DNA of 64,000 nucleotides from Methylocapsa palsarum (GTDB lineage Bacteria; Pseudomonadota; Alphaproteobacteria; Rhizobiales; Beijerinckiaceae): assembly GCF_900114285.1 (NCBI RefSeq), contig NZ_FOSN01000002.1, forward strand, positions 186,001-250,000, read 5' to 3'. Both the position numbers and the translations under genes were made by a program. Shown here piece by piece: positions 1-64,000 of the stretch. The notes beneath the pieces were generated by a model that was not told the origin of the DNA, did not search any database, and saw only the letters and a list, made by a program, of their open reading frames with translations. Position 1 is the stretch's first letter; every line of letters starts with the position of its first letter.

Positions 1-552
1 GACCATAACCTAGTCTTCGGCGCGAGGCGCCTGCTGCGGGCCTGCTTGACAAAAGCAAAAAAGTCGAAATGACCCTTGGCAGGCAAAAATTATTCGTTTA
101 AGAAGGCTGTTCGGGGTTGAGCGGATTTGCAGTCCCGCACCCAATCATTTTCCGCGTCTGATTTCTCCCCTCCTGTGATCTCAGGTTTAAGGTTTGTCGG
201 GCGCGGTGGATAGGCCGGAGGATAGGCGGCGACGCCTGTCCCCTCCGGTCTTGTCCTGTCCAAGACTGTCGGCGCATGGGCTTTTCATCGAGCCCGGGCT
301 TAATTCACGCTCCAGGCCCTGGTCATTCGGGGCCGGCGCGCTGGGCCGGCATAGACGGGGTTTAAGAACCTGATTCTGGATTGCGGTCGGCTCGCCGGGC
401 GCATCCTTCGATTTTGGTCGAATCCCTCTGTCCGGCGCGAGTTTTCGTTCCGGGGACAGGCACAGCGCCGCCTCCGATTGTGGGTCTTCGACTCATGGCC
501 GGGGCGGCAATTGCAGCCCGCGGGCGTTAGCGCCCGCCAAGGAGATGGCACT
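1..552 (+). promoter_or_regulatory. Upstream and leader region of rplJ (ribosomal L10 leader)
   Basis: No convincing protein gene is seen in this stretch, which ends at the rplJ start codon. In bacteria the RNA before rplJ usually folds into the L10 leader, which L10-L12 binds to repress its own operon. What is visible is a perfect 7-bp hairpin at 520-537 (GCGGGCG, loop TTAG, CGCCCGC), ending just before the AAGGAGAT ribosome binding site at 539-546. That placement fits translational control. A TTGACA at 46-51 could be a -35 box, but no good -10 follows, so the promoter is not located. The leader assignment rests on position and family knowledge. Confidence 0.5.
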
Positions 553-1068
553 GTGGACAGAGCGGAAAAGAAAGAATGCGTCGCGTCCTTGAACGAGGTC
601 TTCAAAAAGACCTCGGTCGTCGTCGTCGCGCATTATTCCGGCTTGACCGTGGCTCAGATGCAGACTCTGCGCAAGCAGATGCGCGCGGCTGGCGCCACCG
701 TTCAGGTCGCCAAGAACCGTCTCGTCAAGATCGCGCTCGATGGCTCTGACGTCGCTTCGATTTCAGGCCTGCTGAGGGGGCCGACCCTGATCGCTTATTC
801 AGACGATCCGGTCGCTGCGCCCAAGGTTGCGGTGGCCTTCGCCAAGGACCACGACAAGCTTGTGATCCTCGGCGGCGCCATGGGGAAGACCGCCCTCAAC
901 GTGGACGCCGTGCGCTCGCTCGCGACGCTGCCGTCCCTGGACGAGTTGCGCGCCAAAATTGTCGGCCTCATTCAGGCGCCGGCGACGAAGCTCGCGCAAC
1001 TCACCACCGCGCCGGCCGCCAAGCTCGCGCGCGTCGTGGCCGCTTATGCGGACAAGGACGCCGGCTGA
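553..1068 (+). CDS. rplJ: 50S ribosomal protein L10
   Basis: Ribosomal stalk base protein that carries the L7/L12 dimers and helps recruit translation factors on the large subunit. The GTG at 553 is chosen because AAGGAGAT (539-546) lies about 6 nt before it, and the resulting 171 residues match the usual L10 length of about 170. An upstream in-frame start at 478 would add a non-conserved tail. The N-terminal half has the usual rRNA-binding pattern ([21 protein letters not shown]), and the C-terminal Ala/Lys-rich helix is where L12 dimers dock. First gene of the rplJ-rplL-rpoBC cluster. A perfect 9-bp hairpin lies in its first codons (594-615). Confidence 0.96.
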
Positions 1069-1171
1069 CGGGCGGACGGATCCGCGAAGGCGATATCTTG
1101 GCTGAACATCGAAATCTTGGCCGAACGTCATTGTATTGAGACCAATCGAAGACCAATCGAAGGAAATGAAA

Positions 1172-1549
1172 ATGGCTAACCTGGAAAAGATCGTCGAGGA
1201 CCTGTCGAGCCTTACGGTGCTCGAAGCTGCGGAACTCGCCAAGCTGCTCGAATCAAAATGGGGCGTATCGGCGGCTGCGGCCGTTGCGGTTGCGGCGGGC
1301 CCCGCTGGCGGCGCCGCGGCGGCGCCGGTCGAAGAGCAGACCGAATTCACTGTCATGCTGGCGTTAGTCGGCGACAAGAAGATCGAAGTCATCAAGGAAG
1401 TCCGCGCGGTGACGGGGCTTGGGCTCAAGGAAGCCAAGGATCTCGTCGAAGCCGCTCCCAAGGCCGTGAAAGAAGGCGCGACCAAGGAAGAAGCCGAAAA
1501 GATCAAGGCCGCCCTCGAGAAGGCCGGCGCGAAAGTCGAGCTTAAGTGA
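1172..1549 (+). CDS. rplL: 50S ribosomal protein L7/L12
   Basis: Mobile stalk protein of the large ribosomal subunit that contacts elongation factor GTPases. The ATG at 1172 follows AAGGAA at 1160-1165 and gives 125 residues, normal for the family. Domains in order: N-terminal dimerisation helix pair (1-35), Ala/Gly/Pro-rich hinge (about 36-53), and the C-terminal globular domain with the conserved [15 protein letters not shown] stretch. An in-frame ATG at 1136 exists but would add 12 unconserved residues. The 11-bp direct repeat ACCAATCGAAG/ACCAATCGAAG just upstream (1141-1162) is minor. Cotranscribed with rplJ. Confidence 0.97.
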
Positions 1550-1557
1550 CGCTACCC

Positions 1558-1579
1558 GATCGCTGTCGCGATCTTTTTT
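1558..1579 (+). terminator. Attenuator-like hairpin with U-run between rplL and rpoB
   Basis: A perfect 6-bp stem (GATCGC 1558-1563, loop TGTC, GCGATC 1568-1573) is directly followed by six T residues (1574-1579), eight bases after the rplL stop. This is the layout of an intrinsic terminator. In many bacteria partial termination between rplL and rpoB sets the ratio of stalk protein to polymerase. That role is inferred here. Confidence 0.6.
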
Positions 1580-1590
1580 AAAAATATCAG

Positions 1591-1619
1591 CAGTCCCGCA
1601 GCCTCCGGTCGCGGGACTG
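1591..1619 (+). promoter_or_regulatory. Second hairpin in the rplL-rpoB spacer
   Basis: A perfect 9-bp inverted repeat (CAGTCCCGC 1591-1599 and GCGGGACTG 1611-1619, 11-nt loop) lies 11 bases after the T-run of the first hairpin. No U-run follows, so it is unlikely to terminate on its own. It could be an RNase processing site or part of the rpoB leader; in Escherichia coli an RNase III site occupies this spacer. The function is inferred. Confidence 0.4.
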
Positions 1620-1779
1620 AAGTTCGTTCTGGAAACTTAACAGAACTTCCGGAGCAGCGTTCGAGGCGATTTCGCCACGGCGCGAGGGTTGGGCTAACCC
1701 GGTCGTTGGCGACTGAGCTGGCGGCGAGGCTTATATCCGTGCGGGATATTCGCCATTTTGACGAGGTGCGAGGAGCGAC

Positions 1780-4700
1780 ATGGCTCATCATTCGGCGCAG
1801 AATTTCTCCGGCCGTAAGCGTATTCGTAAATTTTTCGGGCACATCCGCGAAGTCGCGGAAATGCCGAACCTGATCGAAGTCCAAAAAGCTTCCTATGACC
1901 AGTTTCTTCTCGTCGACGAGCCGGAAGGCGGACGTCCGGACGAGGGGCTTCAAGCCGTTTTCAAGTCCGTGTTTCCGATTTCCGATTTCGCAAGCACCGC
2001 TCTGCTCGAATTCGTCAAATACGAATTCGAGCCGCCGAAATACGACGTCGACGAATGCCGCCAGCGCAGCATGACCTTCGCTGCGCCGCTCAAGGTGACG
2101 CTCCGCCTCATCGTGTTCGACGTCGATCCTGACACCGGCGCGAAATCGGTCAAGGACATCAAGGAGCAGGATGTCTACATGGGCGACATCCCCCTGATGA
2201 CGATGAACGGCACGTTCATCGTCAATGGGACCGAACGCGTCATCGTCTCGCAGATGCATCGTTCGCCGGGCGTTTTCTTCGATCACGACAAGGGAAAGAG
2301 CCACTCGTCGGGCAAGCTTTTGTTTGCGGCGCGGATCATCCCTTACCGGGGCTCGTGGCTCGACATCGAATTCGACGCCAAGGACATTGTCTACGCGCGG
2401 ATCGACCGCCGCCGGAAGCTTCCCGCGACGTCGATCCTCTACGCCCTCGGAATGGACGGCGAGGAGATTCTCGGGACATTCTACAAATCCATCACCTACA
2501 CGCGCGACGGCGAAGGCTGGCGCTTGCCCTTCGACGCCGAGCGGATGAAGGGTTTGAAGACCGTCGTCGATCTGCTTGACGCCGACACCGGCGAAGTCGT
2601 GCTTGAGGCCGGAAAGAAGCTGACCGTGCGCACGGCGCGCCAGCTCTCGGAGCGCGGCCTTAAATATCTGCGCGCCCAGGACGAGGATCTGCACGGTCAA
2701 TATATCGCCTCGGATCTTTACAATCCCGTGACCGGCGAGATTTTCGCCGAGGCCGGCGACGAAATCAGCGCCAAATCCCTTGTCCTGCTGATCGAGGCCG
2801 GATTCGACGAGCTGCCTGTTCTCGATATCGACCACATCAACATCGGCCCCTATATCCGCAACTCGCTTTCGGTGGACAAGAACAGCTCGCGCGAAGAAGC
2901 CTTGTTCGACATCTACCGGGTCATGCGTCCGGGAGAGCCGCCGACGCTCGATTCCGCCGAGGCGATGTTCCACTCGTTGTTCTTCGATCCCGAACGCTAC
3001 GATCTCTCGGCCGTCGGCCGGGTCAAGATGAACATGCGGATGGATCTCGATGCGGCCGACACGGTGCGGACGCTGCGCAAGGAGGACATCATCGCGGTGA
3101 TGCGCGCGCTCGTCGACCTTCGCGACGGACGAGGCGAAATCGACGACATCGACCATCTCGGCAACCGCCGCGTGCGTTCGGTCGGCGAATTGATGGAAAA
3201 CCAGTACCGGCTTGGCCTGCTGCGGATGGAGCGCGCCATCAAGGAGCGCATGTCCTCGGTCGATATCGATACGGTGATGCCGCAGGATCTGATCAACGCA
3301 AAACCCGCCGCCGCTTCGGTGCGGGAGTTCTTCGGCTCTTCGCAATTGTCGCAGTTCATGGATCAGACCAATCCGCTGTCCGAGATCACGCACAAGCGGC
3401 GTCTTTCGGCTCTTGGCCCTGGCGGTCTGACGCGCGAACGCGCCGGATTCGAAGTGCGCGACGTTCATCCCACCCATTATGGACGGATCTGCCCGATCGA
3501 AACCCCGGAAGGCCCGAACATCGGACTGATCAATTCGCTCGCGACCTTCGCCCGGGTCAACAAATATGGCTTCATCGAGGCTCCGTACCGCCGGATCAGG
3601 GATTGCCGCGTCACCGACGAGGTCGTTTATCTGTCGGCTATGGAGGAGAGCAAATATTACGTCGCCCAGGCCAACGCTCCCCTCGACGCGTCACAAGCGC
3701 TGACCGAGGATCTCGTTGTCTGCCGCCACGCCGGCGATGTCGTGATGGCGCCGCGCGAGCGCGTCGATTTCATGGACGTCTCGCCGAAGCAGCTGGTCTC
3801 GGTCGCCGCGGCGCTGATTCCGTTTCTTGAAAACGACGACGCCAACCGCGCGCTGATGGGCTCGAACATGCAGCGCCAGGCCGTTCCGCTTGTGCGGGCG
3901 GACGCTCCTCTCGTCGGAACCGGAATGGAAGCCATCGTCGCCCGCGATTCGGGCGCGGCCATCGCGGCGCGGCGGACGGGATATATCGATCAGATCGACG
4001 CGACCCGCATCGTCATCCGGGCGACCGAGGAGACCGACGCCGGCAAGCCTGGCGTCGACATCTACCGGATGATGAAGTTCCAGCGTTCGAACCAGTCGAC
4101 CTGCATCAACCAGAAGCCGCTGGTTCGCGTCGGAGACTTCGTTCGCAAAGGCGACATCATCGCCGACGGCCCCTCGACGGACCTCGGCGACCTGGCGCTT
4201 GGCCGTAACGTCCTCGTCGCCTTCATGCCGTGGAACGGTTATAATTTCGAAGATTCGATCCTGCTCAACGAGCGGATCGTGAAGGACGATGTCTTCACCT
4301 CGATTCACATCGACGAATTCGAGGTGATGGCGCGCGACACCAAGCTTGGTCCCGAAGAAATCACCCGCGACATTCCGAACGTTTCGGAAGAGGCGCTGAA
4401 GAATCTGGACGAGGCCGGCATCGTCTATATCGGCGCCGAGGTTCAGGCTGGCGATATTCTCGTCGGCAAGATCACGCCCAAGGGCGAAAGCCCGATGACG
4501 CCGGAGGAAAAACTCCTCCGCGCCATTTTCGGCGAGAAGGCTTCGGACGTTCGGGACACGTCGTTGCGCGTCCCGCCGGGCGTCCAGGGCACGATCGTCG
4601 AAGTCCGTGTGTTCAACCGGCATGGCGTCGAGAAGGATGAGCGCGCGCAGGCGATCGAGCGCGAGGAGATCGAGCGGCTCGCCAAGGACCGCGACGACGA

Positions 4701-5910
4701 ACTCGCGATTCTCGACCGCAACGTCTACGCCCGCCTCGTCGACGTTCTCGCCGGCCGGAAGGCGATCGCCGGACCCAAAGGGTTCAAGAAGGACACTGTG
4801 CTGACCAAGGAGATCATCGAGGATTTCCCGCGGTCGCAATGGTGGATGTTCGCGATCGAGAACGACCAGACGATGGCCGAACTCGAGGCGATGCGCAAAC
4901 AATACGACGAAGCCAAGAAAGGGCTCGAAAGCCGCTTCCTTGACAAGGTCGAAAAGCTCCAGCGCGGCGATGAGCTCAATCCCGGCGTGATGAAGATGGT
5001 CAAGGTCTTCGTCGCCGTGAAGCGCAAGATCCAGCCCGGCGACAAGATGGCCGGTCGGCACGGCAACAAGGGCGTCGTTTCGAAGATCGTGCCGCAGGAG
5101 GACATGCCGTTCCTTGCGGATGGCCAGCCGGTCGACATCGTGTTGAATCCGCTTGGCGTGCCGAGCCGGATGAACGTCGGCCAGATTCTCGAGACTCATC
5201 TCGGCTGGGCCTGCGCGGGTCTTGGCAAGCAGGTCGGCGACACGGTCAATGCGTATCTGCGCAACCAGGACTCACAGCCGCTGCGCAAGAAGCTGATCGA
5301 GATCTACGACGCCGAAAAGCAGATCATGGCGCTCGGCGATGACGAAGTCGTCGAAATCGGCGAAAATCTTCGCCGCGGCGTTCCCATCGCGACGCCTGTG
5401 TTCGATGGCGCGCGGGAAAAGGACATCGTTGAAATGCTCGGCCAGGCGGGTCTTGATTCGTCGGGTCAGGTGACGCTGTACGATGGCCGCACCGGCGACG
5501 CTTTCGACCGGAAAGTGACGGTCGGATATATCTACATGTTGAAGCTGCATCATCTCGTCGACGACAAGATTCATGCGCGCTCGATCGGTCCCTACAGTCT
5601 GGTCACCCAGCAGCCTCTTGGCGGCAAGGCCCAGTTCGGCGGGCAGCGTTTCGGCGAAATGGAGGTCTGGGCGCTCGAAGCCTATGGAGCCGCCTACACG
5701 CTGCAGGAAATGCTGACCGTGAAATCCGACGACGTCGCCGGCCGCACGAAGGTCTACGAATCGATCGTGCGCGGCGACGACACGTTCGAGTCGGGCATTC
5801 CGGAAAGCTTCAACGTGCTCGTCAAGGAAATGCGCTCGCTCTGTCTCAACGTCGAACTGACGTCGACGACGAAGATCGCCGCGCCGCCGCCCGCGGAGGC
5901 GGCTGAGTAA
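1780..5910 (+). CDS. rpoB: DNA-directed RNA polymerase subunit beta
   Basis: Catalytic beta subunit of RNA polymerase, 1376 residues, typical for alphaproteobacteria. The ATG at 1780 follows GAGGAG (1769-1774). The rifampicin-binding cluster at about residues 515-550 ([18 protein letters not shown] then [14 protein letters not shown]) keeps the Asp, His and Ser positions associated with sensitivity. The later active-site block [10 protein letters not shown] and the [10 protein letters not shown] motif that contributes to the catalytic centre are intact. The last 150 residues hold the switch region contacting beta prime. Cotranscribed with rplJL upstream and rpoC downstream. Confidence 0.98.
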
Positions 5911-5927
5911 ACTTCAAAATGCGGAAG

Positions 5928-5960
5928 GGGCGCGGGCGGGCAGCCGTGACGCGCGCGCCC
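5928..5960 (+). promoter_or_regulatory. Hairpin in the rpoB-rpoC spacer
   Basis: An inverted repeat (GGGCGCG 5928-5934 and CGCGCCC 5954-5960) can form a 7-bp GC stem in the 122-bp spacer. No U-run follows, so it is more likely an mRNA structural element than a terminator. The spacer is long for an rpoBC pair. Confidence 0.3.
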
Positions 5961-6032
5961 TGTCTAGTTTGAGAATTTCCGGCAAGTGGCCCGGCCTTAG
6001 CGCCGCGCAGGCCCGAGCATCAGGAGATGGCA

Positions 6033-10223
<4,191 letters not shown>

Positions 10224-10230
10224 AAGCTCC

Positions 10231-10253
10231 CCCCGGCGCAAAAACCGCCGGGG
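10231..10253 (+). terminator. Probable terminator after rpoC
   Basis: A perfect 8-bp GC stem (CCCCGGCG 10231-10238, loop CAAAAAC, CGCCGGGG 10246-10253) sits eight bases after the rpoC stop. The T-run at 10266-10270 is displaced by about 12 bases, so termination efficiency is uncertain. Its position suits the end of the rplJL-rpoBC operon. Confidence 0.5.
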
Positions 10254-10388
10254 CGCCCGCCCTGGCGTTTTTCGGTGACCGGCAGGCGTTCCGGCAGGCG
10301 CCCGTCATCGGGGGAAGGGATGGAGCCGGCCGGGCTCCATATATATTTTTGCCCAGGATGGCCTCATCGATGCGACGTTCGGCCTGAC

Positions 10389-11456
10389 ATGAGTCCTCCC
10401 GAGGCGATCTGCGAGAAGGCCGGGCGGTGCGGCGTCATCACGCTGAACCGGCCGCATGCGCTGAACGCCCTGACCTTGAACATGGTGCGCGCCATCGCGG
10501 ACGCGCTCGATCGCTGGGAGGACGATCCCGCGGTCGACCGCGTGCTGATCAAAGGCGCGGGCGAGCGGGCGTTTTGCGCCGGCGCCGACATCAAGCAATT
10601 GTATGAACTCGGCAGGGCCGGGCGCCACGCCGAACAACTTACCTTCTGGCGTGAGGAATATGTCCTCAATCGCCGCATCAAGCTCTATCCCAAACCCTAT
10701 ATCGCGCTGGTGGACGGGATTGTGATGGGCGGCGGAGCCGGCGTGTCGATCCATGGCTCGCATGTCGTCGCCGGCGACGCTTTGAGTTTCGCCATGCCGG
10801 AGGTCGGCATCGGTTTTTTTCCCGATATTGGAGCGACGTATTTTCTGCCCCGACTTGCCGGAGCGAGCGGCGCGTATCTCGCCCTGACGGGCGCGAGGAT
10901 TGGGACTGGAGACGCTCTCGCTTTCGGCCTCGCCAGCGCCTTTGCGCCCTCCTGCCGGCATCCGGCTCTGGCGCAAAGGCTGATCGACGGGGAGCCGTGC
11001 GAGGCCGCGATCGCGGCCGAAAGCGCCCCCGCGCCTCGAGCTGCGCTCGGCGATGAACGAGGGGTGATCGACGCATGTTTTTCGGGCGCGAGCGTTACGG
11101 CGATTCTCGAGAGGCTGGAAAATGCGCCGGCCGGCGCCTCCGATTTCGCCCGCGCGACCGCGCAGCTCATACGGTCGAGATCGCCAACCAGTCTTGCGAT
11201 TGCCTTGCGGCAAATGCGGATCGGCGCCAGTCTCGACATCGACGAGGCCATGAGGACGGAATTTCGGATCGCCTCGCGCATCGCCATGGGTGCGGATTTT
11301 TACGAAGGCGTCCGCGCGGCCCTTGTCGATAAGGATCGTCGGCCGGCCTGGATTCCGCCGGACGTCGCGGCGGTCACGCCATCGGACACGGAGGACTATT
11401 TCGCGCCTCTGGAATTTGGCGAACTGGAGTTCTTCGCAGGGGTTGGCCGGTCATGA
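10389..11456 (+). CDS. 3-hydroxyisobutyryl-CoA hydrolase family protein (enoyl-CoA hydratase/isomerase superfamily)
   Basis: A 355-residue crotonase-fold protein, the length of 3-hydroxyisobutyryl-CoA hydrolases (valine degradation, releasing 3-hydroxyisobutyrate). Seen: GVITLNRPHALNAL near the start, the oxyanion-hole region FCAGADIKQLYE, the block GIVMGGGAGVSIHG, the EVGIGFFPDIGATYFLPRL signature of this branch, and the C-terminal DFYEGVRAALVDKD typical of hydrolases rather than hydratases. Start choice is uncertain. The ATG at 10389 fits homologue N-termini but has a weak ribosome site, while an in-frame ATG at 10320 sits right against a GGGGGAAGGG run. The stop overlaps the next gene by ATGA. 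Confidence 0.82.
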   Translation: MSPPEAICEKAGRCGVITLNRPHALNALTLNMVRAIADALDRWEDDPAVDRVLIKGAGERAFCAGADIKQLYELGRAGRHAEQLTFWREEYVLNRRIKLYPKPYIALVDGIVMGGGAGVSIHGSHVVAGDALSFAMPEVGIGFFPDIGATYFLPRLAGASGAYLALTGARIGTGDALAFGLASAFAPSCRHPALAQRLIDGEPCEAAIAAESAPAPRAALGDERGVIDACFSGASVTAILERLENAPAGASDFARATAQLIRSRSPTSLAIALRQMRIGASLDIDEAMRTEFRIASRIAMGADFYEGVRAALVDKDRRPAWIPPDVAAVTPSDTEDYFAPLEFGELEFFAGVGRS

Positions 11457-11932
11457 GTTTTCTGTCAGGGTTGAAGAAGGATCCGCGCAACAGCCCGCAA
11501 GTCTCGACGGGGGCGGTTCGGAGCGCCCCTGGCGGCGATCGGAGGATCTGGCCCCGGATGTCCTGGGGAAATCTGCTTGTCGTTTTCATGCGCCTCCTGG
11601 CGATGGTCTGGATCGCCCAGGCTCTGGCGCAATGGAGCGCTGTTCTGCTGCCGAGCCAACCCCTCTTTGATAAGGTTTCGCAGCTCTGGGGCGGGGCAGT
11701 GATTTTTTTTGCGGTTCTCGATCCTGTCGCCGCGGTTGGCCTGTGGCTCGCGACGCCCTGGGGCGGGGTGCTCTGGCTTTTCAGCGCGATCGCGCAGATT
11801 CTTGTGGCCGCCGCAGTTCCCGGTTTCTTCTCGATAATGTGGATCGTCGCCAACATCGTCCTGATCGTGGTTTACTTCGGCCTTACCTGGCAAGCGGGGC
11901 ATATCGACCCGGCGTCGGGCGCGCCAAGATAA
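11453..11932 (+). CDS. Small four-helix membrane protein, DUF6163-like
   Basis: 159 residues beginning in an ATGA overlap with the hydrolase gene, so the two are translationally coupled. After a 36-residue hydrophilic start, four hydrophobic segments are visible (about residues 40-62, 78-100, 102-124 and 126-147), suggesting an integral inner-membrane protein. It resembles the alphaproteobacterial DUF6163 family, whose function is unknown; I hold this family name with moderate confidence. No catalytic motif is seen. Confidence 0.7.
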   Translation: MSFLSGLKKDPRNSPQVSTGAVRSAPGGDRRIWPRMSWGNLLVVFMRLLAMVWIAQALAQWSAVLLPSQPLFDKVSQLWGGAVIFFAVLDPVAAVGLWLATPWGGVLWLFSAIAQILVAAAVPGFFSIMWIVANIVLIVVYFGLTWQAGHIDPASGAPR

Positions 11933-12099
11933 TTTTTTTCTTGATTTGTTTCGCGGCGTGTTTCTCTCCGCCGATGTTTACAACTGGTGGTGCGCGAGGC
12001 ACTCTTTAAGTCAGCGGGCCGGGTTGGCGTAACCCCTTCGAAAACGGTCAACTCGCCGTCACAGACTTGTGCTTGTTCATTCCCGTTGAGGAGGATTCA

Positions 12100-14448
12100 T
12101 TGGGTTCCGAAGTCGAAGGGCTCAGGCGATCAAGGCGCGCTGGCGTTGGCGGGGCGAAACGGATCGCAAGGGGCGCGGCTCCGGCGAATTCCGCCCACGC
12201 CGTCCGGCTGGACGAGCCCGAGCCATCGACCGGGAATGAAGCGCTCTCGGTCGCCGACGCGCCCGGAGCTGCCGAAGCCGAAATCGCGGAGAGGCCTGAC
12301 GACGCGCATGCGGCGTCGCTGGCGCAGTCGCCGCACCGTTTCATCAATCGCGAATTGTCGTGGCTTGAATTCAATCTGCGGGTTCTGCTCGAAGCATCGA
12401 ACAAGAACCACCCTCTGCTCGAGCAATTGCGGTTCCTTTCAATTTCCGCGACCAACCTCGATGAGTTTTTCATGGTGCGCGTCGCGGGGTTGCGCGGCCA
12501 GCTTCGCGCCGGCGTCGCGACGGCGTCCGAGGATGGGCTGACGCCGCCGGAGCAGCTCGAAAAAATTCGTGAGCGCGTGAGTCTTCTGACTCTCGAGCAG
12601 CAGCGCCGGTGGCGCGAATTGCGCCTCGAACTGGCTCGCGCCGAGATCAAGATCATCGATCCGGCGGATCTCGACAAGGCTGACAGGATGTGGCTTCAGC
12701 ACCATTTCCTGACTCATATATTTCCTGTGCTGACGCCGCTGGCGATCGACCCGGCGCATCCCTTTCCGTTCATTCCCAATTTCGGCTTCACGATCGCGCT
12801 CGAACTGGTCAGCGCAGGCGGCAACAAGACCTCGAAGGCGCTGATCCGGCTGCCGGCCAAGATCGAACGCTTTATTCGGCTGCCCGACGCGCATGGCGAG
12901 AAACATTATCGCTTCATTGCGCTGGAGGCGGCGATTTCGCTGTTCACGCAAAGTCTTTTTCCCGGCTGTCAGATTCGAGGCCTCGGCCTGTTCCGGGTCA
13001 TCCGCGACAGCGATCTCGAGGTCGAGGAAGAGGCCGAAGATCTCGTCTTGTTGTTCGAGAGCGCGCTGAAACGCCGCCGCCTTGGCTCCGTCATCCGGCT
13101 CGAATTCGATAGCGTCATGCCGGAAGAATTGCGCGGGTTTGTGGCGGAAGAGCTCGAGGTCAGCCCCGATGAAGTTTGCGTCCTCGACGGCATGCTCGCC
13201 TTGAACGAACTCTCCGAGCTCGTCAGTCTCGACCGGCCGGAACTTAAATTCAAACCCTACAATCCGAGATTTCCCGAACGCTTGCGCGACAATGGCGGCG
13301 ATTGCTTTCTGACGATCAAGCAGAAGGATCTCGTCGTTCACCACCCCTACGAGTCCTTCGACGTTGTGGTCCAGTTCCTCAATCAGGCGGCAACCGATCC
13401 AAGCGTTCTTGCGATCAAGCAGACGCTCTACCGCACCTCCTCCGACAGCCCGATTGTGCGCGCCCTGATTGATGCGGCCGAAGCCGGCAAATCGGTGACG
13501 GCTCTCGTTGAACTCAAGGCGCGTTTCGACGAGGCCGCCAACATACGCTGGGCGCGCGACCTCGAACGAGCCGGCGTTCAGGTGGTGTTCGGATTTATCG
13601 AACTAAAGACGCACGCCAAATTGTCGATGGTGGTTCGCCGCGAAGGCGGCGGTCTTGTCACCTACTGCCATGTAGGCACCGGCAATTACCACCCTGTCAC
13701 GGCGCGCATCTACACGGATATCTCGTTCTTCACCGCCGACGCGGCGATCGGCCGGGACGTGTCGCGCATCTTCAACTACATCACCGGCTACGCCGAGCCT
13801 GTCGGCCTCGAGCGCATGGCCGTTTCGCCGATCACGCTGAAAGCGCGCTTCCTCGAACATATCCGCGACGAGATCGCTTTCGCCAAAGCTGGAAAGCCGG
13901 CCGCGATCTGGGCGAAATGCAATTCTCTCGTCGATTGCGAAATCATCGACGCCTTCTACGCGGCGAGCCAGGCCGGAGTCACGATCGACCTCGTCGTGCG
14001 CGGTATCTGCTGTCTACGGCCGGGCGTTCAGGGGCTTTCCGAAAACATCAGGGTGAAGTCCATCATCGGACGGTTTCTGGAACACGCCCGCGTCTATTGT
14101 TTCGGAGCGGGACACGGGCTGCCGCATCCAAAGGCGCGGGTCTATATTTCCTCCGCCGATCTGATGCCGCGCAATCTCGACCGCCGCGTCGAAGCGCTGG
14201 CGCCGATCCTCAATCCGACCGTGCACGAGCAGATTTTGGATCAGATCATGGTGGCCAATCTGATCGACAACCAGCAAAGCTATCGGGTCTTGCCCGACGG
14301 CTCGAGCTCGCGCATACATACTCACGGAAACGAAGAACCGTTCAACGCTCATTCCTACTTCATGACGAACCCGAGTCTGTCCGGTCGTGGAAAATCCCTC
14401 AAGCACTCAAGTCCGAAAACGCTCTTCAAGCGATTGGAAGTCCGGTGA
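12100..14448 (+). CDS. ppk: Polyphosphate kinase 1
   Basis: Makes long-chain polyphosphate reversibly from ATP. The TTG at 12100 is chosen because a strong GAGGAGGA (12088-12095) lies 4 nt before it. An earlier in-frame TTG (12067) has no such site. The product is 782 residues, longer than the usual 690-730. The first 85 residues are a low-complexity, Ala/Pro/Glu-rich extension before the conserved start [13 protein letters not shown]. The autophosphorylated His is in THAKLSMVV (about residue 505). The second active-site His is in [11 protein letters not shown] (about 675), followed by the C-terminal [14 protein letters not shown] block. Paired with ppx 46 bp downstream, a common alphaproteobacterial order. 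Confidence 0.95.
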
Positions 14449-14494
14449 TTCGCCGTCCTTCCGGGGCCGAGCCAGCGACGATCCGGATTTCGTC

Positions 14495-15973
14495 ATGAAA
14501 CAGCCGGTCGCGATCGTTGATATCGGATCGAACTCGGTCCGCATCGTTGTCTACGAAAGCCTGACCCGTTCCCCGCGTCCCATTTTCAACGAGAAATCGC
14601 TCTGCGCGCTGGGCAACGGCGTAGCGACGACGGGGCGTCTTTCGAGCGGCGGCGTCGAAAAGGCGCTGGCGGCGCTGCGGCGTTTCCGGATCCTCAGCGC
14701 CGTGATGGGCGTGCGCGAGATGCATGTCATCGCGACGGCGGCCGCGCGGGACGCATCGAATGGCCCCGAGTTCCTTCAGGCGGCGGAGCAGGCGATCAAC
14801 GCCCCGATTTCGCTCCTCTCCGGCGACCGCGAGGCGCAATTGTCGGCGCTCGGCGTCGTCTCGGGCATTCACAAGCCGGACGGCGTCGTCGGCGATCTCG
14901 GCGGCGGTTCGCTGGAGCTGATCGACGTCAAGGGCGCGCACCTTGGCAAGGGATCGACGCTCCCCCTGGGCGGCCTCACCCTGATGGACGCCTCGGGAAA
15001 ATCGCCCCGGGCGGCGGTCAAGATCGTCCGGGAGACGCTGGCCAAGTCCAAGACCGTCGAGCGCGTCGCCGGGCGAACGTTTTATGCGGTTGGCGGCACC
15101 TGGCGCGCCCTGGCCAAACTGCACATGAGCCAGCGCAATTATCCGCTGACCGTCATGCACGGCTATGTCATCCCCACGGCCGACGCGATGGATTTCGCAG
15201 GACTGGTCGAACGGGTGAACGCCGAAGCGCTAAGCTCGATCGAGACCGTGAGCGCGCAGCGCCGTCCGCTGCTCGCCTATGGCGCCGCCGTGCTGGAGGA
15301 AATCATCCGCCGCGCGCCGCCCAAGGAAATCATGATCTCCTCTACCGGCGTGCGTGAAGGCCTGCTTTACGAGATGCTCGCCGCGCAGGAGCAGGCGCAA
15401 GATCCGCTGATCGTCGCGGCGTCGGAGTTCAACCAGCTTTTCGCGCGCGCGCCCCGGCACGCGGAGGATCTTTGCGCCTGGACCGACCGTTTCGTGAAGT
15501 CGACTCAGCTTGAGGAAACCATTGACGAACGGCGCCTTCGCCATGTCGCGTGCCTGCTGGCGGACGTGAACTGGCGCGCCCATCCAGATTACCGGAGCGA
15601 CGAGAGCGTCAATCTCGTCGAGAACACCTCCTTCATCGGGGTCGACCATCCCGGCCGCTCTTTTCTGGCCCTGACGACATCCTACCGCTATCTTGGCCTC
15701 GACGCCGACGTTAGCCCCCAGATCCGGGCGCTGGTGTCCTCGAGGGCGCTCGACAAGGCCCGGATCGTCGCCGCCGCCATCAGGCTCGCCTCCACGCTTT
15801 CGGGAGCGATGCCGGATGTTCTGCCCAGCACGCCTGTCGCCTGCCTCAAGACAAAGCTGATTCTGACCTTGCCTCACAAACTCGCCGATCTCTCCTGCGA
15901 CCGGCTTCTCAACCGTCTGAAACAGCTCGCCCGGCTCATCGGCCGCGTGCCGGAGATCGTTATTACGGGGTGA
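14495..15973 (+). CDS. ppx: Exopolyphosphatase / guanosine pentaphosphatase (Ppx/GppA family)
   Basis: 492 residues of the actin-like ASKHA phosphatase fold. It hydrolyses terminal phosphates of polyphosphate and perhaps pppGpp. Seen: phosphate-1 motif VAIVDIGSNSVRIVVYE at the start, HVIATAAARDASNG (about residues 85-98), phosphate-2 motif VGDLGGGSLELIDV (about 131), and a C-terminal HD-like half beginning near residue 330. The ATG at 14495 places the first motif within ten residues of the N-terminus, as in homologues; a longer in-frame ORF reaches back into ppk. It is the counterpart of the adjacent kinase. Convergent with rnd. Confidence 0.92.
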   Translation: MKQPVAIVDIGSNSVRIVVYESLTRSPRPIFNEKSLCALGNGVATTGRLSSGGVEKALAALRRFRILSAVMGVREMHVIATAAARDASNGPEFLQAAEQAINAPISLLSGDREAQLSALGVVSGIHKPDGVVGDLGGGSLELIDVKGAHLGKGSTLPLGGLTLMDASGKSPRAAVKIVRETLAKSKTVERVAGRTFYAVGGTWRALAKLHMSQRNYPLTVMHGYVIPTADAMDFAGLVERVNAEALSSIETVSAQRRPLLAYGAAVLEEIIRRAPPKEIMISSTGVREGLLYEMLAAQEQAQDPLIVAASEFNQLFARAPRHAEDLCAWTDRFVKSTQLEETIDERRLRHVACLLADVNWRAHPDYRSDESVNLVENTSFIGVDHPGRSFLALTTSYRYLGLDADVSPQIRALVSSRALDKARIVAAAIRLASTLSGAMPDVLPSTPVACLKTKLILTLPHKLADLSCDRLLNRLKQLARLIGRVPEIVITG

Positions 15974-16006
15974 GCGCTTGCGTCCCGCGCTCCTTTCGGC
16001 CGCCGC

Positions 16007-17182
16007 TCAATTGGCGGCGCTGTCGCGCGCGGCGTCCTGCCATTCAAGCGTAACGACCCTGCCGTCCTCCACGGTGAGCGCAAGGCGGCCCTGCTTCAGT
16101 TCCAGCGCCTTGACGCCGAAAAGTTCGCGCCGCCAGCCGGTGAGGGCGGCGACCTTGGCGTTATCGTCGGCGGCGATCGCCTCGAGATCATCCACCGTGG
16201 CGATCATCTTGGCCGCCACACCATGGCTCTCGCTGACCTGGCGGAGCAAAACCTTCAACAATTCGACAGTCGCGCCGTTGCCGCCGCTGCGCCGCTCGCG
16301 TTCGAGCTTCGGCAGCGTTTTCGGATCGCGGGCGAGACCGCGCTCGATCGCCGCCAGGATTTCGACGCCGGCGCGGGAGCGCTCCATGCCGCGCGGAAAC
16401 GCGCGCAGATTGCCCAAGGCGTCGGCAGTCCGCGGAGCCGCGAGCGCGACCTCGATCAGCACATCGTCCTTCAGCACCCTCGAGCGGGGCACGTCGCGCT
16501 CCTGCGCCTCGGCTTCCCGCCAGCGGGCGACCTCCATGAGGACGGCGAGATCCCGCGGCTTGCGGACCCGGTTGCGAAACCGTTCCCATGCATGTTCTGG
16601 ATGCTGTTCATAGGTCGATGGCGAGGTCAGCAGCGCCATCTCGTCCTGCAGCCAATCGAGGCGTCCGGTCTGCTCTAATTTGCGGCGCAGGAATGCATAA
16701 ATATCGCGCAGATAGGTGACGTCCGCGATGGCGTAATCGACCTGCGCCGGCAAAAGCGGGCGCCTCGACCAGTCGGTAAAACGCGACGATTTGTCGAGGG
16801 TCACCTTCGAAACCGTCTGAACGAGTTCGCCATAGGATACCTGGTCGCCAAAACCGCAGACCATGGCCGCAACCTGCGTGTCGAACAGGGGCGCGGGTAT
16901 CATTTTGGCGAGATTCCAAACGATTTCAAGATCTTGTCGTGCAGCGTGAAACACTTTCGTGAGCGCCGGTTTCGCCATGAGCTCGAAAACGGGCCCAAGG
17001 TCGATTCCCTCCGCCATGGCGTCGACGGCGACGGCCTCCGCCTCGGAGGCGATCTGGACGACGCAGAGCCGCGGCCAGAAGGTGGTCTCCCGCAGGAACT
17101 CGGTGTCAACCGTGACGAAATCATGCTCGGCGAGACGGCGGCAGGCCGCCGCCAGATCATCCGTCGTCGCGATAAGGCTCAT
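16007..17182 (-). CDS. rnd: Ribonuclease D
   Basis: 391-residue 3'-5' exoribonuclease of the DEDDy family, acting in tRNA 3' maturation. Exonuclease motifs are intact: TVDTEFLRE (Asp26, Glu28), [10 protein letters not shown] (about residues 78-87), and [14 protein letters not shown] (about 148-161) with the Tyr-Asp pair. An HRDC domain follows at about residues 205-290. Convergent with ppx and divergent from aspS. The ppk-ppx-rnd-aspS order is widespread in the order. Confidence 0.94.
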
Positions 17183-17306
17183 AAGATCTCAATCATTCGA
17201 TGACCGTCGAAAGGCCGCGAGTCCGCGCCGTTGTGCGCGAGGCGCTCTCCTTCGAGTAGACCCTGCAAGCCATACGAGCAAGGGCGAGGCCATAGAGAGG
17301 GCCTCT

Positions 17307-17327
17307 GGCGGCTTGACAGAAGCCGCC
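17307..17327 (+). promoter_or_regulatory. Stem-loop in the aspS leader
   Basis: A perfect 8-bp hairpin (GGCGGCTT, loop GACAG, AAGCCGCC) lies 73 bases before the aspS start in the divergent rnd-aspS spacer. No U-run follows and no T-box-like features are seen. Role unknown. Confidence 0.3.
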
Positions 17328-17400
17328 TGCTCATGCGGTTCTCCGCCCGCTGCGGGCGAAGGCTCGCCCCTTTGCCTTTCCTCCTGCTTGCGAAGTGACG

Positions 17401-19215
17401 ATGCACCGCTACCGTTCCCACACCTGCGGCGACCTGCGCGATACCATGGCCGGCGAGACCGTCCGTCTGTCCGGCTGGTGCCATCGCATTCGTGACCATG
17501 GGGGCGTTCTCTTTATCGATCTGCGCGATCATTACGGACTCACGCAATGCGTCGTCGATCCCGATTCGCAGGCCTTTGGCCTTGCCGAAAAACTCCGCTC
17601 GGAATGGGTCGTGCGCATCGACGGCGCCGCGCGCGTGCGCCCGGCGGGAACTGAAAACGCCGAGATGCCGACTGGCCTCATCGAGGTCTACGTCGAGGAG
17701 ATCGAGGTCCTTGGACCCGCCGCCGAGCTCCCGCTGCCCGTGTTCGGCGACCAGAATTACCCCGAGGACATCAGGCTTCGCTACCGGTTTTTGGACCTGC
17801 GACGTGACAAGCTGCACCAGAACATCATGCTGCGCGGGCGGATCATCGATTCGCTGCGGGCCCGCATGAAGGCGCAGGGGTTCTTCGAATTTCAGACGCC
17901 GATCCTGACCGCGTCGAGCCCTGAGGGCGCGCGCGACTTTCTGGTGCCCTCGCGCCTGCATCCGGGCAAATTCTACGCCCTGCCGCAGGCGCCGCAGCAG
18001 TTCAAGCAGCTCCTGATGGTCGCCGGGTTCGACCGCTATTTCCAGATCGCGCCGTGTTTCCGCGACGAGGACGCCAGAGCCGACCGCAGTCCGGGCGAAT
18101 TCTACCAGCTCGACATCGAGATGAGCTTTGCGACACAAGAGGATGTTTTCGCTGCGGTTGAGCCGGTCTTGCGCGGCGTGTTCGAGGAGTTCGGCGCCGG
18201 CAGACCGGTCACGCAAAGCTTCCCGCTCATTCCCTACGCCGAGGCGATGCTGAAATACGGCTCCGACAAGCCGGACCTGCGCAATCCTTTGGTCATCGTC
18301 GACGTGACGGAGGAGTTTTCGCGCGACGACGTGAGCTTCAACGCGTTCAAGAACGTCATCAAGGCGGGCGGCGCCGTTCGCGCCATTCCCGCGACGGGTG
18401 CAGGCGCACAGCCGCGCTCGTTCTTCGACAAGCTCAATGATTGGGCAAAAGGCGAGGGCGCGGCGGGGCTTGGTTATGTGATTTTCGAGGGCGAGGGCGG
18501 TGCGCTCGCCGGCAAAGGGCCGATCGCGAAATTCCTGCCGCCGGATGTTCAGAAGGCGATCGCGCAAAAAGCCGGTCTCAAGGCCGGCGACGCCGTCTTT
18601 TTCGCCTGCGACAAGGAGGAGAAGGCGGCCAAACTCGCGGGCGCCGCGCGGATCAAAATCGGCCACGATCTCGGCCTCTCGAAAACCGACGTCTTCGAAT
18701 TCTGCTGGATCGTTGATTTCCCGATGTACGAATGGAACGAGGACGAAAAGAAGATCGACTTCTCCCACAATCCGTTCTCGATGCCGAATTTTGAGCGCGA
18801 CGCCTTCCTTGCGCTCGACCCGTCGGACGAGAAGACGATTTTGGGCATGAAGGCGTTTCAGTACGACATCGTCTGCAACGGAATCGAGCTTTCGTCCGGC
18901 GCGATCCGGAACCACCGTCCCGACGTGATGAAGAAGGCGTTCGCGCTCGCCGGCTATGGCGAGGATGTGCTCGAGGACAAGTTCGGCGGCATGTATCGCG
19001 CCTTCCAGTATGGCGCGCCCCCGCACGGCGGCGTCGCCCCCGGCGTCGACCGTATCGTGATGCTGCTCGCCGGCGAGGAGAACCTGCGCGAAATCGTGCT
19101 TTTCCCGATGAACCAGCGGGCGGAGGACCTGCTCATGGGCGCGCCGTCCGACGTCACGATGAAGCAATTGCGCGAATTGCACATCCGGCTGAACCTGCCC
19201 GAGGCGAAAAGCTAG
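17401..19215 (+). CDS. aspS: Aspartyl-tRNA synthetase (class II)
   Basis: 604 residues, charges tRNA-Asp (in many alphaproteobacteria also tRNA-Asn, corrected later by GatCAB). The N-terminal OB-fold anticodon domain begins [12 protein letters not shown] and includes [18 protein letters not shown]. Class II motif 1 is near [14 protein letters not shown], motif 2 is in [19 protein letters not shown], and motif 3 is [19 protein letters not shown] close to the C-terminus. The bacterial-type GAD insertion is in between. The ATG at 17401 is preferred to the GTG at 17395 because homologues start MHRYRSH. Confidence 0.95.
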
Positions 19216-19237
19216 CTCCTCGGGGCGAGGCCGGACG

Positions 19238-19618
19238 TTACTCGTCTTTTGGCTCCTGCTCTTTCTCCTCGCCGGGCGGCTCCAGCGATTTCAGATAGGA
19301 GATGAAATTTTCGATCTGGTCCGCATCGAACCGGAACTGGGGCATCGTCGGATGGCCGACCATGATGCCCTCGGCCAAGGATTCCGACAGATCCTCGACG
19401 TTGTATCGCAGATGCAATTGACGGAACGGGGGCGCAAGCTGCAACGGGCTGTCGCCAAAGCGCCCGATCGCATGACATTTGGAGCACCATTCCTGGGCGA
19501 GCCTTTGCCCCAGTTGCGGATTTCCACCCTCGCCAAGAGCGGGACTGGCGGCCGCGAGGACAAAACCGGCGGCCGCGGCGTAAACGTACGATCTTGCCAA
19601 TGGAAGAGCCTTGTTCAC
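19238..19618 (-). CDS. Monohaem cytochrome c, periplasmic
   Basis: 126 residues from a GTG start. A Sec signal peptide covers about residues 1-29 (hydrophobic AAAAGFVLAAASPALG). The haem site CSKCH is at residues 45-49 and the likely axial Met91 lies in HPTMPQFRF, followed by the helix ENFISYLKSLE, as in small class I cytochromes. The tail is very acidic and Lys-rich. It is probably an electron carrier in the periplasm. The partner is unknown because no oxidase or dehydrogenase gene is adjacent. Convergent with aspS. Confidence 0.88.
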   Translation of the reverse strand: MNKALPLARSYVYAAAAGFVLAAASPALGEGGNPQLGQRLAQEWCSKCHAIGRFGDSPLQLAPPFRQLHLRYNVEDLSESLAEGIMVGHPTMPQFRFDADQIENFISYLKSLEPPGEEKEQEPKDE

Positions 19619-19822
19619 GGGATTGGTTGAGCCGACGGCGGCGGATGGAGAATTGGCGTCAGCTTACGATATCGAGGGCGCGAAGGTAACGCCCCTCAAC
19701 AAAGTTTGATTCCAGGGCCGGGCGCATTGGCCGGGCGCATTTCCGCGTTGACCTTCGCTCCTTTGAGAGGAAGGGTTAAATCTACAAAAATCAACGTTCA
19801 AGCAATTTACAGGGAGGATGCG

Positions 19823-20269
19823 ATGTCCAAGGTCAAGATCCGCAACGGCGATTGGGTCGTCGTCGCCGACGGACGCAAGGCGCTTCTTCTGGAAAACGAA
19901 GGCGACGAAACCTTGCTCAACCTCAAGACGCGCGAAGTCCGCGAACATGCGGACCCGCCCAATCGCGAGCTGAACGACGACCGCCCGGGCAGGGTGCATC
20001 AGTCAGCGAATGTGTCCCGCAGCTCCGTCGAACAGACCGACCGGCATTTCGAAGCCGAAAAAGTCTTTGTGGCGGAATTGTCTGAAAGGCTTACCGGATT
20101 GATCGCCTCGGGCGGCGTCAAAGGCCTGATCATCGTCGCGCCGGCGACGGTTCTCGGTCTCATCAGAAAGGAATATTCGCCCTCCGTGAGCGCGGCGCTG
20201 CGGGGCGAAATCGATCATGATCTGACCCATTTGCCGATTTACGAAATCGAGAAACATCTCTTGCATTGA
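19823..20269 (+). CDS. Host-attachment family protein
   Basis: 148 residues resembling the family named for an Agrobacterium protein needed for attachment to host cells (Pfam Host_attach). The start ATG is preceded by AGGGAGG at 19811-19817. Seen: RNGDWVVVADGRKALLLENEGD at the N-terminus, a middle stretch with VEQTDRHFEAEK, and the conserved core LIIVAPATVLGLIRKEYSP, ending LTHLPIYEIEKHL. The fold resembles release-factor-like eRF1/baeRF domains. The true molecular role is unclear. No signal peptide, so likely cytoplasmic. Confidence 0.82.
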   Translation: MSKVKIRNGDWVVVADGRKALLLENEGDETLLNLKTREVREHADPPNRELNDDRPGRVHQSANVSRSSVEQTDRHFEAEKVFVAELSERLTGLIASGGVKGLIIVAPATVLGLIRKEYSPSVSAALRGEIDHDLTHLPIYEIEKHLLH

Positions 20270-20324
20270 AGCATCGCCTGCATTGCGTCCCTTCTGGAGC
20301 GCCCTTCGAGCAACCGACGGAGCC

Positions 20325-21116
20325 ATGATGGTCCTGAACGAACCAGGATTCGCCACAAGCCGGCGCCGTCTCCTCATCTCCCCGGCTTGTCTCGCGGCGG
20401 CGCTGATCTGTGCTCCCTCGGCCAAGGCCGGGCAAGCCCGCGTTTCGGGAAATGTTTCCTATCGCGAGCGGATCGCCCTTCCGCCGGGTTATGTCGTTCG
20501 GGTGGAACTGCTCGACATTTCCCGGCAGGACGCGCCATCAACTCCCATCGCCGCCGTTGAATTGACGCCGCCGCATCAGGTCCCGGTCGCATTTGAACTG
20601 GCCTATGATGAGGCCCGCATCGATCCTCGCTTCACTTACGCGGTACGCGCCTCAATCCTCGTCGGCGGCCGGCTGATGTTCGCCAGCGCGCAAAATCACC
20701 TCGTCATCACCAACGGCCATCCGAACAACGCGGACCTCTGGCTTCAGCGGGTCTCCGAGCGGAAAGCCGAAGAGAAACCCGCTCCGCCCGCCCTCGCGGG
20801 AGAGTGGAGGGTGGAGGATATCGGCGGGCGCGGCGTTCTGGACGACCTGCAATCGACGCTGCGTTTCGGAGCGAACGGCGCGGCGTCCGGCCATGGCGGA
20901 TGCAATAATTTCAATGGAAGCTTCGTCTCATCGGGGGCCAAACTCCGGTTCGGGCCGCTCGCCGTGACCATGATGGCCAGCATTCCCGCGATTGCGGATC
21001 ATGAGAAAAAGTATTTTGCGGCGCTCGCCGCCGTCCGCACGGCGCGTATCGAAGGGGGAGTTCTTTTTCTCGCCGACGCAAACGGCGCGCCTCTTGTCAA
21101 ATTGACCCGGCCATGA
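20325..21116 (+). CDS. Secreted YbaY-like plus META (HslJ-like) domain protein
   Basis: 263 residues. The N-terminus carries SRRRLLIS followed by a hydrophobic stretch and a likely cleavage after SAKA (about residue 36), so it is exported; the twin Arg may indicate Tat or simply a strong n-region. Residues about 38-145 match the YbaY/YscW type (GNVSYRERIALPPGYVVRVELLD). Residues 160-262 match a META domain (LAGEWRVEDIGG, GGCNNFNGSF). Such envelope proteins are linked to stress or heat resistance, but no activity is established. Two adjacent ATGs at 20325/20328 are possible. The gene end is tandemly duplicated. Confidence 0.75.
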   Translation: MMVLNEPGFATSRRRLLISPACLAAALICAPSAKAGQARVSGNVSYRERIALPPGYVVRVELLDISRQDAPSTPIAAVELTPPHQVPVAFELAYDEARIDPRFTYAVRASILVGGRLMFASAQNHLVITNGHPNNADLWLQRVSERKAEEKPAPPALAGEWRVEDIGGRGVLDDLQSTLRFGANGAASGHGGCNNFNGSFVSSGAKLRFGPLAVTMMASIPAIADHEKKYFAALAAVRTARIEGGVLFLADANGAPLVKLTRP

Positions 21117-21133
21117 GTTGACCCGGCCATGAG
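21102..21133. repeat. 16-bp tandem duplication at the gene 3' end
   Basis: TTGACCCGGCCATGAG occurs at 21102-21117 and again at 21118-21133. The first copy contains the TGA stop of the YbaY-META gene. This looks like a recent replication-slippage duplication that left the protein unchanged. Confidence 0.85.
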
Positions 21134-21210
21134 CGCAAGCGCCGGGCGGCGTCGTTCCCGGTGCGTGCCAGCGGGAACGCGGTCATGGCAGCGATATTGC
21201 TTGTTTTTTA

Positions 21211-21216
21211 TATAAT
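21211..21216 (+). promoter_or_regulatory. Possible -10 box before the transglutaminase gene
   Basis: A consensus TATAAT stands 71 bases before the GTG start of the downstream gene, in an AT-rich patch. No good -35 hexamer lies 16-18 bases upstream. A hairpin (CGTTCCCG 21153-21160, CGGGAACG 21172-21179) precedes it and may belong to the 3' end of the previous transcript. Confidence 0.25.
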
Positions 21217-21286
21217 GGTTGCGGCCTATGAGCCTTGCGGCCCCCGCCCATCGAGCCGGCCCATCTCGCATCGAGGATCACCCTGA

Positions 21287-24200
21287 GTGAGCATCATTGC
21301 CGCCATCCACCATGTCACCCACTATAAATACGACCGGCCCGTCGCGCTCGGACCGCAGACGATCCGACTGCGGCCGGCGCCGCATTGCCGGACCCGGGTG
21401 CTCGGCTATTCGCTGAAGGTGACCCCCGCCAACCATTTTGTGAACTGGCAGCAGGATCCGCATGGCAATTGGCAGGCTCGCTATGTGTTTCCCGAAAAAG
21501 TCTCGGAACTGAAAATCGAGGTCGACCTCACCGCCGATCTCTCCGTCATCAATCCTTTCGATTTCTTCATCGAGCCTTACGCCGAGGAATTTCCCTTCGC
21601 CTATCAGGCCGACCTCAAGGCCGAATTGTCGCCCTACCTCGATGCGGAGCCGAAGGGGCCGTTTCTGACGGACTACATGGCGACTCTGCCGCAGGATCCG
21701 ATCCATATCGTCACCTTTCTGGTGGAGCTCAACGCAAGGCTCCAGCAGCACATCCGCTATGTCATCCGGATGGAGCCGGGCGTACAGACCCCGGAGGAGA
21801 CCCTGCGCCTTGCCTCAGGCTCGTGCCGCGATTCCGCCTGGACCCTCGTTCAGATCCTGCGCAACCTCGGGCTCGCGGCCCGGTTCGTCTCCGGCTACCT
21901 CATCCAGTTGCGCGCCGACATCGATCCCGTCGAGGGACCGAAGGGCACGCAGCACGATTTCACCGACCTGCACGCCTGGGCCGAGGTCTATCTGCCTGGC
22001 GCGGGATGGATCGGCATGGACGCCACCTCCGGGCTTTTCTGCGGCGAGGGCCATCTGCCCGTCGCCGCGACGCCGCACTATCAATCGGCGGCCCCGATCA
22101 CGGGCATCGTCGAACCCGCCAACGTCGATTTTCATTTCGACATGCAGGTGACGCGGGTCGCCGAAGCCCCGCGCATCACGCTGCCGTTCTCCGACGCGTC
22201 GTGGGACAGGCTCGACGCGCTGGGCGAGCAGGTCGACGCCGATCTCGCCAAACAGGACGTCCGCCTGACGATGGGTGGCGAGCCAACCTTCGTCTCGATC
22301 GACGATTTCGAATCCGAGGAATGGAACACCGCCGCCGTCGGCCCGACGAAACGCGCGTTCGCCGACGCGCTCATCCGGCGCTTGCGGCAACGATTCGCGC
22401 CCGGTGGAATGCTGCATTACGGCCAGGGCAAATGGTATCCTGGCGAGTCGTTGCCGCGCTGGGGCTTTTCGCTGTACTGGCGCAAGGATGGGCTTCCGAT
22501 CTGGCGCAACGGCGCCCTGATCGCGAAAGTCGCGGAGATCAAGGCGTCAAGCCCCAAAGGCGAAGAATCGACGGCTGCAAAGCCGACCGAGCCGGCGATC
22601 GTGGAGGAGCATCGTGTCCAGGCTGAGAATCTCGCGACCGGACTCGCGCGGCGGCTGGGGATCGATACGGATTACGTTCTTCCGGCCTTTGAGGATCCGG
22701 CGACCTGGCTGCTGAAAGAAGGCAACCTTCCAGACAACACCGATCCGCTCGATCCGAAACTCGAAGACCCCGAAGAGCGCAATCGGATGATACGCACCTT
22801 TGCGCGGGGCCTGACCAAGGCGTCCGGCTATGTCCTCCCGGTGCAGCGCTGGAATACGCAGGCGGGCGCCTCGGGTTCAACCCGGTGGATCAGCGAAAAA
22901 TGGGCGCTGCGGCGCGGCAAGCTGTTCCTCGTTCCGGGCGATTCGCCTGTCGGCTACCGGCTGCCGCTGTCGTCGCTGCCGTGGGTTCCGCAATCGTCCT
23001 ATCCGTTCATCAATCCGCAGGATCCGCTGGAGGAGCGGGGACCGTTGCCGGACATGCACGAGGCGCTGCAGCGGGTGGAGCGGGCTCCGGCGCCCGCCGC
23101 CGCCCGGCAGGACCGGATCGAGCAGGAGGTCATCGCCGGCGCGGTGCGGACCGCCGTGTCGGTCGAGATCCGCGACGGCGTGCTGTGCGTCTTCATGCCG
23201 CCGGTCGAAAAGCTGGAGGATTACCTCGAACTTCTCGCCGCGGTCGAGGCCGAGGCCGAGGCGCGCGGGACGCCGGTTCATATCGAGGGCTATCCGCCGC
23301 CGTTCGATCCCCGCATCGACGTCATCAAGGCGACGCCGGACCCCGGCGTCATCGAGGTCAACGTGCATCCGGCGGCCAGCTGGCGGGTTGCGGTCGAGAC
23401 CACCAAGGGGCTCTATGAGGACGCGCGCCAGACCCGCCTCGGCGCCGATAAATTCATGACCGATGGGCGCCATACCGGAACGGGGGGCGGCAATCATGTC
23501 GTCCTCGGCGGCGCGACGCCGGCGGATTCGCCCTTCCTGCGCCGGCCCGACCTTTTGAAAAGTCTGGTGCTCTACTGGCAGCGCCATCCCTGCCTCTCGT
23601 ATTTCTTCTCCGGACTTTTCATCGGCCCGACGAGCCAGGCGCCGCGCGTCGACGAGGCCCGGCACGATCAGCTCTACGAACTCGAAATCGCCTTGTCGCA
23701 TGTGCCGGAGCCGGGCCAGCCCTCACCATACTGGCTGGTCGACCGGCTGTTCCGCAATCTGCTCGTCGACGTGACGGGCAATACGCACCGCTCCGAAATC
23801 TGCATCGACAAGCTCTATTCGCCGGACGGCCCCACCGGGCGGCTCGGACTGCTCGAATTCCGCTCGTTCGAGATGCCGCCGGACGCGCGCATGAGCCTTG
23901 CGCAGCAATTGCTGCTGCGCGCCCTCGTCGCCTGGTTCTGGCGCGAGCCGCAGAAGGGCGGTCTCGTCCGCTGGGGCACGACGCTGCACGACAGGTTCAT
24001 GCTGCCGCATTTCATCTGGAAGGATTTCCTTGGCGTCCTCGACGATCTGAAGGGCGGCGGCTATGCGTTCGATCCGGTCTGGTTCGAGGCGCAGCGCGAA
24101 TTCCGCTTTCCGGTCTATGGCGAGGTCGAGCATGGCGGCGTGAAGCTCGAAGTCCGGCAGGCGCTGGAGCCATGGAACGTCATGGGCGAGCAGGGCGCCA

Positions 24201-24655
24201 TCGGCGGCACCGTCCGCTATGTGGATTCGTCCGTGGAGCGGTTGCAGGTCAAGGCGACCGGCTTCGTCGAGGGCCGCCATATCGTCGCCTGCAACGGCCG
24301 GCGGATGCCGATGACGAGCACCGGAGCCTCGGGCGAAGCCGTCGCCGGCGTGCGGTTCAAGGCCTGGCAGCCAAGCAGCGGGCTGCACCCGACCATTCCC
24401 GCGCATGCGCCGCTGACCTTCGACATCGTCGATCTCTGGAACGGGCGGGCGCTCGGCGGCTGCGTCTATCACGTCGCCCATCCGGGCGGGCGGAACTACG
24501 ACACGTTCCCGGTCAATTCCTACGAGGCCGAGGCCCGGCGCCTCGCGCGATTCCAGAGTTTCGGCCATACTCCGGGGCCGTTCGAGGCGCCGAAGGAGGA
24601 GCGCTCCGGCGATTTTCCGCTGACGCTCGACCTGCGCCGGCCGGCGAATGTGTGA
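21287..24655 (+). CDS. Large transglutaminase-like / DUF2126 (putative amidoligase) protein
   Basis: 1122 residues from a GTG start with GAGG upstream. The N-terminal 280 residues form a bacterial transglutaminase-like protease domain: beta-rich lead ([17 protein letters not shown]), Cys in SGSCRDSAW (about 179), His in [11 protein letters not shown] (about 229) and Asp in GMDATSGLF (about 245). From about residue 320 ([14 protein letters not shown]) to the end is DUF2126, which has been proposed as a glutamine-synthetase-like COOH-NH2 ligase. Such proteins usually sit next to an alpha-E protein and a circularly permuted ATP-grasp gene; neither is here. Predicted role is peptide synthesis or cleavage, target unknown. 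Confidence 0.88.
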
Positions 24656-24684
24656 GTCTCGAAGCGACGTTCTCGCGCGGTTCG

Positions 24685-24715
24685 CTGGAGCATATTCCGA
24701 TCGGATTGAATCTAG
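24685..24715 (-). repeat. Dispersed palindromic repeat, copy A (partial)
   Basis: About 31 bp matching one terminal arm of the repeat family (GAGCATATTCCGATCGGATT and onward), ending in CTAG at 24712-24715. It lies between the convergent transglutaminase gene and the small AbiEii-partner gene. It is a partial copy of the longer elements B, C and E. Confidence 0.7.
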
Positions 24716-24754
24716 GTCGTCTCGCACGCTGCTTGCGAGCGGCGGGCGATCGCC

Positions 24755-25045
24755 TCACCTCAACTGACGCTTCGGCATCGGCGGCGCGGGATAGCGCCCG
24801 AGCCTGTTATTCCAGTAAGCCCACGAACGCGGATCGATAATGCCCGGCGGCGCGTGGTCGAGAGCGTCCCGGAAATCGTCATCGCTCATGAATTCGCGCA
24901 AGATCTTCATGTCTTCGTGAGTCGCGCGCGCCAGAGCATAGGCGGCGAAGCGAAACGGGTCGGACAAAGCCTCCGCCGGTTCCTCGAACCAGACGAGACG
25001 CCGCGCCAGAGCTTCCGTGACTGGGGTGAGCGGGATGGGTTTCAT
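24755..25045 (-). CDS. Small partner protein of the AbiEii-like nucleotidyltransferase
   Basis: 96 residues whose ATG overlaps the nucleotidyltransferase stop by ATGA, so the two are coupled. The sequence is mostly helical, with RRLVWFEEPAEALSDPFRFAAYALARAT and a second block DDDFRDALDHAPPGIIDPRSWAYWNNRLG. No DNA-binding motif is obvious. By position it could be the antitoxin or a regulatory partner, but the order (nucleotidyltransferase first) is the reverse of classical AbiEi-AbiEii. The function is inferred only. Confidence 0.65.
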   Translation of the reverse strand: MKPIPLTPVTEALARRLVWFEEPAEALSDPFRFAAYALARATHEDMKILREFMSDDDFRDALDHAPPGIIDPRSWAYWNNRLGRYPAPPMPKRQLR

Positions 25046-25731
25046 CGCGAGGGCCCGTGATCGGGGTCGAGGTTGCGACCGGCCCCTGGGAGCGCGGGGA
25101 GGCGGTCGAGATCGACCTCCCGCACTGCTTTCGCCAAACGATCCTTAACCGACCCGGGCAGGCGGCGAAGATTGCCGTCCTCGAAATAACAAAGCGCCTT
25201 CAAGGTGCTTTGTGGATTGAACTCCATGCCATGAATCGCCCGCGCGGCGGTGAGCGCCATCGGCAAATCGATCCTGCCGTCGGTCAACAAGGCGTCGATG
25301 TCGAGATAATCCTTCGCTTCCGCCCGCTGCTGCACCACGGACGCCTTGGCCCCGGCAAGATCAAGCAGGGACGCCACTCGCAATCCATTGTCCGGCGCAA
25401 TCAGCGGCGGCAGCAAACGCGGAATGTCCGGCAGCCCGAAGAAGGACAGTTTGACCAAGCCGCCGCAGTCAACGTTGCAACTGAAAGCATTCGGTTCTCG
25501 CTGTGTCACCGTCGCCCCGGCGAGAAAGGGGATGGCGGGAACGAGCCGAGCCGGATCGAGCGCCTTGTCGCCGAAAAAATCGAAGTCAACCGAGACGCGA
25601 TGTCCAAGATGCAGGGCGATCGCCGTGCCTCCATAGAGGACGAATTCCGGCGGCACTTCGGCAAGCTCATTCCACAGCCGCCGCTGCGGCGGGGGCAAGA
25701 TGTCGAGACGGGGCGAAAAGGAATCGGACAT
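25042..25731 (-). CDS. Nucleotidyltransferase of the AbiEii/AbiGii toxin family
   Basis: 229 residues. The N-terminal polymerase-beta-like nucleotidyltransferase motif is YGGTAIALHLGHRVSVDFDFF (about residues 33-53, printed here as YGGTAIALHLGHR then VSVDFDFF), giving GG and Asp-x-Asp. A second conserved part, LAGAKASVVQQRAEAKDYLDIDALL (shown in part: EAKDYLDIDALL), has the Lys-Asp-Tyr pattern typical of AbiEii relatives. AbiEii toxins transfer nucleotides to RNA and block growth during phage attack or plasmid loss. Whether this one is toxic is unknown. Coupled to a 96-residue partner. Confidence 0.78.
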   Translation of the reverse strand: MSDSFSPRLDILPPPQRRLWNELAEVPPEFVLYGGTAIALHLGHRVSVDFDFFGDKALDPARLVPAIPFLAGATVTQREPNAFSCNVDCGGLVKLSFFGLPDIPRLLPPLIAPDNGLRVASLLDLAGAKASVVQQRAEAKDYLDIDALLTDGRIDLPMALTAARAIHGMEFNPQSTLKALCYFEDGNLRRLPGSVKDRLAKAVREVDLDRLPALPGAGRNLDPDHGPSR

Positions 25732-25834
25732 CTAGGCTTTCTGGATGCCGGGCATCATAGCAGTTTCGAGAGGCCGAAATCAAAGATGCGCAGGATCCGT
25801 TCCTCCGCCGCTCCTTCTCCGCTTCTCGCCGAAC

Positions 25835-25862
25835 TTGACCTACGCGTGGACGGCGCTAGCTT
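25835..25862 (+). promoter_or_regulatory. Possible sigma-70-type promoter of the ialB-like gene
   Basis: TTGACC at 25835-25840 and TAGCTT at 25857-25862 are separated by 16 bases, ending 57 bases before the ATG at 25920. The match to alphaproteobacterial promoters is moderate. Confidence 0.3.
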
Positions 25863-25919
25863 GCGCGCTCGTGAAAACAGCCTCACGCCAGCGCGCGAGG
25901 ATAAACATGCAGGATCAAA

Positions 25920-26489
25920 ATGCGCCGCATCATCGCCGCCGCCGGCCTTCTCATCCTTCTGGCGAGCGCCGGGCAGGCGCAGGCGCCTTCGCCTGATTTG
26001 AAATCGGGCGCCAAGCAAACTCCCGCCGCAGCGCCAAAAGGCGCGCCGGACAAGACGACGGACGCCTTCGGCGACTGGTCGGTCGTCTGCATCACACAGG
26101 CGGCCGGCGAAAAGGTCTGCGAGGTCGACGCGGCCCTGACCATTCGAGGGCAGACCTCGCCGGTGGCGCAGATCAGCTTCGTGCGGGCGGCGAGGGACCA
26201 GCCGATGCGGCTCGTCGCCCTTGTGCCGGTGAACGTGGCGATCAAGGGCGGCGTCAGGATCCAGACTGCGGACAAGACCCTCTTTACTCTTCCCTTCACA
26301 ACCTGCGTACAGGCCGCCTGCATCGCCGAAATCGAACTGACCAAGGAGCAGGTCGCCCATTTCCATGGGCAATCCCAGCCGGGTCAGATCATTCTGGACG
26401 ATCCGTCCGGCAAGCCGGCCGCGCTTCAGGTGTCGTTCAAGGGCCTCGATCAGGCGCTCGATTCGTTCCTCAAGCGCCAGGAGAAGTAG
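25920..26489 (+). CDS. Invasion-associated locus B (IalB) family protein
   Basis: 189 residues with a clear Sec signal peptide (MRRIIAAAGLLILLASAGQA, cleaved near residue 20) and a Pro/Ala-rich linker. The IalB core begins DAFGDWSVVC and continues with two further conserved cysteines (EKVCEVD; TTCVQAACIAEIEL), likely disulfide-bonded in the periplasm. The family was named for Bartonella erythrocyte invasion, but it is common in free-living Hyphomicrobiales where the role is unknown. AGGA lies about 6 nt before the ATG. Convergent with an esterase gene across a repeat element. Confidence 0.88.
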   Translation: MRRIIAAAGLLILLASAGQAQAPSPDLKSGAKQTPAAAPKGAPDKTTDAFGDWSVVCITQAAGEKVCEVDAALTIRGQTSPVAQISFVRAARDQPMRLVALVPVNVAIKGGVRIQTADKTLFTLPFTTCVQAACIAEIELTKEQVAHFHGQSQPGQIILDDPSGKPAALQVSFKGLDQALDSFLKRQEK

Positions 26490-26493
26490 CGGT

Positions 26494-26604
26494 TTGGAGC
26501 ATCTTCCGATTGGATCGAATCAATCCACTGGAATATGCTCAAGCCACTGATCCTGAATCGATTTCTGATCGATCGCATGAATTCATTCAATCGGAAAGCG
26601 CTAG
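26494..26604 (-). repeat. Dispersed palindromic repeat, copy B
   Basis: About 111 bp aligning with copies C and the complement of E. Terminal arm GGAGCATCTTCCGATTGG, a complementary GAATATGCTC at 26530-26539, then CGATTTCTGATCGATCGCAT and the closing TCGGAAAGCGCTAG. It fills the whole gap between the convergent ialB-like and esterase genes. Its terminal CTAG (26601-26604) supplies the TAG stop codon of the minus-strand esterase. Confidence 0.85.
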
Positions 26605-27479
26605 ACCTTCGCCCGGACGAAGGCGCCGGCCGAGGCCAGTGCAAGGCGCGCGTCGGCGAGCACCGACGCCCACAGATGCCAGACGTGGATCATCCGCGGC
26701 CAGATCTCCAGCGTCACGGCGACCTCCGCGGCGCCCGCGCGCCCGGCGATCCGAACGGCGTCGTCAAGCAGGGTTTCGTCGGAGCCGACCTGCACCAGCA
26801 GGGGCGGCAGGCCGCGAAGGTCCGCGTGGAGCGGCGAGATCAGCGGATTGGCCGCATCGGCGCCGCCGACGTAAGCGGCGGTCAGTTCGTCGAGATAGTC
26901 TTTCTGGATCATCGGATCGACGTCCGCCTTCGAGGCGATGGTCCCGCCGGTCATCTGGAGGTCCACCCAGGGCGAAACCAGCCAGCCGCAGGCGGGCATG
27001 GGCGATCCGGCGTCGCGCAGCAGCGTCAGCAGCGCCAGGGTCAGCCCGCCGCCCGCGCTGTCGCCGCCGACCGCGATGCGGTCGGGCGTAAAGCCTCTGC
27101 GGATCAGGAAATCATAAGCGGCCCGAGCATCTTCCAGCGCCGCGGGAAATGGGTGCTCGGGCGCAACCCTGTAGTTTACGGCGAGCGTGCGCACGCCGGC
27201 GGCGCGGCCTGCCTCCGCAACCATGTAACGATGGCTCGCAATCGAGCCGGAACAATAGCCGCCGCCATGAAGATAGAGCAGCGCCTTCGAGGGATCGGCC
27301 CCTTCGGCCAGGGACCATTCGACGCGAAGGGAGCCGACGGTTTCCGTCTCGAGCTTGATGTCCGGAGCGAGGGGAATTGCGCCCATTGCGTCGAGCCGTT
27401 TCCGCCGCTCGGGAAAATCCGGCGGCCGGGGCCGCAGGCGAAACAATTCGCGGATGTCCTCGATCCCCATATCGGGCAT
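26601..27479 (-). CDS. Alpha/beta hydrolase, hormone-sensitive-lipase family esterase
   Basis: 292 residues. AAGGAGA lies 6 nt before the ATG at 27479, which fixes the start; the open frame runs much further upstream but lies antisense to the FUSC gene. HSL-family motifs: oxyanion HGGGYCSGS (about residue 75), nucleophile elbow GGDSAGGGL (about 145), Asp in VGSDETLLDD and His in PRMIHVWH near the C-terminus. Predicted to cleave short-chain esters in the cytoplasm; substrate unknown. Transcribed divergently from the efflux operon. Its stop codon is contributed by repeat copy B. Confidence 0.9.
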   Translation of the reverse strand: MPDMGIEDIRELFRLRPRPPDFPERRKRLDAMGAIPLAPDIKLETETVGSLRVEWSLAEGADPSKALLYLHGGGYCSGSIASHRYMVAEAGRAAGVRTLAVNYRVAPEHPFPAALEDARAAYDFLIRRGFTPDRIAVGGDSAGGGLTLALLTLLRDAGSPMPACGWLVSPWVDLQMTGGTIASKADVDPMIQKDYLDELTAAYVGGADAANPLISPLHADLRGLPPLLVQVGSDETLLDDAVRIAGRAGAAEVAVTLEIWPRMIHVWHLWASVLADARLALASAGAFVRAKV

Positions 27480-27611
27480 TGGGTTCTCCTTGGGACGGAT
27501 CAGTCCACGAAGGCGGGAAGCTTGAAATCGGCGGCGACTTCGCGCACGGTCTGAGCATGAGGCCTGCGCAGGTGCAATTCTTATTTTAGCCTCCAACGAG
27601 AGTCCGCGCGG

Positions 27612-29696
27612 ATGAGCCGGGCAGGCGTCGTCACACCTGGCGCGCCGACGCCTTTTGCGCAGCAGGCGGGGCGGCTGGCGCAGTCTTTTGCTCCTCCGCT
27701 GCTCTTTGGTTTGCGGCTGTCCGCGTCGGTCGCTTTGGCGCTTTACGTCGCCTTTTCGCTCGAACTCGACAATCCTTCCTGGGCGGGCACGACGGCGGCG
27801 GTCGTGTGCCAGCCACAGCTTGGCGCGTCTCTGCGCAAAGCCTCGTTCCGGCTCGTTGGAACGCTCATCGGCGCCGCCGCGATCGTTGTCCTGACGGCGT
27901 GCTTTCCACAAAATCGGATCGGGTTTTTCCTGGGTCTGGCGTCCTGGGGCGCGGCCTGCGGCTTCTTCGCGACGATCCTGCGCAATTTCGCGGCCTATGC
28001 GGCGTCGCTCGCCGGCTATACCGCCGCGATCATCGCCAGCGACGCGCTCGGAGCGACGGGCGGCCCGGGCCCCGAAGTGTTCATGCTCGCCGTCGTCCGC
28101 GCGAGCGAAATCTGCATCGGGATCCTGTGCGCCGGACTGGTGCTCGCGGGAACCGATTTCGGCCGAGCGCGCCGCACTCTCGCCGCCGAATTCGCCTCGC
28201 TTTGCGCCGCGATCACAGAGCGCCTCTTGGCCGCGTTCCTGACGGGGGGACCCGATGAGACCCAGCGGGTCCGGCGCGAACTGATCCGACGGGTCATCGC
28301 GCTCGATCCGGTCATCGACGCCGCGATCGGGGAGGCGTCCGACCTGCGCTATCGCTCGCGCACGTTGCAGGCGGCGGTCGGCGGCCTGTTCGCGGCTCTT
28401 TCCGGCTGGCGCGTCGCCGCGCGTCGCCTCGAAGTCTCGCCAGCCGATCAGGCTCGCGTCGAAGGCGCAATCATCGGCAGCAGCCTGCCGCAGGAATTTA
28501 GAGGACCGCAGGAGCTTCGAGGACGGCAGGAGATTGGAGAGCGCGAGTTGAGCGCCGTCGAAGCCGGCCTCGCCGCGGATCCGGCGCGCATGCGCGATCT
28601 CTACCGGACTGCGGCGCGCGCGCTGACGACGCTTCCGGCGGACACCCCTTCGCTCCGGCTGCTCGCCGACAGCGCGGCGGAAGCGATGCTGGGGCTTTCG
28701 CGCGCAAGCAACGGGCTCGCCCTGCTCAAACATCCCGGGCGCGCGGCCGCCGCATCGGGCGCGGCCGATCTGAGCGTGCCGGACTGGCTTCCTGCCGCGA
28801 TCAACGCGGTTCGCGCGTTTCTCACGATCGGCGTGGTCGAACTGTTCTGGACCTTGACCGCATGGCCGAGTGGAGCACAGGCCATCACATTCGCCGCAAT
28901 CGTGATTTTGCTTTTGTCGCCGCAGGCCGACCGGGCCTACCCGGCGGCCATGATGTTTCTCATCGGCGCCTGTGTGGCGGTGCTGCTGGCGATGATCGTC
29001 AAGTTCGCGGTTCTGCCGCAAATCGTCACCTTCGCCGGTCTGAGCCTCGTCATGGGCCTCGTTCTGACTCCCCTGGGATTTCTCATCGCCTTACCGTGGC
29101 GGTCGGCGCTGTTTGCGGCGGCGGCGATCAACTTTGCCGCGCTGCTCGCGCCGGCCAATGTCATGAGCTATGATCTTCTCACGTTCTTCAATTCGTCGAT
29201 GGCGGTCGTCGCGGGCGTCGGCGTCGCTACGCTCGCCCTGCGCCTCCTGCCGCCCTTGTCGCCGGCGGCATGGACGGAGCGGCTTCTCCGGCTCACCCTG
29301 CAGGATCTACGGCGGCTCGCGACGCATCCTTGCGACTGGACGAGACGCGAATGGGAGGGGCGAATTATCAGCCGCCTTGTCGCGCTGCCGGATCAAGCCG
29401 AGCCCTTGCAGCGCGCCTGGCTCGCCGGAGCGCTTACGCTTGGACGGGAAATCCTGAGGCTTCGCAATTTGGCTGCTCGACTGAATCTCCGCGACGAGGC
29501 CGAAGGCGCCTTCGCCGCGCTGGCCCGGGGCGACTGCGCGGCGGCGATCGGCCGCCTCGCCGAGATCGACCGCATTTTGGCGGACGCGAATGCCAGGACT
29601 GCGCCGGCGCGACTTCGCGCGCGCGCTGGCATTCTTGTGATGACCGACGCGCTCACCGAGTATGAAGACTATTTCGATGCGGGAAGCCCTGGGTGA
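27612..29696 (+). CDS. FUSC family efflux protein (AaeB-like)
   Basis: 694 residues with two transmembrane blocks (about residues 28-170 and 395-545), each followed by a cytoplasmic helical region, the typical fusaric-acid-resistance/AaeB architecture. Within the first block DNPSWAGTTAAVVCQPQLG is the conserved FUSC signature. It likely exports aromatic acids or other hydrophobic compounds with the membrane-fusion protein downstream. The stop overlaps the DUF1656 gene by GTGA. The substrate cannot be told from sequence. Confidence 0.9.
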   Translation: MSRAGVVTPGAPTPFAQQAGRLAQSFAPPLLFGLRLSASVALALYVAFSLELDNPSWAGTTAAVVCQPQLGASLRKASFRLVGTLIGAAAIVVLTACFPQNRIGFFLGLASWGAACGFFATILRNFAAYAASLAGYTAAIIASDALGATGGPGPEVFMLAVVRASEICIGILCAGLVLAGTDFGRARRTLAAEFASLCAAITERLLAAFLTGGPDETQRVRRELIRRVIALDPVIDAAIGEASDLRYRSRTLQAAVGGLFAALSGWRVAARRLEVSPADQARVEGAIIGSSLPQEFRGPQELRGRQEIGERELSAVEAGLAADPARMRDLYRTAARALTTLPADTPSLRLLADSAAEAMLGLSRASNGLALLKHPGRAAAASGAADLSVPDWLPAAINAVRAFLTIGVVELFWTLTAWPSGAQAITFAAIVILLLSPQADRAYPAAMMFLIGACVAVLLAMIVKFAVLPQIVTFAGLSLVMGLVLTPLGFLIALPWRSALFAAAAINFAALLAPANVMSYDLLTFFNSSMAVVAGVGVATLALRLLPPLSPAAWTERLLRLTLQDLRRLATHPCDWTRREWEGRIISRLVALPDQAEPLQRAWLAGALTLGREILRLRNLAARLNLRDEAEGAFAALARGDCAAAIGRLAEIDRILADANARTAPARLRARAGILVMTDALTEYEDYFDAGSPG

Positions 29697-29896
29697 AATT
29701 CACGGAAATCAATCTGTTCGGAGTCTATTTCGCGCCCATCGTTTTCATGATGGGCGCGGCCTGGCTGGCGATGATCCTGCTGCGCCGCCTCGTGGATCGT
29801 TTCGGCGTGAAGCGGCAAGTCTGGCATCCGGCGCTTTTCGAATTCGCAGTCTACACGATCTTGTTGTCCTGCATCATTCTTTTCAGCGCGCGTTGA
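29693..29896 (+). CDS. DUF1656 small membrane protein (AaeX-like)
   Basis: 67 residues starting at a GTG overlapping the FUSC stop. Two hydrophobic segments (residues about 10-30 and 48-64) and the conserved opening FTEINLFGVYFAP identify the DUF1656/AaeX family, which regularly accompanies FUSC-HlyD efflux pairs. Exact role unknown; possibly an assembly factor. It ends 8 bp before the HlyD gene. Confidence 0.9.
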   Translation: MKFTEINLFGVYFAPIVFMMGAAWLAMILLRRLVDRFGVKRQVWHPALFEFAVYTILLSCIILFSAR

Positions 29897-29904
29897 GGCT
29901 TTCG

Positions 29905-30846
29905 ATGGACGCACCCGAGCCCAAATCGAAAGCCGCTGCGGCGTTCGCGCGCCAGCGCGCCATGCCTTTGGTCCTTACGCTCGCAATGGTCACGGCCGCG
30001 GGATTTCTCGGCTGGGCGGCGTGGCGGGCCTATATGGGCGCGCCGTGGACGCGCGATGGAACCGTCCGCGTTTATGTCGTGACGATCGCTCCGGAAGTCG
30101 CCGGACGCATTGTCGAACTTCCGGTCGTCGACAATCAGTTCGTGCACAAGGGAGACCTTTTGATGCTGATTGATCCGACCGATTACACGATCGCCGTCCG
30201 CCAGGCTCAGGCGCAGGTCGAGCAGACGCGGGCGGTCGCTGAAAACGCGCAGGCGGAATCGAATCGCCGGCAGAAACTGAATCTGCTTGCCGTGACCGTG
30301 GAGGAGAAAGAGAGCTACCTCAGCCGCGCGCAAAGCGCCGACGCGAGCTTCCAGCAGGCGCAAGCCGCGCTGGACCGCGCGCGAGTTAATCTTGAGCGCA
30401 CCCGGATTGTTTCTCCGGTCAATGGCTATGTCACCAATCTGCTGGCCCAGCTTGGCGATTACGCCACGATCGGGCAGAACAAGGTGTCGATCGTCAACGC
30501 CGATTCGTTCTGGGTCGACGGCTATTTCGAGGAGACCCAGCTTGGGTCGATCCATGAAGGCGATCCTGCAATCGTCAAGCTGATGGGGTATGATCAAATC
30601 GTGCGCGGCCATGTCAACAGCATCGCCCGAGGAATCAAGGTCTCGAACGCCCAGCCGGACCCGTCCGGCCTTGCCGCGGTGAATCCGATTTTCACCTTCG
30701 TGCGTCTCGCCCAGCGGGTGCCGGTCCGCATCGAACTCGACGAGGTCCCCAAGGAAGTGCGCCTCATCGCGGGACTGACCGCGACCGTAGAGATCGAGCC
30801 TGCGCCTCAAAAGACGGCGCGGAAAGACCAGAAGCGAACCAAATGA
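29905..30846 (+). CDS. HlyD-family periplasmic adaptor (AaeA-like)
   Basis: 313 residues. One N-terminal transmembrane helix (about residues 19-40) is followed by APWTRDGTVRVYVVTIAPEVAGRI, the characteristic AaeA/EmrA lead-in to the biotinyl-lipoyl-like domain. A coiled-coil hairpin spans about residues 95-160 (Gln/Ala/Glu-rich), and the second lipoyl half contains RIVSPVNGYVTNL. A beta-barrel domain follows. It bridges the FUSC permease to an outer-membrane channel, which is not encoded nearby. Third gene of the FUSC-DUF1656-HlyD operon. Confidence 0.92.
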   Translation: MDAPEPKSKAAAAFARQRAMPLVLTLAMVTAAGFLGWAAWRAYMGAPWTRDGTVRVYVVTIAPEVAGRIVELPVVDNQFVHKGDLLMLIDPTDYTIAVRQAQAQVEQTRAVAENAQAESNRRQKLNLLAVTVEEKESYLSRAQSADASFQQAQAALDRARVNLERTRIVSPVNGYVTNLLAQLGDYATIGQNKVSIVNADSFWVDGYFEETQLGSIHEGDPAIVKLMGYDQIVRGHVNSIARGIKVSNAQPDPSGLAAVNPIFTFVRLAQRVPVRIELDEVPKEVRLIAGLTATVEIEPAPQKTARKDQKRTK

Positions 30847-30871
30847 AAGTTTCAGGGCGGAGCCGCGGCAG

Positions 30872-31735
30872 GTGAACTGCGCCGGAACAGATCACAGAAG
30901 GCGCAATTACGAAGGCGGTCCGGCGATCATCCTCGTTCGGCCGCAGCTTGCCGTGAATATCGGCATGTGCGCGCGGGCGATGGCGAATTTCGGCCTTTCC
31001 GATCTCCGCCTTGTTTCGCCGAAAGAGGGCTGGCCGCGCACCGGCGCTTTAAAAAAGGGCGCCAACGCGGCGGCGGCGGGGGCCGTTCACCTGCTCGAGG
31101 CGGCGAAGCTTTTTGATTCGCTCGAGGCGGCGATCGAGGACGTCAATTTCGTCTTCGCGACGACAGCGCGCGAGCGCGGGCAGTCAAAGCCGGTCCTGAC
31201 CCCGGAGGAGGCGATGCCCGAATGCGCGCGGGCGATCGCATCGGGCGAAAGGCACGGGATCTTGTTCGGACCGGAACGCACCGGTCTCTCCAACGACGAG
31301 GTGGCGCTGGCCGACGCCATTATCACCTTTCCCGTCAATCCCGCCTACGCGTCCTTGAACCTCGCCCAGGCGGTGCTCCTCACCGGCTACGAATGGATGC
31401 GGGCCTCGAGCGCGGCGCAGGCGCCCTTCGCGCTTCCAGAACGCTCTCCGCGCGCGCCGCGCGGCATGGTGCTGTCGTTTTTCGATTATCTCGAAGGCGA
31501 ACTAGAACGCACCGGCTTTTTCCGTCCGCCCGGCAAGCAGCCGGTCATGCGGCGGAATCTGCGCAATATTTTTCACCGGCTGGAGATGACCGAGCAGGAC
31601 GTGCGGACGCTGCGCGGCATGGTCGTGCGCCTCGTCGAAGGCGACCGAGTGGAAGGCGGGCGACGCCGGAAGGCGAAAGTCTCAACCCAGCCGCAGGAGC
31701 TGGAGAGCGAGGACAAATCCCAGCCGCCCGAGTGA
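30872..31735 (+). CDS. trmJ: tRNA/rRNA methyltransferase, SpoU family (TrmJ-like)
   Basis: 287 residues from a GTG start. The SPOUT fold is shown by the N-terminal AIILVRPQLAVNIGMCARAM and the knot motifs HGILFGPERTGLSNDEV and PVNPAYASLNLAQAVLL. The latter is the SAM-binding loop with the conserved Asn. TrmJ methylates the 2'-OH of nucleotide 32 in several tRNAs. The C-terminal 40 residues are charged and poorly conserved. It lies 25 bp after the HlyD gene and may be cotranscribed. Confidence 0.9.
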   Translation: MNCAGTDHRRRNYEGGPAIILVRPQLAVNIGMCARAMANFGLSDLRLVSPKEGWPRTGALKKGANAAAAGAVHLLEAAKLFDSLEAAIEDVNFVFATTARERGQSKPVLTPEEAMPECARAIASGERHGILFGPERTGLSNDEVALADAIITFPVNPAYASLNLAQAVLLTGYEWMRASSAAQAPFALPERSPRAPRGMVLSFFDYLEGELERTGFFRPPGKQPVMRRNLRNIFHRLEMTEQDVRTLRGMVVRLVEGDRVEGGRRRKAKVSTQPQELESEDKSQPPE

Positions 31736-31886
31736 TTCGACGCGAGTGATTTCGATGGCTGTGTGGCGGTGGAGAATTCAAGCGATCCGCCTGCTTCGCC
31801 CTAATTGGGCCGCGAGGCTGCGCGACAAGCCGTTTTGCCGTCAATTGTCCCTTAACCGTTAACCTGTTTGCATGAAGTGTCCGCCG

Positions 31887-31934
31887 GCTCCGCTTTTTGG
31901 ATCGAGAAGAGCTCCGCTTTTTGGATCGAGAAGA
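31887..31934. repeat. Perfect 24-bp tandem duplication before murI
   Basis: Two identical 24-bp units (31887-31910 and 31911-31934; core CCGCTTTTTGGATCGAGAAG) lie 41 bases before the chosen murI start. The unit is a multiple of three and stays open in the murI frame, so if translation began at the upstream TTG or GTG it would add two SAFWIEK repeats. More likely it is an untranslated leader duplication. Confidence 0.85.
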
Positions 31935-31975
31935 AAAGCGCGCCTGTCATAGGCTCACGCAAAGTTTTGACGCCA

Positions 31976-32815
31976 ATGCTCCGCGCGCCCAAGATCCTCG
32001 TGTTCGATTCAGGCCTTGGCGGATTGACCGTCTTCGCCGAGGTCGCCCGTTTGCGGCCGGACGCGGCGTTCATATACGCCGCCGACGAAGCTGGGTTCCC
32101 CTATGGCGATCTTCCCGAGAGCGTTCTGGTCGCGCGCGTCGTCGCGGTGATGGATCGCCTGATCTCGCGTTTCGCGCCCGACGTCATCGTCATCGCCTGC
32201 AACACGGCGTCGACGCTTGTGCTGCCGCATTTGCGCGAGCGATTCGCCCTGCCGTTCATCGGCACCGTGCCCGCGATCAAGCCAGCGGCAATTCAATCGC
32301 GCACTAAACTGATTTCGGTTCTGGCGACGCCAGGGACGGTTGCGCGCGATTACACCCGCGATCTCGTCCGCGCCTATGCCGCAGATTGCGCGGTCACGCT
32401 CGTCGGCTCCAGCGAACTCGCCAGTCTCGCGGAAGCCTTCATGCAGGGCGAAAACATCCCGGACGACGCGATCCTGCGGGAAATCGCTCCGGCCTTCGTC
32501 GATGTGGGCGCGCGGCGGACGGATTGCGTGGTCCTCGCCTGCACGCATTATCCCTTGCTTATCGGTTTTTTCGAGCGTTTGGCGCCGTGGCCGGTCGAAT
32601 GGATCGATCCGGCGCAGGCGATCGCCCGCCGCACCGATCATGTTTTAACGCAAGCGCTTGGATTTGGCGCGGGCGGCGCAATCATCCGGAACCCGGGGAG
32701 CGTGACCGCGCTTTTCACCGGGGTCGCGGCTCCAGGACAAAAACTCAAGGAGGCGCTTTCGCGCCGGGGGATCGAGAAGATCGACCTCGACTCAATGCCG
32801 CTCGTGTTCGCCTGA
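31976..32815 (+). CDS. murI: Glutamate racemase
   Basis: 279 residues, converts L- to D-glutamate for peptidoglycan. Motifs: ILVFDSGLGGLTV at the start, catalytic Cys in VIACNTAST (about residue 75) and the second catalytic Cys in VLACTHYPLL (about 185). The ATG at 31976 puts the first motif eight residues in, as in homologues, though no strong ribosome site precedes it. The reading frame stays open about 36 codons upstream through the tandem duplication. Convergent with xseA, 22 bp apart. Confidence 0.93.
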   Translation: MLRAPKILVFDSGLGGLTVFAEVARLRPDAAFIYAADEAGFPYGDLPESVLVARVVAVMDRLISRFAPDVIVIACNTASTLVLPHLRERFALPFIGTVPAIKPAAIQSRTKLISVLATPGTVARDYTRDLVRAYAADCAVTLVGSSELASLAEAFMQGENIPDDAILREIAPAFVDVGARRTDCVVLACTHYPLLIGFFERLAPWPVEWIDPAQAIARRTDHVLTQALGFGAGGAIIRNPGSVTALFTGVAAPGQKLKEALSRRGIEKIDLDSMPLVFA

Positions 32816-32837
32816 CCGAGCTGGAATCGCTTGTCGC

Positions 32838-34412
32838 TTAAAAGAGCGTCTCCTGATCCTTCTGCGTCTTGGGTTTGCGGCTCGGCTTGGCCAAGGGGGC
32901 CTTTCCAGCGCCGCCGGCGACCGCTTCCTTGCGGCCGTCGTGGAACTCGATCTCGATCCGGGCGCCGTCGGCGATTTCGGACGCCAGCCGCAAAGGTCTC
33001 TGCTCCGCGTCCCGCACCAGGGCGAATCCGCGCGCCAGAACCTGCCGATAGCCGAGACTGCTCAGCAATTGTCCGAGGCTTGCGACCTTCGCCCGCTGAA
33101 CCGCGATCCGCGCGGCGGCGGCCTGATCCATGCGACCTGACAGGGCGCCGAGACGCAGGCGCGCCGCCTCCGCTCGTTCTCGATGCATGCGATTTTGGGC
33201 GGAACGGGCGATGCTTAGGCGGGACTGCGTCCGATGAAGCAAATCCGACGCGCGCTGCAGGTTCAGTCCGGCGGCGCGAGCGAGCCTCGCCTTCATCGCC
33301 CCCAATTGCTCCTCCGCCCGTCCCATCCTGGCGTGAGGCGATTGCTGCGCCAGCCTGTGCGACAGGTTCGCCAGGGCGATGCGACGCCGGTCCTGCGAGC
33401 GGGACAGCGCGTTCGAAAAACGGCTGGCCGCATGATCGACCCGCTGACGGGGCAGGGCGAGCAGCGCTTCTGCATGCGGCAGGGCGCGCAGCAAGCCGCG
33501 CAGATCGTTCCGGCACCGCTCCAGCAGCCGGAAGGCGGCGCTGGAATGGCGCCGGCCAAGATCGCTGACGGCGGCCGCGAGTTCGGAGCGGACCGGAACC
33601 GCTTTTTCGGCCGCCGCGGTCGGGGTCGGCGCGCGAAGGTCGGCGGCGAGATCGAGTAGGGTCCAATCGGTTTCATGCCCGATCGCCGAGATGATCGCGA
33701 GATGGCTTCGGGCCGCCGCCCGGACCACGATTTCCTCGTTGAAGCTCCACAGGTCTTCGAGCGAGCCGCCGCCGCGCGCGACGATGAGAACGTCCGGGCG
33801 GCGCAAGGGGCCGTCCTCGGGCAAGGCGTTGAATCCGTCGATCGCGGCGGCGACTTCCTCGGCCGAGGCGTCGCCCTGGACCCGCACCGGCCAGACAAGG
33901 ACGCGAAGAGGAAATCGCTCCGCGATGCGATGCAGGATGTCGCGAATGACGGCCCCTGTCGGCGAGGTCACAACGCCGATGCTGCGGGGCAGAAAGGGAA
34001 CCAGCTGCTTGCGCGCCTCGTCGAACAGGCCTTCGGCGGCGAGCTTGCGCCGGCGCTCCTCGAACAGCGCCATCAGCGCGCCGATTCCGGCGGGTTCGAT
34101 CGAATCGATCACGATCTGATAGTTCGACTTGCCCGGAAAGGTCGTGATCTTTCCGGTCGCGACGACCTCCAGCCCTTCCTGGGGCTTGGTCTTCAGGCGC
34201 GTAAAAACGCCTTTCCAGATCACCGCGTCGATCCGCGCGGCCTGATCCTTCAGGCAGAAATAGGCGTGGCCCGACGAATGCGGGCCACGATAGTTCGAAA
34301 TTTCGCCCCTGACGCGCACGAGACCGAAACGGTCCTCGATCGTTCGCTTCAGCGCGAGCGATAATTCGCTGACGCTCAGTTCTGGCGCGTTGGTCGCGGC
34401 GATTTCAGCCAT
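32838..34412 (-). CDS. xseA: Exodeoxyribonuclease VII large subunit
   Basis: 524 residues. The OB-fold N-terminal domain contains VRVRGEISNYRGPHSSGHAY. The catalytic domain has VVTSPTGAVIRDIL, ARGGGSLEDLWSFNEE and GHETDWTLLDLAADLRAPTP. A long coiled-coil (about residues 270-420), rich in Arg and Ala, is the binding scaffold for small XseB subunits. With XseB it degrades single-stranded DNA bidirectionally; xseB is not in the window. The C-terminal tail is Lys/Pro-rich. It starts 25 bp from the multicopper oxidase stop but reads in the same direction. Confidence 0.95.
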   Translation of the reverse strand: MAEIAATNAPELSVSELSLALKRTIEDRFGLVRVRGEISNYRGPHSSGHAYFCLKDQAARIDAVIWKGVFTRLKTKPQEGLEVVATGKITTFPGKSNYQIVIDSIEPAGIGALMALFEERRRKLAAEGLFDEARKQLVPFLPRSIGVVTSPTGAVIRDILHRIAERFPLRVLVWPVRVQGDASAEEVAAAIDGFNALPEDGPLRRPDVLIVARGGGSLEDLWSFNEEIVVRAAARSHLAIISAIGHETDWTLLDLAADLRAPTPTAAAEKAVPVRSELAAAVSDLGRRHSSAAFRLLERCRNDLRGLLRALPHAEALLALPRQRVDHAASRFSNALSRSQDRRRIALANLSHRLAQQSPHARMGRAEEQLGAMKARLARAAGLNLQRASDLLHRTQSRLSIARSAQNRMHRERAEAARLRLGALSGRMDQAAAARIAVQRAKVASLGQLLSSLGYRQVLARGFALVRDAEQRPLRLASEIADGARIEIEFHDGRKEAVAGGAGKAPLAKPSRKPKTQKDQETLF

Positions 34413-34437
34413 GTCGCGATCATGGAGGAGTTTGATC

Positions 34438-36531
34438 TCACTGTGAAGCGAGCGGGCGCGTTCCGCGCATCTGCGGAGGATCGTTCGACGGGCGGACCCT
34501 GATCCGGGCCATCATGCCACCGTCCTCATGTTCGAGGATGTGGCAATGGTAAACAAAGTCTCCGGCAATCGCGAAGGGGATGTCGACCGTGACCGGGTGC
34601 GCGGTGCAGGCGCCGTTGCGCCAGTCCGCGACGCTGTTGCAGACACCGTCGGCGTGCTGCAACGGAATATTATCGTGTAAAATGCCGCTGCCTCGGTCGC
34701 TGCCGGGCAGAATCGCTCCCGAGATTTCGTCGTGCGTCAGGAGCCGAAACTTGACCTGATGAATATGAAAATTGTGGTCCTCTCCGGCGAGATTCACAAG
34801 TTCCCATTTCTCGTGGACAGGCGTGTTTCGAGGCCCGAGCGGGAGGCAGATGGTCGGACGGCTCGGGTCGAATTCCTTGACGTCCATGAAGGTCCCCGGA
34901 ACGGGAGCGCCGTGCGCATCGAGCTCTTCATACCCGAGGCCGAAGGCGTCCGGGTCGCTTGTCGGAGCGTTGAAAAAGACGCGCCGGCTGTGGCCTTGCG
35001 GGAGCGCATGGCAGGACGGATCCACGCCGACGGCCGTGTTGGCGGCGAGGAGGCTGGCGTTCACGTCCGTCGGCTCGCGATAGGTGAGCGCGTCCGGAGC
35101 GATTGTTAAGGCCTGAGGGGCGGGGGTTTCGGCGCCCGAACCCTTGAATTGGACGTTCGCGAGATCGATCGCCGGCCACGAGTCGCCATCAGGGCCGGTT
35201 TCGAAGCCAGCCGTTCTGAGGATGGCGGTCTCCTCACCGCTCGGCTGGGCCGGCCGGTCATCCGCGTCGCGATACGTGACCCACAATTCGACCCGCGAAC
35301 TCGGCATCATCAACAGCCGGCGGACACACAGGGGCGCGCCGTCCGTCGCGGCGGAGGTGATCCCCGGGCAAGCGACAGGTTTAACCTTGGCTCCGCCGAT
35401 TTGGCGAAGGTCGCCGAGGGATATGCCCTGACCAGGTTGAACGGCGACGCCATCGACCGACAGGACCTGCACCACCATGTTGCGCTGCTGCTTCGGATTC
35501 CAGAGCCCGAGATCATACGAGACGCTGCCCGAGGCGGTGGTGATGCGCCAGATCTCGCCGCCTGGCGATTTAACCGGAATGGAAGGATAGGGCTGTCCGT
35601 TGAGCGTGAAGTACCATCGTCCGCCGGTATAGTCGCCGCCGTCTTCGTCGGACGATTTTACGCCCGGGCAGGAGCCCTTCCTCGGAGGTTCGCCCGAAGC
35701 CTGGGCTGGATCGCAGAACGAGGGCTCCTCCTCGTCGAGCAAGACGCCGTCCTTGAGAATCTGGGCGTCCTTCAGAATGATATGCCGGACCGGCAGAGAT
35801 TTGAAAAAACTCGCGCAAGAGGCGTTCTTGCAAACGTAATCTTCGAGCGCGCCGACGGTGATGATCCCCGAAAGGCCCGCGGACACCTGATTGAGCGCGA
35901 TGCCGTGGATATGGGGATGAAACCAGAACAGGCCCGACGGATGCCCAGCGGGGATCTTGATGCTGTAATCTGTGTAGCCGTATCGGACATCGCTGTGCGC
36001 ATGGGAATCCGCCGGCATCGGTCCATTTTTGGGGTTCAGCGTCATGACGAACACGTTGTCGCCATAGGCGCCGTCGGCGCCTGGCCCATGTGGCGACACC
36101 AGCATTCCATGGGTGTGAATGTTGATCGGATCGAGAGCCAGGAAGGCGTGACCCGGCTCCGTGGCGTGTCCAGAATCCTTGATCGGCGGCAGGGCGTTGA
36201 CGAGTCGGACTTTCAACAGATCGCCTTGCCGCAACTGGAGACGAACTCCCGCATAAGGATTCTTGTTCTTGTCGCTCGCCGGACATGTGGCGGCGAAACG
36301 GGCGGGACGTTCGCAGATGTCGAACACCCATCCGGTGGCGCTGTAATCCGGAAACGTCGAAATCGGCGCGGCTCGCGCCACCATCAAAAGATTGAGCGCG
36401 CCGTTCTTGCTGGCCAGAACGGGCGGCTCGGCAAGATCTCCAGCGAGAGCCGCTGGCGCCGACCCGCTGAAGGCGAGCGAAAGGAAAGCGCCCGCCGCAA
36501 TCAAGCGGCGCGCCGATGAGGTGCGTATCAT
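34438..36531 (-). CDS. Multicopper oxidase of the iron-uptake locus
   Basis: 697 residues with a Sec signal peptide (cleaved after about residue 30). All four copper-ligand motifs are present: NIHTHG, FWFHPHIHG, DHNFHIHQ and the last HCHILEHEDGGMM, giving type 1 and trinuclear sites. It is large, with an insertion of about 150 residues between the second and third domains. Next to an FTR1 permease and a cupredoxin, the likely role is periplasmic ferroxidase (Fet3-like), coupling ferrous iron oxidation to import. Phenol or copper oxidation is an alternative. Last gene of the locus. Confidence 0.85.
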   Translation of the reverse strand: MIRTSSARRLIAAGAFLSLAFSGSAPAALAGDLAEPPVLASKNGALNLLMVARAAPISTFPDYSATGWVFDICERPARFAATCPASDKNKNPYAGVRLQLRQGDLLKVRLVNALPPIKDSGHATEPGHAFLALDPINIHTHGMLVSPHGPGADGAYGDNVFVMTLNPKNGPMPADSHAHSDVRYGYTDYSIKIPAGHPSGLFWFHPHIHGIALNQVSAGLSGIITVGALEDYVCKNASCASFFKSLPVRHIILKDAQILKDGVLLDEEEPSFCDPAQASGEPPRKGSCPGVKSSDEDGGDYTGGRWYFTLNGQPYPSIPVKSPGGEIWRITTASGSVSYDLGLWNPKQQRNMVVQVLSVDGVAVQPGQGISLGDLRQIGGAKVKPVACPGITSAATDGAPLCVRRLLMMPSSRVELWVTYRDADDRPAQPSGEETAILRTAGFETGPDGDSWPAIDLANVQFKGSGAETPAPQALTIAPDALTYREPTDVNASLLAANTAVGVDPSCHALPQGHSRRVFFNAPTSDPDAFGLGYEELDAHGAPVPGTFMDVKEFDPSRPTICLPLGPRNTPVHEKWELVNLAGEDHNFHIHQVKFRLLTHDEISGAILPGSDRGSGILHDNIPLQHADGVCNSVADWRNGACTAHPVTVDIPFAIAGDFVYHCHILEHEDGGMMARIRVRPSNDPPQMRGTRPLASQ

Positions 36532-36675
36532 GATGGAACCTCGAAAAAGTTTGCCACGCGGCGGAAATTCAGAGGCGATTGCGTCTGAATTTTCTCATTT
36601 GCAGTCCCGACGCCGGGGCGCGCCGGCAGTCCAGGCTGCGCCTTCTTCCTACCCGCTTCCTACTCGCCCATCCTT

Positions 36676-37533
36676 TTATTCGCCCATGACATGCTTGTGA
36701 GACGGTTCCGGAACCGTTCGGAGAGCCGGCCGAGGGCGTGAAGCGAGGCGCCCTAATCCGAAGATTGTAGAAAGCGTGGCGATATAGGCCAAACCCTGCA
36801 GGACGGTTGGCTGGTCGCTGTAGCCGACCAGCGTATGCAACACGCGTCCCGCGATGCTTTTCTCGGAAAGGACGTTCGAGGTGTTCCACAAGGTCGCGCC
36901 GAGAACCCTTACGACGTCGGCCTGTTCGAGATAATAGACGCATTGCGCCGCCATACCCGCCGCCAGGAAGGCGATCAGCGCGCCGGTGACCCCGAACAGG
37001 TAGCGGCCCGGAATTTTGACGAGGCCGCGATAGGTCAGGTAACTGAGGCCGGCGCCTAGGACGAGGCCGGCGAGGCCGCCGCTGAGAAGGCTCCAGGCCG
37101 AGCCGGAATCGGACAGGGCGAGGCCGTAGAGAAAGAGCACGATCTCGGATCCTTCGCGAAGCACCGCGACGCCGACGACGACGGCCAATGCGCTTGCCGA
37201 ACGGGCGCCGGTCGAAACCGCCTGTCCGACCGATTTGAGCTCGGCGGCCATTTCGCGGCCGTGCCGCGCCATCCAGATGTTGTGCCAGGCGAGCATGACC
37301 ACGGCGACGGCGAGGACCGCGGCGTTGAAAAGCTCCTGTCCCGTCCCGCTCATCGCATCTGAAATCGCGCCCGCGAAGACCGCGAGGAGGGCCGCGCCCG
37401 CGACCCCCGCCGCGACGCCGGCGAGAATCCATGGAGTGCGGCCTTGAAGGCCTTGCGTCGCGGCGAGGACGATGCCGACGATCAGTCCGGCTTCGATGAC
37501 CTCGCGGAAAACGATGATGAGAGCGCCGATCAT
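36676..37533 (-). CDS. FTR1-family iron permease
   Basis: 285 residues with seven predicted transmembrane helices. The two iron-binding REXXE motifs are intact: FREVIEAGL at residues 9-17 and LREGSEIVLF near residue 124. This is the FTR1/EfeU high-affinity permease, which takes up iron passed on from a periplasmic oxidase. The upstream cupredoxin and downstream multicopper oxidase make an FTR1-cupredoxin-oxidase system. It starts 47 bp after the cupredoxin stop, consistent with one transcript. Confidence 0.93.
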   Translation of the reverse strand: MIGALIIVFREVIEAGLIVGIVLAATQGLQGRTPWILAGVAAGVAGAALLAVFAGAISDAMSGTGQELFNAAVLAVAVVMLAWHNIWMARHGREMAAELKSVGQAVSTGARSASALAVVVGVAVLREGSEIVLFLYGLALSDSGSAWSLLSGGLAGLVLGAGLSYLTYRGLVKIPGRYLFGVTGALIAFLAAGMAAQCVYYLEQADVVRVLGATLWNTSNVLSEKSIAGRVLHTLVGYSDQPTVLQGLAYIATLSTIFGLGRLASRPRPALRTVPEPSHKHVMGE

Positions 37534-37580
37534 GTTACTGTTTCATCCTGCGATTTGTTGACGCCCCCGCGCCGTCAGAT

Positions 37581-37934
37581 CTATTCCACCGTGATCGCGC
37601 CGTCCGCGGTCGCCTCGTTGAAGTCGCCATAGAAGCGGTACCGTCCCGGAGTCAGCGGCCGGAATCTGAGCGTGATCTCGGAATTTCCCGCGACTACTTT
37701 CTCGACGCGAAGCGTCTTGCTTTCGAACTCTTCCGGCGTCGGATCGAGATTGCGGACCACGATCACGATCGGCGTATTTGCCGGCGCTTTCAATTCCGAG
37801 GGCTGGAACCGATGGTTCTTGATCGTCGTGTGCAAGGTGACTTCCTGCGCAAGAGAGGGCGTCGCCGTCATCAACGTGAAGACCGCGCACATCGACGCGA
37901 ACTTGAGCAGAGCGCCTGCCGGCATATTTTTCAT
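37581..37934 (-). CDS. Periplasmic cupredoxin-domain protein (EfeO/P19-associated type)
   Basis: 117 residues: signal peptide (about 1-29, ending SLAQ) and a single cupredoxin fold containing TIKNHRFQPSELKAPANTP, the acidic PTPEEFESKTL and the C-terminal GRYRFYGDFNEATADG. The last motif matches the cupredoxin domains of EfeO-type iron proteins rather than electron-transfer plastocyanins, and the usual Cys ligand of blue copper sites is absent. It probably binds iron or copper in the periplasm and hands it to the FTR1 permease. Ribosome site AAGGAAAGG lies just before the ATG. Confidence 0.85.
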   Translation of the reverse strand: MKNMPAGALLKFASMCAVFTLMTATPSLAQEVTLHTTIKNHRFQPSELKAPANTPIVIVVRNLDPTPEEFESKTLRVEKVVAGNSEITLRFRPLTPGRYRFYGDFNEATADGAITVE

Positions 37935-37986
37935 TGGACCTTTCCTTGACCGCTAACCGGAAAATCAGAGACCGCTAACCAGAAAA

Positions 37987-39003
37987 TCAGAATTCGTATT
38001 CGATCAGCAAGCGCGCCTTGTTGCGAGAGAAATTCGTAAGATCGAGGGGATTGTTGATCCCTGCCGCGTGGCCGGTGATTTGAGTCGAGAACGCGGCGGC
38101 GAGCAGGAGTTTGGGAGTGAGCTTTGCGAACAGGGTTGGGCCCGCATAGACGGCGTCGCCGGCGAAACCCTGGAACCCGAGGCTGTCGTAAGCGCGGTAA
38201 TATTCCAGTTCGCCGCCGAGCGTCACATGCTCCGAAAGCCGATAGGTGACGGCTGTCGTGGCGCCGAGGGTCGCGCCTCTCTCCCATTTCGGGTCGCCAA
38301 AGTCCCTGCCGACTTCCGGCGAATAAATCGCATTGAACGCTGCATAGAGGCGGTCGGGGACGAGTTCGGTGTCGGCGACGATCTTGCCTGTCACGCCGAA
38401 AGCCGTACTGACGCGGCCGTTGTCGTTGACGCGGCCCCATTCCGGCTCGGCGGAGAAGGTGAGGCCGATCGGGGCGCCGGGGCCGCGCGCGATTGCGTTA
38501 TAGCTGACTTTTGTCGACAAGCCGCCGAAATTGGCGCCGTGGAAGTTATCGAAGCCGTCGACGTTATGAATTTGAGAAAAGACTCCATGCACGGAGGCTT
38601 CGATTTCGAGGGCGTCGATGGGATTCCATTCGAGCTCCACCTCCTGCTCAAGCGCATTGAACACGCCCTGGCGCTTTTGAAATTCGAGGTTGGTCTCTGA
38701 TTCGATCGCCAGCTCGCCAACAATGCCGATGTCAGACCCCGTCGTGAACCCGAAAATATATTTGGTTTCGAGTTCTCTGAATTTGGCGGGCGCGCCAGCC
38801 TGGGCCGCCGCGAAATCCTGCAGCGGCAGCAGAGCTGGCAAGGCGGCGTCCTGAGACGCAGCGATGATTTGAGGCGCAGCAGGCGCGGCCCCGTCCTGAG
38901 CAGAGGCGATCGACCGGGTCAAAAGCAGAGCCGGGACGGCGGCGAGGATCGATGCGGATGTCATTACGCGCGATGCGCGGGAGGGCTGGTGATCTTTTGT
39001 CAT
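37987..39003 (-). CDS. Outer-membrane beta-barrel protein heading the iron-uptake operon
   Basis: 338 residues from the ATG at 39003, with a signal peptide (cleaved near SIASAQ) and a low-complexity Ala/Pro/Gln linker. From about residue 75 on, alternating hydrophobic strands (KYIFGFTTGSDIG, AIESETNLEF, LGGELEYYRAYDS) end in the terminal aromatic Phe (LLIEYEF), the signature of Omp85-assembled barrels. No TonB box is seen. It may let iron or its complexes reach the periplasm. I cannot name a characterised family. First gene behind two iron control elements. Confidence 0.8.
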   Translation of the reverse strand: MTKDHQPSRASRVMTSASILAAVPALLLTRSIASAQDGAAPAAPQIIAASQDAALPALLPLQDFAAAQAGAPAKFRELETKYIFGFTTGSDIGIVGELAIESETNLEFQKRQGVFNALEQEVELEWNPIDALEIEASVHGVFSQIHNVDGFDNFHGANFGGLSTKVSYNAIARGPGAPIGLTFSAEPEWGRVNDNGRVSTAFGVTGKIVADTELVPDRLYAAFNAIYSPEVGRDFGDPKWERGATLGATTAVTYRLSEHVTLGGELEYYRAYDSLGFQGFAGDAVYAGPTLFAKLTPKLLLAAAFSTQITGHAAGINNPLDLTNFSRNKARLLIEYEF

Positions 39004-39099
39004 GCCGGTTCCGATCCGAAAAATCTTGTCGCCGATTGGAATTATTCTATCGGCACAGCTTAAACGGGAAACGCAGCAAATCAAGAAATATGTTCTTTA

Positions 39100-39116
39100 T
39101 TTAGACTAATTCTAAC
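39100..39116. promoter_or_regulatory. Iron control element (Irr-type box), site 1
   Basis: TTTAGACTAATTCTAAC agrees at 15 of 17 positions with the rhizobial ICE consensus TTTRGAAYNRTTCYAAA. It lies 97 bases before the ATG of the outer-membrane gene of the iron locus. Irr binds such sites in Bradyrhizobium and relatives. Depending on the position relative to the promoter it represses or activates. Confidence 0.75.
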
Positions 39117-39126
39117 CTAGATTTAC

Positions 39127-39143
39127 TTTAGAACGATTCGAAA
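39127..39143. promoter_or_regulatory. Iron control element (Irr-type box), site 2
   Basis: TTTAGAACGATTCGAAA agrees at 16 of 17 positions with the ICE consensus. It is centred 27 bp from site 1, somewhat under three helical turns. Paired near-consensus sites right upstream of an FTR1/multicopper oxidase locus make iron-responsive control by Irr likely. Confidence 0.82.
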
Positions 39144-39550
39144 ATAGAGTACAAACTGCAATTCTCAATTTTAAATACAAGCAAAATCCAAGTTGCGCAA
39201 GTATGATTATCTTCCAGTCTCTGATCAGCGCCGCGCGTCGGTAAGCCGCTGTTGCCTCAAAAAGCTGGCAAAAAGCTGGAATGAGATCTGTCGCCGGGCA
39301 TTTTGCGAATTGTGTCCTCATGGCCGCCGCCCTAGGATCGCCAGACGAAAACCTGCTTCACCGCGATCTTGAACTCAGGTTTGAAGAAAATGCTGCGGAA
39401 CCGCCGAAACGAGTTCCGTTCGCTAAAGTTTTCTCGATTCCGGGATCGCCACTGACCGGCGTCGGTCTTTCTAAACCTGTCCGAAGCCTGGCGTTTGCTC
39501 TCTCGGCGGAGCCGGGCGGCGTTTCAGGGGGATTCAGTTGAAAGTGCTTC

Positions 39551-41353
39551 ATGAACGAATTTGACCCGGGAAATTACAAGGAAATCCTGATCTTCCTCGG
39601 CACGGCGGGAGTCGCCGTCCCTTTGTTTCGCCGCCTGAAGATCAGTCCGATTCTCGGTTTCCTCGCCGCCGGCGTTCTGCTCGGACCTTTCGGGATCGGA
39701 GCGCTCGCGAACGAGGTGAGCTGGCTCTCGCCTTTGGCTCTGAATGTCGCGCATATCGCGCCCGTCGCCGAATTTGGCGTGGTCTTTTTGTTGTTCATGA
39801 TCGGTCTCGAACTGTCTTGGGCCCGTCTGGCGGTCATGCGGCGCCTCGTCTTCGGACTGGGCGCGCTCCAGGTGTTCGGCTCCGCGGCGGCGCTCGGCGC
39901 TATCGCGCTGGCGCTGGACGAACCGCCCAACGCCGACACGGTCGCCGGTTTCGCACTCGCCCTGTCCTCGACCGCGGTCGTCATTCCCGTTCTCGCCGAA
40001 ACGAGGCGGCTCGGGACGGCGGCGGGCCGGACCATTTTTTCGGTCCTGCTATTTCAGGATCTCATGGTTGCGCCCTTGCTGTTCATGGTCTCGATGCTGG
40101 GCGCGAGGGAAGGCGATTTCGGGGTCGCCATCGCATCGACCCTGTTGCCGGCGATCCTCGGGCTCGCCTTTGTCGTGCTGGGGGGGCATCTCGTGCTGAG
40201 GCCGCTGTTTCATCACGTCGCGGCGGCGCGCTCGACGGAATTCTTCATGGCGGCCTGCCTTCTCGTCGTGATCGGCACCGGCGTCTTCACGGCGATGTTC
40301 GGGCTCTCCATGGGCCTTGGCGCCTTCATCGCCGGCGTTCTTCTGGCGGAAACTGAATATCGCCGCGAGATCGAAGTCACGATCGACCCTTTCAAGGGGC
40401 TTCTGCTCGGCCTGTTTTTCGTCTCCATCGGGGCGGAACTGGACCTTTCGCAGATCTATGCGGCTCCGCTGCGGACGTTCGGCCTCGCGATCGGCATGAT
40501 GGCGGTCAAATTCGTGGTCACCTGGCTCGCCGGACGGTTGATGAGGCTGTCGCCGGCGGTTTCGACCGAAGCGGCGCTTCTGCTCGCGCCGGGCGGAGAA
40601 TTCGCCTTCATCATCATAACGGTCGCGATCGGTTCAAACGTTCTGCCGGCCGATCTTGGGGCGAACCTCATGATAGCGGTGACGCTTTCGATGTTCGCCG
40701 TTCCCGCTCTCGGGGCGATCGCACAATCGCTGGCGCGCTCTCGCGCCCATGCGGCGCCTCTTGGCGGGGCGGAGCCGCCTGCTTCCGACAGTCAGGAGGC
40801 GCCCGACGCGATCCTCGTCGGTTACGGGCGGGTCGGACGCCTCGTCGGGGACATGCTGCGGACGCACGGCCTGAAGTTTGTCGCGATCGAAACCGACGCC
40901 GCCCTCGTCAAACGCTATCGCCGGGACGGGATCGACATCCATTGGGGCAATGCGGTGCGGTCGGAATTCCTCGTCCGCTGCGGGGTCGCCAAGGCGAAGG
41001 CGCTCATTATCACGATGGACAAGCCGGCGGCGGCCGAGGAGATCGTGCAGACTCTGCGCGCGGATTATCCGCATCTGACAATTGTCGCGCGCGCGCGCGA
41101 CGCGCAGCACGCGACGCAGCTTTATGAGCTCGGCGTGACCGACGCCGTGCCGGAGACGATCGAGGCGAGTCTGCAATTGTCGGAAGCCGTCCTCGTCGAC
41201 ATGGGCCTGCCGATGGGCAAGGTGATCGCATCCATCCACGAGAAAAGAGACGAATTCCGGAAAATGCTTCAGACGGCGTCAAGCGGCGCCGATGTCAGGC
41301 GCGCGATCCGGAGATCTTCGCGGCTCAAGGATCCGCGTCGCGATTCCCTTTGA
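39551..41353 (+). CDS. CPA2-family cation:proton antiporter with TrkA-N domain (Kef/YbaL-like)
   Basis: 600 residues. About 12 transmembrane helices cover residues 8-395, with the CPA2 features SPILGFLAAGVLLGP, FALALSSTAVVIPVL and LLFQDLMVAPLLF. A Rossmann RCK/TrkA-N domain follows (about 415-530) with the nucleotide motif ILVGYGRVGRLVGDML and the acidic residue in AIETDAALV. Likely K+ or Na+ efflux gated by NAD(H) or glutathione adducts. No KefF/KefG partner adjoins. Ends before repeat copy C. Confidence 0.92.
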   Translation: MNEFDPGNYKEILIFLGTAGVAVPLFRRLKISPILGFLAAGVLLGPFGIGALANEVSWLSPLALNVAHIAPVAEFGVVFLLFMIGLELSWARLAVMRRLVFGLGALQVFGSAAALGAIALALDEPPNADTVAGFALALSSTAVVIPVLAETRRLGTAAGRTIFSVLLFQDLMVAPLLFMVSMLGAREGDFGVAIASTLLPAILGLAFVVLGGHLVLRPLFHHVAAARSTEFFMAACLLVVIGTGVFTAMFGLSMGLGAFIAGVLLAETEYRREIEVTIDPFKGLLLGLFFVSIGAELDLSQIYAAPLRTFGLAIGMMAVKFVVTWLAGRLMRLSPAVSTEAALLLAPGGEFAFIIITVAIGSNVLPADLGANLMIAVTLSMFAVPALGAIAQSLARSRAHAAPLGGAEPPASDSQEAPDAILVGYGRVGRLVGDMLRTHGLKFVAIETDAALVKRYRRDGIDIHWGNAVRSEFLVRCGVAKAKALIITMDKPAAAEEIVQTLRADYPHLTIVARARDAQHATQLYELGVTDAVPETIEASLQLSEAVLVDMGLPMGKVIASIHEKRDEFRKMLQTASSGADVRRAIRRSSRLKDPRRDSL

Positions 41354-41365
41354 CGAAATCCGGGG

Positions 41366-41483
41366 CTAGAACATATTCCGATCGGATTGAATCGATCAAA
41401 TCGACAAGACTATGCTCAAGTCTTTGACTCTGGAGCGATTTCTGATCGACCGAATGATCCCATTCAGCCGGAAAGCGCTCTAA
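41366..41483 (-). repeat. Dispersed palindromic repeat, copy C
   Basis: About 118 bp starting CTAGAACATATTCCGATCGG and ending GCCGGAAAGCGCTCTAA. It fills the gap between the convergent antiporter and DUF3422 genes. Its terminal CTA (41480-41482) is the TAG stop codon of the minus-strand DUF3422 gene. Internal TATGCTC at 41411-41417 pairs imperfectly with the first arm, and GAGCGATTTCTGATCGACC pairs with the second. Confidence 0.85.
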
Positions 41484-42847
41484 TGGTCGTGGAACGATTT
41501 CGGATCCGGAGTCTGCGCTTTGCGGCCGCGGCGCATCATCCACAAGATAAAGCCGAAGGAGACGGGGACGGCGATCGCCGTCGCCAATGTGGCGTTGAGC
41601 AGCGGGAACTCTTCATGCACTCCCTCGAACAGGAGGTGGAGGATCGCCGCCAAGTAATAGGTCATCGCGGCGATCGAGATGCCTTTGACCGCCGTCTGTA
41701 ATTGCAGCTGCAATTGAGACCGCTCGTTCATGTTGCTCAAAAGATCCCTGTTCTGACTTTCGAGTTCGATATCGACCCGCGTACGCAAAAGCTGAGCCGC
41801 ACGGGACAGTTTTCGCGACAGGTTGTCCTGCCGGGCCTCGATCGAAGCGCAGGTGCGAATCGCCGGTGTGACCCGTCGCGTCAGAAACGCCGCGAAGGTC
41901 GAGAGGTTTGGCGCGGGGGATTCTCCGATCGCCGCGAGGCGCAAGGTCATCAGCTCATAATAGGCCTTCGTCGCGCCGAACCGGTAAAGGCTCTTCGACG
42001 CGCTCGCTTCGAGATCGGCAGCGAGGGCGGTCAATCGGTCGAGCAATTCCCGGCTCGCCAGAAAACCTTCGCTTTCCCGGAAACGTTGGACAAGCACAGG
42101 CAATTCGGTTTCGATGCGGCGGATCTCGGGACCGAGCATCTGCGCCATGGGAAGCCCGAGCAGGGCGAGCGTCCGGTAGGTCTCGATTTCTAAGAGGCGC
42201 TGAACGAGCGCCCCCATCTCGATGGGCGTCAACGTCCGGTTGAGGACCAGCAAGCGCACGAAACCGAAAGCATCGGCGTAGAAGTCGGTGGCGACGACGG
42301 CCCCGCCCGCCATGACCTCCGATTCGACGAGTTCGCTCGGCGAAAAGAGATTTCTCCATTTCTCGCCAGCCTGCTGCTCGGCCAGGATCTGGAGATCGAC
42401 CGCGACAAGCAGAGGCCCCGGCTGCGGAAGCATCCGCATGACCTTGGCAAGGTCGTCCGCCGGAGGACGGAAGGCGCCGATTTCCTTGGCGTCGCCGCTG
42501 TTTTCCTGCGGAAATTCCCAGGTGTAGGTTGTGAATTCGCCGTGATGCTCCCAGCGCAGAATCGCGGGCGAGAGCATTGCCCGGTGCTGTTTCGCGTCCG
42601 GCAAAGGCGCGGGAACAGCGCGCTCAAGGCAAAACGCGGCGAGCGCGGCGCGCGCCTTTTCCGCGGCGTCGTGATCCGTCATGAAGGCGAAGTGAAGGAT
42701 GCGTTTGAGGCCGTCGATCGGCGTAAACGGGCGCGCGTGCACCTCTGCCAGGACCCTGCCGCGCAGGGGGTGGACCTCGAAGCCGCAATTTTCGCCGATG
42801 GAATCCTTGGTCAACCTCTGGGCGTTCCTTATTCCTGCCGCTTCCAC
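41480..42847 (-). CDS. DUF3422 family membrane-anchored protein
   Basis: 455 residues. The N-terminal region has the conserved HPLRGRVLAEVHARPF, then a mostly helical soluble part. Two C-terminal transmembrane helices (about residues 387-409 and 417-440) flank an acidic loop, recalling a CorA-like anchor. DUF3422 proteins have no established function. The start is a GTG at 42847; a TTG at 42814, preceded by AAGGAAC, is an alternative that still keeps the conserved region. The stop comes from repeat copy C. Confidence 0.82.
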   Translation of the reverse strand: MEAAGIRNAQRLTKDSIGENCGFEVHPLRGRVLAEVHARPFTPIDGLKRILHFAFMTDHDAAEKARAALAAFCLERAVPAPLPDAKQHRAMLSPAILRWEHHGEFTTYTWEFPQENSGDAKEIGAFRPPADDLAKVMRMLPQPGPLLVAVDLQILAEQQAGEKWRNLFSPSELVESEVMAGGAVVATDFYADAFGFVRLLVLNRTLTPIEMGALVQRLLEIETYRTLALLGLPMAQMLGPEIRRIETELPVLVQRFRESEGFLASRELLDRLTALAADLEASASKSLYRFGATKAYYELMTLRLAAIGESPAPNLSTFAAFLTRRVTPAIRTCASIEARQDNLSRKLSRAAQLLRTRVDIELESQNRDLLSNMNERSQLQLQLQTAVKGISIAAMTYYLAAILHLLFEGVHEEFPLLNATLATAIAVPVSFGFILWMMRRGRKAQTPDPKSFHDH

Positions 42848-43250
42848 GGTTCCACTTCCACGGTTCTTGAAACTTAAACGGCTTTGATTTCGCCGCGCTT
42901 ATTCGCCGTGGCGAAGCGTCACGAAAAAAAGAAATATCGCGACAAGAAAATATCGCGACAAGACAAGGATCTAGGATGACGCCTGGAGCGCTTCCCGACC
43001 GGATGGAGTCGCTCGGCCGGTAGGAAATCTCCAGATTCAAAAGCTGGAGCATATTCTGATCGGAATATGCTCAAGGCTTCCGGTGAAATCGCGATCTGCC
43101 TTTCAGGCGGGATGCTTAGCGCATCTTCGGCTCGTCCGCCAATTTTTTCGCTCGGACGGAACCGCGCGAAACGCCGGGGATAGGGCGTTCCCGGGGGCGC
43201 CGGCTGCTTCCGGGAGGTCGGCGATGCTCCGCGCGCCAGCGCCACAAAGG
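42848..43250. other. Intergenic region with repeat copy D and a tandem duplication
   Basis: 403 bp without a supported gene, between the DUF3422 start and the IS66 remnant. It contains a perfect 16-bp tandem repeat (AAATATCGCGACAAGA at 42932-42947 and 42948-42963) and repeat copy D (42982-43077). I looked for IS66 tnpB sequence downstream of tnpA in this stretch and found none. Confidence 0.65.
42982..43077 (+). repeat. Dispersed palindromic repeat, copy D (divergent, shortened)
   Basis: About 96 bp in the orientation of copy E. It runs from CTGGAGCGCTTCCCGACCGG through CTCCAGATTCAAAAGCTGGA to the compact hairpin GAGCATATTCTGATCGGAAT/ATGCTC. The last part (43047-43074) folds into an almost perfect stem of ten base pairs. 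It is the only full-length copy not directly abutting a gene end. Confidence 0.75.
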
Positions 43251-43688
43251 TCAGGACGCGGCGCTCACCACCTCCAGGACCGCCTTCAATGTCTCGACAT
43301 CGAACCCGGGAGGCACCCGGACGACGACAGACCCGATCGATATTTCGATGGGAGCGGTTTCTTGCAGCGGGGGATGATCGTCGGACTCAAAATAAGGGTT
43401 GAATTCGAGCGAGAGAGGCTCCGCGGCGCTTTCGGTCATACGGTCTTCTTCCGCCCGCAGACGAGCGTTCTTTCGCCAGGCGAAAAGTTGCGCCGCCATA
43501 AGGCCATGCCTGCGCGCGACCGTGCAAACGGACTGCCCGCTGACAAAACTCTCCTCGACAATGCGAGCCTTCTGTTCAGCGGTGAAAACCCGGCGCTTTC
43601 CGCTCCGGGGCGACGGCGCCGGCAATGAGGTCAGACCGCGCGGGGACACCTGCGATGGCAGGAACGCGCTATTGCGTAAATGTAACAT
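43251..43688 (-). pseudogene. Solo IS66-family TnpA (accessory OrfA), insertion sequence remnant
   Basis: 145 residues from the ATG at 43688. An HTH_Tnp region (RRVFTAEQKARIVEESFVSG, SVCTVARRHGLMAAQLFAWR) is followed by an acidic linker and the C-terminal IEISIGSVVVRVPPGFD / VETLKAVLEVV typical of IS66 OrfA. TnpB and the TnpC transposase, which normally follow, are absent, so this cannot be an active element. The open reading frame itself is intact. No terminal inverted repeats were identified. Confidence 0.75.
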
Positions 43689-43889
43689 CGGAATTGAACC
43701 TGGACATGTTGGAAGCCGGGAGCCCAAAGGGATCGACGCGGGCTTCAAGGAAAGGGCCAATGCCGCGGAAACGCGGCGCGCCTCTCTCCTGCGGCGAAAC
43801 AGCGGCTGTCCGCACTCCAATCGCTTCACGCGTGAGGCGAGAATCGAAAGGAAAATCGTCAGCCCATAGAGCCGCCTGGAGGAGGCCGA

Positions 43890-44270
43890 TCAGACCGGGA
43901 GCGGAGGGCCTCGCGCGGCGAAATGAAATCGTTCCGCCTGACGCGTTTCGACGCCGTTGCTCTCCGTCCATACGATCGCGGAGGCAATTCTCGAAACCGC
44001 GATCGAAACGCCGACCGAATTGTCGAGATAGGCTGCGCCAGCGGCCGCGCAGGCTAGAATGCAGCATGCGCCATGCGAGTGGCGCTCGCCGCCATTCGGC
44101 GCGTCCGATCCCGCCTTGCCCGGCGCGCAGGTAATGTCGCCGGGCGAACCCATCGCCTGCGTTTGCGCCGTTGAAGCAAGAAATCCATGAATCAACAACG
44201 CATAAAGCGCGATCACGCTGATCGCGGCGCGTGTTGAAACGGAACTCTGGCGGAATCTTATCATTCTCAT
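43890..44270 (-). CDS. DUF2946-like small exported protein, paralogue 1
   Basis: 126 residues: an N-terminal hydrophobic segment (AAISVIALYALLIHGFLAS) that is a signal peptide or anchor, a His/Cys cluster HSHGACCILAC (about residues 64-74), and the conserved C-terminal FAARGPPLPV. The cluster looks like a metal-binding site. Such proteins are often linked with copper or other metal handling, but no function is proven. A close paralogue lies at 53921-54295. A palindrome GCAACGTTGC (44287-44296) lies about 20 bases upstream of the start. Confidence 0.75.
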   Translation of the reverse strand: MRMIRFRQSSVSTRAAISVIALYALLIHGFLASTAQTQAMGSPGDITCAPGKAGSDAPNGGERHSHGACCILACAAAGAAYLDNSVGVSIAVSRIASAIVWTESNGVETRQAERFHFAARGPPLPV

Positions 44271-44291
44271 CTGCTATCATATTTGGGCAAC

Positions 44292-44298
44292 GTTGCAA
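44292..44298 (-). promoter_or_regulatory. TTGCAAC motif upstream of DUF2946-like paralogue 1
   Basis: On the coding strand TTGCAAC lies 21 bases before the ATG, overlapping the palindrome GCAACGTTGC. The same heptamer lies 28 bases before the second paralogue. It could be a shared operator or a -35 element. The sharing is seen; the function is a guess. Confidence 0.3.
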
Positions 44299-44516
44299 AG
44301 GCCGGGCGGTTGGTCATGCCTCTGTCGTCGTGCTCTATATTGCGAAAGCGCGTCAGGCGTCATGGTTTGCGACCGCTCAATTGATCGGGAACGGGGAAAG
44401 AGTTCAACTTCGCCCGCAGGCGACAGCAAGAGCGAGAATGCCGCGATGCAACATGAAGATCAATAAAGAGGTTTCGTTGGTATATAGAAACCGTCTATCG
44501 AGTTCGCCCTGAGAGA

Positions 44517-45407
44517 TTAGACCGGTAACGCAAGTTTGTTCGCTTCGGCCAGAAGCGCGCGCACGAGCGGGGACATCGGCTCGCGGCTCGGCAAAACCAG
44601 TCCGATCTTATGGACTTCCTGAGGTTCGAGAATCGGAATCGACCGCAATGGTTCGGGCACGCCCAGTACGTTGGCGAAGGCGGCCGGCATGATGCTGGCC
44701 CATTGCCCGGTTTTGACATGGGCCACCAGAACCACCATCGAATCCGATTCCAGCATGGGCTGGGGCGGCGGGGGGCCGTGTTTCGCCAGAAGCCGGTCGA
44801 TGATCCGGCGGTTTTGCATATCGAGCGTGAGCAGGCACAGCGGAATCGTCGCAGCCTCGGCCCAGGTGACGCTCGCCCGGTCGCCCAGCGGGCATTCCGG
44901 CGAGGTCAGCAGGCGATATTGCTCGTGGTACAGCGGCACGGTTCGCGCGTTGCCGAGGGGCTCATTGTCGAGATAGGTCAATCCGGCGTCGATCTGAAGC
45001 TCCTCGAGCATCGTCAATATCTGACGGGAGGTCCGGGAAAGGATCGTGAAGCGAACGCCGGGATGTTTCGCGCGGAACGGAATCGTCAATTGCGGCGTCA
45101 TCCCGAGCGCCGTCGGAATGCCGGCCAGCCTCAGCTCCCCTGTGAGGCTCGTCTTGGCGGATTGGACGTCCTGACGCATCGACCGCGCATCGCTGACGAT
45201 CCGTCTCGCCCATTCAAGGACGCGCTCTCCTTCGGCGGTGAGCCCGTGGAAGCGCGAACTGCGGTTGACAAGCATGACGCCAAGCACGTCTTCGAGGTGC
45301 TTGATGCCGGACGACAAGGTCGGCTGCGTGACGCCGCAGCTTTCGGCGGCGCGGCTGAAACTGCGTTCGCGCGCCACGGCCATCAGAAATTCCAGCTTGT
45401 CGATCAT
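44517..45407 (-). CDS. LysR-family transcriptional regulator
   Basis: 296 residues. The N-terminal winged HTH (SFSRAAESCGVTQPTLSSGI, residues about 16-36) is followed by a substrate-binding domain. It resembles regulators found beside formate dehydrogenase genes, but no such genes lie nearby. Its ATG overlaps the stop of the upstream GH15 gene by ATGA, so it is cotranslated with a glucoamylase-like enzyme. That is unusual, since most LysR genes are divergent from their targets. The effector is unknown. Confidence 0.9.
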   Translation of the reverse strand: MIDKLEFLMAVARERSFSRAAESCGVTQPTLSSGIKHLEDVLGVMLVNRSSRFHGLTAEGERVLEWARRIVSDARSMRQDVQSAKTSLTGELRLAGIPTALGMTPQLTIPFRAKHPGVRFTILSRTSRQILTMLEELQIDAGLTYLDNEPLGNARTVPLYHEQYRLLTSPECPLGDRASVTWAEAATIPLCLLTLDMQNRRIIDRLLAKHGPPPPQPMLESDSMVVLVAHVKTGQWASIMPAAFANVLGVPEPLRSIPILEPQEVHKIGLVLPSREPMSPLVRALLAEANKLALPV

Positions 45408-46873
45408 GAAGCAGCGGCGAGAGCGGCCGTCCTGCCCGTGGCGGCGGTGATGAACGCCGCGTGACTCCAGGCAAGGCTTTTTGCCGAGGTCTGGGCTCCG
45501 GTCGCCTGGTCGAACTGCTCGGAGAGTTCTCCGGAGGCGGGCGTAAAGGCGCGCACGGTCGCCATATACTGGTCCGCGCGCCGGAACAGGGCTTGAAACA
45601 GGAAGCGCCTGTCATGAAGCCGATCTTGCTCGGCGAGGCCCAGCCGGGAGAAGAACGCGGCGCTTTCATGCGTCTTTGCAATCACCGCTCCATTCGCCGC
45701 CAGCCCGGCGAGGCGGAAATAGAATTCAGCGGCGCCGAGCGTCGAAAAATAATAGGCGCCGCCGCTGTAATATTTGTCGCCGGCGTAGCGTCCGAGAGCC
45801 GGAGCCCGGTCACCGCCGATGTCCTGATTGATCTTGTAGCTCGACGCGAAAAGATCTTCCAATTTGGCCAGCGTCGCCCAGACTTTCGGGTCGGAGAGGC
45901 TATGGGGCCCCTCCCGCCGGGCGGCGTGAACCACGGCAAGGAGGACCGCGATATCCAGGGCCTTGTCGCCGGCTGAGTCTCCGGCGGCGCGACGGCTGCC
46001 GTAAATGCCTGCCGCGGGGCTCCAGAACTGATCGAGGCGACGCGAGATTTCCATGGCCTCGGCCCGGCAGGCCTTGGCGCGTTCGTGGTCGCCGACCGCC
46101 TCCATCCAGGGCTCCGCGTCCGAAAGGGCGGCGCATTGCGCAAGCCGGGTGTAATAATGTTCGCCGAGTTCCTCTTCCCAGATGTCGAAGCTCGCCTCGC
46201 GCCAATGGGCGAGGATAAAGTCGATGTCGCGGGCGATCAGCGCCGCCATCAATCTGCGCGTCTCGTCCTCTTGAGCCACGGCGAGACGCGCGAACCGCAA
46301 GACGGCGAGCGCGCGCAGCGCCGGTCCATCGTGTTGCGGCCTGGACCATTTGATAATGTCCAGCGTCCCGTCCGGATTGAACCGGGGTTCGCCAAACACG
46401 CGCTCGCCGCGAACCGACTCGATGTCGTCGTCCGGGCGCACGAATTGCTGGAAATAGGGTTCGATGTTGCGCCGGAAGTCGCCGGCGCCGTCAAGAAAGG
46501 CCCGGCCGTCGAGGTCGCAAAGCGCAAGGCTGAAGCTCAGGAAATCCTTGAAATGCAGGCGTCCCATGTCATTGATTTTACCGGCTTCGAGAAGACAGCG
46601 CAAAGCGTCAATGATGACGGCGGAATCGCGGAGCCAATGAAAGAAATAGTCGGGGTCGGGGTCGTAGGACGCCGGAATCGGGCAGGCAAGAACGGACCCT
46701 TTCGTCGGCTTGATGACCTGGCCAAACCCGCGCCTGTCCTTGATGATGTCCGTCGCCGAAATACATCGCAGCATGGCCGCGGCGGACAGGACCGTCTGCC
46801 GCTCGATCCATTCGCCGAGCGTCTCATTGGGCTTCGTGGCGGGGGCATCCGTCGCGCCGGGCAAGATCTGCAC
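45404..46873 (-). CDS. Glycoside hydrolase family 15 (glucoamylase-like)
   Basis: 489 residues from a GTG start with GGAG about 8 nt upstream. The (alpha/alpha)6 barrel features are visible: DYFFHWLRDSAVIIDAL (substrate pocket), the catalytic acid region FDIWEEELGEHYYTRLAQ (about 222-239) and the catalytic base region PASGELSEQFDQATG near residue 455. No signal peptide or starch-binding domain, so it likely acts in the cytoplasm on alpha-glucans such as glycogen fragments or trehalose-like sugars. Coupled with the LysR gene. Confidence 0.88.
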   Translation of the reverse strand: MQILPGATDAPATKPNETLGEWIERQTVLSAAAMLRCISATDIIKDRRGFGQVIKPTKGSVLACPIPASYDPDPDYFFHWLRDSAVIIDALRCLLEAGKINDMGRLHFKDFLSFSLALCDLDGRAFLDGAGDFRRNIEPYFQQFVRPDDDIESVRGERVFGEPRFNPDGTLDIIKWSRPQHDGPALRALAVLRFARLAVAQEDETRRLMAALIARDIDFILAHWREASFDIWEEELGEHYYTRLAQCAALSDAEPWMEAVGDHERAKACRAEAMEISRRLDQFWSPAAGIYGSRRAAGDSAGDKALDIAVLLAVVHAARREGPHSLSDPKVWATLAKLEDLFASSYKINQDIGGDRAPALGRYAGDKYYSGGAYYFSTLGAAEFYFRLAGLAANGAVIAKTHESAAFFSRLGLAEQDRLHDRRFLFQALFRRADQYMATVRAFTPASGELSEQFDQATGAQTSAKSLAWSHAAFITAATGRTAALAAAS

Positions 46874-47013
46874 GATTGTATGCTCCGGCGGCGTGACGAG
46901 GCGCGTTCCTGAAACGACGGAAGGCTGCTCAGCCGACGAGGATACGCACGCCGTCGATGATGATCAAGCGGGCTTGCGCCCTCCGAGACGGCATCCGGCG
47001 CGCAAGCGTGTTC

Positions 47014-47244
47014 TCAAGCCGTCTGATGCCGTATTTCAGAGGATTCCGCACAGCAGGTCTGCATGTTTTGCGCGGCCCAACGCATCGCCTCTTCGTGATC
47101 GTCGACGCGGAGCCGGTTCGGGCATCGAGTCCAGTTTCCCTGCTCGCAGTTTCGGCGCGAACAGCCAAATTCACAAAATTCAAGTTCAGGCGGAACGTCC
47201 TGTATCACATGCTTTTCAAGAAAGATCTTAATACGCTCGAACAT
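47014..47244 (-). CDS. Small Cys-rich protein of unknown function
   Basis: 76 residues from the ATG at 47244, with GAGGG about 8 nt upstream. The sequence begins with an amphipathic helix (MFERIKIFLEKHVIQDVPPE), followed by a cysteine-rich core CEFGCSRRNCEQGNWTRCPNR with four Cys, and a Trp-rich end with CC. The Cys spacing (C-x3-C-x4-C-x7-C) suggests a small metal- or FeS-binding knot. I believe similar short proteins occur in related Hyphomicrobiales, but cannot check. The promoter region is notably AT-rich. Confidence 0.6.
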   Translation of the reverse strand: MFERIKIFLEKHVIQDVPPELEFCEFGCSRRNCEQGNWTRCPNRLRVDDHEEAMRWAAQNMQTCCAESSEIRHQTA

Positions 47245-47505
47245 ACTAAAAGCCCTCGCCAATCTCTTAATGCAGTGCAGCATTGTATTGCATTGCAATA
47301 AGGCAAATAAAAATCTAGCACGCTTCGGCAATGAGTAAAATAAATTTCTGTCTGTTACAAGTTGATAATGTTCAGCGCCAAAGTTAAAGCGCAGCTATTC
47401 TTGAGCTGCGCCATAGCGCCGCCTCGCCGCCGGAGCCGTCAGCTTCGCTACGCCGATGAATACATGACGGGTGGCGAGGATCGCGAGTCGCCCGTGTGGC
47501 TCCGT
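47245..47505. other. AT-rich spacer upstream of the small Cys-rich gene
   Basis: This stretch, together with repeat copy E after it, separates the small Cys-rich gene from the GH144-like gene. The part 47260-47400 is AT-rich compared with the rest (for example AATAAGGCAAATAAAAATC), suggesting promoter DNA. No gene is supported. Confidence 0.55.
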
Positions 47506-47623
47506 ATAGAGCGCTTTTCGATCGCATGCAGTCATGCGATCGATCAGAAATCGCTCCAGAATCAAAAGCTTGAGCATATTCTTGTCGATTGGAGTGATTC
47601 ACTCCAATCGGAATATGCTCTAG
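47506..47623 (+). repeat. Dispersed palindromic repeat, copy E (best preserved)
   Basis: About 118 bp from ATAGAGCGCTTTTCGATCGC to GGAATATGCTCTAG. Two hairpins: the first pairs ATCGCATG with CATGCGAT around 47520-47539. The second (47572-47620) has a 10-bp outer stem GAGCATATTC/GAATATGCTC, a 4-nt bulge and a perfect 12-bp inner stem CGATTGGAGTGA/TCACTCCAATCG. The terminal CTAG (47620-47623) is the TAG stop of the minus-strand GH144-like gene. Confidence 0.9.
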
Positions 47624-48945
47624 GCGCCCGGCGCGCTCACGAAGCCGAGCCGCTTCAAGCCGGTCTGGATGTCCTCGTCGGACATGAACAGCTTCCATAA
47701 AAGGCCGCTGCGGTAATTCTCGATCATTGCCACGATGGGTCCCTGATCAATGGCGAGATAGGTCTTCGCGTACCAATCCGCGCTTTCGCTGAACGCGTCC
47801 GTGAAGCCGAAACGGCCCCAGATCTTTTCGCCGAGGTTGTCGTGAAAATAGCGCAGCGCCCGCATGGCCTGTTCGGGAGCATAGGGAAAACTCGACAGGG
47901 CCGCGGTCGGAGAGATCACGCCATTATCGTTGTCGGGGGCGTGCGCCGCATAACCGGAGGGATCATCGCTCGCCGTCAAGCCCCAGCAAGACGGGCCGAA
48001 GCCTTTATGGCGATGAGGGTTGCGGACGCAATGCTCGTAATTGATCAGCGTATGTTTGACGTTCTGCTGGAAATAGTCGGCGTAGGCGTCCGACAGCCCG
48101 CGCGGATCCAGTCCACAAAATGAATAATGGCAGAAGAACAAAGGACCCCCGTAGTCGGGACCTAGCGGCAGTTCGAGGTCATAGAACCGGCGGCGATTAA
48201 CAAAGGTCCGGCTCTGAGCCCAGCCGCTGTGATAGACGATCGGGTCAATCGCGTAACGCGGCGCCGAGGCGGCGAGAACATAGGCGATCAGGCATTCATT
48301 CCAGCCGCGGACCTCAACGTCGATGCTCCAGCCATTGTTAGGGCTCCAGTGCCAGGTCAGGACGTGACGGCCTTCCCGGGCGTGCCAGTTCCACTCCACC
48401 TCCCGCCACAGCCAGGTGATATGATCGCGCAGGCTTTTTTCGGCGGGGGAGGCGGCGTCGAAGAACTTGCGCGCGCACAAGAGCCCCTGGAACAGCAGCG
48501 CCGTCTCGACAATGTCCCCGCCATCGTCCTTGCGGCCGAAAGGGACGGTCGCTCCCGTGCGCCCATTCATGAAATGCGGAAAGAGCCCATGATAACTGAC
48601 GGTGTGGTCCAGAAACGAAAGCGCGCCGTTGATGCGCTCGAGCGCCTCCTCCCGCGTGACCCAGCCGCGATGGGCCGCGACAATGATCGCCATGACTCCG
48701 AAGCCGGAACCTCCGATCGAAACGAGATCGTCGCTTGCATCCGCTTCTAGGCCGGTGCGGTCGCGCGCCAATCCGCTAACAGGATGCGCCCCTTCCCAGA
48801 AAAAGCCGAACGTCTGCTTCTGGACGAGATCAAGCAGCGCCTCGTCCGAGATCCGGGCCGGCCGAAGCAGGGACGTCTCGAGGGCAGGCTTCGTTCTCGC
48901 GGGTTTGGCGGGTTTGGATTTGGCGGGTTTGGATTTAGCGGGCAT
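47620..48945 (-). CDS. Glucoamylase-like (PF10091-type) glycoside hydrolase, GH144-like
   Basis: 441 residues. A Lys-Pro-Ala repeat tail (residues 2-20) precedes a catalytic domain of the type found in endo-beta-1,2-glucanases (GH144) and in the central part of cyclic beta-1,2-glucan synthases. Visible blocks: QKQTFGFFWEGAHPVSGLARDR, SIGGSGFGVMAIIVAAHRGW, GGDIVETALLFQGLL and the C-terminal IDQGPIVAMIENYRSGLLW. No signal peptide, so cytoplasmic. Likely cuts beta-1,2-glucan; a glucan role other than that cannot be excluded. The stop codon is provided by repeat copy E. Followed upstream by an ABC protein 41 bp away. Confidence 0.82.
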   Translation of the reverse strand: MPAKSKPAKSKPAKPARTKPALETSLLRPARISDEALLDLVQKQTFGFFWEGAHPVSGLARDRTGLEADASDDLVSIGGSGFGVMAIIVAAHRGWVTREEALERINGALSFLDHTVSYHGLFPHFMNGRTGATVPFGRKDDGGDIVETALLFQGLLCARKFFDAASPAEKSLRDHITWLWREVEWNWHAREGRHVLTWHWSPNNGWSIDVEVRGWNECLIAYVLAASAPRYAIDPIVYHSGWAQSRTFVNRRRFYDLELPLGPDYGGPLFFCHYSFCGLDPRGLSDAYADYFQQNVKHTLINYEHCVRNPHRHKGFGPSCWGLTASDDPSGYAAHAPDNDNGVISPTAALSSFPYAPEQAMRALRYFHDNLGEKIWGRFGFTDAFSESADWYAKTYLAIDQGPIVAMIENYRSGLLWKLFMSDEDIQTGLKRLGFVSAPGA

Positions 48946-48986
48946 TTGGACCGGCTTCGGGTTGATCGGGGATACCTGAGCGGCGG

Positions 48987-50813
48987 CTATTCCGCGGCGC
49001 TGCGCTTCATCGTCCGGTCAAGCGCCTCGTCGATGACGAACGGTTCAAGGCGCTGGCCTTCGGGATCTTTGGTCAGATGCAGGACCGTCCTGAAGAATTG
49101 CTCATGCGCGTTGAGGCGGCCGATGCTGATGACCGCAGCCGTCTCCAGGTCCTCGCCGAGCACGTCGAGAACGAGAGCCCGGTTCGACTCGTCAAGCGAA
49201 TCGATCGCCTCATCGATCAAGATCCAGCGTGGCTTCAGCAGCAGGAGCCGGGCGAACGCGAGTTTGATGCGGTCGTCGCTATTCAGTTCCTTGTCCCACC
49301 GCGAGACCCGATCGAGCGAGGGAACGAGATGCGACAAGCCCAGACGGTGAAGCGCGGCCACATACGCGCCGTCGGCGAACTTGCCCGGGGCGGACGGATA
49401 GGCGAGCGCGTCCCTCAGCGCGCCCGGCGGAATATAGGGGCGTTGCGGCATGAAAATCATACGTTCCTGAGGCGGCATCAGGATGCGTCCGCAGCCCCAG
49501 GGCCAAAGCCCGGCGATGGCCCGGAAAAGGTTGGTCTTGCCGGCTCCCGTCGAGCCGACGATCAGAACATGGTCGCCGGGGAGGATTTCGATATGCGGTT
49601 CGCTTAGGGCGGTGCAGCCCGAGGGTGAGGCGATTCCGAGGTTATCGAAGACGATTTTTTCGTCGGTCGTGGCGATTTTTTCGATGCGCGTGCTTTGATC
49701 GCCGAGTTTGTCCATCTCGACGAGGGCCAGCCGAAAGCTGGCGACGCGCAGAAGCGTCGCGCGCCAATCGGCGATCACGCTGAAATTGTCGACAAACCAT
49801 CGCAATGACTGTTGAACCTGATTGAACGCCCCGACGACGACCATCAGTCCCCCGAGGGAAAGGTCTCCGGCGAAATATCCGGGCGCCGCGACGACGATTG
49901 GCGCAACGATCGCGAACCAGCCGTAGCCAGCCGTGATCCATGTCAGCCTAGTGACGCCCGTCACCAGCCGGCGCATCACGCGCAGCACTTGATCGAGTTC
50001 GCGATGGAGCCGCGCTTTTTCGTCCTGTTCGCCGCCATAGACAGCGATGCTGTTGGAATGTTCGTTGACCCGCACCAGCGCGAATCGCAAATCGGCTTCG
50101 CGCGCATAGCGTTCAGCGTTGAGATTGATCAGGGGATGTCCGACGCGCCAGCTGAGCCATGACGCCGCGCCGGCGTAAAAAAGCGCGCACCAGACCATGT
50201 AGCCGGGGATGGAGAATTTCCAGCCGTCGAAGTCGAAGACGACCCGCTCGGACAGGCCCCACAAAACGCCGATGAAGCTCAAAAGCAGAAGCGTCGCCTG
50301 AAGCAGGCCGATGCCGAGATCGGTCGAGAGTTCCGTCAGATGGCGGACGTCTTCATGGATGCGCTGATCCGGATTGGCTCCGATTTCGCCGTCTCCCGCC
50401 AGGCGAAACGCGCGGGTCGGCTGAAGCCATTGGTCGAAAAGATCACGGGTCAACTGCTCTCGAAGTCTCAATTTGCTGGTCTGGTTCAGCCAGACCTGCG
50501 CGACATTCAAGACCAGCAGCGTCCCCGCGATCATTGCGAAGATGCCGAGTTCAAAAAGAAATTGCCTGAGATCCCGGTTTTCGAGCGCATCGTAAAATGG
50601 GCGATTCCAGGCGTTCAGCCTGATCTGGCCATAGGCCGTCGCGCCCACGACGCCGACGATCGCGGCCCCGAGCGCGATGAGGGGATTGCGCCCCGGCGAT
50701 GAAATGAAGGCCTGCGCCATCATCATGATCTGGGGCGCCAGCGCGTATTGCTGATCGAATGCGCCCGGCTCGGGCGCAAGCGTATCCTCCATCGTCTGAG
50801 ATTGATGCGCCAT
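48987..50813 (-). CDS. ABC transporter, BacA/SbmA-YddA-like half transporter with degenerate signature
   Basis: 608 residues: an N-terminal ABC_membrane_2 (SbmA/BacA-like) domain with about six helices (residues 40-330, including NRPFYDALENRDLRQF) and a C-terminal ATPase domain. Walker A GSTGAGKT (about 420) and Walker B ILIDEAIDSL (about 533) are intact. The position of the LSGGQ signature reads LNSDDRIKLAFAR, losing the Ser-Gly-Gly core. YddA-type proteins import or export peptides or lipids. The degenerate signature suggests altered ATP hydrolysis. Lies between the GH144-like and GH3 genes. Confidence 0.88.
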   Translation of the reverse strand: MAHQSQTMEDTLAPEPGAFDQQYALAPQIMMMAQAFISSPGRNPLIALGAAIVGVVGATAYGQIRLNAWNRPFYDALENRDLRQFLFELGIFAMIAGTLLVLNVAQVWLNQTSKLRLREQLTRDLFDQWLQPTRAFRLAGDGEIGANPDQRIHEDVRHLTELSTDLGIGLLQATLLLLSFIGVLWGLSERVVFDFDGWKFSIPGYMVWCALFYAGAASWLSWRVGHPLINLNAERYAREADLRFALVRVNEHSNSIAVYGGEQDEKARLHRELDQVLRVMRRLVTGVTRLTWITAGYGWFAIVAPIVVAAPGYFAGDLSLGGLMVVVGAFNQVQQSLRWFVDNFSVIADWRATLLRVASFRLALVEMDKLGDQSTRIEKIATTDEKIVFDNLGIASPSGCTALSEPHIEILPGDHVLIVGSTGAGKTNLFRAIAGLWPWGCGRILMPPQERMIFMPQRPYIPPGALRDALAYPSAPGKFADGAYVAALHRLGLSHLVPSLDRVSRWDKELNSDDRIKLAFARLLLLKPRWILIDEAIDSLDESNRALVLDVLGEDLETAAVISIGRLNAHEQFFRTVLHLTKDPEGQRLEPFVIDEALDRTMKRSAAE

Positions 50814-50910
50814 TGATCCCGTTTATGTTCTATTCGAGAATCGGTCGAACTCTAGCACTTCAGCTGGCCGAGGTCGTGCTGCATTTGGGTAGAAAATCCC
50901 GGGGACGTGG

Positions 50911-53061
50911 ATGACATCGAGGATCGACAAACTTCTCGCGGCCATGACTTGCGAGGAGAAAATCGGTCAGCTCACGATGAGTGCGGCGCAATACGCCGTC
51001 ACCGGCCCTGTGCTCGCCGGCGACGTAAGCGAAGACGTCCGCTCCGGCCGCGTCGGGAGCCTGCTCAATATCTGGGGCGCCGAACGAGCGCATGCGATCC
51101 AGCGGATCGCCGTCGAGGAGAGCCGCCTCAAGATACCGCTCATGATCGGGCTTGACGTCCTGCATGGGCATAAGACGATTTTTCCTATCCCGCTGGCGGA
51201 AACCGCCGCGTTCGATCCGGAGCTCTGGCGACGCAGCGCTCGCGAATCCGCCATCGAGATGGGGGGCGACGGCGTTTCGATGACCTTCGCCCCGATGCTG
51301 GATATAGCCCGAGATCCCCGCTGGGGGCGAATCGCGGAAGGGCCGGGGGAAGATCCGTGGGTGGCGTCCAGATACGCCGAGGCGAAAGTCGCCGGGTTCC
51401 AGGACGGCGGGAGCAGCCAAGGTCTCGCCGGGGCCGGGGCCGTCGCCGCGACCGCCAAGCATCTTTGCGCCTATGGAGCGGTGCGGGCGGGGCTCGAATA
51501 CGCCTCGGTCGATGTTTCCGAGCGCCTTCTGCATGAGGTTTACCTTCCGCCCTTCGCAGCCGCCGTCGCTGCGGGATGCGCCGCGATCATGCCTGCGTTC
51601 AACGACCTCGCCGGGGTCCCGATGACGATGCACATCCCGCTGTTGCGCGGATGGCTGAGGCGCGAACATCGTTTCGATGGAGTCATCGTCAGCGATTACA
51701 ACGCCATCGTGGAATTGTTGCGGCACGGCGTCGCGGCGGATCTCGCGGAGGCCGCCGCCGCCGCGCTCAAGGCCGGCGTCGACATCGACATGATGGGCTC
51801 CGCCTACAGGTTCGGTTTGCCGGACGCGCTCGACCGCGGCCTCGTGACCATGTCCGAGATCGATGAATGCGCGCGCCGGGTTCTTGCGCTGAAGGAGCGC
51901 CTCGGTCTTTTCGAGGATCCCTACAGCCGGGGAGCCGGCGCCCGGGAGCCTTCATCGCTCCGGGCGCGACGGGAGCTGGCCAAAGACATCGCGCGCCGCT
52001 CCATCGTCGTCTTGACCAATGACGGCCTCCTTCCGCTCCAGCCAGGCCTGCGCCGAATCGCGCTCGTCGGTCCGCTTGCAAACGCTCAGGCCGAGATGAA
52101 CGGCCCATGGGCGGCGGCCGGCGATCCAGGCGATTGCGTCACGTTTCTCCAGGGTCTTCGGGCCGCATGTCCAAACGCGGCTATCGAGAGCGCGCCGGGG
52201 ATCACGATCGAGAATGACGATTCTTCGGGAATCGCGCAGGCTCTCGACATCTGCCGCTCGTCGGACCTCGTTATTCTCTGTCTTGGCGAATCGGCTTCGA
52301 TGAGCGGAGAAGCGGCGAGCCGCGCCGCCCTCGGCCTCCCCGGACTACAGATGGAGTTCGCCCGCCTCGTATTCGCCCTTGACGTCCCCGTCGTCGCGCT
52401 GATTTCCTCGGGCCGGCCGCTGATCATCCCGGAGATCGTCGAAAGGGCGGGGGCGGTTGTCGCCACATGGTTTCTTGGCGTCGAAGCCGGGCCTGCGATC
52501 GCCGATGTTTTGTCCGGCCGTTTCAACCCGACGGGACGCCTGCCCGTGACCTGGCCTCGTTCGGCCGGGCAGATTCCGCTCTACTTCGCCAGCCGTCCCA
52601 CAGGGCGGCCGTATCATCAAGACGACCACTACACCAGCAAGTATATCGACCTTCCCGAGGGGCCGCAGTTCTACTTCGGTCATGGATTGTCATATGGACA
52701 TTTTGCCATCGAGAACCTGACCGCCAGCGCGGAGGAGTTCTGGACCGGCGACAGCCTCACGGTCGAGGTCGCCGTTCGCAACGAGGGATCGCGGGCGGGC
52801 GAACAAACTCTGTTTGTGTTCGTGCGCGACCTTGTGGCGAGCGTCGCGCGGCCGATTCTCGAGTTGAAGGGATTCGCCAGGATCGCGCTGGGCCCAGGGG
52901 AAAGCGGAATCCTGAGATTTCCGCTTCCCGCCGCCGCGTTCGCTTTCCCCGGACCAGACTTCAAACCAGTTCTGGAACCAGGCGATTTTCGAGTGTCGGT
53001 CGGACCGAGCGCCGATCCGCAGTTTCATCTGACCGTTCTGCTGCGCGCCCGGCCAGTTTGA
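50911..53061 (+). CDS. Glycoside hydrolase family 3 beta-glucosidase (BglX-like)
   Basis: 716 residues with the three-domain GH3 layout: TIM barrel (about 1-325), alpha/beta sandwich (about 355-560) and a C-terminal fibronectin-III-like domain (about 620-716). The nucleophile Asp262 is in DGVIVSDYNAI; substrate-binding motifs KIPLMIGLDVLHGHKTIFP and DPRWGRIAEGPGEDP are present. No signal peptide, unlike periplasmic BglX. It probably releases glucose from short beta-linked oligosaccharides in the cytoplasm, consistent with the divergent GH144-like enzyme. The 3' end overlaps the sigma factor gene by 101 bp on the other strand. Confidence 0.92.
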   Translation: MTSRIDKLLAAMTCEEKIGQLTMSAAQYAVTGPVLAGDVSEDVRSGRVGSLLNIWGAERAHAIQRIAVEESRLKIPLMIGLDVLHGHKTIFPIPLAETAAFDPELWRRSARESAIEMGGDGVSMTFAPMLDIARDPRWGRIAEGPGEDPWVASRYAEAKVAGFQDGGSSQGLAGAGAVAATAKHLCAYGAVRAGLEYASVDVSERLLHEVYLPPFAAAVAAGCAAIMPAFNDLAGVPMTMHIPLLRGWLRREHRFDGVIVSDYNAIVELLRHGVAADLAEAAAAALKAGVDIDMMGSAYRFGLPDALDRGLVTMSEIDECARRVLALKERLGLFEDPYSRGAGAREPSSLRARRELAKDIARRSIVVLTNDGLLPLQPGLRRIALVGPLANAQAEMNGPWAAAGDPGDCVTFLQGLRAACPNAAIESAPGITIENDDSSGIAQALDICRSSDLVILCLGESASMSGEAASRAALGLPGLQMEFARLVFALDVPVVALISSGRPLIIPEIVERAGAVVATWFLGVEAGPAIADVLSGRFNPTGRLPVTWPRSAGQIPLYFASRPTGRPYHQDDHYTSKYIDLPEGPQFYFGHGLSYGHFAIENLTASAEEFWTGDSLTVEVAVRNEGSRAGEQTLFVFVRDLVASVARPILELKGFARIALGPGESGILRFPLPAAAFAFPGPDFKPVLEPGDFRVSVGPSADPQFHLTVLLRARPV

Positions 53062-53626
53062 GCCGTTCGAGCGATTTCGCGTCGGGGCGAGCAACCTTCC
53101 GGTTCCGGTCCCTGGCGTGCGAGGGGCAGGGTTTCAGCCGGCGGCGCAAATGCGTCGTGGCCTTGACCAGATGCCTGTCGACGGTCCTCACCGAGATATT
53201 AAGGCGCGCCGCGATCTCGGAATGCGTGAATCCCTCGATTCGGCTGAGCACAAACGTCTGCTTGCAAACGCAAGGCAATTCATCGAGGGAGGCCTGGAAA
53301 TGACGCACCTCCGCCGCGTTCTCGGCCGCAGATTCCGGGTCGACCACACAACACCCCGTCTCCTGCAGCGCGAATTCGAATTCGGCGTGACGGGACCGGG
53401 TCTTGATCTTGCGCAGCGTATCGACCGAGAGGTTCGACGCTATGCGGAAGAGAAAGGCTCTCGGATGATCGAGCGTCTCGAAATGCTCCTTCTGGAGGAG
53501 GTGCAGGTAAGCGTCCTGCACGACGTCCTCGGCCTCCTCCCGGCCGACGCGGCGGCGGGCGAACCCCTGCAGCTCGCGCGCGTGGGCCTGATAAAGGCTT
53601 TCGAGAACCGCGTCAGGCCCCGGCAT
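52961..53626 (-). CDS. ECF sigma factor, FecI-like
   Basis: 221 residues. Region 2 (ELQGFARRRVGREEAEDVVQ, AYLHLLQ; about 16-45) binds core and -10 DNA. Region 4 (SRIEGFTHSEIAARLNISVR, TVDRHLVKATTHLRRRL; about 128-164) is complete. FecI-type sigma factors are about 165-170 residues; the remaining 50 are basic and read antisense into the 3' end of GH3, probably because an ancestral stop was lost. No fecR anti-sigma or TonB receptor gene is next to it. Downstream of DUF2946-like paralogue 2 in the same direction. Confidence 0.85.
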   Translation of the reverse strand: MPGPDAVLESLYQAHARELQGFARRRVGREEAEDVVQDAYLHLLQKEHFETLDHPRAFLFRIASNLSVDTLRKIKTRSRHAEFEFALQETGCCVVDPESAAENAAEVRHFQASLDELPCVCKQTFVLSRIEGFTHSEIAARLNISVRTVDRHLVKATTHLRRRLKPCPSHARDRNRKVARPDAKSLERLKLAGRAAERSDETADRRSVRPTLENRLVPELV

Positions 53627-53920
53627 GTTTGGTCTCCCACAACAGAGGCCGAAAGCAAAAGGATGCCGGAACGGCGGGAATTCCGCCTCCGTTTACGAAA
53701 GTGGACATGGAGCTGGATTCCTTCGTAGGCCGGGGCCGGAACGGCGCGCGACAGCCTGGAAAAAAGGGGGATTTCTGCGCCGCGATTCCGCGCGGCCCGG
53801 CGCGATCCATGCCGGACTTCAGATCAAGCGTCGGCTCAGACGCGCCATCGACGGGGCGTGGTTAAACGCCGGCCAAAGACAGGTTGAGAAGAGGGCTTGA
53901 GAAGTCGCGGGGGGACGCGA

Positions 53921-54295
53921 TCAGACAGTCTGCGGGGGACCGCGCGCGGCGAAATAGAACTTGAACGCCGTCCTGAGCGCGAATGTGCGAGTTGCGGCGA
54001 ACTCGAACCGCGATGGCGCGCGGGCAGGAAAATAAACAACATCCGAAGCCGTATCCAGAACGACGGAGGTCGCGCTCGAACACGCAAGGATGCAGCATGA
54101 GCCATGATGGTCATGCCCCGGGGCGCCGTTTCCCGTCGAGCTTCCATCGAGCGAGGCGCAAATGACGCCAGCCGATGAGTCGAAAGCCTGAGTCGGCGTG
54201 GCCGAGGCGAAGAACGCTTGCAGCAACAGGGCGTAGAGCGCGAGCACGCCAACGGCGATGCGCTTTGCACCCGAGTTTTGCCGAAACCCCTTCAT
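53921..54295 (-). CDS. DUF2946-like small exported protein, paralogue 2
   Basis: 124 residues, clearly related to the protein at 43890-44270. Signal/anchor AVGVLALYALLLQAFFAS, metal-ligand cluster HDHHGSCCILAC (about 61-72), and the same C-terminal FAARGPP motif. The extra His here strengthens the metal-binding look. It lies 46 bp after the SDR stop and about 294 bp before the ECF sigma gene. TTGCAAC stands 28 bases before its ATG, as at paralogue 1. The function is unknown. Confidence 0.75.
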   Translation of the reverse strand: MKGFRQNSGAKRIAVGVLALYALLLQAFFASATPTQAFDSSAGVICASLDGSSTGNGAPGHDHHGSCCILACSSATSVVLDTASDVVYFPARAPSRFEFAATRTFALRTAFKFYFAARGPPQTV

Positions 54296-54323
54296 GATTT
54301 TGAGTGTATCACGCGTCGGCGCT

Positions 54324-54330
54324 GTTGCAA
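54324..54330 (-). promoter_or_regulatory. TTGCAAC motif upstream of DUF2946-like paralogue 2
   Basis: On the coding strand TTGCAAC lies 28 bases before the ATG, and 16 bases further on comes TACACT, so TTGCAA-N16-TACACT could be a promoter. The palindrome GTTGCAAC (54324-54331) overlaps. The same heptamer precedes paralogue 1. Confidence 0.3.
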
Positions 54331-54341
54331 CTATACGATGT

Positions 54342-55109
54342 TCAGGCCGGCCCGTTGAAACTCAACACCCGATCAAGCGGAAAGTCATAGAGCTTGCCGG
54401 TCTCGTCCCAGGCCGGGGCGCACAGCGCGAGCAGTTTGGCGGCGAAGTCTTCCGGCGTCTTCAGGGTCAAGGGATCCTCGCCGGGCATGGCGGCGGCGCG
54501 CATCCGGGTCCGCAGCGGGCCGGGATTGACCGCCATCACCTTGACCGCGGACACTTTGGCCGTCTCGGCCGCGTAAGTGCGGGCGAGGGCGTCGAGCGCC
54601 GCCTTCGACGCAGCGTACGGGCCCCAGAAGGGCTTCATGTCCGCCCGGTTCCCCGCCGCGGATGAGATGAAGATCGCGCGTCCCGCGTCCGAGGCGCGCA
54701 ACAAGGGATCGAGCGAGCGGATGAGTCGCCAATTGGCGGTCACGTTGACCGCCATGACTGCGTCCCATTGACGCGGATCGAGATGAGCCAGCGGCGTCAA
54801 CGGACCGAGGGCGCCCGCGTTGGCGACGAAGATGTCGAGCTTGCCCCAGCGCTCGAATATTCCCGCTCCCAACCGGTCGAGCGCGGGAAAATCGGTGACG
54901 TCGCAAGGAGACAAGGTGGCGCTGCCGCCCTCGGCGCGAATGGCGTCGTCGAGATCCTCGAGCGCGCCCTGGGTGCGGGCGAGGGCGACGACATGGACGC
55001 CGGCCCGCGCGAGTTCAAGAGCGACGGCGCGGCCGATTCCTCGGGACGCTCCGGTCACGAGGGCGATGCGGCCCTCGAGCAAACGAGAAGGGGCGGCTGC
55101 TTCCGACAT
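54342..55109 (-). CDS. Short-chain dehydrogenase/reductase
   Basis: 255 residues of the classical SDR type: cofactor motif TGASRGIG (about 20-27), NAGALG (about 96-101), the catalytic Ser in ISSAAGN, and YAASK with Tyr and Lys (about 166-170). The Arg after the first beta strand (ALARTQ) suggests NADP(H). Substrate unknown. It follows purF by 62 bp in the same direction, an arrangement conserved in Hyphomicrobiales, though no role in purine synthesis is established. Confidence 0.92.
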   Translation of the reverse strand: MSEAAAPSRLLEGRIALVTGASRGIGRAVALELARAGVHVVALARTQGALEDLDDAIRAEGGSATLSPCDVTDFPALDRLGAGIFERWGKLDIFVANAGALGPLTPLAHLDPRQWDAVMAVNVTANWRLIRSLDPLLRASDAGRAIFISSAAGNRADMKPFWGPYAASKAALDALARTYAAETAKVSAVKVMAVNPGPLRTRMRAAAMPGEDPLTLKTPEDFAAKLLALCAPAWDETGKLYDFPLDRVLSFNGPA

Positions 55110-55171
55110 TTACCAAGGCTCCGCTCAAGAGCGGAGCCTGCCGACCCGCCGTGAAGTGTCTGGTAAACGAT

Positions 55172-56731
55172 CTAGCTCGCCTCGGCGAGCAGGGAAAGCT
55201 GGGATTTGGCTTCTTCCCGGAGATCGGTGAGGAGGGTCGGATAATCCCCGGTGAAACAATGATCCGTGAATTGCGGGCGGAGGGGATCGCGGCCGGCCTC
55301 GCCCATCGCCCGGTAAATCCCGTCCACCGAAAGAAAGGCCAGCGTGTCGCAGCCGATATAGGCCCGCATCTCGTCGAGCGAATGCGTCGCGGCGAGCAGC
55401 AACTCGCGCTGCGGCGTGTCGATGCCATAATAATCGGGATGAGTGATCGGCGGGGAGGAAATCCTGAAATGGACCTCCCTCGCGCCGGCGTCGCGCATCA
55501 TCTGCACGATCTTGACCGAAGTGGTGCCGCGAACGATTGAATCGTCGATCAGCACGATCCGTTTGCCGTTGACGACCGCGCGATTGGCGCTGTGCTTCAG
55601 GCGCACGCCCAGTTCACGCACGGATTGGGTCGGCTGGATGAAGGTCCGGCCGATATAATGGTTGCGGATGATGCCGAGTTCGAACGGAATGCCTGAATGA
55701 CGGGCGTAGCCGATCGCGGCGGGAACGCCCGAATCCGGCACGGGCACGACGACGTCCGCCTCGATCGGAGCCTCCGCGGCGAGTTCCGCGCCCATCCGTT
55801 TGCGGACGTCGTAAACGGAACGGCCGTGCACGACCGAATCCGGCCGCGCGAAATAGATATATTCGAAAATGCACGGACGCATCGGCCGTGGGGGAAACGG
55901 CCTCAGGCTTTCGATCCCGTCCTCGGAAATGACGACGACCTCGCCGTTCTCGATATCGCGGACGAAACGGGCGCCGATGATGTCGAGCGCGCAGGTTTCC
56001 GAAGCGAGGATGTAATGTCCGTCGAGTTCGCCAAGAACGAGAGGGCGGATGCCCAGGGGATCGCGCGCGCCGATCAGCTTCTTGTTCAGCAGCGCCACAA
56101 GGGCGTAGGCGCCTTCAATGCAGCGCAGCGCCTCGATAAATCGCTCGACGAGGCGCTGACGCCGACTGCGGGCGACGAGGTGGAGGATGACCTCCGTGTC
56201 GGACGTCGATTGGTAAATGGCGCCGCTTTGCACGAGTTCGCGGCGCAACGTCAGACCGTTGGTGAGATTGCCGTTGTGGGCGACCGCGAAGCCGCCGGAA
56301 TTCAATTCGGCGAACAGCGGCTGGACGTTCCGCAGGATGGTCTCGCCGAGGGTCGAGTAGCGGACGTGGCCGATGGCGGCCTCGCCGGGAAGGCGCGCGA
56401 TCGTGGACGCCTTGGAAAAATGATCGCTGACCAGCCCGAGACGGCGCTCTGAATTATACCGCTTGCCGTCGAACGAGACGATGCCCGCGGCTTCCTGACC
56501 GCGATGCTGCAAGGCGTGCAGGCCGAGCGCGGTGATCGCGGCGGCTTCCGGATGGCCGAAGATGCCGAAGACGCCGCATTCCTCGCGTAGCCGATCGGCT
56601 TCGGGATCAAACTCCTCGTCGTCCAGCTCGGGGGGATTTAAGCTTCGCGGCGTTCGCGAATCGCCAAACATCTCTGGACACAGCCCCGGTCCGCCGTTCG
56701 AATTCGGGTTTTCGTCGGCTGTCTCATCCAT
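55172..56731 (-). CDS. purF: Amidophosphoribosyltransferase
   Basis: 519 residues, first committed step of purine synthesis (PRPP and glutamine to phosphoribosylamine). The ATG at 56731 follows GGGAG about 8 nt upstream. The open frame continues further but lacks conservation. A 51-residue acidic propeptide precedes the catalytic Cys52 (EECGVFGIFGH), which must be exposed by cleavage. The glutaminase domain includes LQHRGQEAAGI; the PRPP-binding loop is VLIDDSIVRGTTS. Part of the cvpA-purF-SDR group. Confidence 0.96.
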   Translation of the reverse strand: MDETADENPNSNGGPGLCPEMFGDSRTPRSLNPPELDDEEFDPEADRLREECGVFGIFGHPEAAAITALGLHALQHRGQEAAGIVSFDGKRYNSERRLGLVSDHFSKASTIARLPGEAAIGHVRYSTLGETILRNVQPLFAELNSGGFAVAHNGNLTNGLTLRRELVQSGAIYQSTSDTEVILHLVARSRRQRLVERFIEALRCIEGAYALVALLNKKLIGARDPLGIRPLVLGELDGHYILASETCALDIIGARFVRDIENGEVVVISEDGIESLRPFPPRPMRPCIFEYIYFARPDSVVHGRSVYDVRKRMGAELAAEAPIEADVVVPVPDSGVPAAIGYARHSGIPFELGIIRNHYIGRTFIQPTQSVRELGVRLKHSANRAVVNGKRIVLIDDSIVRGTTSVKIVQMMRDAGAREVHFRISSPPITHPDYYGIDTPQRELLLAATHSLDEMRAYIGCDTLAFLSVDGIYRAMGEAGRDPLRPQFTDHCFTGDYPTLLTDLREEAKSQLSLLAEAS

Positions 56732-57008
56732 GATCCGTCTCCCGAAACGCGCCTGGCCAAAGCCCGCGCACGCCCCTTGCAACGCGTGGCGGCCGCTCAG
56801 GAGCGCATCGTCCAAAGCAAAGTCCAGGCCGAGCCTCAATCACTCTGAAGCATATCATCCGGAACACGAGACGCCTCACGAATGCCTCAATCCATCCCGG
56901 CTTTGCACAACTTTCAATATAGGCTTCGGGCGGCGAGAGACAGCAAATTCGAACCGCCTGCGTTACGTAAGGGCGTTCCCCGCGTTTGTCAGCCGCGCCG
57001 CAGAGTGC

Positions 57009-57635
57009 TCAGGTCTTTTTGCCAACCCCGGCTTTTTGCGTGGGCAAGGCCGGCGCCGCCTTGGGTTCGTTCGCATTCTTTGGCTCAGAATCGGGGTCGG
57101 ACGTTGAAGCCGGCTCCTCAATAGAGCCTTTCGGCTTTTTCAGCTTGTTGAGAATTCCTTCGAGATCGTCGGGCAGCAAGGCCAGAATTTGGTCCCCGGT
57201 CGCCTGGAGCAACGGCCGCGTCCGCGCGTTCTTGACCCATTCCGGCTGATTTTTCTCCGGCGAAAGCCAGCTGAAAAACAAGAAAGCGATGGCGCACAGG
57301 AGGACGCCTCTCACGACGCCGAAAACGAAGCCGAGCGAACGGTCGAGCGCTCCGACCTTTGAATCGAGGATGACGTCCGACAATTTGATGGTGATCAACG
57401 AGACAAGGACCAGCGTGCCGAAGAAGACAGCCGCCGCGGATACGCCCTGCTGAACGATATCCTTGCTGAAATACGGTTTAACGTAAGGGACGAGCAGCGG
57501 ATAAAAATAGACCGCCGCGAACGCCGCCGCCGCCCAGGAAAAAATGGCGAGGACTTCGCGCGTGAAGCCGCGCAACATCGAAAGCAGAGCGGAAATCAGG
57601 ACGACAACGATCAACCCCAGATCGAAATAGGACAT
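57009..57635 (-). CDS. cvpA: CvpA family membrane protein
   Basis: 208 residues with four transmembrane helices (about 5-24, 32-50, 66-88 and 106-125) and the opening YFDLGLIVVVLISALLSMLR, typical of CvpA (Pfam Colicin_V). It is followed by a charged, Pro/Lys/Ser-rich cytoplasmic tail of about 80 residues. In Escherichia coli cvpA sits just before purF, and the same holds here (277 bp spacing). The biochemical role is unsettled; envelope and colicin V phenotypes are reported. Confidence 0.93.
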   Translation of the reverse strand: MSYFDLGLIVVVLISALLSMLRGFTREVLAIFSWAAAAFAAVYFYPLLVPYVKPYFSKDIVQQGVSAAAVFFGTLVLVSLITIKLSDVILDSKVGALDRSLGFVFGVVRGVLLCAIAFLFFSWLSPEKNQPEWVKNARTRPLLQATGDQILALLPDDLEGILNKLKKPKGSIEEPASTSDPDSEPKNANEPKAAPALPTQKAGVGKKT

Positions 57636-57861
57636 GTCTTTGGCCCTTCGCGCCGCGAACGTGAATCATTTAAGCCGCCGCGCGTGAGCGCCGCGAAACC
57701 GCTAAGCTTCCCGCTTCTTCCCGCAAGGACCGGGGGGGAAGCCGACAAAGCGCTCCGAACAGCGTTTTAAAAAAACCGCGCCCGGAACTGAGCCTGCGGT
57801 CTTATAGCGAGCCGAACGGCGTTCGTCACGGCCTCAAACAGCCGCAAATAGTCCAAATCCG

Positions 57862-59286
57862 TCAATCGCCGCGCCGCGAGCGAGTCCGTTCCGGCGTCCC
57901 TTTGGCGATCTCGGCGACCAGTTCGGAAATGTGCTTGCATGTCGCGACGGTCAAATCCTGCGCCGGCGCGCCTGACTTTCCGGAGGTCCGGTCCTGCTGC
58001 TCCTGCGGCGTCGTGGCGCGGCCAAAACCGAGCTTTCCTGCTTCCTTGAGCCGCGCCGCGGCATGCGCGACCGGACGGATGGCGCCGGACAGCGCGATTT
58101 CGCCGAAAAACACCGAATCGGACGGCAGGCTGACGCCGCTCAGGGAGGAGATCAGCGCCGCGGCGGCCGCAAGGTCGGCCGCAGGTTCGCCGACGCGAAG
58201 GCCTCCCGCCACGCTGAGGTAAATGTCGTGCTGGCCAAGCCTCAATCCGCCATGCGCCTCCAGCACGGCGAGAACCATGGCGAGCCGGGCGCCGTCCCAG
58301 CCGACGACGGCGCGGCGCGGCGTTCCGAGCGAACTCGGCGCGACCAGGGCCTGAATTTCAACCAGGAGCGGCCGCGTCCCCTCCATCCCGGCGAAGACGG
58401 CGGCGCCGGGCGACGCGTTTTCGCGCGACGATAAAAACAAAGCCGACGGATTGGCGACCTCGGCGAGGCCGCGCCCCGTCATCTCGAACACGCCGATCTC
58501 GTCGGTCGGCCCGAACCGGTTCTTGACCGCGCGTAGCAGGCGCAGATCGCGCCCGCCCTCGCCTTCGAACGAGACCACCGCGTCGACCATATGTTCGACG
58601 ACGCGCGGCCCGGCGATCTGGCCGTCCTTGGTGACGTGGCCGACCAGGATCACCACGGCCCCCGTCGTCTTGGCGAACCGGATCAGCGCCTGCGCCGCGC
58701 CGCGCACCTGTCCGACCGTGCCGGGAGTCGATTCGACCATCTGCGTCCACATGGTCTGGATGGAATCGATCACGACCAGGGAAGGACGCTTGCCATGAGC
58801 GAGCGTTGCGACAATGTCCTCGACGCTCGTCTCGGCGGCGAGTTCGACTGGCGCGCCGCCGAGGCCAAGTCTTTGCGCCCTCAGCCGGACCTGATCGACC
58901 GCCTCTTCGCCGGAAATATAGACGACGCGCCGGCCGCCCGAAGCAAGCGCGGCGCAGGCCTGGATCAAAAGCGTCGATTTGCCGATGCCCGGCTCGCCGC
59001 CGAGCAGCAGGACCGACCCGGGAACGAAGCCGCCGCCCGTCACCCTGTCGAGCTCCGCGACGCCGGTGGTGATCCGGGGCGCCGCGGATGGCTCGGCTCC
59101 GGTCAGATTGGCGAGGCTGAAAATCCGGCCCTTTTGCGCGCCGAGCGCCGCCCTCGCGCCGATGCCGGAGGCGCCTGCTTCCTCGATGATGGTGTTCCAC
59201 GAGCCGCAGGATTCGCAGCGGCCCTGCCAGCGTTGCGTCGCCGCGCCGCAGGCCTGGCAAACGAAGGATGCGTGAGGTTTGGCCAT
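57862..59286 (-). CDS. radA: DNA repair protein RadA (Sms)
   Basis: 474 residues. N-terminal zinc finger with Cys10, Cys13, Cys24 and Cys27 (VCQACG, RCESCG). RecA-like ATPase domain with Walker A LGGEPGIGKSTLL (about 97-109) and the RadA-specific KNRFG motif (about 257). C-terminal Lon-like domain with the IALSGAIRPV stretch. It promotes branch migration during recombination. The start codon sits in the loop of a perfect 23-bp inverted repeat (59245-59317). It follows dnaB by 83 bp. Confidence 0.96.
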   Translation of the reverse strand: MAKPHASFVCQACGAATQRWQGRCESCGSWNTIIEEAGASGIGARAALGAQKGRIFSLANLTGAEPSAAPRITTGVAELDRVTGGGFVPGSVLLLGGEPGIGKSTLLIQACAALASGGRRVVYISGEEAVDQVRLRAQRLGLGGAPVELAAETSVEDIVATLAHGKRPSLVVIDSIQTMWTQMVESTPGTVGQVRGAAQALIRFAKTTGAVVILVGHVTKDGQIAGPRVVEHMVDAVVSFEGEGGRDLRLLRAVKNRFGPTDEIGVFEMTGRGLAEVANPSALFLSSRENASPGAAVFAGMEGTRPLLVEIQALVAPSSLGTPRRAVVGWDGARLAMVLAVLEAHGGLRLGQHDIYLSVAGGLRVGEPAADLAAAAALISSLSGVSLPSDSVFFGEIALSGAIRPVAHAAARLKEAGKLGFGRATTPQEQQDRTSGKSGAPAQDLTVATCKHISELVAEIAKGTPERTRSRRGD

Positions 59287-59317
59287 TCAAGCGGCCTTCG
59301 TTTGCCAGGCCTGCGGC
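59245..59317. repeat. Perfect 23-bp inverted repeat around the radA start codon
   Basis: Left arm 59245-59267 and right arm 59295-59317 are exact reverse complements (core GGCCTGGCAAACGAAGG versus CCTTCGTTTGCCAGGCC), separated by 27 bp that hold the radA ATG (59284-59286). The left arm encodes the first zinc-finger residues FVCQACG of RadA; the right arm repeats that code in mirror image in the spacer to dnaB. In radA mRNA this would give a very stable hairpin with the start codon in the loop. Confidence 0.92.
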
Positions 59318-59369
59318 AGCGCCGGGAGACGCTTCGACGGCCCCTTCGGCGCGAGCGAACCGATGGTCT

Positions 59370-60863
59370 TCACATCCGCTCCGGCAGAGCGTCCTCGCGG
59401 GCGAGATTCGAAAACCGCGTCATCTCCGCCTCGAAAGCGAGTTCGACGGTTCCGGTCGGACCGTGGCGCTGCTTGCCGATGATGACCTCCGCGCGGCCAT
59501 GCACCCGCTCCATGTCGGTCTGCCATTGCACAAACTCTTCGGTGCCTTCGCGCGGCTGCTTGTTCTTTAGATAATATTCCTCGCGGAACACGAACATCAC
59601 CACGTCGGCGTCCTGCTCGATCGAGCCCGATTCACGCAGGTCCGAGAGTTGCGGGCGCTTGTCGTCGCGGCTTTCGACCTGCCGCGACAATTGCGACAGC
59701 GCCACCACCGGCACGTTCAGCTCCTTCGCGAGGGCCTTGAGCCCGGTGGTGATTTCGGTCACTTCCTGCACCCGCCCGTCGCTCCTGTTCTTCGAGCCGC
59801 CGAGCAATTGAAGGTAATCGATCACCAGCACGTCGAGGCCGCGCTGGCGTTTCAGGCGGCGCGCCCGCGCGGTGAGCTGCGCGATCGAAAGGCCTCCGGT
59901 CTGATCGATATGGAAGGGAATCGACTGCATCTCCCGCGCCGCCTCGGCGATGCGGTGGAACTCGGCCTCGGTGATGTCGCCCCGGCGGATCTTGTTGGAG
60001 GCGACGGCGGCCTGTTCGGCGATGACGCGCGTCGCCAGTTGTTCGGCCGACATTTCAAGCGAAAAGAAGCCAACGACGCCGCCGTTGGTCGTCTCGGCGG
60101 AGCCGTCCGGTCTGTTCTTGAATTCGTAGGCTCTGGCGATATTGAAGGCGATGTTGGTCGCGAGCGCCGTCTTGCCCATGCCGGGGCGCCCTGCGACGAT
60201 CACGAGGTCGGAGGCTTGCAGCCCACCCATGTGGCGGTCGAGATCGACAAGGCCGGTCGCGATCCCGGAGAGCCGCCCGTCGCGCTCGAAGGCTTTCGCA
60301 GCCATATCGACGGCGACCGTGAGGGCGTCGGAAAAGCGCTGGAAACCGCCCTCGTAGCGGCCGAATTCGGCGACCGAATAGAGCTTGCGTTCGGCCTCCT
60401 CGATCTGTTCGCGCGGCGAGGCGTCGACCGGCGAATCGTAGGCGGCGTTGACGATATCCTCGCCGATCAGGATGAGGTCGCGCCGGACCGCGAGATCGTG
60501 GATCGTGCGGCCGTAATTCTCCGCGTTGATGACGCTCGTCGCCTCGGCGGCGAGGCGGGCGAGATATTGCGGCACGGTGACGCCGCCAAGATCATGATCG
60601 CCGAGAAAGGTCTTCAGCGTGATCGGCGAGGCGAGCTTGCCGGCGCGGATCAATTGTCCCGCGACGTCAAAGATGCGCCTGTGCAGCTCCTCCGAGAAAT
60701 GCTCGGGCCGCAGGAAATCCGAGACGCGGTCGAAGGCGTCGTTGTTGACGAGGACCGCGCCGAGCAGCGCCTGTTCGGCCTCGATATTATGCGGGGCGAG
60801 GCGATAGGGTTTTTCCGGGACAGCGGCGACGTCGAACCGTTCGAATTGGTCGAGGGCGGGCAT
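59370..60863 (-). CDS. dnaB: Replicative DNA helicase DnaB
   Basis: 497 residues. N-terminal primase-interacting domain begins APHNIEAEQALLGAVLVNN. The RecA-type motor has Walker A VAGRPGMGKTALA (about 222-234), Walker B DVLVIDYLQLL and the Arg-rich SQLSRQVESRDDKRPQLSDLR block typical of DnaB. No intein. Hexameric helicase driving fork progression. Upstream of radA in the same direction, as in many Hyphomicrobiales. Confidence 0.96.
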   Translation of the reverse strand: MPALDQFERFDVAAVPEKPYRLAPHNIEAEQALLGAVLVNNDAFDRVSDFLRPEHFSEELHRRIFDVAGQLIRAGKLASPITLKTFLGDHDLGGVTVPQYLARLAAEATSVINAENYGRTIHDLAVRRDLILIGEDIVNAAYDSPVDASPREQIEEAERKLYSVAEFGRYEGGFQRFSDALTVAVDMAAKAFERDGRLSGIATGLVDLDRHMGGLQASDLVIVAGRPGMGKTALATNIAFNIARAYEFKNRPDGSAETTNGGVVGFFSLEMSAEQLATRVIAEQAAVASNKIRRGDITEAEFHRIAEAAREMQSIPFHIDQTGGLSIAQLTARARRLKRQRGLDVLVIDYLQLLGGSKNRSDGRVQEVTEITTGLKALAKELNVPVVALSQLSRQVESRDDKRPQLSDLRESGSIEQDADVVMFVFREEYYLKNKQPREGTEEFVQWQTDMERVHGRAEVIIGKQRHGPTGTVELAFEAEMTRFSNLAREDALPERM

Positions 60864-61111
60864 GATGGGTCAGCAATCTTTCGCGGCGGTTTTCTTGGAT
60901 TTTTGCGAGGCGCGTGGCCCGGCGGCGCCGAATCAGTCCGGCGCGCTCACTACTTGTCGCACGGCGTTGCGGGAAAAAGGAGAGGCGTTTTGGCGCCAAA
61001 GCGGGAGCGCCCGCTATCCACATCGGGAAAGATTTTGCCGGAAAAAGTAAAGATTCGCTTGCTTCCGCGGACGGCCGAAAAGGAGCGGTCGCCGCTCTAC
61101 GGCCCACGGCC

Positions 61112-61809
61112 TCACCGCTTCGGCAGCGCGGACATGACGAGCTTGACGATATCGACTTGGCGGCGCGCGCCCGTCTTGGCGAAAAGATGCTGCATATGGG
61201 TTTTCACGGTGGCCGCGCTGACGCCGAGCGCATGGGCCGCGTTGACGACAGTCATGCCTTGCGCGACAAGAACGAGAAGCCGGGTCTCGGCCGGGGTGAG
61301 GCCGTAGAGCTTCACCAAAACCTCCCCGGGCAGCAGTTCGTGTTCGCCAATCTTGTGAATGAAGAGCGCCAGGACGGCCCCGCGAGTCGCCGCCGATTGG
61401 CGGACAGGATCTGTCAGGGGCAGCTCGCTGTGTAGCGCCGGGCCGACTTTTGGAGGGTCATTCCGACAAAATCGAACCAGCCCTTCGAAGCCATAAATTC
61501 ACGATAATATTGCGTGGGCCGAATCTCTTCGGGGGCCGCGAAAGTTCTCATCCGGAAGGGTTCGTCGATCTGACTATGCCAGCCGATGGTCAGGAACGGA
61601 TTGATCGCATTCGTTCTCGCCGCGTCAGCGGCGACCTGGGCGAGGTCCGCTCCCCAGATTTGGGCAAATTCCATTCTTTGCTCAGCGGGTTCGATGGCGA
61701 AGATAGAGGTCGCCTCGGCGCCCAGTTGCCGGGTTATTTCTTTAAGCGTCTGCGGCCAGAGCGATGGATCGAGCGCGCAAACGTAAATTTCTATATTTTG
61801 AGACGCCAT
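61112..61809 (-). pseudogene. LuxR-type transcriptional regulator, frame-broken and internally deleted
   Basis: Two ORFs in different frames read as one decayed gene. The N-terminal piece (61414-61809, 131 codons) ends RRYTASCP and stop. The C-terminal piece (61112-61318), whose frame stays open back to about 61436 as ALHSELPLTDPVRQSAATRG, carries an intact GerE HTH (LTPAETRLLVLVAQGMT, AATVKTHMQHLFAKTG). Relatives I know are about 370 residues with a PAS-like middle. Here only about 230 codons remain, so about 130-150 residues seem deleted at the junction near 61430-61440. A sequencing error cannot explain the missing middle. Confidence 0.7.
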
Positions 61810-62144
61810 GCGCAGGGCGCCATCGACTGAAATCCGAATCCAGGCGAATCAAGAGGGCGTCAACCGTTTGGTGGAGGACGCCTTCGATCAAATGTGTTGA
61901 TTTGTCTTCGCGGTTCGACGCTGCGCTGCGGCGGCGGGGCCCAGGGCGAAGGGCTGGCTGGCCCATTTCGTCCAAGGGGGAAGCAACGTTCGCGCGTAGC
62001 GCGGCGTTGATGGGCCTTCGCCGCCCGGCGGCCGCGAGGCGCCGGGTCGAGGTCCGCGTTTTCGATGGGGATCAAACAGCGCCAATCTTACCGGTGGCGA
62101 AGTTTATAACAGTGGTCGCCGGCGCAGGTTACAAAAACAAGCTC
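61810..62144. other. Intergenic region without a supported gene
   Basis: 335 bp between the decayed LuxR gene and the small Cys-rich secreted protein gene. ORFs present are short, Arg/Pro-rich shadows of GC-rich DNA. No promoter, hairpin or repeat stood out. Confidence 0.6.
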
Positions 62145-62387
62145 TCACCACGGCTCGTCGCGGGAGCCGCCGCAGGCCTTGCGTTCGAGGCATTCGCAGC
62201 GTCCCGTGCTTTGTTCACAGGACGGGATGCGCTTGATCGAGCACGCGTAGGAATCGCCGTCGAGGCCCCTGTAGGATCCTCCGCACGAACCCTCCGTATA
62301 GCCGAAGCGCCCGGCGGCGAGGGCTGCGCCGCTGATCGAGGCGCAGATCACGAGGGCCAAAATCCTGGCGATTATCCCGACGATCAT
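62145..62387 (-). CDS. Small secreted Cys-rich protein of unknown function
   Basis: 80 residues. The first 25 form a signal peptide (IARILALVICASISGAALAA). The mature part has six cysteines in about 55 residues (GSCGGSY, SYACSIK, PSCEQST, RCECLE, KACGG), likely paired as three disulfides in the periplasm. It begins 13 bp after the stop of the DUF2778 gene, so both are probably one transcript and may act together on the envelope. No family recognised. Confidence 0.65.
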   Translation of the reverse strand: MIVGIIARILALVICASISGAALAAGRFGYTEGSCGGSYRGLDGDSYACSIKRIPSCEQSTGRCECLERKACGGSRDEPW

Positions 62388-62400
62388 CCCGGCGCTTCGC

Positions 62401-63486
62401 TCAGTTCATACGCGCGACGACGGCGAGGCGCTGCACCTCTCCGCGGTCGTAGGCCTTCAGGAATTCATCATAGTTCCTGAACGACACGCAGCCGTTTGAG
62501 GCGCCGTTGGGGCCGAGCATGTAGCGATGCGCGAGGAGGCCCGTGCGGCCGTAGACATGGCCGGCGGTGGGTGTGAGACGTAGCGCGCGCACGCCGTGGA
62601 AAGGCGCTTCGCGCAGCGACAATTGGTAGACGTTGGGCGGCGTCGCGCCGCGCATGCGTTCATGGACGTAGCGCGGATCGTCCATCATGGAGCCAAGGCC
62701 GGAATGCGCCTCGAGCCGCGTTCCGTTGGGCATGTAGACTGTATGCGCGGAGACGTCGTAGACAGCGGTGCCGCGATCTACGCGCGGCGCAAGGTTCAGC
62801 AATGGCGCGGGAGCCGACGCTTGTGCGGCGGGCGCTGTTGTGCGCGCGACGCTCGCAACTCCATCCTCGGGCGCAGCGTAGGCGAGGACGGGACGCGAGG
62901 GTTGCGGTTGCGACAATCCGCCAAAGATCTTCTCGAAGAAGTTGCGGTTGTCGCCGGGGGCGGCGGCGACCGCGGTGTTTGCGTTCTGCCGCGCGATCCT
63001 GCGCCCTGGCGCCAGGACCGGCGCGCGGCCCGCGGGAGGCGCGAGATCATCGGGACGTGGGATCGGCAGAGGCGCGCTCTCACCGGAATCAAACTCCGCG
63101 GTCGCCATCGTATCGGGCGGGAGAATTTCGGCCTGTTCGAATCCCTCCTGGGCGGTCGGCGCCCGTTCGAGACTGGCTGACAGCGGGAAGTTTTGCCCGA
63201 GCGAAGCGGGCGCCGCGCCCGAGGCGAAGCCGGGATCGAACAGCGCGCCGTAGACGTTGGAGTCGCCCTTCGAGTCGGACGCTTCCATTGCTGTTGGCGC
63301 GGCGATCTGGGCTTCGACAACACGCGGGTCGTCGGCAGGGCGAAGATACAGCGTCCACACTCCGAAAAGAGCGCTCAACGCAACAATGACCACGCCGGGA
63401 ACAGCCTGCGAAAAAAGTGATTTCCAAAATGATTGGCCGCGGCCCGATGGAATGAAATCATATGACGTATTGATGCCGTCAGTCAT
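62401..63486 (-). CDS. DUF2778 (tlde1-like, L,D-transpeptidase-type) membrane protein
   Basis: 361 residues from the ATG at 63486 (GCGAGACG upstream). An N-terminal cytoplasmic segment and one transmembrane helix (about 30-50, PGVVIVALSALFGVWTLYL) lead to a long Ala/Pro-rich periplasmic linker. The C-terminal 130 residues match DUF2778: YDVSAHTVYMPNGTRLEAHS, then LREAPFHGVRALRL and the catalytic-looking LGPNGASNGCVSFRNYDEF with His and Cys as in L,D-transpeptidases. Related tlde1 domains act on peptidoglycan stem peptides. In this order they are chromosomal and usually not type VI effectors. Confidence 0.85.
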   Translation of the reverse strand: MTDGINTSYDFIPSGRGQSFWKSLFSQAVPGVVIVALSALFGVWTLYLRPADDPRVVEAQIAAPTAMEASDSKGDSNVYGALFDPGFASGAAPASLGQNFPLSASLERAPTAQEGFEQAEILPPDTMATAEFDSGESAPLPIPRPDDLAPPAGRAPVLAPGRRIARQNANTAVAAAPGDNRNFFEKIFGGLSQPQPSRPVLAYAAPEDGVASVARTTAPAAQASAPAPLLNLAPRVDRGTAVYDVSAHTVYMPNGTRLEAHSGLGSMMDDPRYVHERMRGATPPNVYQLSLREAPFHGVRALRLTPTAGHVYGRTGLLAHRYMLGPNGASNGCVSFRNYDEFLKAYDRGEVQRLAVVARMN

Positions 63487-63814
63487 TCGTCTCGCTTTCG
63501 TATTGATTTCTAATGAGCGGCGCCTTTCGGCCAAAATCCGCGGCGCCAAAAAGGCGCAATCATCAACAACACCTGCGCGGGACGGTCTCGCCGCCTTTCA
63601 GGATGACCCGCAAACAAACTTCAGCGCATTGGTCGCGCACCATTTGGGCGATTTTTAGTTAAACTCGGATTAAAAGTGTGATTTCGCGTTTGGCGCAGGA
63701 TGGAGCGCTTCGGCGGCAAAGCCCGCGCGCCGGACGCGGCCCGTCGCGCGCGTGGCGACTCACGGCGGACGCGCGATGAACGAGCCTGTCGAAAATGGAA
63801 AAAAGGGGGCGGAG
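63487..63814. other. Spacer between hemB and the DUF2778 gene
   Basis: 328 bp without a supported gene. It should hold the DUF2778 promoter. An inverted repeat of GGCGCC units (63520-63555) lies 35-70 bases before the start codon, but no clear -35/-10 pair was found. Confidence 0.55.

Positions 63815-64000
<186 letters not shown>

Follow-up and report, generated by a model that had tools for sequence, protein, structure and literature searches.

A probable Irr-activated operon for ferrous-iron uptake in Methylocapsa palsarum that combines a candidate outer-membrane barrel, a cupredoxin, an FTR1 permease and a putative ferroxidase

FTR1 permeases are known as importers, and yeast Ftr1p, whose partner is a multicopper oxidase, is the only functionally characterised member of the family according to PMC11966278. 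Published work on Brucella has the regulator Irr binding at ftrA, a gene of the FTR1-type FtrABCD system, and ftrA up in an irr mutant of B. melitensis M5-90 (PMC10374146). On many of its targets, Irr acts as a repressor (PMC3413700 and PMC7762939). An initial annotation of the present locus regarded its combination of genes and regulatory sites as undescribed. This may hold for the exact combination, but as Irr binding at an FTR1-type ftrA is already on record in PMC10374146, we treat the locus as a variant rather than a novel kind of system.

The window, that is, the whole 64,000-nucleotide stretch of M. palsarum DNA analysed here, contains the gene set claimed for it: outer-membrane protein (OMP), cupredoxin, FTR1 with both REXXE motifs, and oxidase, all on the minus strand. 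The features are as follows; both 17-mers were scored against TTTAGAANNNTTCTAAA, which we take to be the consensus of the iron control element (ICE).

39127..39143, no strand assigned: ICE site 1, TTTAGAACGATTCGAAA, 13 of 14 specified positions matching TTTAGAANNNTTCTAAA
39100..39116, no strand assigned: ICE site 2, TTTAGACTAATTCTAAC, 12 of 14 specified positions; closer to the promoter than site 1
39079..39084, minus strand: -35-like hexamer TTGATT, following ICE site 2 after 15 nt
39057..39062, minus strand: -10-like hexamer TAAGCT, at a spacer of 16 from the -35-like hexamer
37987..39003, minus strand: outer-membrane beta-barrel-like protein (OMP), 338 aa from ATG
37581..37934, minus strand: FtrB-like (EfeO-type) cupredoxin, 117 aa, with a Cupredoxin_1 match
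36676..37533, minus strand: FTR1-family iron permease, 285 aa (PF03239, E 2.8e-33)
34438..36531, minus strand: divergent multicopper oxidase, 697 aa, with all four copper-ligand motifs

We propose that the four genes probably constitute one Irr-activated operon for ferrous-iron uptake, switched on under iron or heme shortage. The gaps between consecutive genes measure 52, 47 and 144 nt, and the longest OMP reading frame begins at a TTG at 39084. The OMP is a candidate outer-membrane barrel: its C-terminal Phe is invariant across 27 aligned sequences, 17 of which weakly match Phenol_MetA_deg (E ≤ 0.1), and a search for solved structures related by sequence found none (best E 0.25). The EfeO-type label given to the cupredoxin stands, with the refinement that its closest solved relative is Brucella FtrB (8vuk, E 1.7e-22), itself labelled EfeO-type. 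Residues E69, E71 and E78 align with FtrB E84, E86 and E93, and Gly and Asn occupy the places of the copper-related D118 and H121. The permease carries its REXXE motifs as REVIE at residue 10 and REGSE at residue 126, scores below the curated EfeU cut-off (150.1 against 255 bits), and is the single FTR1 match of its genome at E ≤ 1e-15.

Both 17-mers lie where they had been reported, with centres 27 bp apart; the 16 of 17 and 15 of 17 matches first given for them correspond to the specified-position counts above with the three N positions included. Site 1 scored 24.8 on a position weight matrix (PWM) from whose training it was excluded. At up to three mismatches the two sites are the sole matches in the window, where 0.38 were expected, and at least two such matches occurred in 8 of 100 shuffles of the window. 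Across the whole genome, up to two mismatches returned nine places for the ICE pattern and nine for a reversed control. A match on its own is thus within chance, and pattern matching in a single genome was dropped as sole evidence; conservation in relatives goes beyond chance. That the sites are chance palindromes of an AT-rich spacer, as the equal counts would allow, is very improbable in view of the controls for conservation, permuted palindromes, background genes and spacing given below.

We compared 61 FTR1 loci, namely the window and 60 fetched loci hand-picked, with gaps, down the ranking of the listed close FTR1 matches, of which roughly half were taken. With a threshold of 11 matches in 14 and a reach of 400 bp upstream, an ICE-type site precedes all 17 loci of the OMP-cupredoxin-FTR1 arrangement (class A, which counts the window) and, among the solitary FTR1 loci (class C), 19 of 23, against roughly 0.4 expected. 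A site of this type is thus conserved across relatives, where a comparison of both 17-mers had been suggested as a check. The 40 loci of these classes hold 46 sites in 16,000 upstream positions versus 9 in 470,682 positions elsewhere. The ICE palindrome lies upstream of 36 of the 40, whereas none of 139 permuted palindromes reached more than 12. A leave-one-out PWM agreed with the pattern counts, and a score of at least 14 bits was found upstream of 3 of 190 background genes. With four own-family loci removed and near copies retained, 12 of 20 held-out loci from other families of the order passed at p ≤ 0.02 and 8 failed. Canonical sites were found at just 2 of 21 cupredoxin-FTR1 loci lacking an OMP; the PWM test was passed by 6 of 8 OMP-cupredoxin loci and by 3 of 9 OMP-only loci, and one additional OMP-cupredoxin-FTR1 locus failed it (p 0.04).

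Relatives often hold these operon parts at separate places with the same kind of switch ahead. In M. aurea, OMP and cupredoxin genes precede xseA, a lone FTR1 gene lies elsewhere, and each of the two places has an ICE-type site ahead of it; M. acidiphila has the OMP-cupredoxin-FTR1 arrangement.

The promoter of the window is not significant alone (p 0.139), and individual promoters across the loci mostly were not either; the -10 boxes are weak. Taking the gene-nearest site and reducing 45 sites to 39 non-redundant loci by an 80% identity cut, we found a -35-like TTG 14–15 nt past the ICE-type site in 30 of 39 loci; the spacing was absent from the remaining 9, and other site-to-TTG gaps occurred in a mean of 1.0 and a maximum of 3 loci. 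Judged from spacing, this is the geometry of an activator site. At rubrerythrin genes (so named from an NCBIfam match under its cut-off, 132 versus 200), a TTG lies 21 nt ahead of the ICE element in 7 of 8 genomes, which places the -10 inside the element; this is, on the same kind of reading, a repressor geometry. None of 13 rubrerythrin or mbfA sites had the 14–15 nt spacing; these are the sites scoring at least 14 (6 mbfA, 7 rubrerythrin) among the 17 printed (9 and 8) of 22 loci.

These geometries bear on the possibility that Irr represses the operon, which high iron would then induce for iron export or detoxification. Such a role would accord with the many Irr-repressed targets and with the rise of ftrA in the B. 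melitensis irr mutant noted above, but the fixed position upstream of the TTG, the placement of the site on the -10 of the defence gene rubrerythrin, and the import function of FTR1 permeases (PMC11966278) make it distinctly unlikely.

As to the regulator, the genome encodes Irr (L023), which passes the curated NF045678 and NF045677 cut-offs and carries GCPFHD and HHH, and a curated-profile search of the genome found no RirA above cut-off. Conserved sites, fixed TTG spacing, the presence of Irr and no RirA above cut-off together lend strong comparative support to the Irr control first proposed for the locus. A second Irr-type protein, L024, has no GCPFHD motif; it scores above the cut-off for IrrA (158.8 versus 150) and below that for Irr (153.1 versus 170). 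With two such proteins in one genome, L024 instead of L023 might be the binder, perhaps in answer to another signal; we consider this unlikely, and both proteins may bind the same palindrome.

Membership of the OMP in the unit, as initially suggested, is borne out by the OMP-cupredoxin-FTR1 arrangement in 17 of the 61 loci, window counted, and by co-occurrence of OMP with FTR1 in 23 of 29 genomes versus 90 of 269 (p 2e-6; this and the oxidase co-occurrence below were counted by hand from match tables). In a tree of the 61 FTR1 proteins, the OMP-linked class required 9 label changes (bootstrap range 8–9), and the window protein formed a long branch adjoining the solitary-FTR1 clade (99/85), a placement too unsure for any claim about its origin.

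The place of the oxidase is more ambiguous. The reading as a Fet3-Ftr1-like system stands insofar as FTR1 and oxidase are encoded together; against it, the oxidase directly follows FTR1 only here among the 61 loci, and an unlinked ftrA-ftrB-ftrD row could also feed the permease. This row, on contig C53, comprises the genome's one P19 gene (ftrA), then a cupredoxin (ftrB) and a Fer4_5 protein (ftrD), with no permease; upstream of ftrA, a stretch very rich in AT scores 18.95 bits on the PWM, with TTG at 19 and 25 nt. The oxidase might be a passenger, placed by chance and acting on copper or phenols, with the unit limited to OMP, cupredoxin and FTR1, the permease doubling as the missing FtrC, and FtrA/FtrB oxidising the iron. 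The solitary adjacency, the 144-nt gap before the oxidase gene, the row without permease and the single FTR1 match of the genome speak for this reading, which we consider possible without favouring it. Against it, of 12 oxidase relatives scanned elsewhere, 6 have an ICE-like site of their own (p 8e-7), compared with the 3 of 190 background genes; the scan covered 12 of 16 fetched loci, omitting the most distant (L038–L041), and gene starts in L032–L037 are approximate. Moreover, 10 of 11 genomes with a strong oxidase match hold a close FTR1 (p 4e-4), and one oxidase relative (L029) adjoins irrA.

Of the other FTR1 loci, L093 carries a different, CueO-like oxidase, divergent across the spacer, and L094 a 195-aa piece of an oxidase-like reading frame 3.4 kb off on the opposite strand. 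RNA structure within the FTR1-oxidase gap was ruled out (z 0.22). None of the 60 fetched loci gave a match to FtrA or FtrD at E ≤ 1e-5, and the weak FTR1 matches (33–35%) of six genomes, considered as candidates for the FtrC of ftrABCD, had no FtrA or FtrD hit nearby.

In the Irr-activated operon that we favour, the four genes would be co-transcribed. Under iron or heme shortage, apo-Irr would occupy both ICE sites, the nearer centred near -59 as estimated from the spacing, and recruit RNA polymerase to the sigma-70-type promoter just downstream; with ample iron, heme would inactivate or destabilise Irr and the operon would fall silent. The OMP would pass metal across the outer membrane and the FtrB-like cupredoxin, going by its retained ligands, would bind iron in the periplasm; by analogy with Fet3-Ftr1 and FtrABCD, Fe2+ would be converted to Fe3+ by an oxidase and carried inward by FTR1. 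The chances that the adjacent multicopper oxidase is the oxidising partner are about even; unlinked FtrA/FtrB may serve instead. More tentatively, at a little under even chances, Irr in these bacteria could read the palindrome by place: from 14–15 nt before the -35 it would activate scattered ferrous-uptake genes (OMP-cupredoxin, FTR1 and oxidase), and from the -10 it would repress iron defence genes (rubrerythrin). On this reading the uptake genes would here have been fused into one operon, functioning as a bacterial counterpart of Fet3-Ftr1 that has an outer-membrane entry of its own.

If so, the distance from site to -35 would offer a sequence rule predicting Irr activation versus repression, and the OMP would be a candidate component for the entry of ferrous iron in Beijerinckiaceae. 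FTR1 and oxidase make a candidate bacterial permease-oxidase pair; since only yeast Ftr1p is functionally characterised (PMC11966278), a bacterial oxidase encoded next to the permease, and apparently under common regulation, provides a direct test case.

Among described systems, FtrABCD of Brucella and Bordetella resembles the operon in its FTR1 permease, here assigned to an FtrC-type role by family match (PF03239), in its FtrB-type cupredoxin (best solved match 8vuk), and in that Brucella ftrA is Irr-bound (PMC10374146) as the operon lies behind predicted Irr sites. Unlike FtrABCD, the operon lacks FtrA (P19) and FtrD and has the OMP and multicopper oxidase instead, the FtrA-, FtrB- and FtrD-like genes of its own genome being unlinked to it and without permease. 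With EfeUOB it shares an FTR1-family permease and an EfeO-type cupredoxin, whereas its FTR1 falls under the EfeU cut-off; the EfeO-type M75 domain (PF09375) had no match in the genome. Like yeast Fet3-Ftr1, it joins an FTR1 permease with a multicopper oxidase, but the oxidase is a divergent, bacterial, putative ferroxidase and the pairing occurs once among the 61 loci. With rhizobial Irr/ICE regulons it has in common the type of palindrome and an encoded Irr, with sites in the genus also before mbfA and rubrerythrin; it differs from them in that the site ahead of the uptake genes keeps a set, activator-like distance upstream of a -35-like TTG.

The initial annotation had placed two iron control elements (ICEs) ahead of the iron locus, and both 17-mers were recovered, at 39127-39143 and 39100-39116. 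A search of the whole window with TTTAGAANNNTTCTAAA, which we take to be the ICE consensus, returned no third match at up to three mismatches. Across the 4.1-Mb genome, in which the window corresponds to C55:186001-250000, nine places matched at up to two mismatches, as did nine for a reversed control pattern; an ICE match by itself is therefore weak evidence. Seven of the ICE matches lie outside the window, and three of those precede iron-related genes, namely a suf operon (L132) whose SufB exceeds its cut-off, an operon with a TonB-dependent siderophore receptor (L134) nearest to ferrioxamine receptors at a score below their cut-off, and a rubrerythrin (L138) named from a best match below cut-off. 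Inspecting the neighbours of the remaining four revealed no recognisable iron gene. A third, weaker palindrome (39035-39051; 10/14) sits downstream of the −10-like hexamer and ahead of the start codon. The genes concerned are the following.

39003-37987, minus strand, outer-membrane barrel-like protein (OMP; 338 aa, C-terminal Phe, weak Phenol_MetA_deg match)
37934-37581, minus strand, cupredoxin (Cupredoxin_1 protein)
37533-36676, minus strand, FTR1 permease (motifs REVIE and REGSE)
36531-34438, minus strand, multicopper oxidase (697 aa; motifs HTHG, HPHIHG, HIH and HCHILEH)
32838-34412, minus strand, xseA, 25 nt after the oxidase, which may be co-read with the iron operon

Of 298 family genomes, 150 contained FTR1 relatives at E ≤ 1e-15 (113 of them at E ≤ 1e-60) and 15 contained oxidase relatives at E ≤ 1e-20 (11 at E ≤ 1e-100). 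Using tblastn (E ≤ 1e-4), we sorted the window and 60 retrieved FTR1 loci into class A (OMP-cupredoxin-FTR1; n = 17, window included), class B (cupredoxin-FTR1; n = 21) and class C (FTR1 without cupredoxin or OMP; n = 23). Among these loci, the oxidase immediately follows FTR1 in the window only. An oxidase-like piece of 195 aa lies 3.4 kb away at L094, and at L093 (2991-4643, turned locus) a different, CueO-like oxidase stands head to head with OMP-cupredoxin-FTR1 across a site-bearing spacer, with four ICE-like sites upstream of the OMP. Distant OMP relatives (31-36%) occur in Tardiphaga, Bradyrhizobium and kin (L172-L174, L177, L178); near the one at L174 are a MoxJ-type gene and one for a PQQ alcohol dehydrogenase, and gene order at the other four looks alike.

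Scanning 400 bp upstream for sites matching at least 11 of 14 positions, with expectations from dinucleotide shuffles, revealed conservation in classes A and C: all 17 class A loci, window included, carried a site (0.25 expected), as did 19/23 in class C (0.15 expected) and 2/21 in class B (0.22 expected). The 40 class A and C loci held 46 sites per 16,000 upstream positions versus 9 per 470,682 other positions, and the ICE palindrome occurred in 36 of them, compared to 12 for the best of 139 same-letter permuted palindromes. A position weight matrix (PWM), with the tested site omitted from training and p values drawn from 100 Markov resamples each, gave p ≤ 0.02 at 17/17 class A, 20/23 class C and 11/21 class B loci (the latter mostly through a variant palindrome), at 6/8 OMP-cupredoxin loci without FTR1 and at 3/9 OMP-only loci; one further OMP-cupredoxin-FTR1 locus did not reach this threshold (0/1). 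Only 3 of 190 other gene upstream regions scored 14 bits or more. The highest-scoring of these background regions precedes an mbfA-type gene (Rubrerythrin and VIT1 domains), and mbfA is listed among the known targets of Irr (PMC3413700). Among 20 loci from other families of the order, outside PWM training, 12 passed; the TTG is 15 nt from the site in five of these and 9 nt from it in three. Multiple sites occurred in 9/17 class A loci, spaced by 27 bp in the window and often by 64-65 bp elsewhere. The class B variant (~TTGGA-N5-TCCAGA, TTG exactly 9 nt on; L098, L103, L107, L108, L114, L115, L120, L125, L126, L128 and L131, 11 of the 21 loci) may be either a drifted Irr box or the box of another regulator.

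Measured from the site nearest the gene, a TTG followed 14 or 15 nt after the site in 35/45 loci, or 30/39 once near copies were removed (8/14 in class A, 16/17 in class C, 6/8 in further OMP loci), versus a mean of 1.0 and a maximum of 3 at other gaps; three further class A loci had the TTG at 9 nt. In the window, TTGATT lies 15 nt after the site and TAAGCT 16 nt further on, a spacing to promoter-like hexamers that would centre the site at about −59. The genus to which this genome belongs is the Methylocapsa/Methylocella group of Beijerinckiaceae, represented among the named loci by Methylocella tundrae, Methylocapsa acidiphila and M. aurea. In seven of eight genomes of this genus, the rubrerythrin TTG precedes the site by 21 nt, which places the −10 within the site, and a TTG 14-15 nt downstream was absent from all 13 rubrerythrin and mbfA sites. 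Irr is summarised as repressor or activator depending on site position (PMC7762939), with a start site inside the box associated with repression (PMC3413700). Given this geometry and the published rule, uptake genes look activated and defence genes repressed by Irr here.

Ahead of xseA the window has all four genes together, and Kef-type genes lie beyond them. At this position, three own-genus genomes (G103, G076, G040) have the OMP alone and no site, and M. aurea has OMP-cupredoxin with a site; its FTR1, taken to be that at L089, is solitary and elsewhere, likewise behind a site. In M. aurea, xseA directly follows the cupredoxin. No FTR1, cupredoxin or OMP match occurred within the fetched loci of the strong oxidase relatives (L026-L037). 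Sites scoring 14 bits or more precede 6/12 oxidase relatives versus 3/190 background regions (p = 8e-7), with a TTG 15 nt on in the closest one. One oxidase relative (L029, 7562-10575) and an irrA gene are neighbours in tail-to-tail orientation. Because its parts sit apart in relatives, often behind their own sites, the window operon appears to be a fusion of pieces from a single regulon; the tree of FTR1 proteins gives no firm order of events. Of the Irr-controlled iron uptake operon initially proposed, predicted Irr control is thus well supported by comparison, activation by Irr and a role in iron uptake are each likely, and the oxidase is a candidate component. The comparative study of alphaproteobacterial iron regulons by Rodionov (2006) may predict some of these sites.

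Three Fur-family matches occur in the genome. L023 is Irr, with the motifs GCPFHD and HHH; L024 is another protein of Irr type; and L025 is taken for Zur on sequence. All three Rrf2 proteins of the genome score below the cut-off for RirA, which resembles Bradyrhizobium, where Irr is outlined as the sole global iron regulator (PMC7762939).

The cupredoxin, whose sole Cys (residue 16) lies in the likely signal region, matched Brucella FtrB best by family profile (8vuk; E 1.7e-22). In FtrB, E84, E86, E93 and D119 bind an iron mimic and D118 is required for copper binding (PMC11966278). The window protein likewise retains equivalents of D119 and of all three Glu; unlike FtrB, it has Gly at the D118 position and Asn at the H121 position, as do the M. 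aurea and L165 cupredoxins; Asp and His are kept there in 17/23 aligned cupredoxins. Elsewhere in the genome, contig C53 (L280, 3759-6149) carries a row of three genes that includes no FTR1 permease: P19 (ftrA), a cupredoxin (ftrB) that retains the DD.H residues the window cupredoxin lacks, and a protein of the Fer4_5 family (ftrD). Since the genome has a single FTR1 match (E ≤ 1e-15, a search that may miss a very diverged second permease), the window FTR1 may double as FtrC for this row. No description of the gene combination was found in the titles and abstract openings of the open-licence papers returned by literature searches. Irr binding at Brucella ftrA is already published, with the direction of its effect conflicting between studies (PMC10374146), and novelty is thereby limited to the gene combination.
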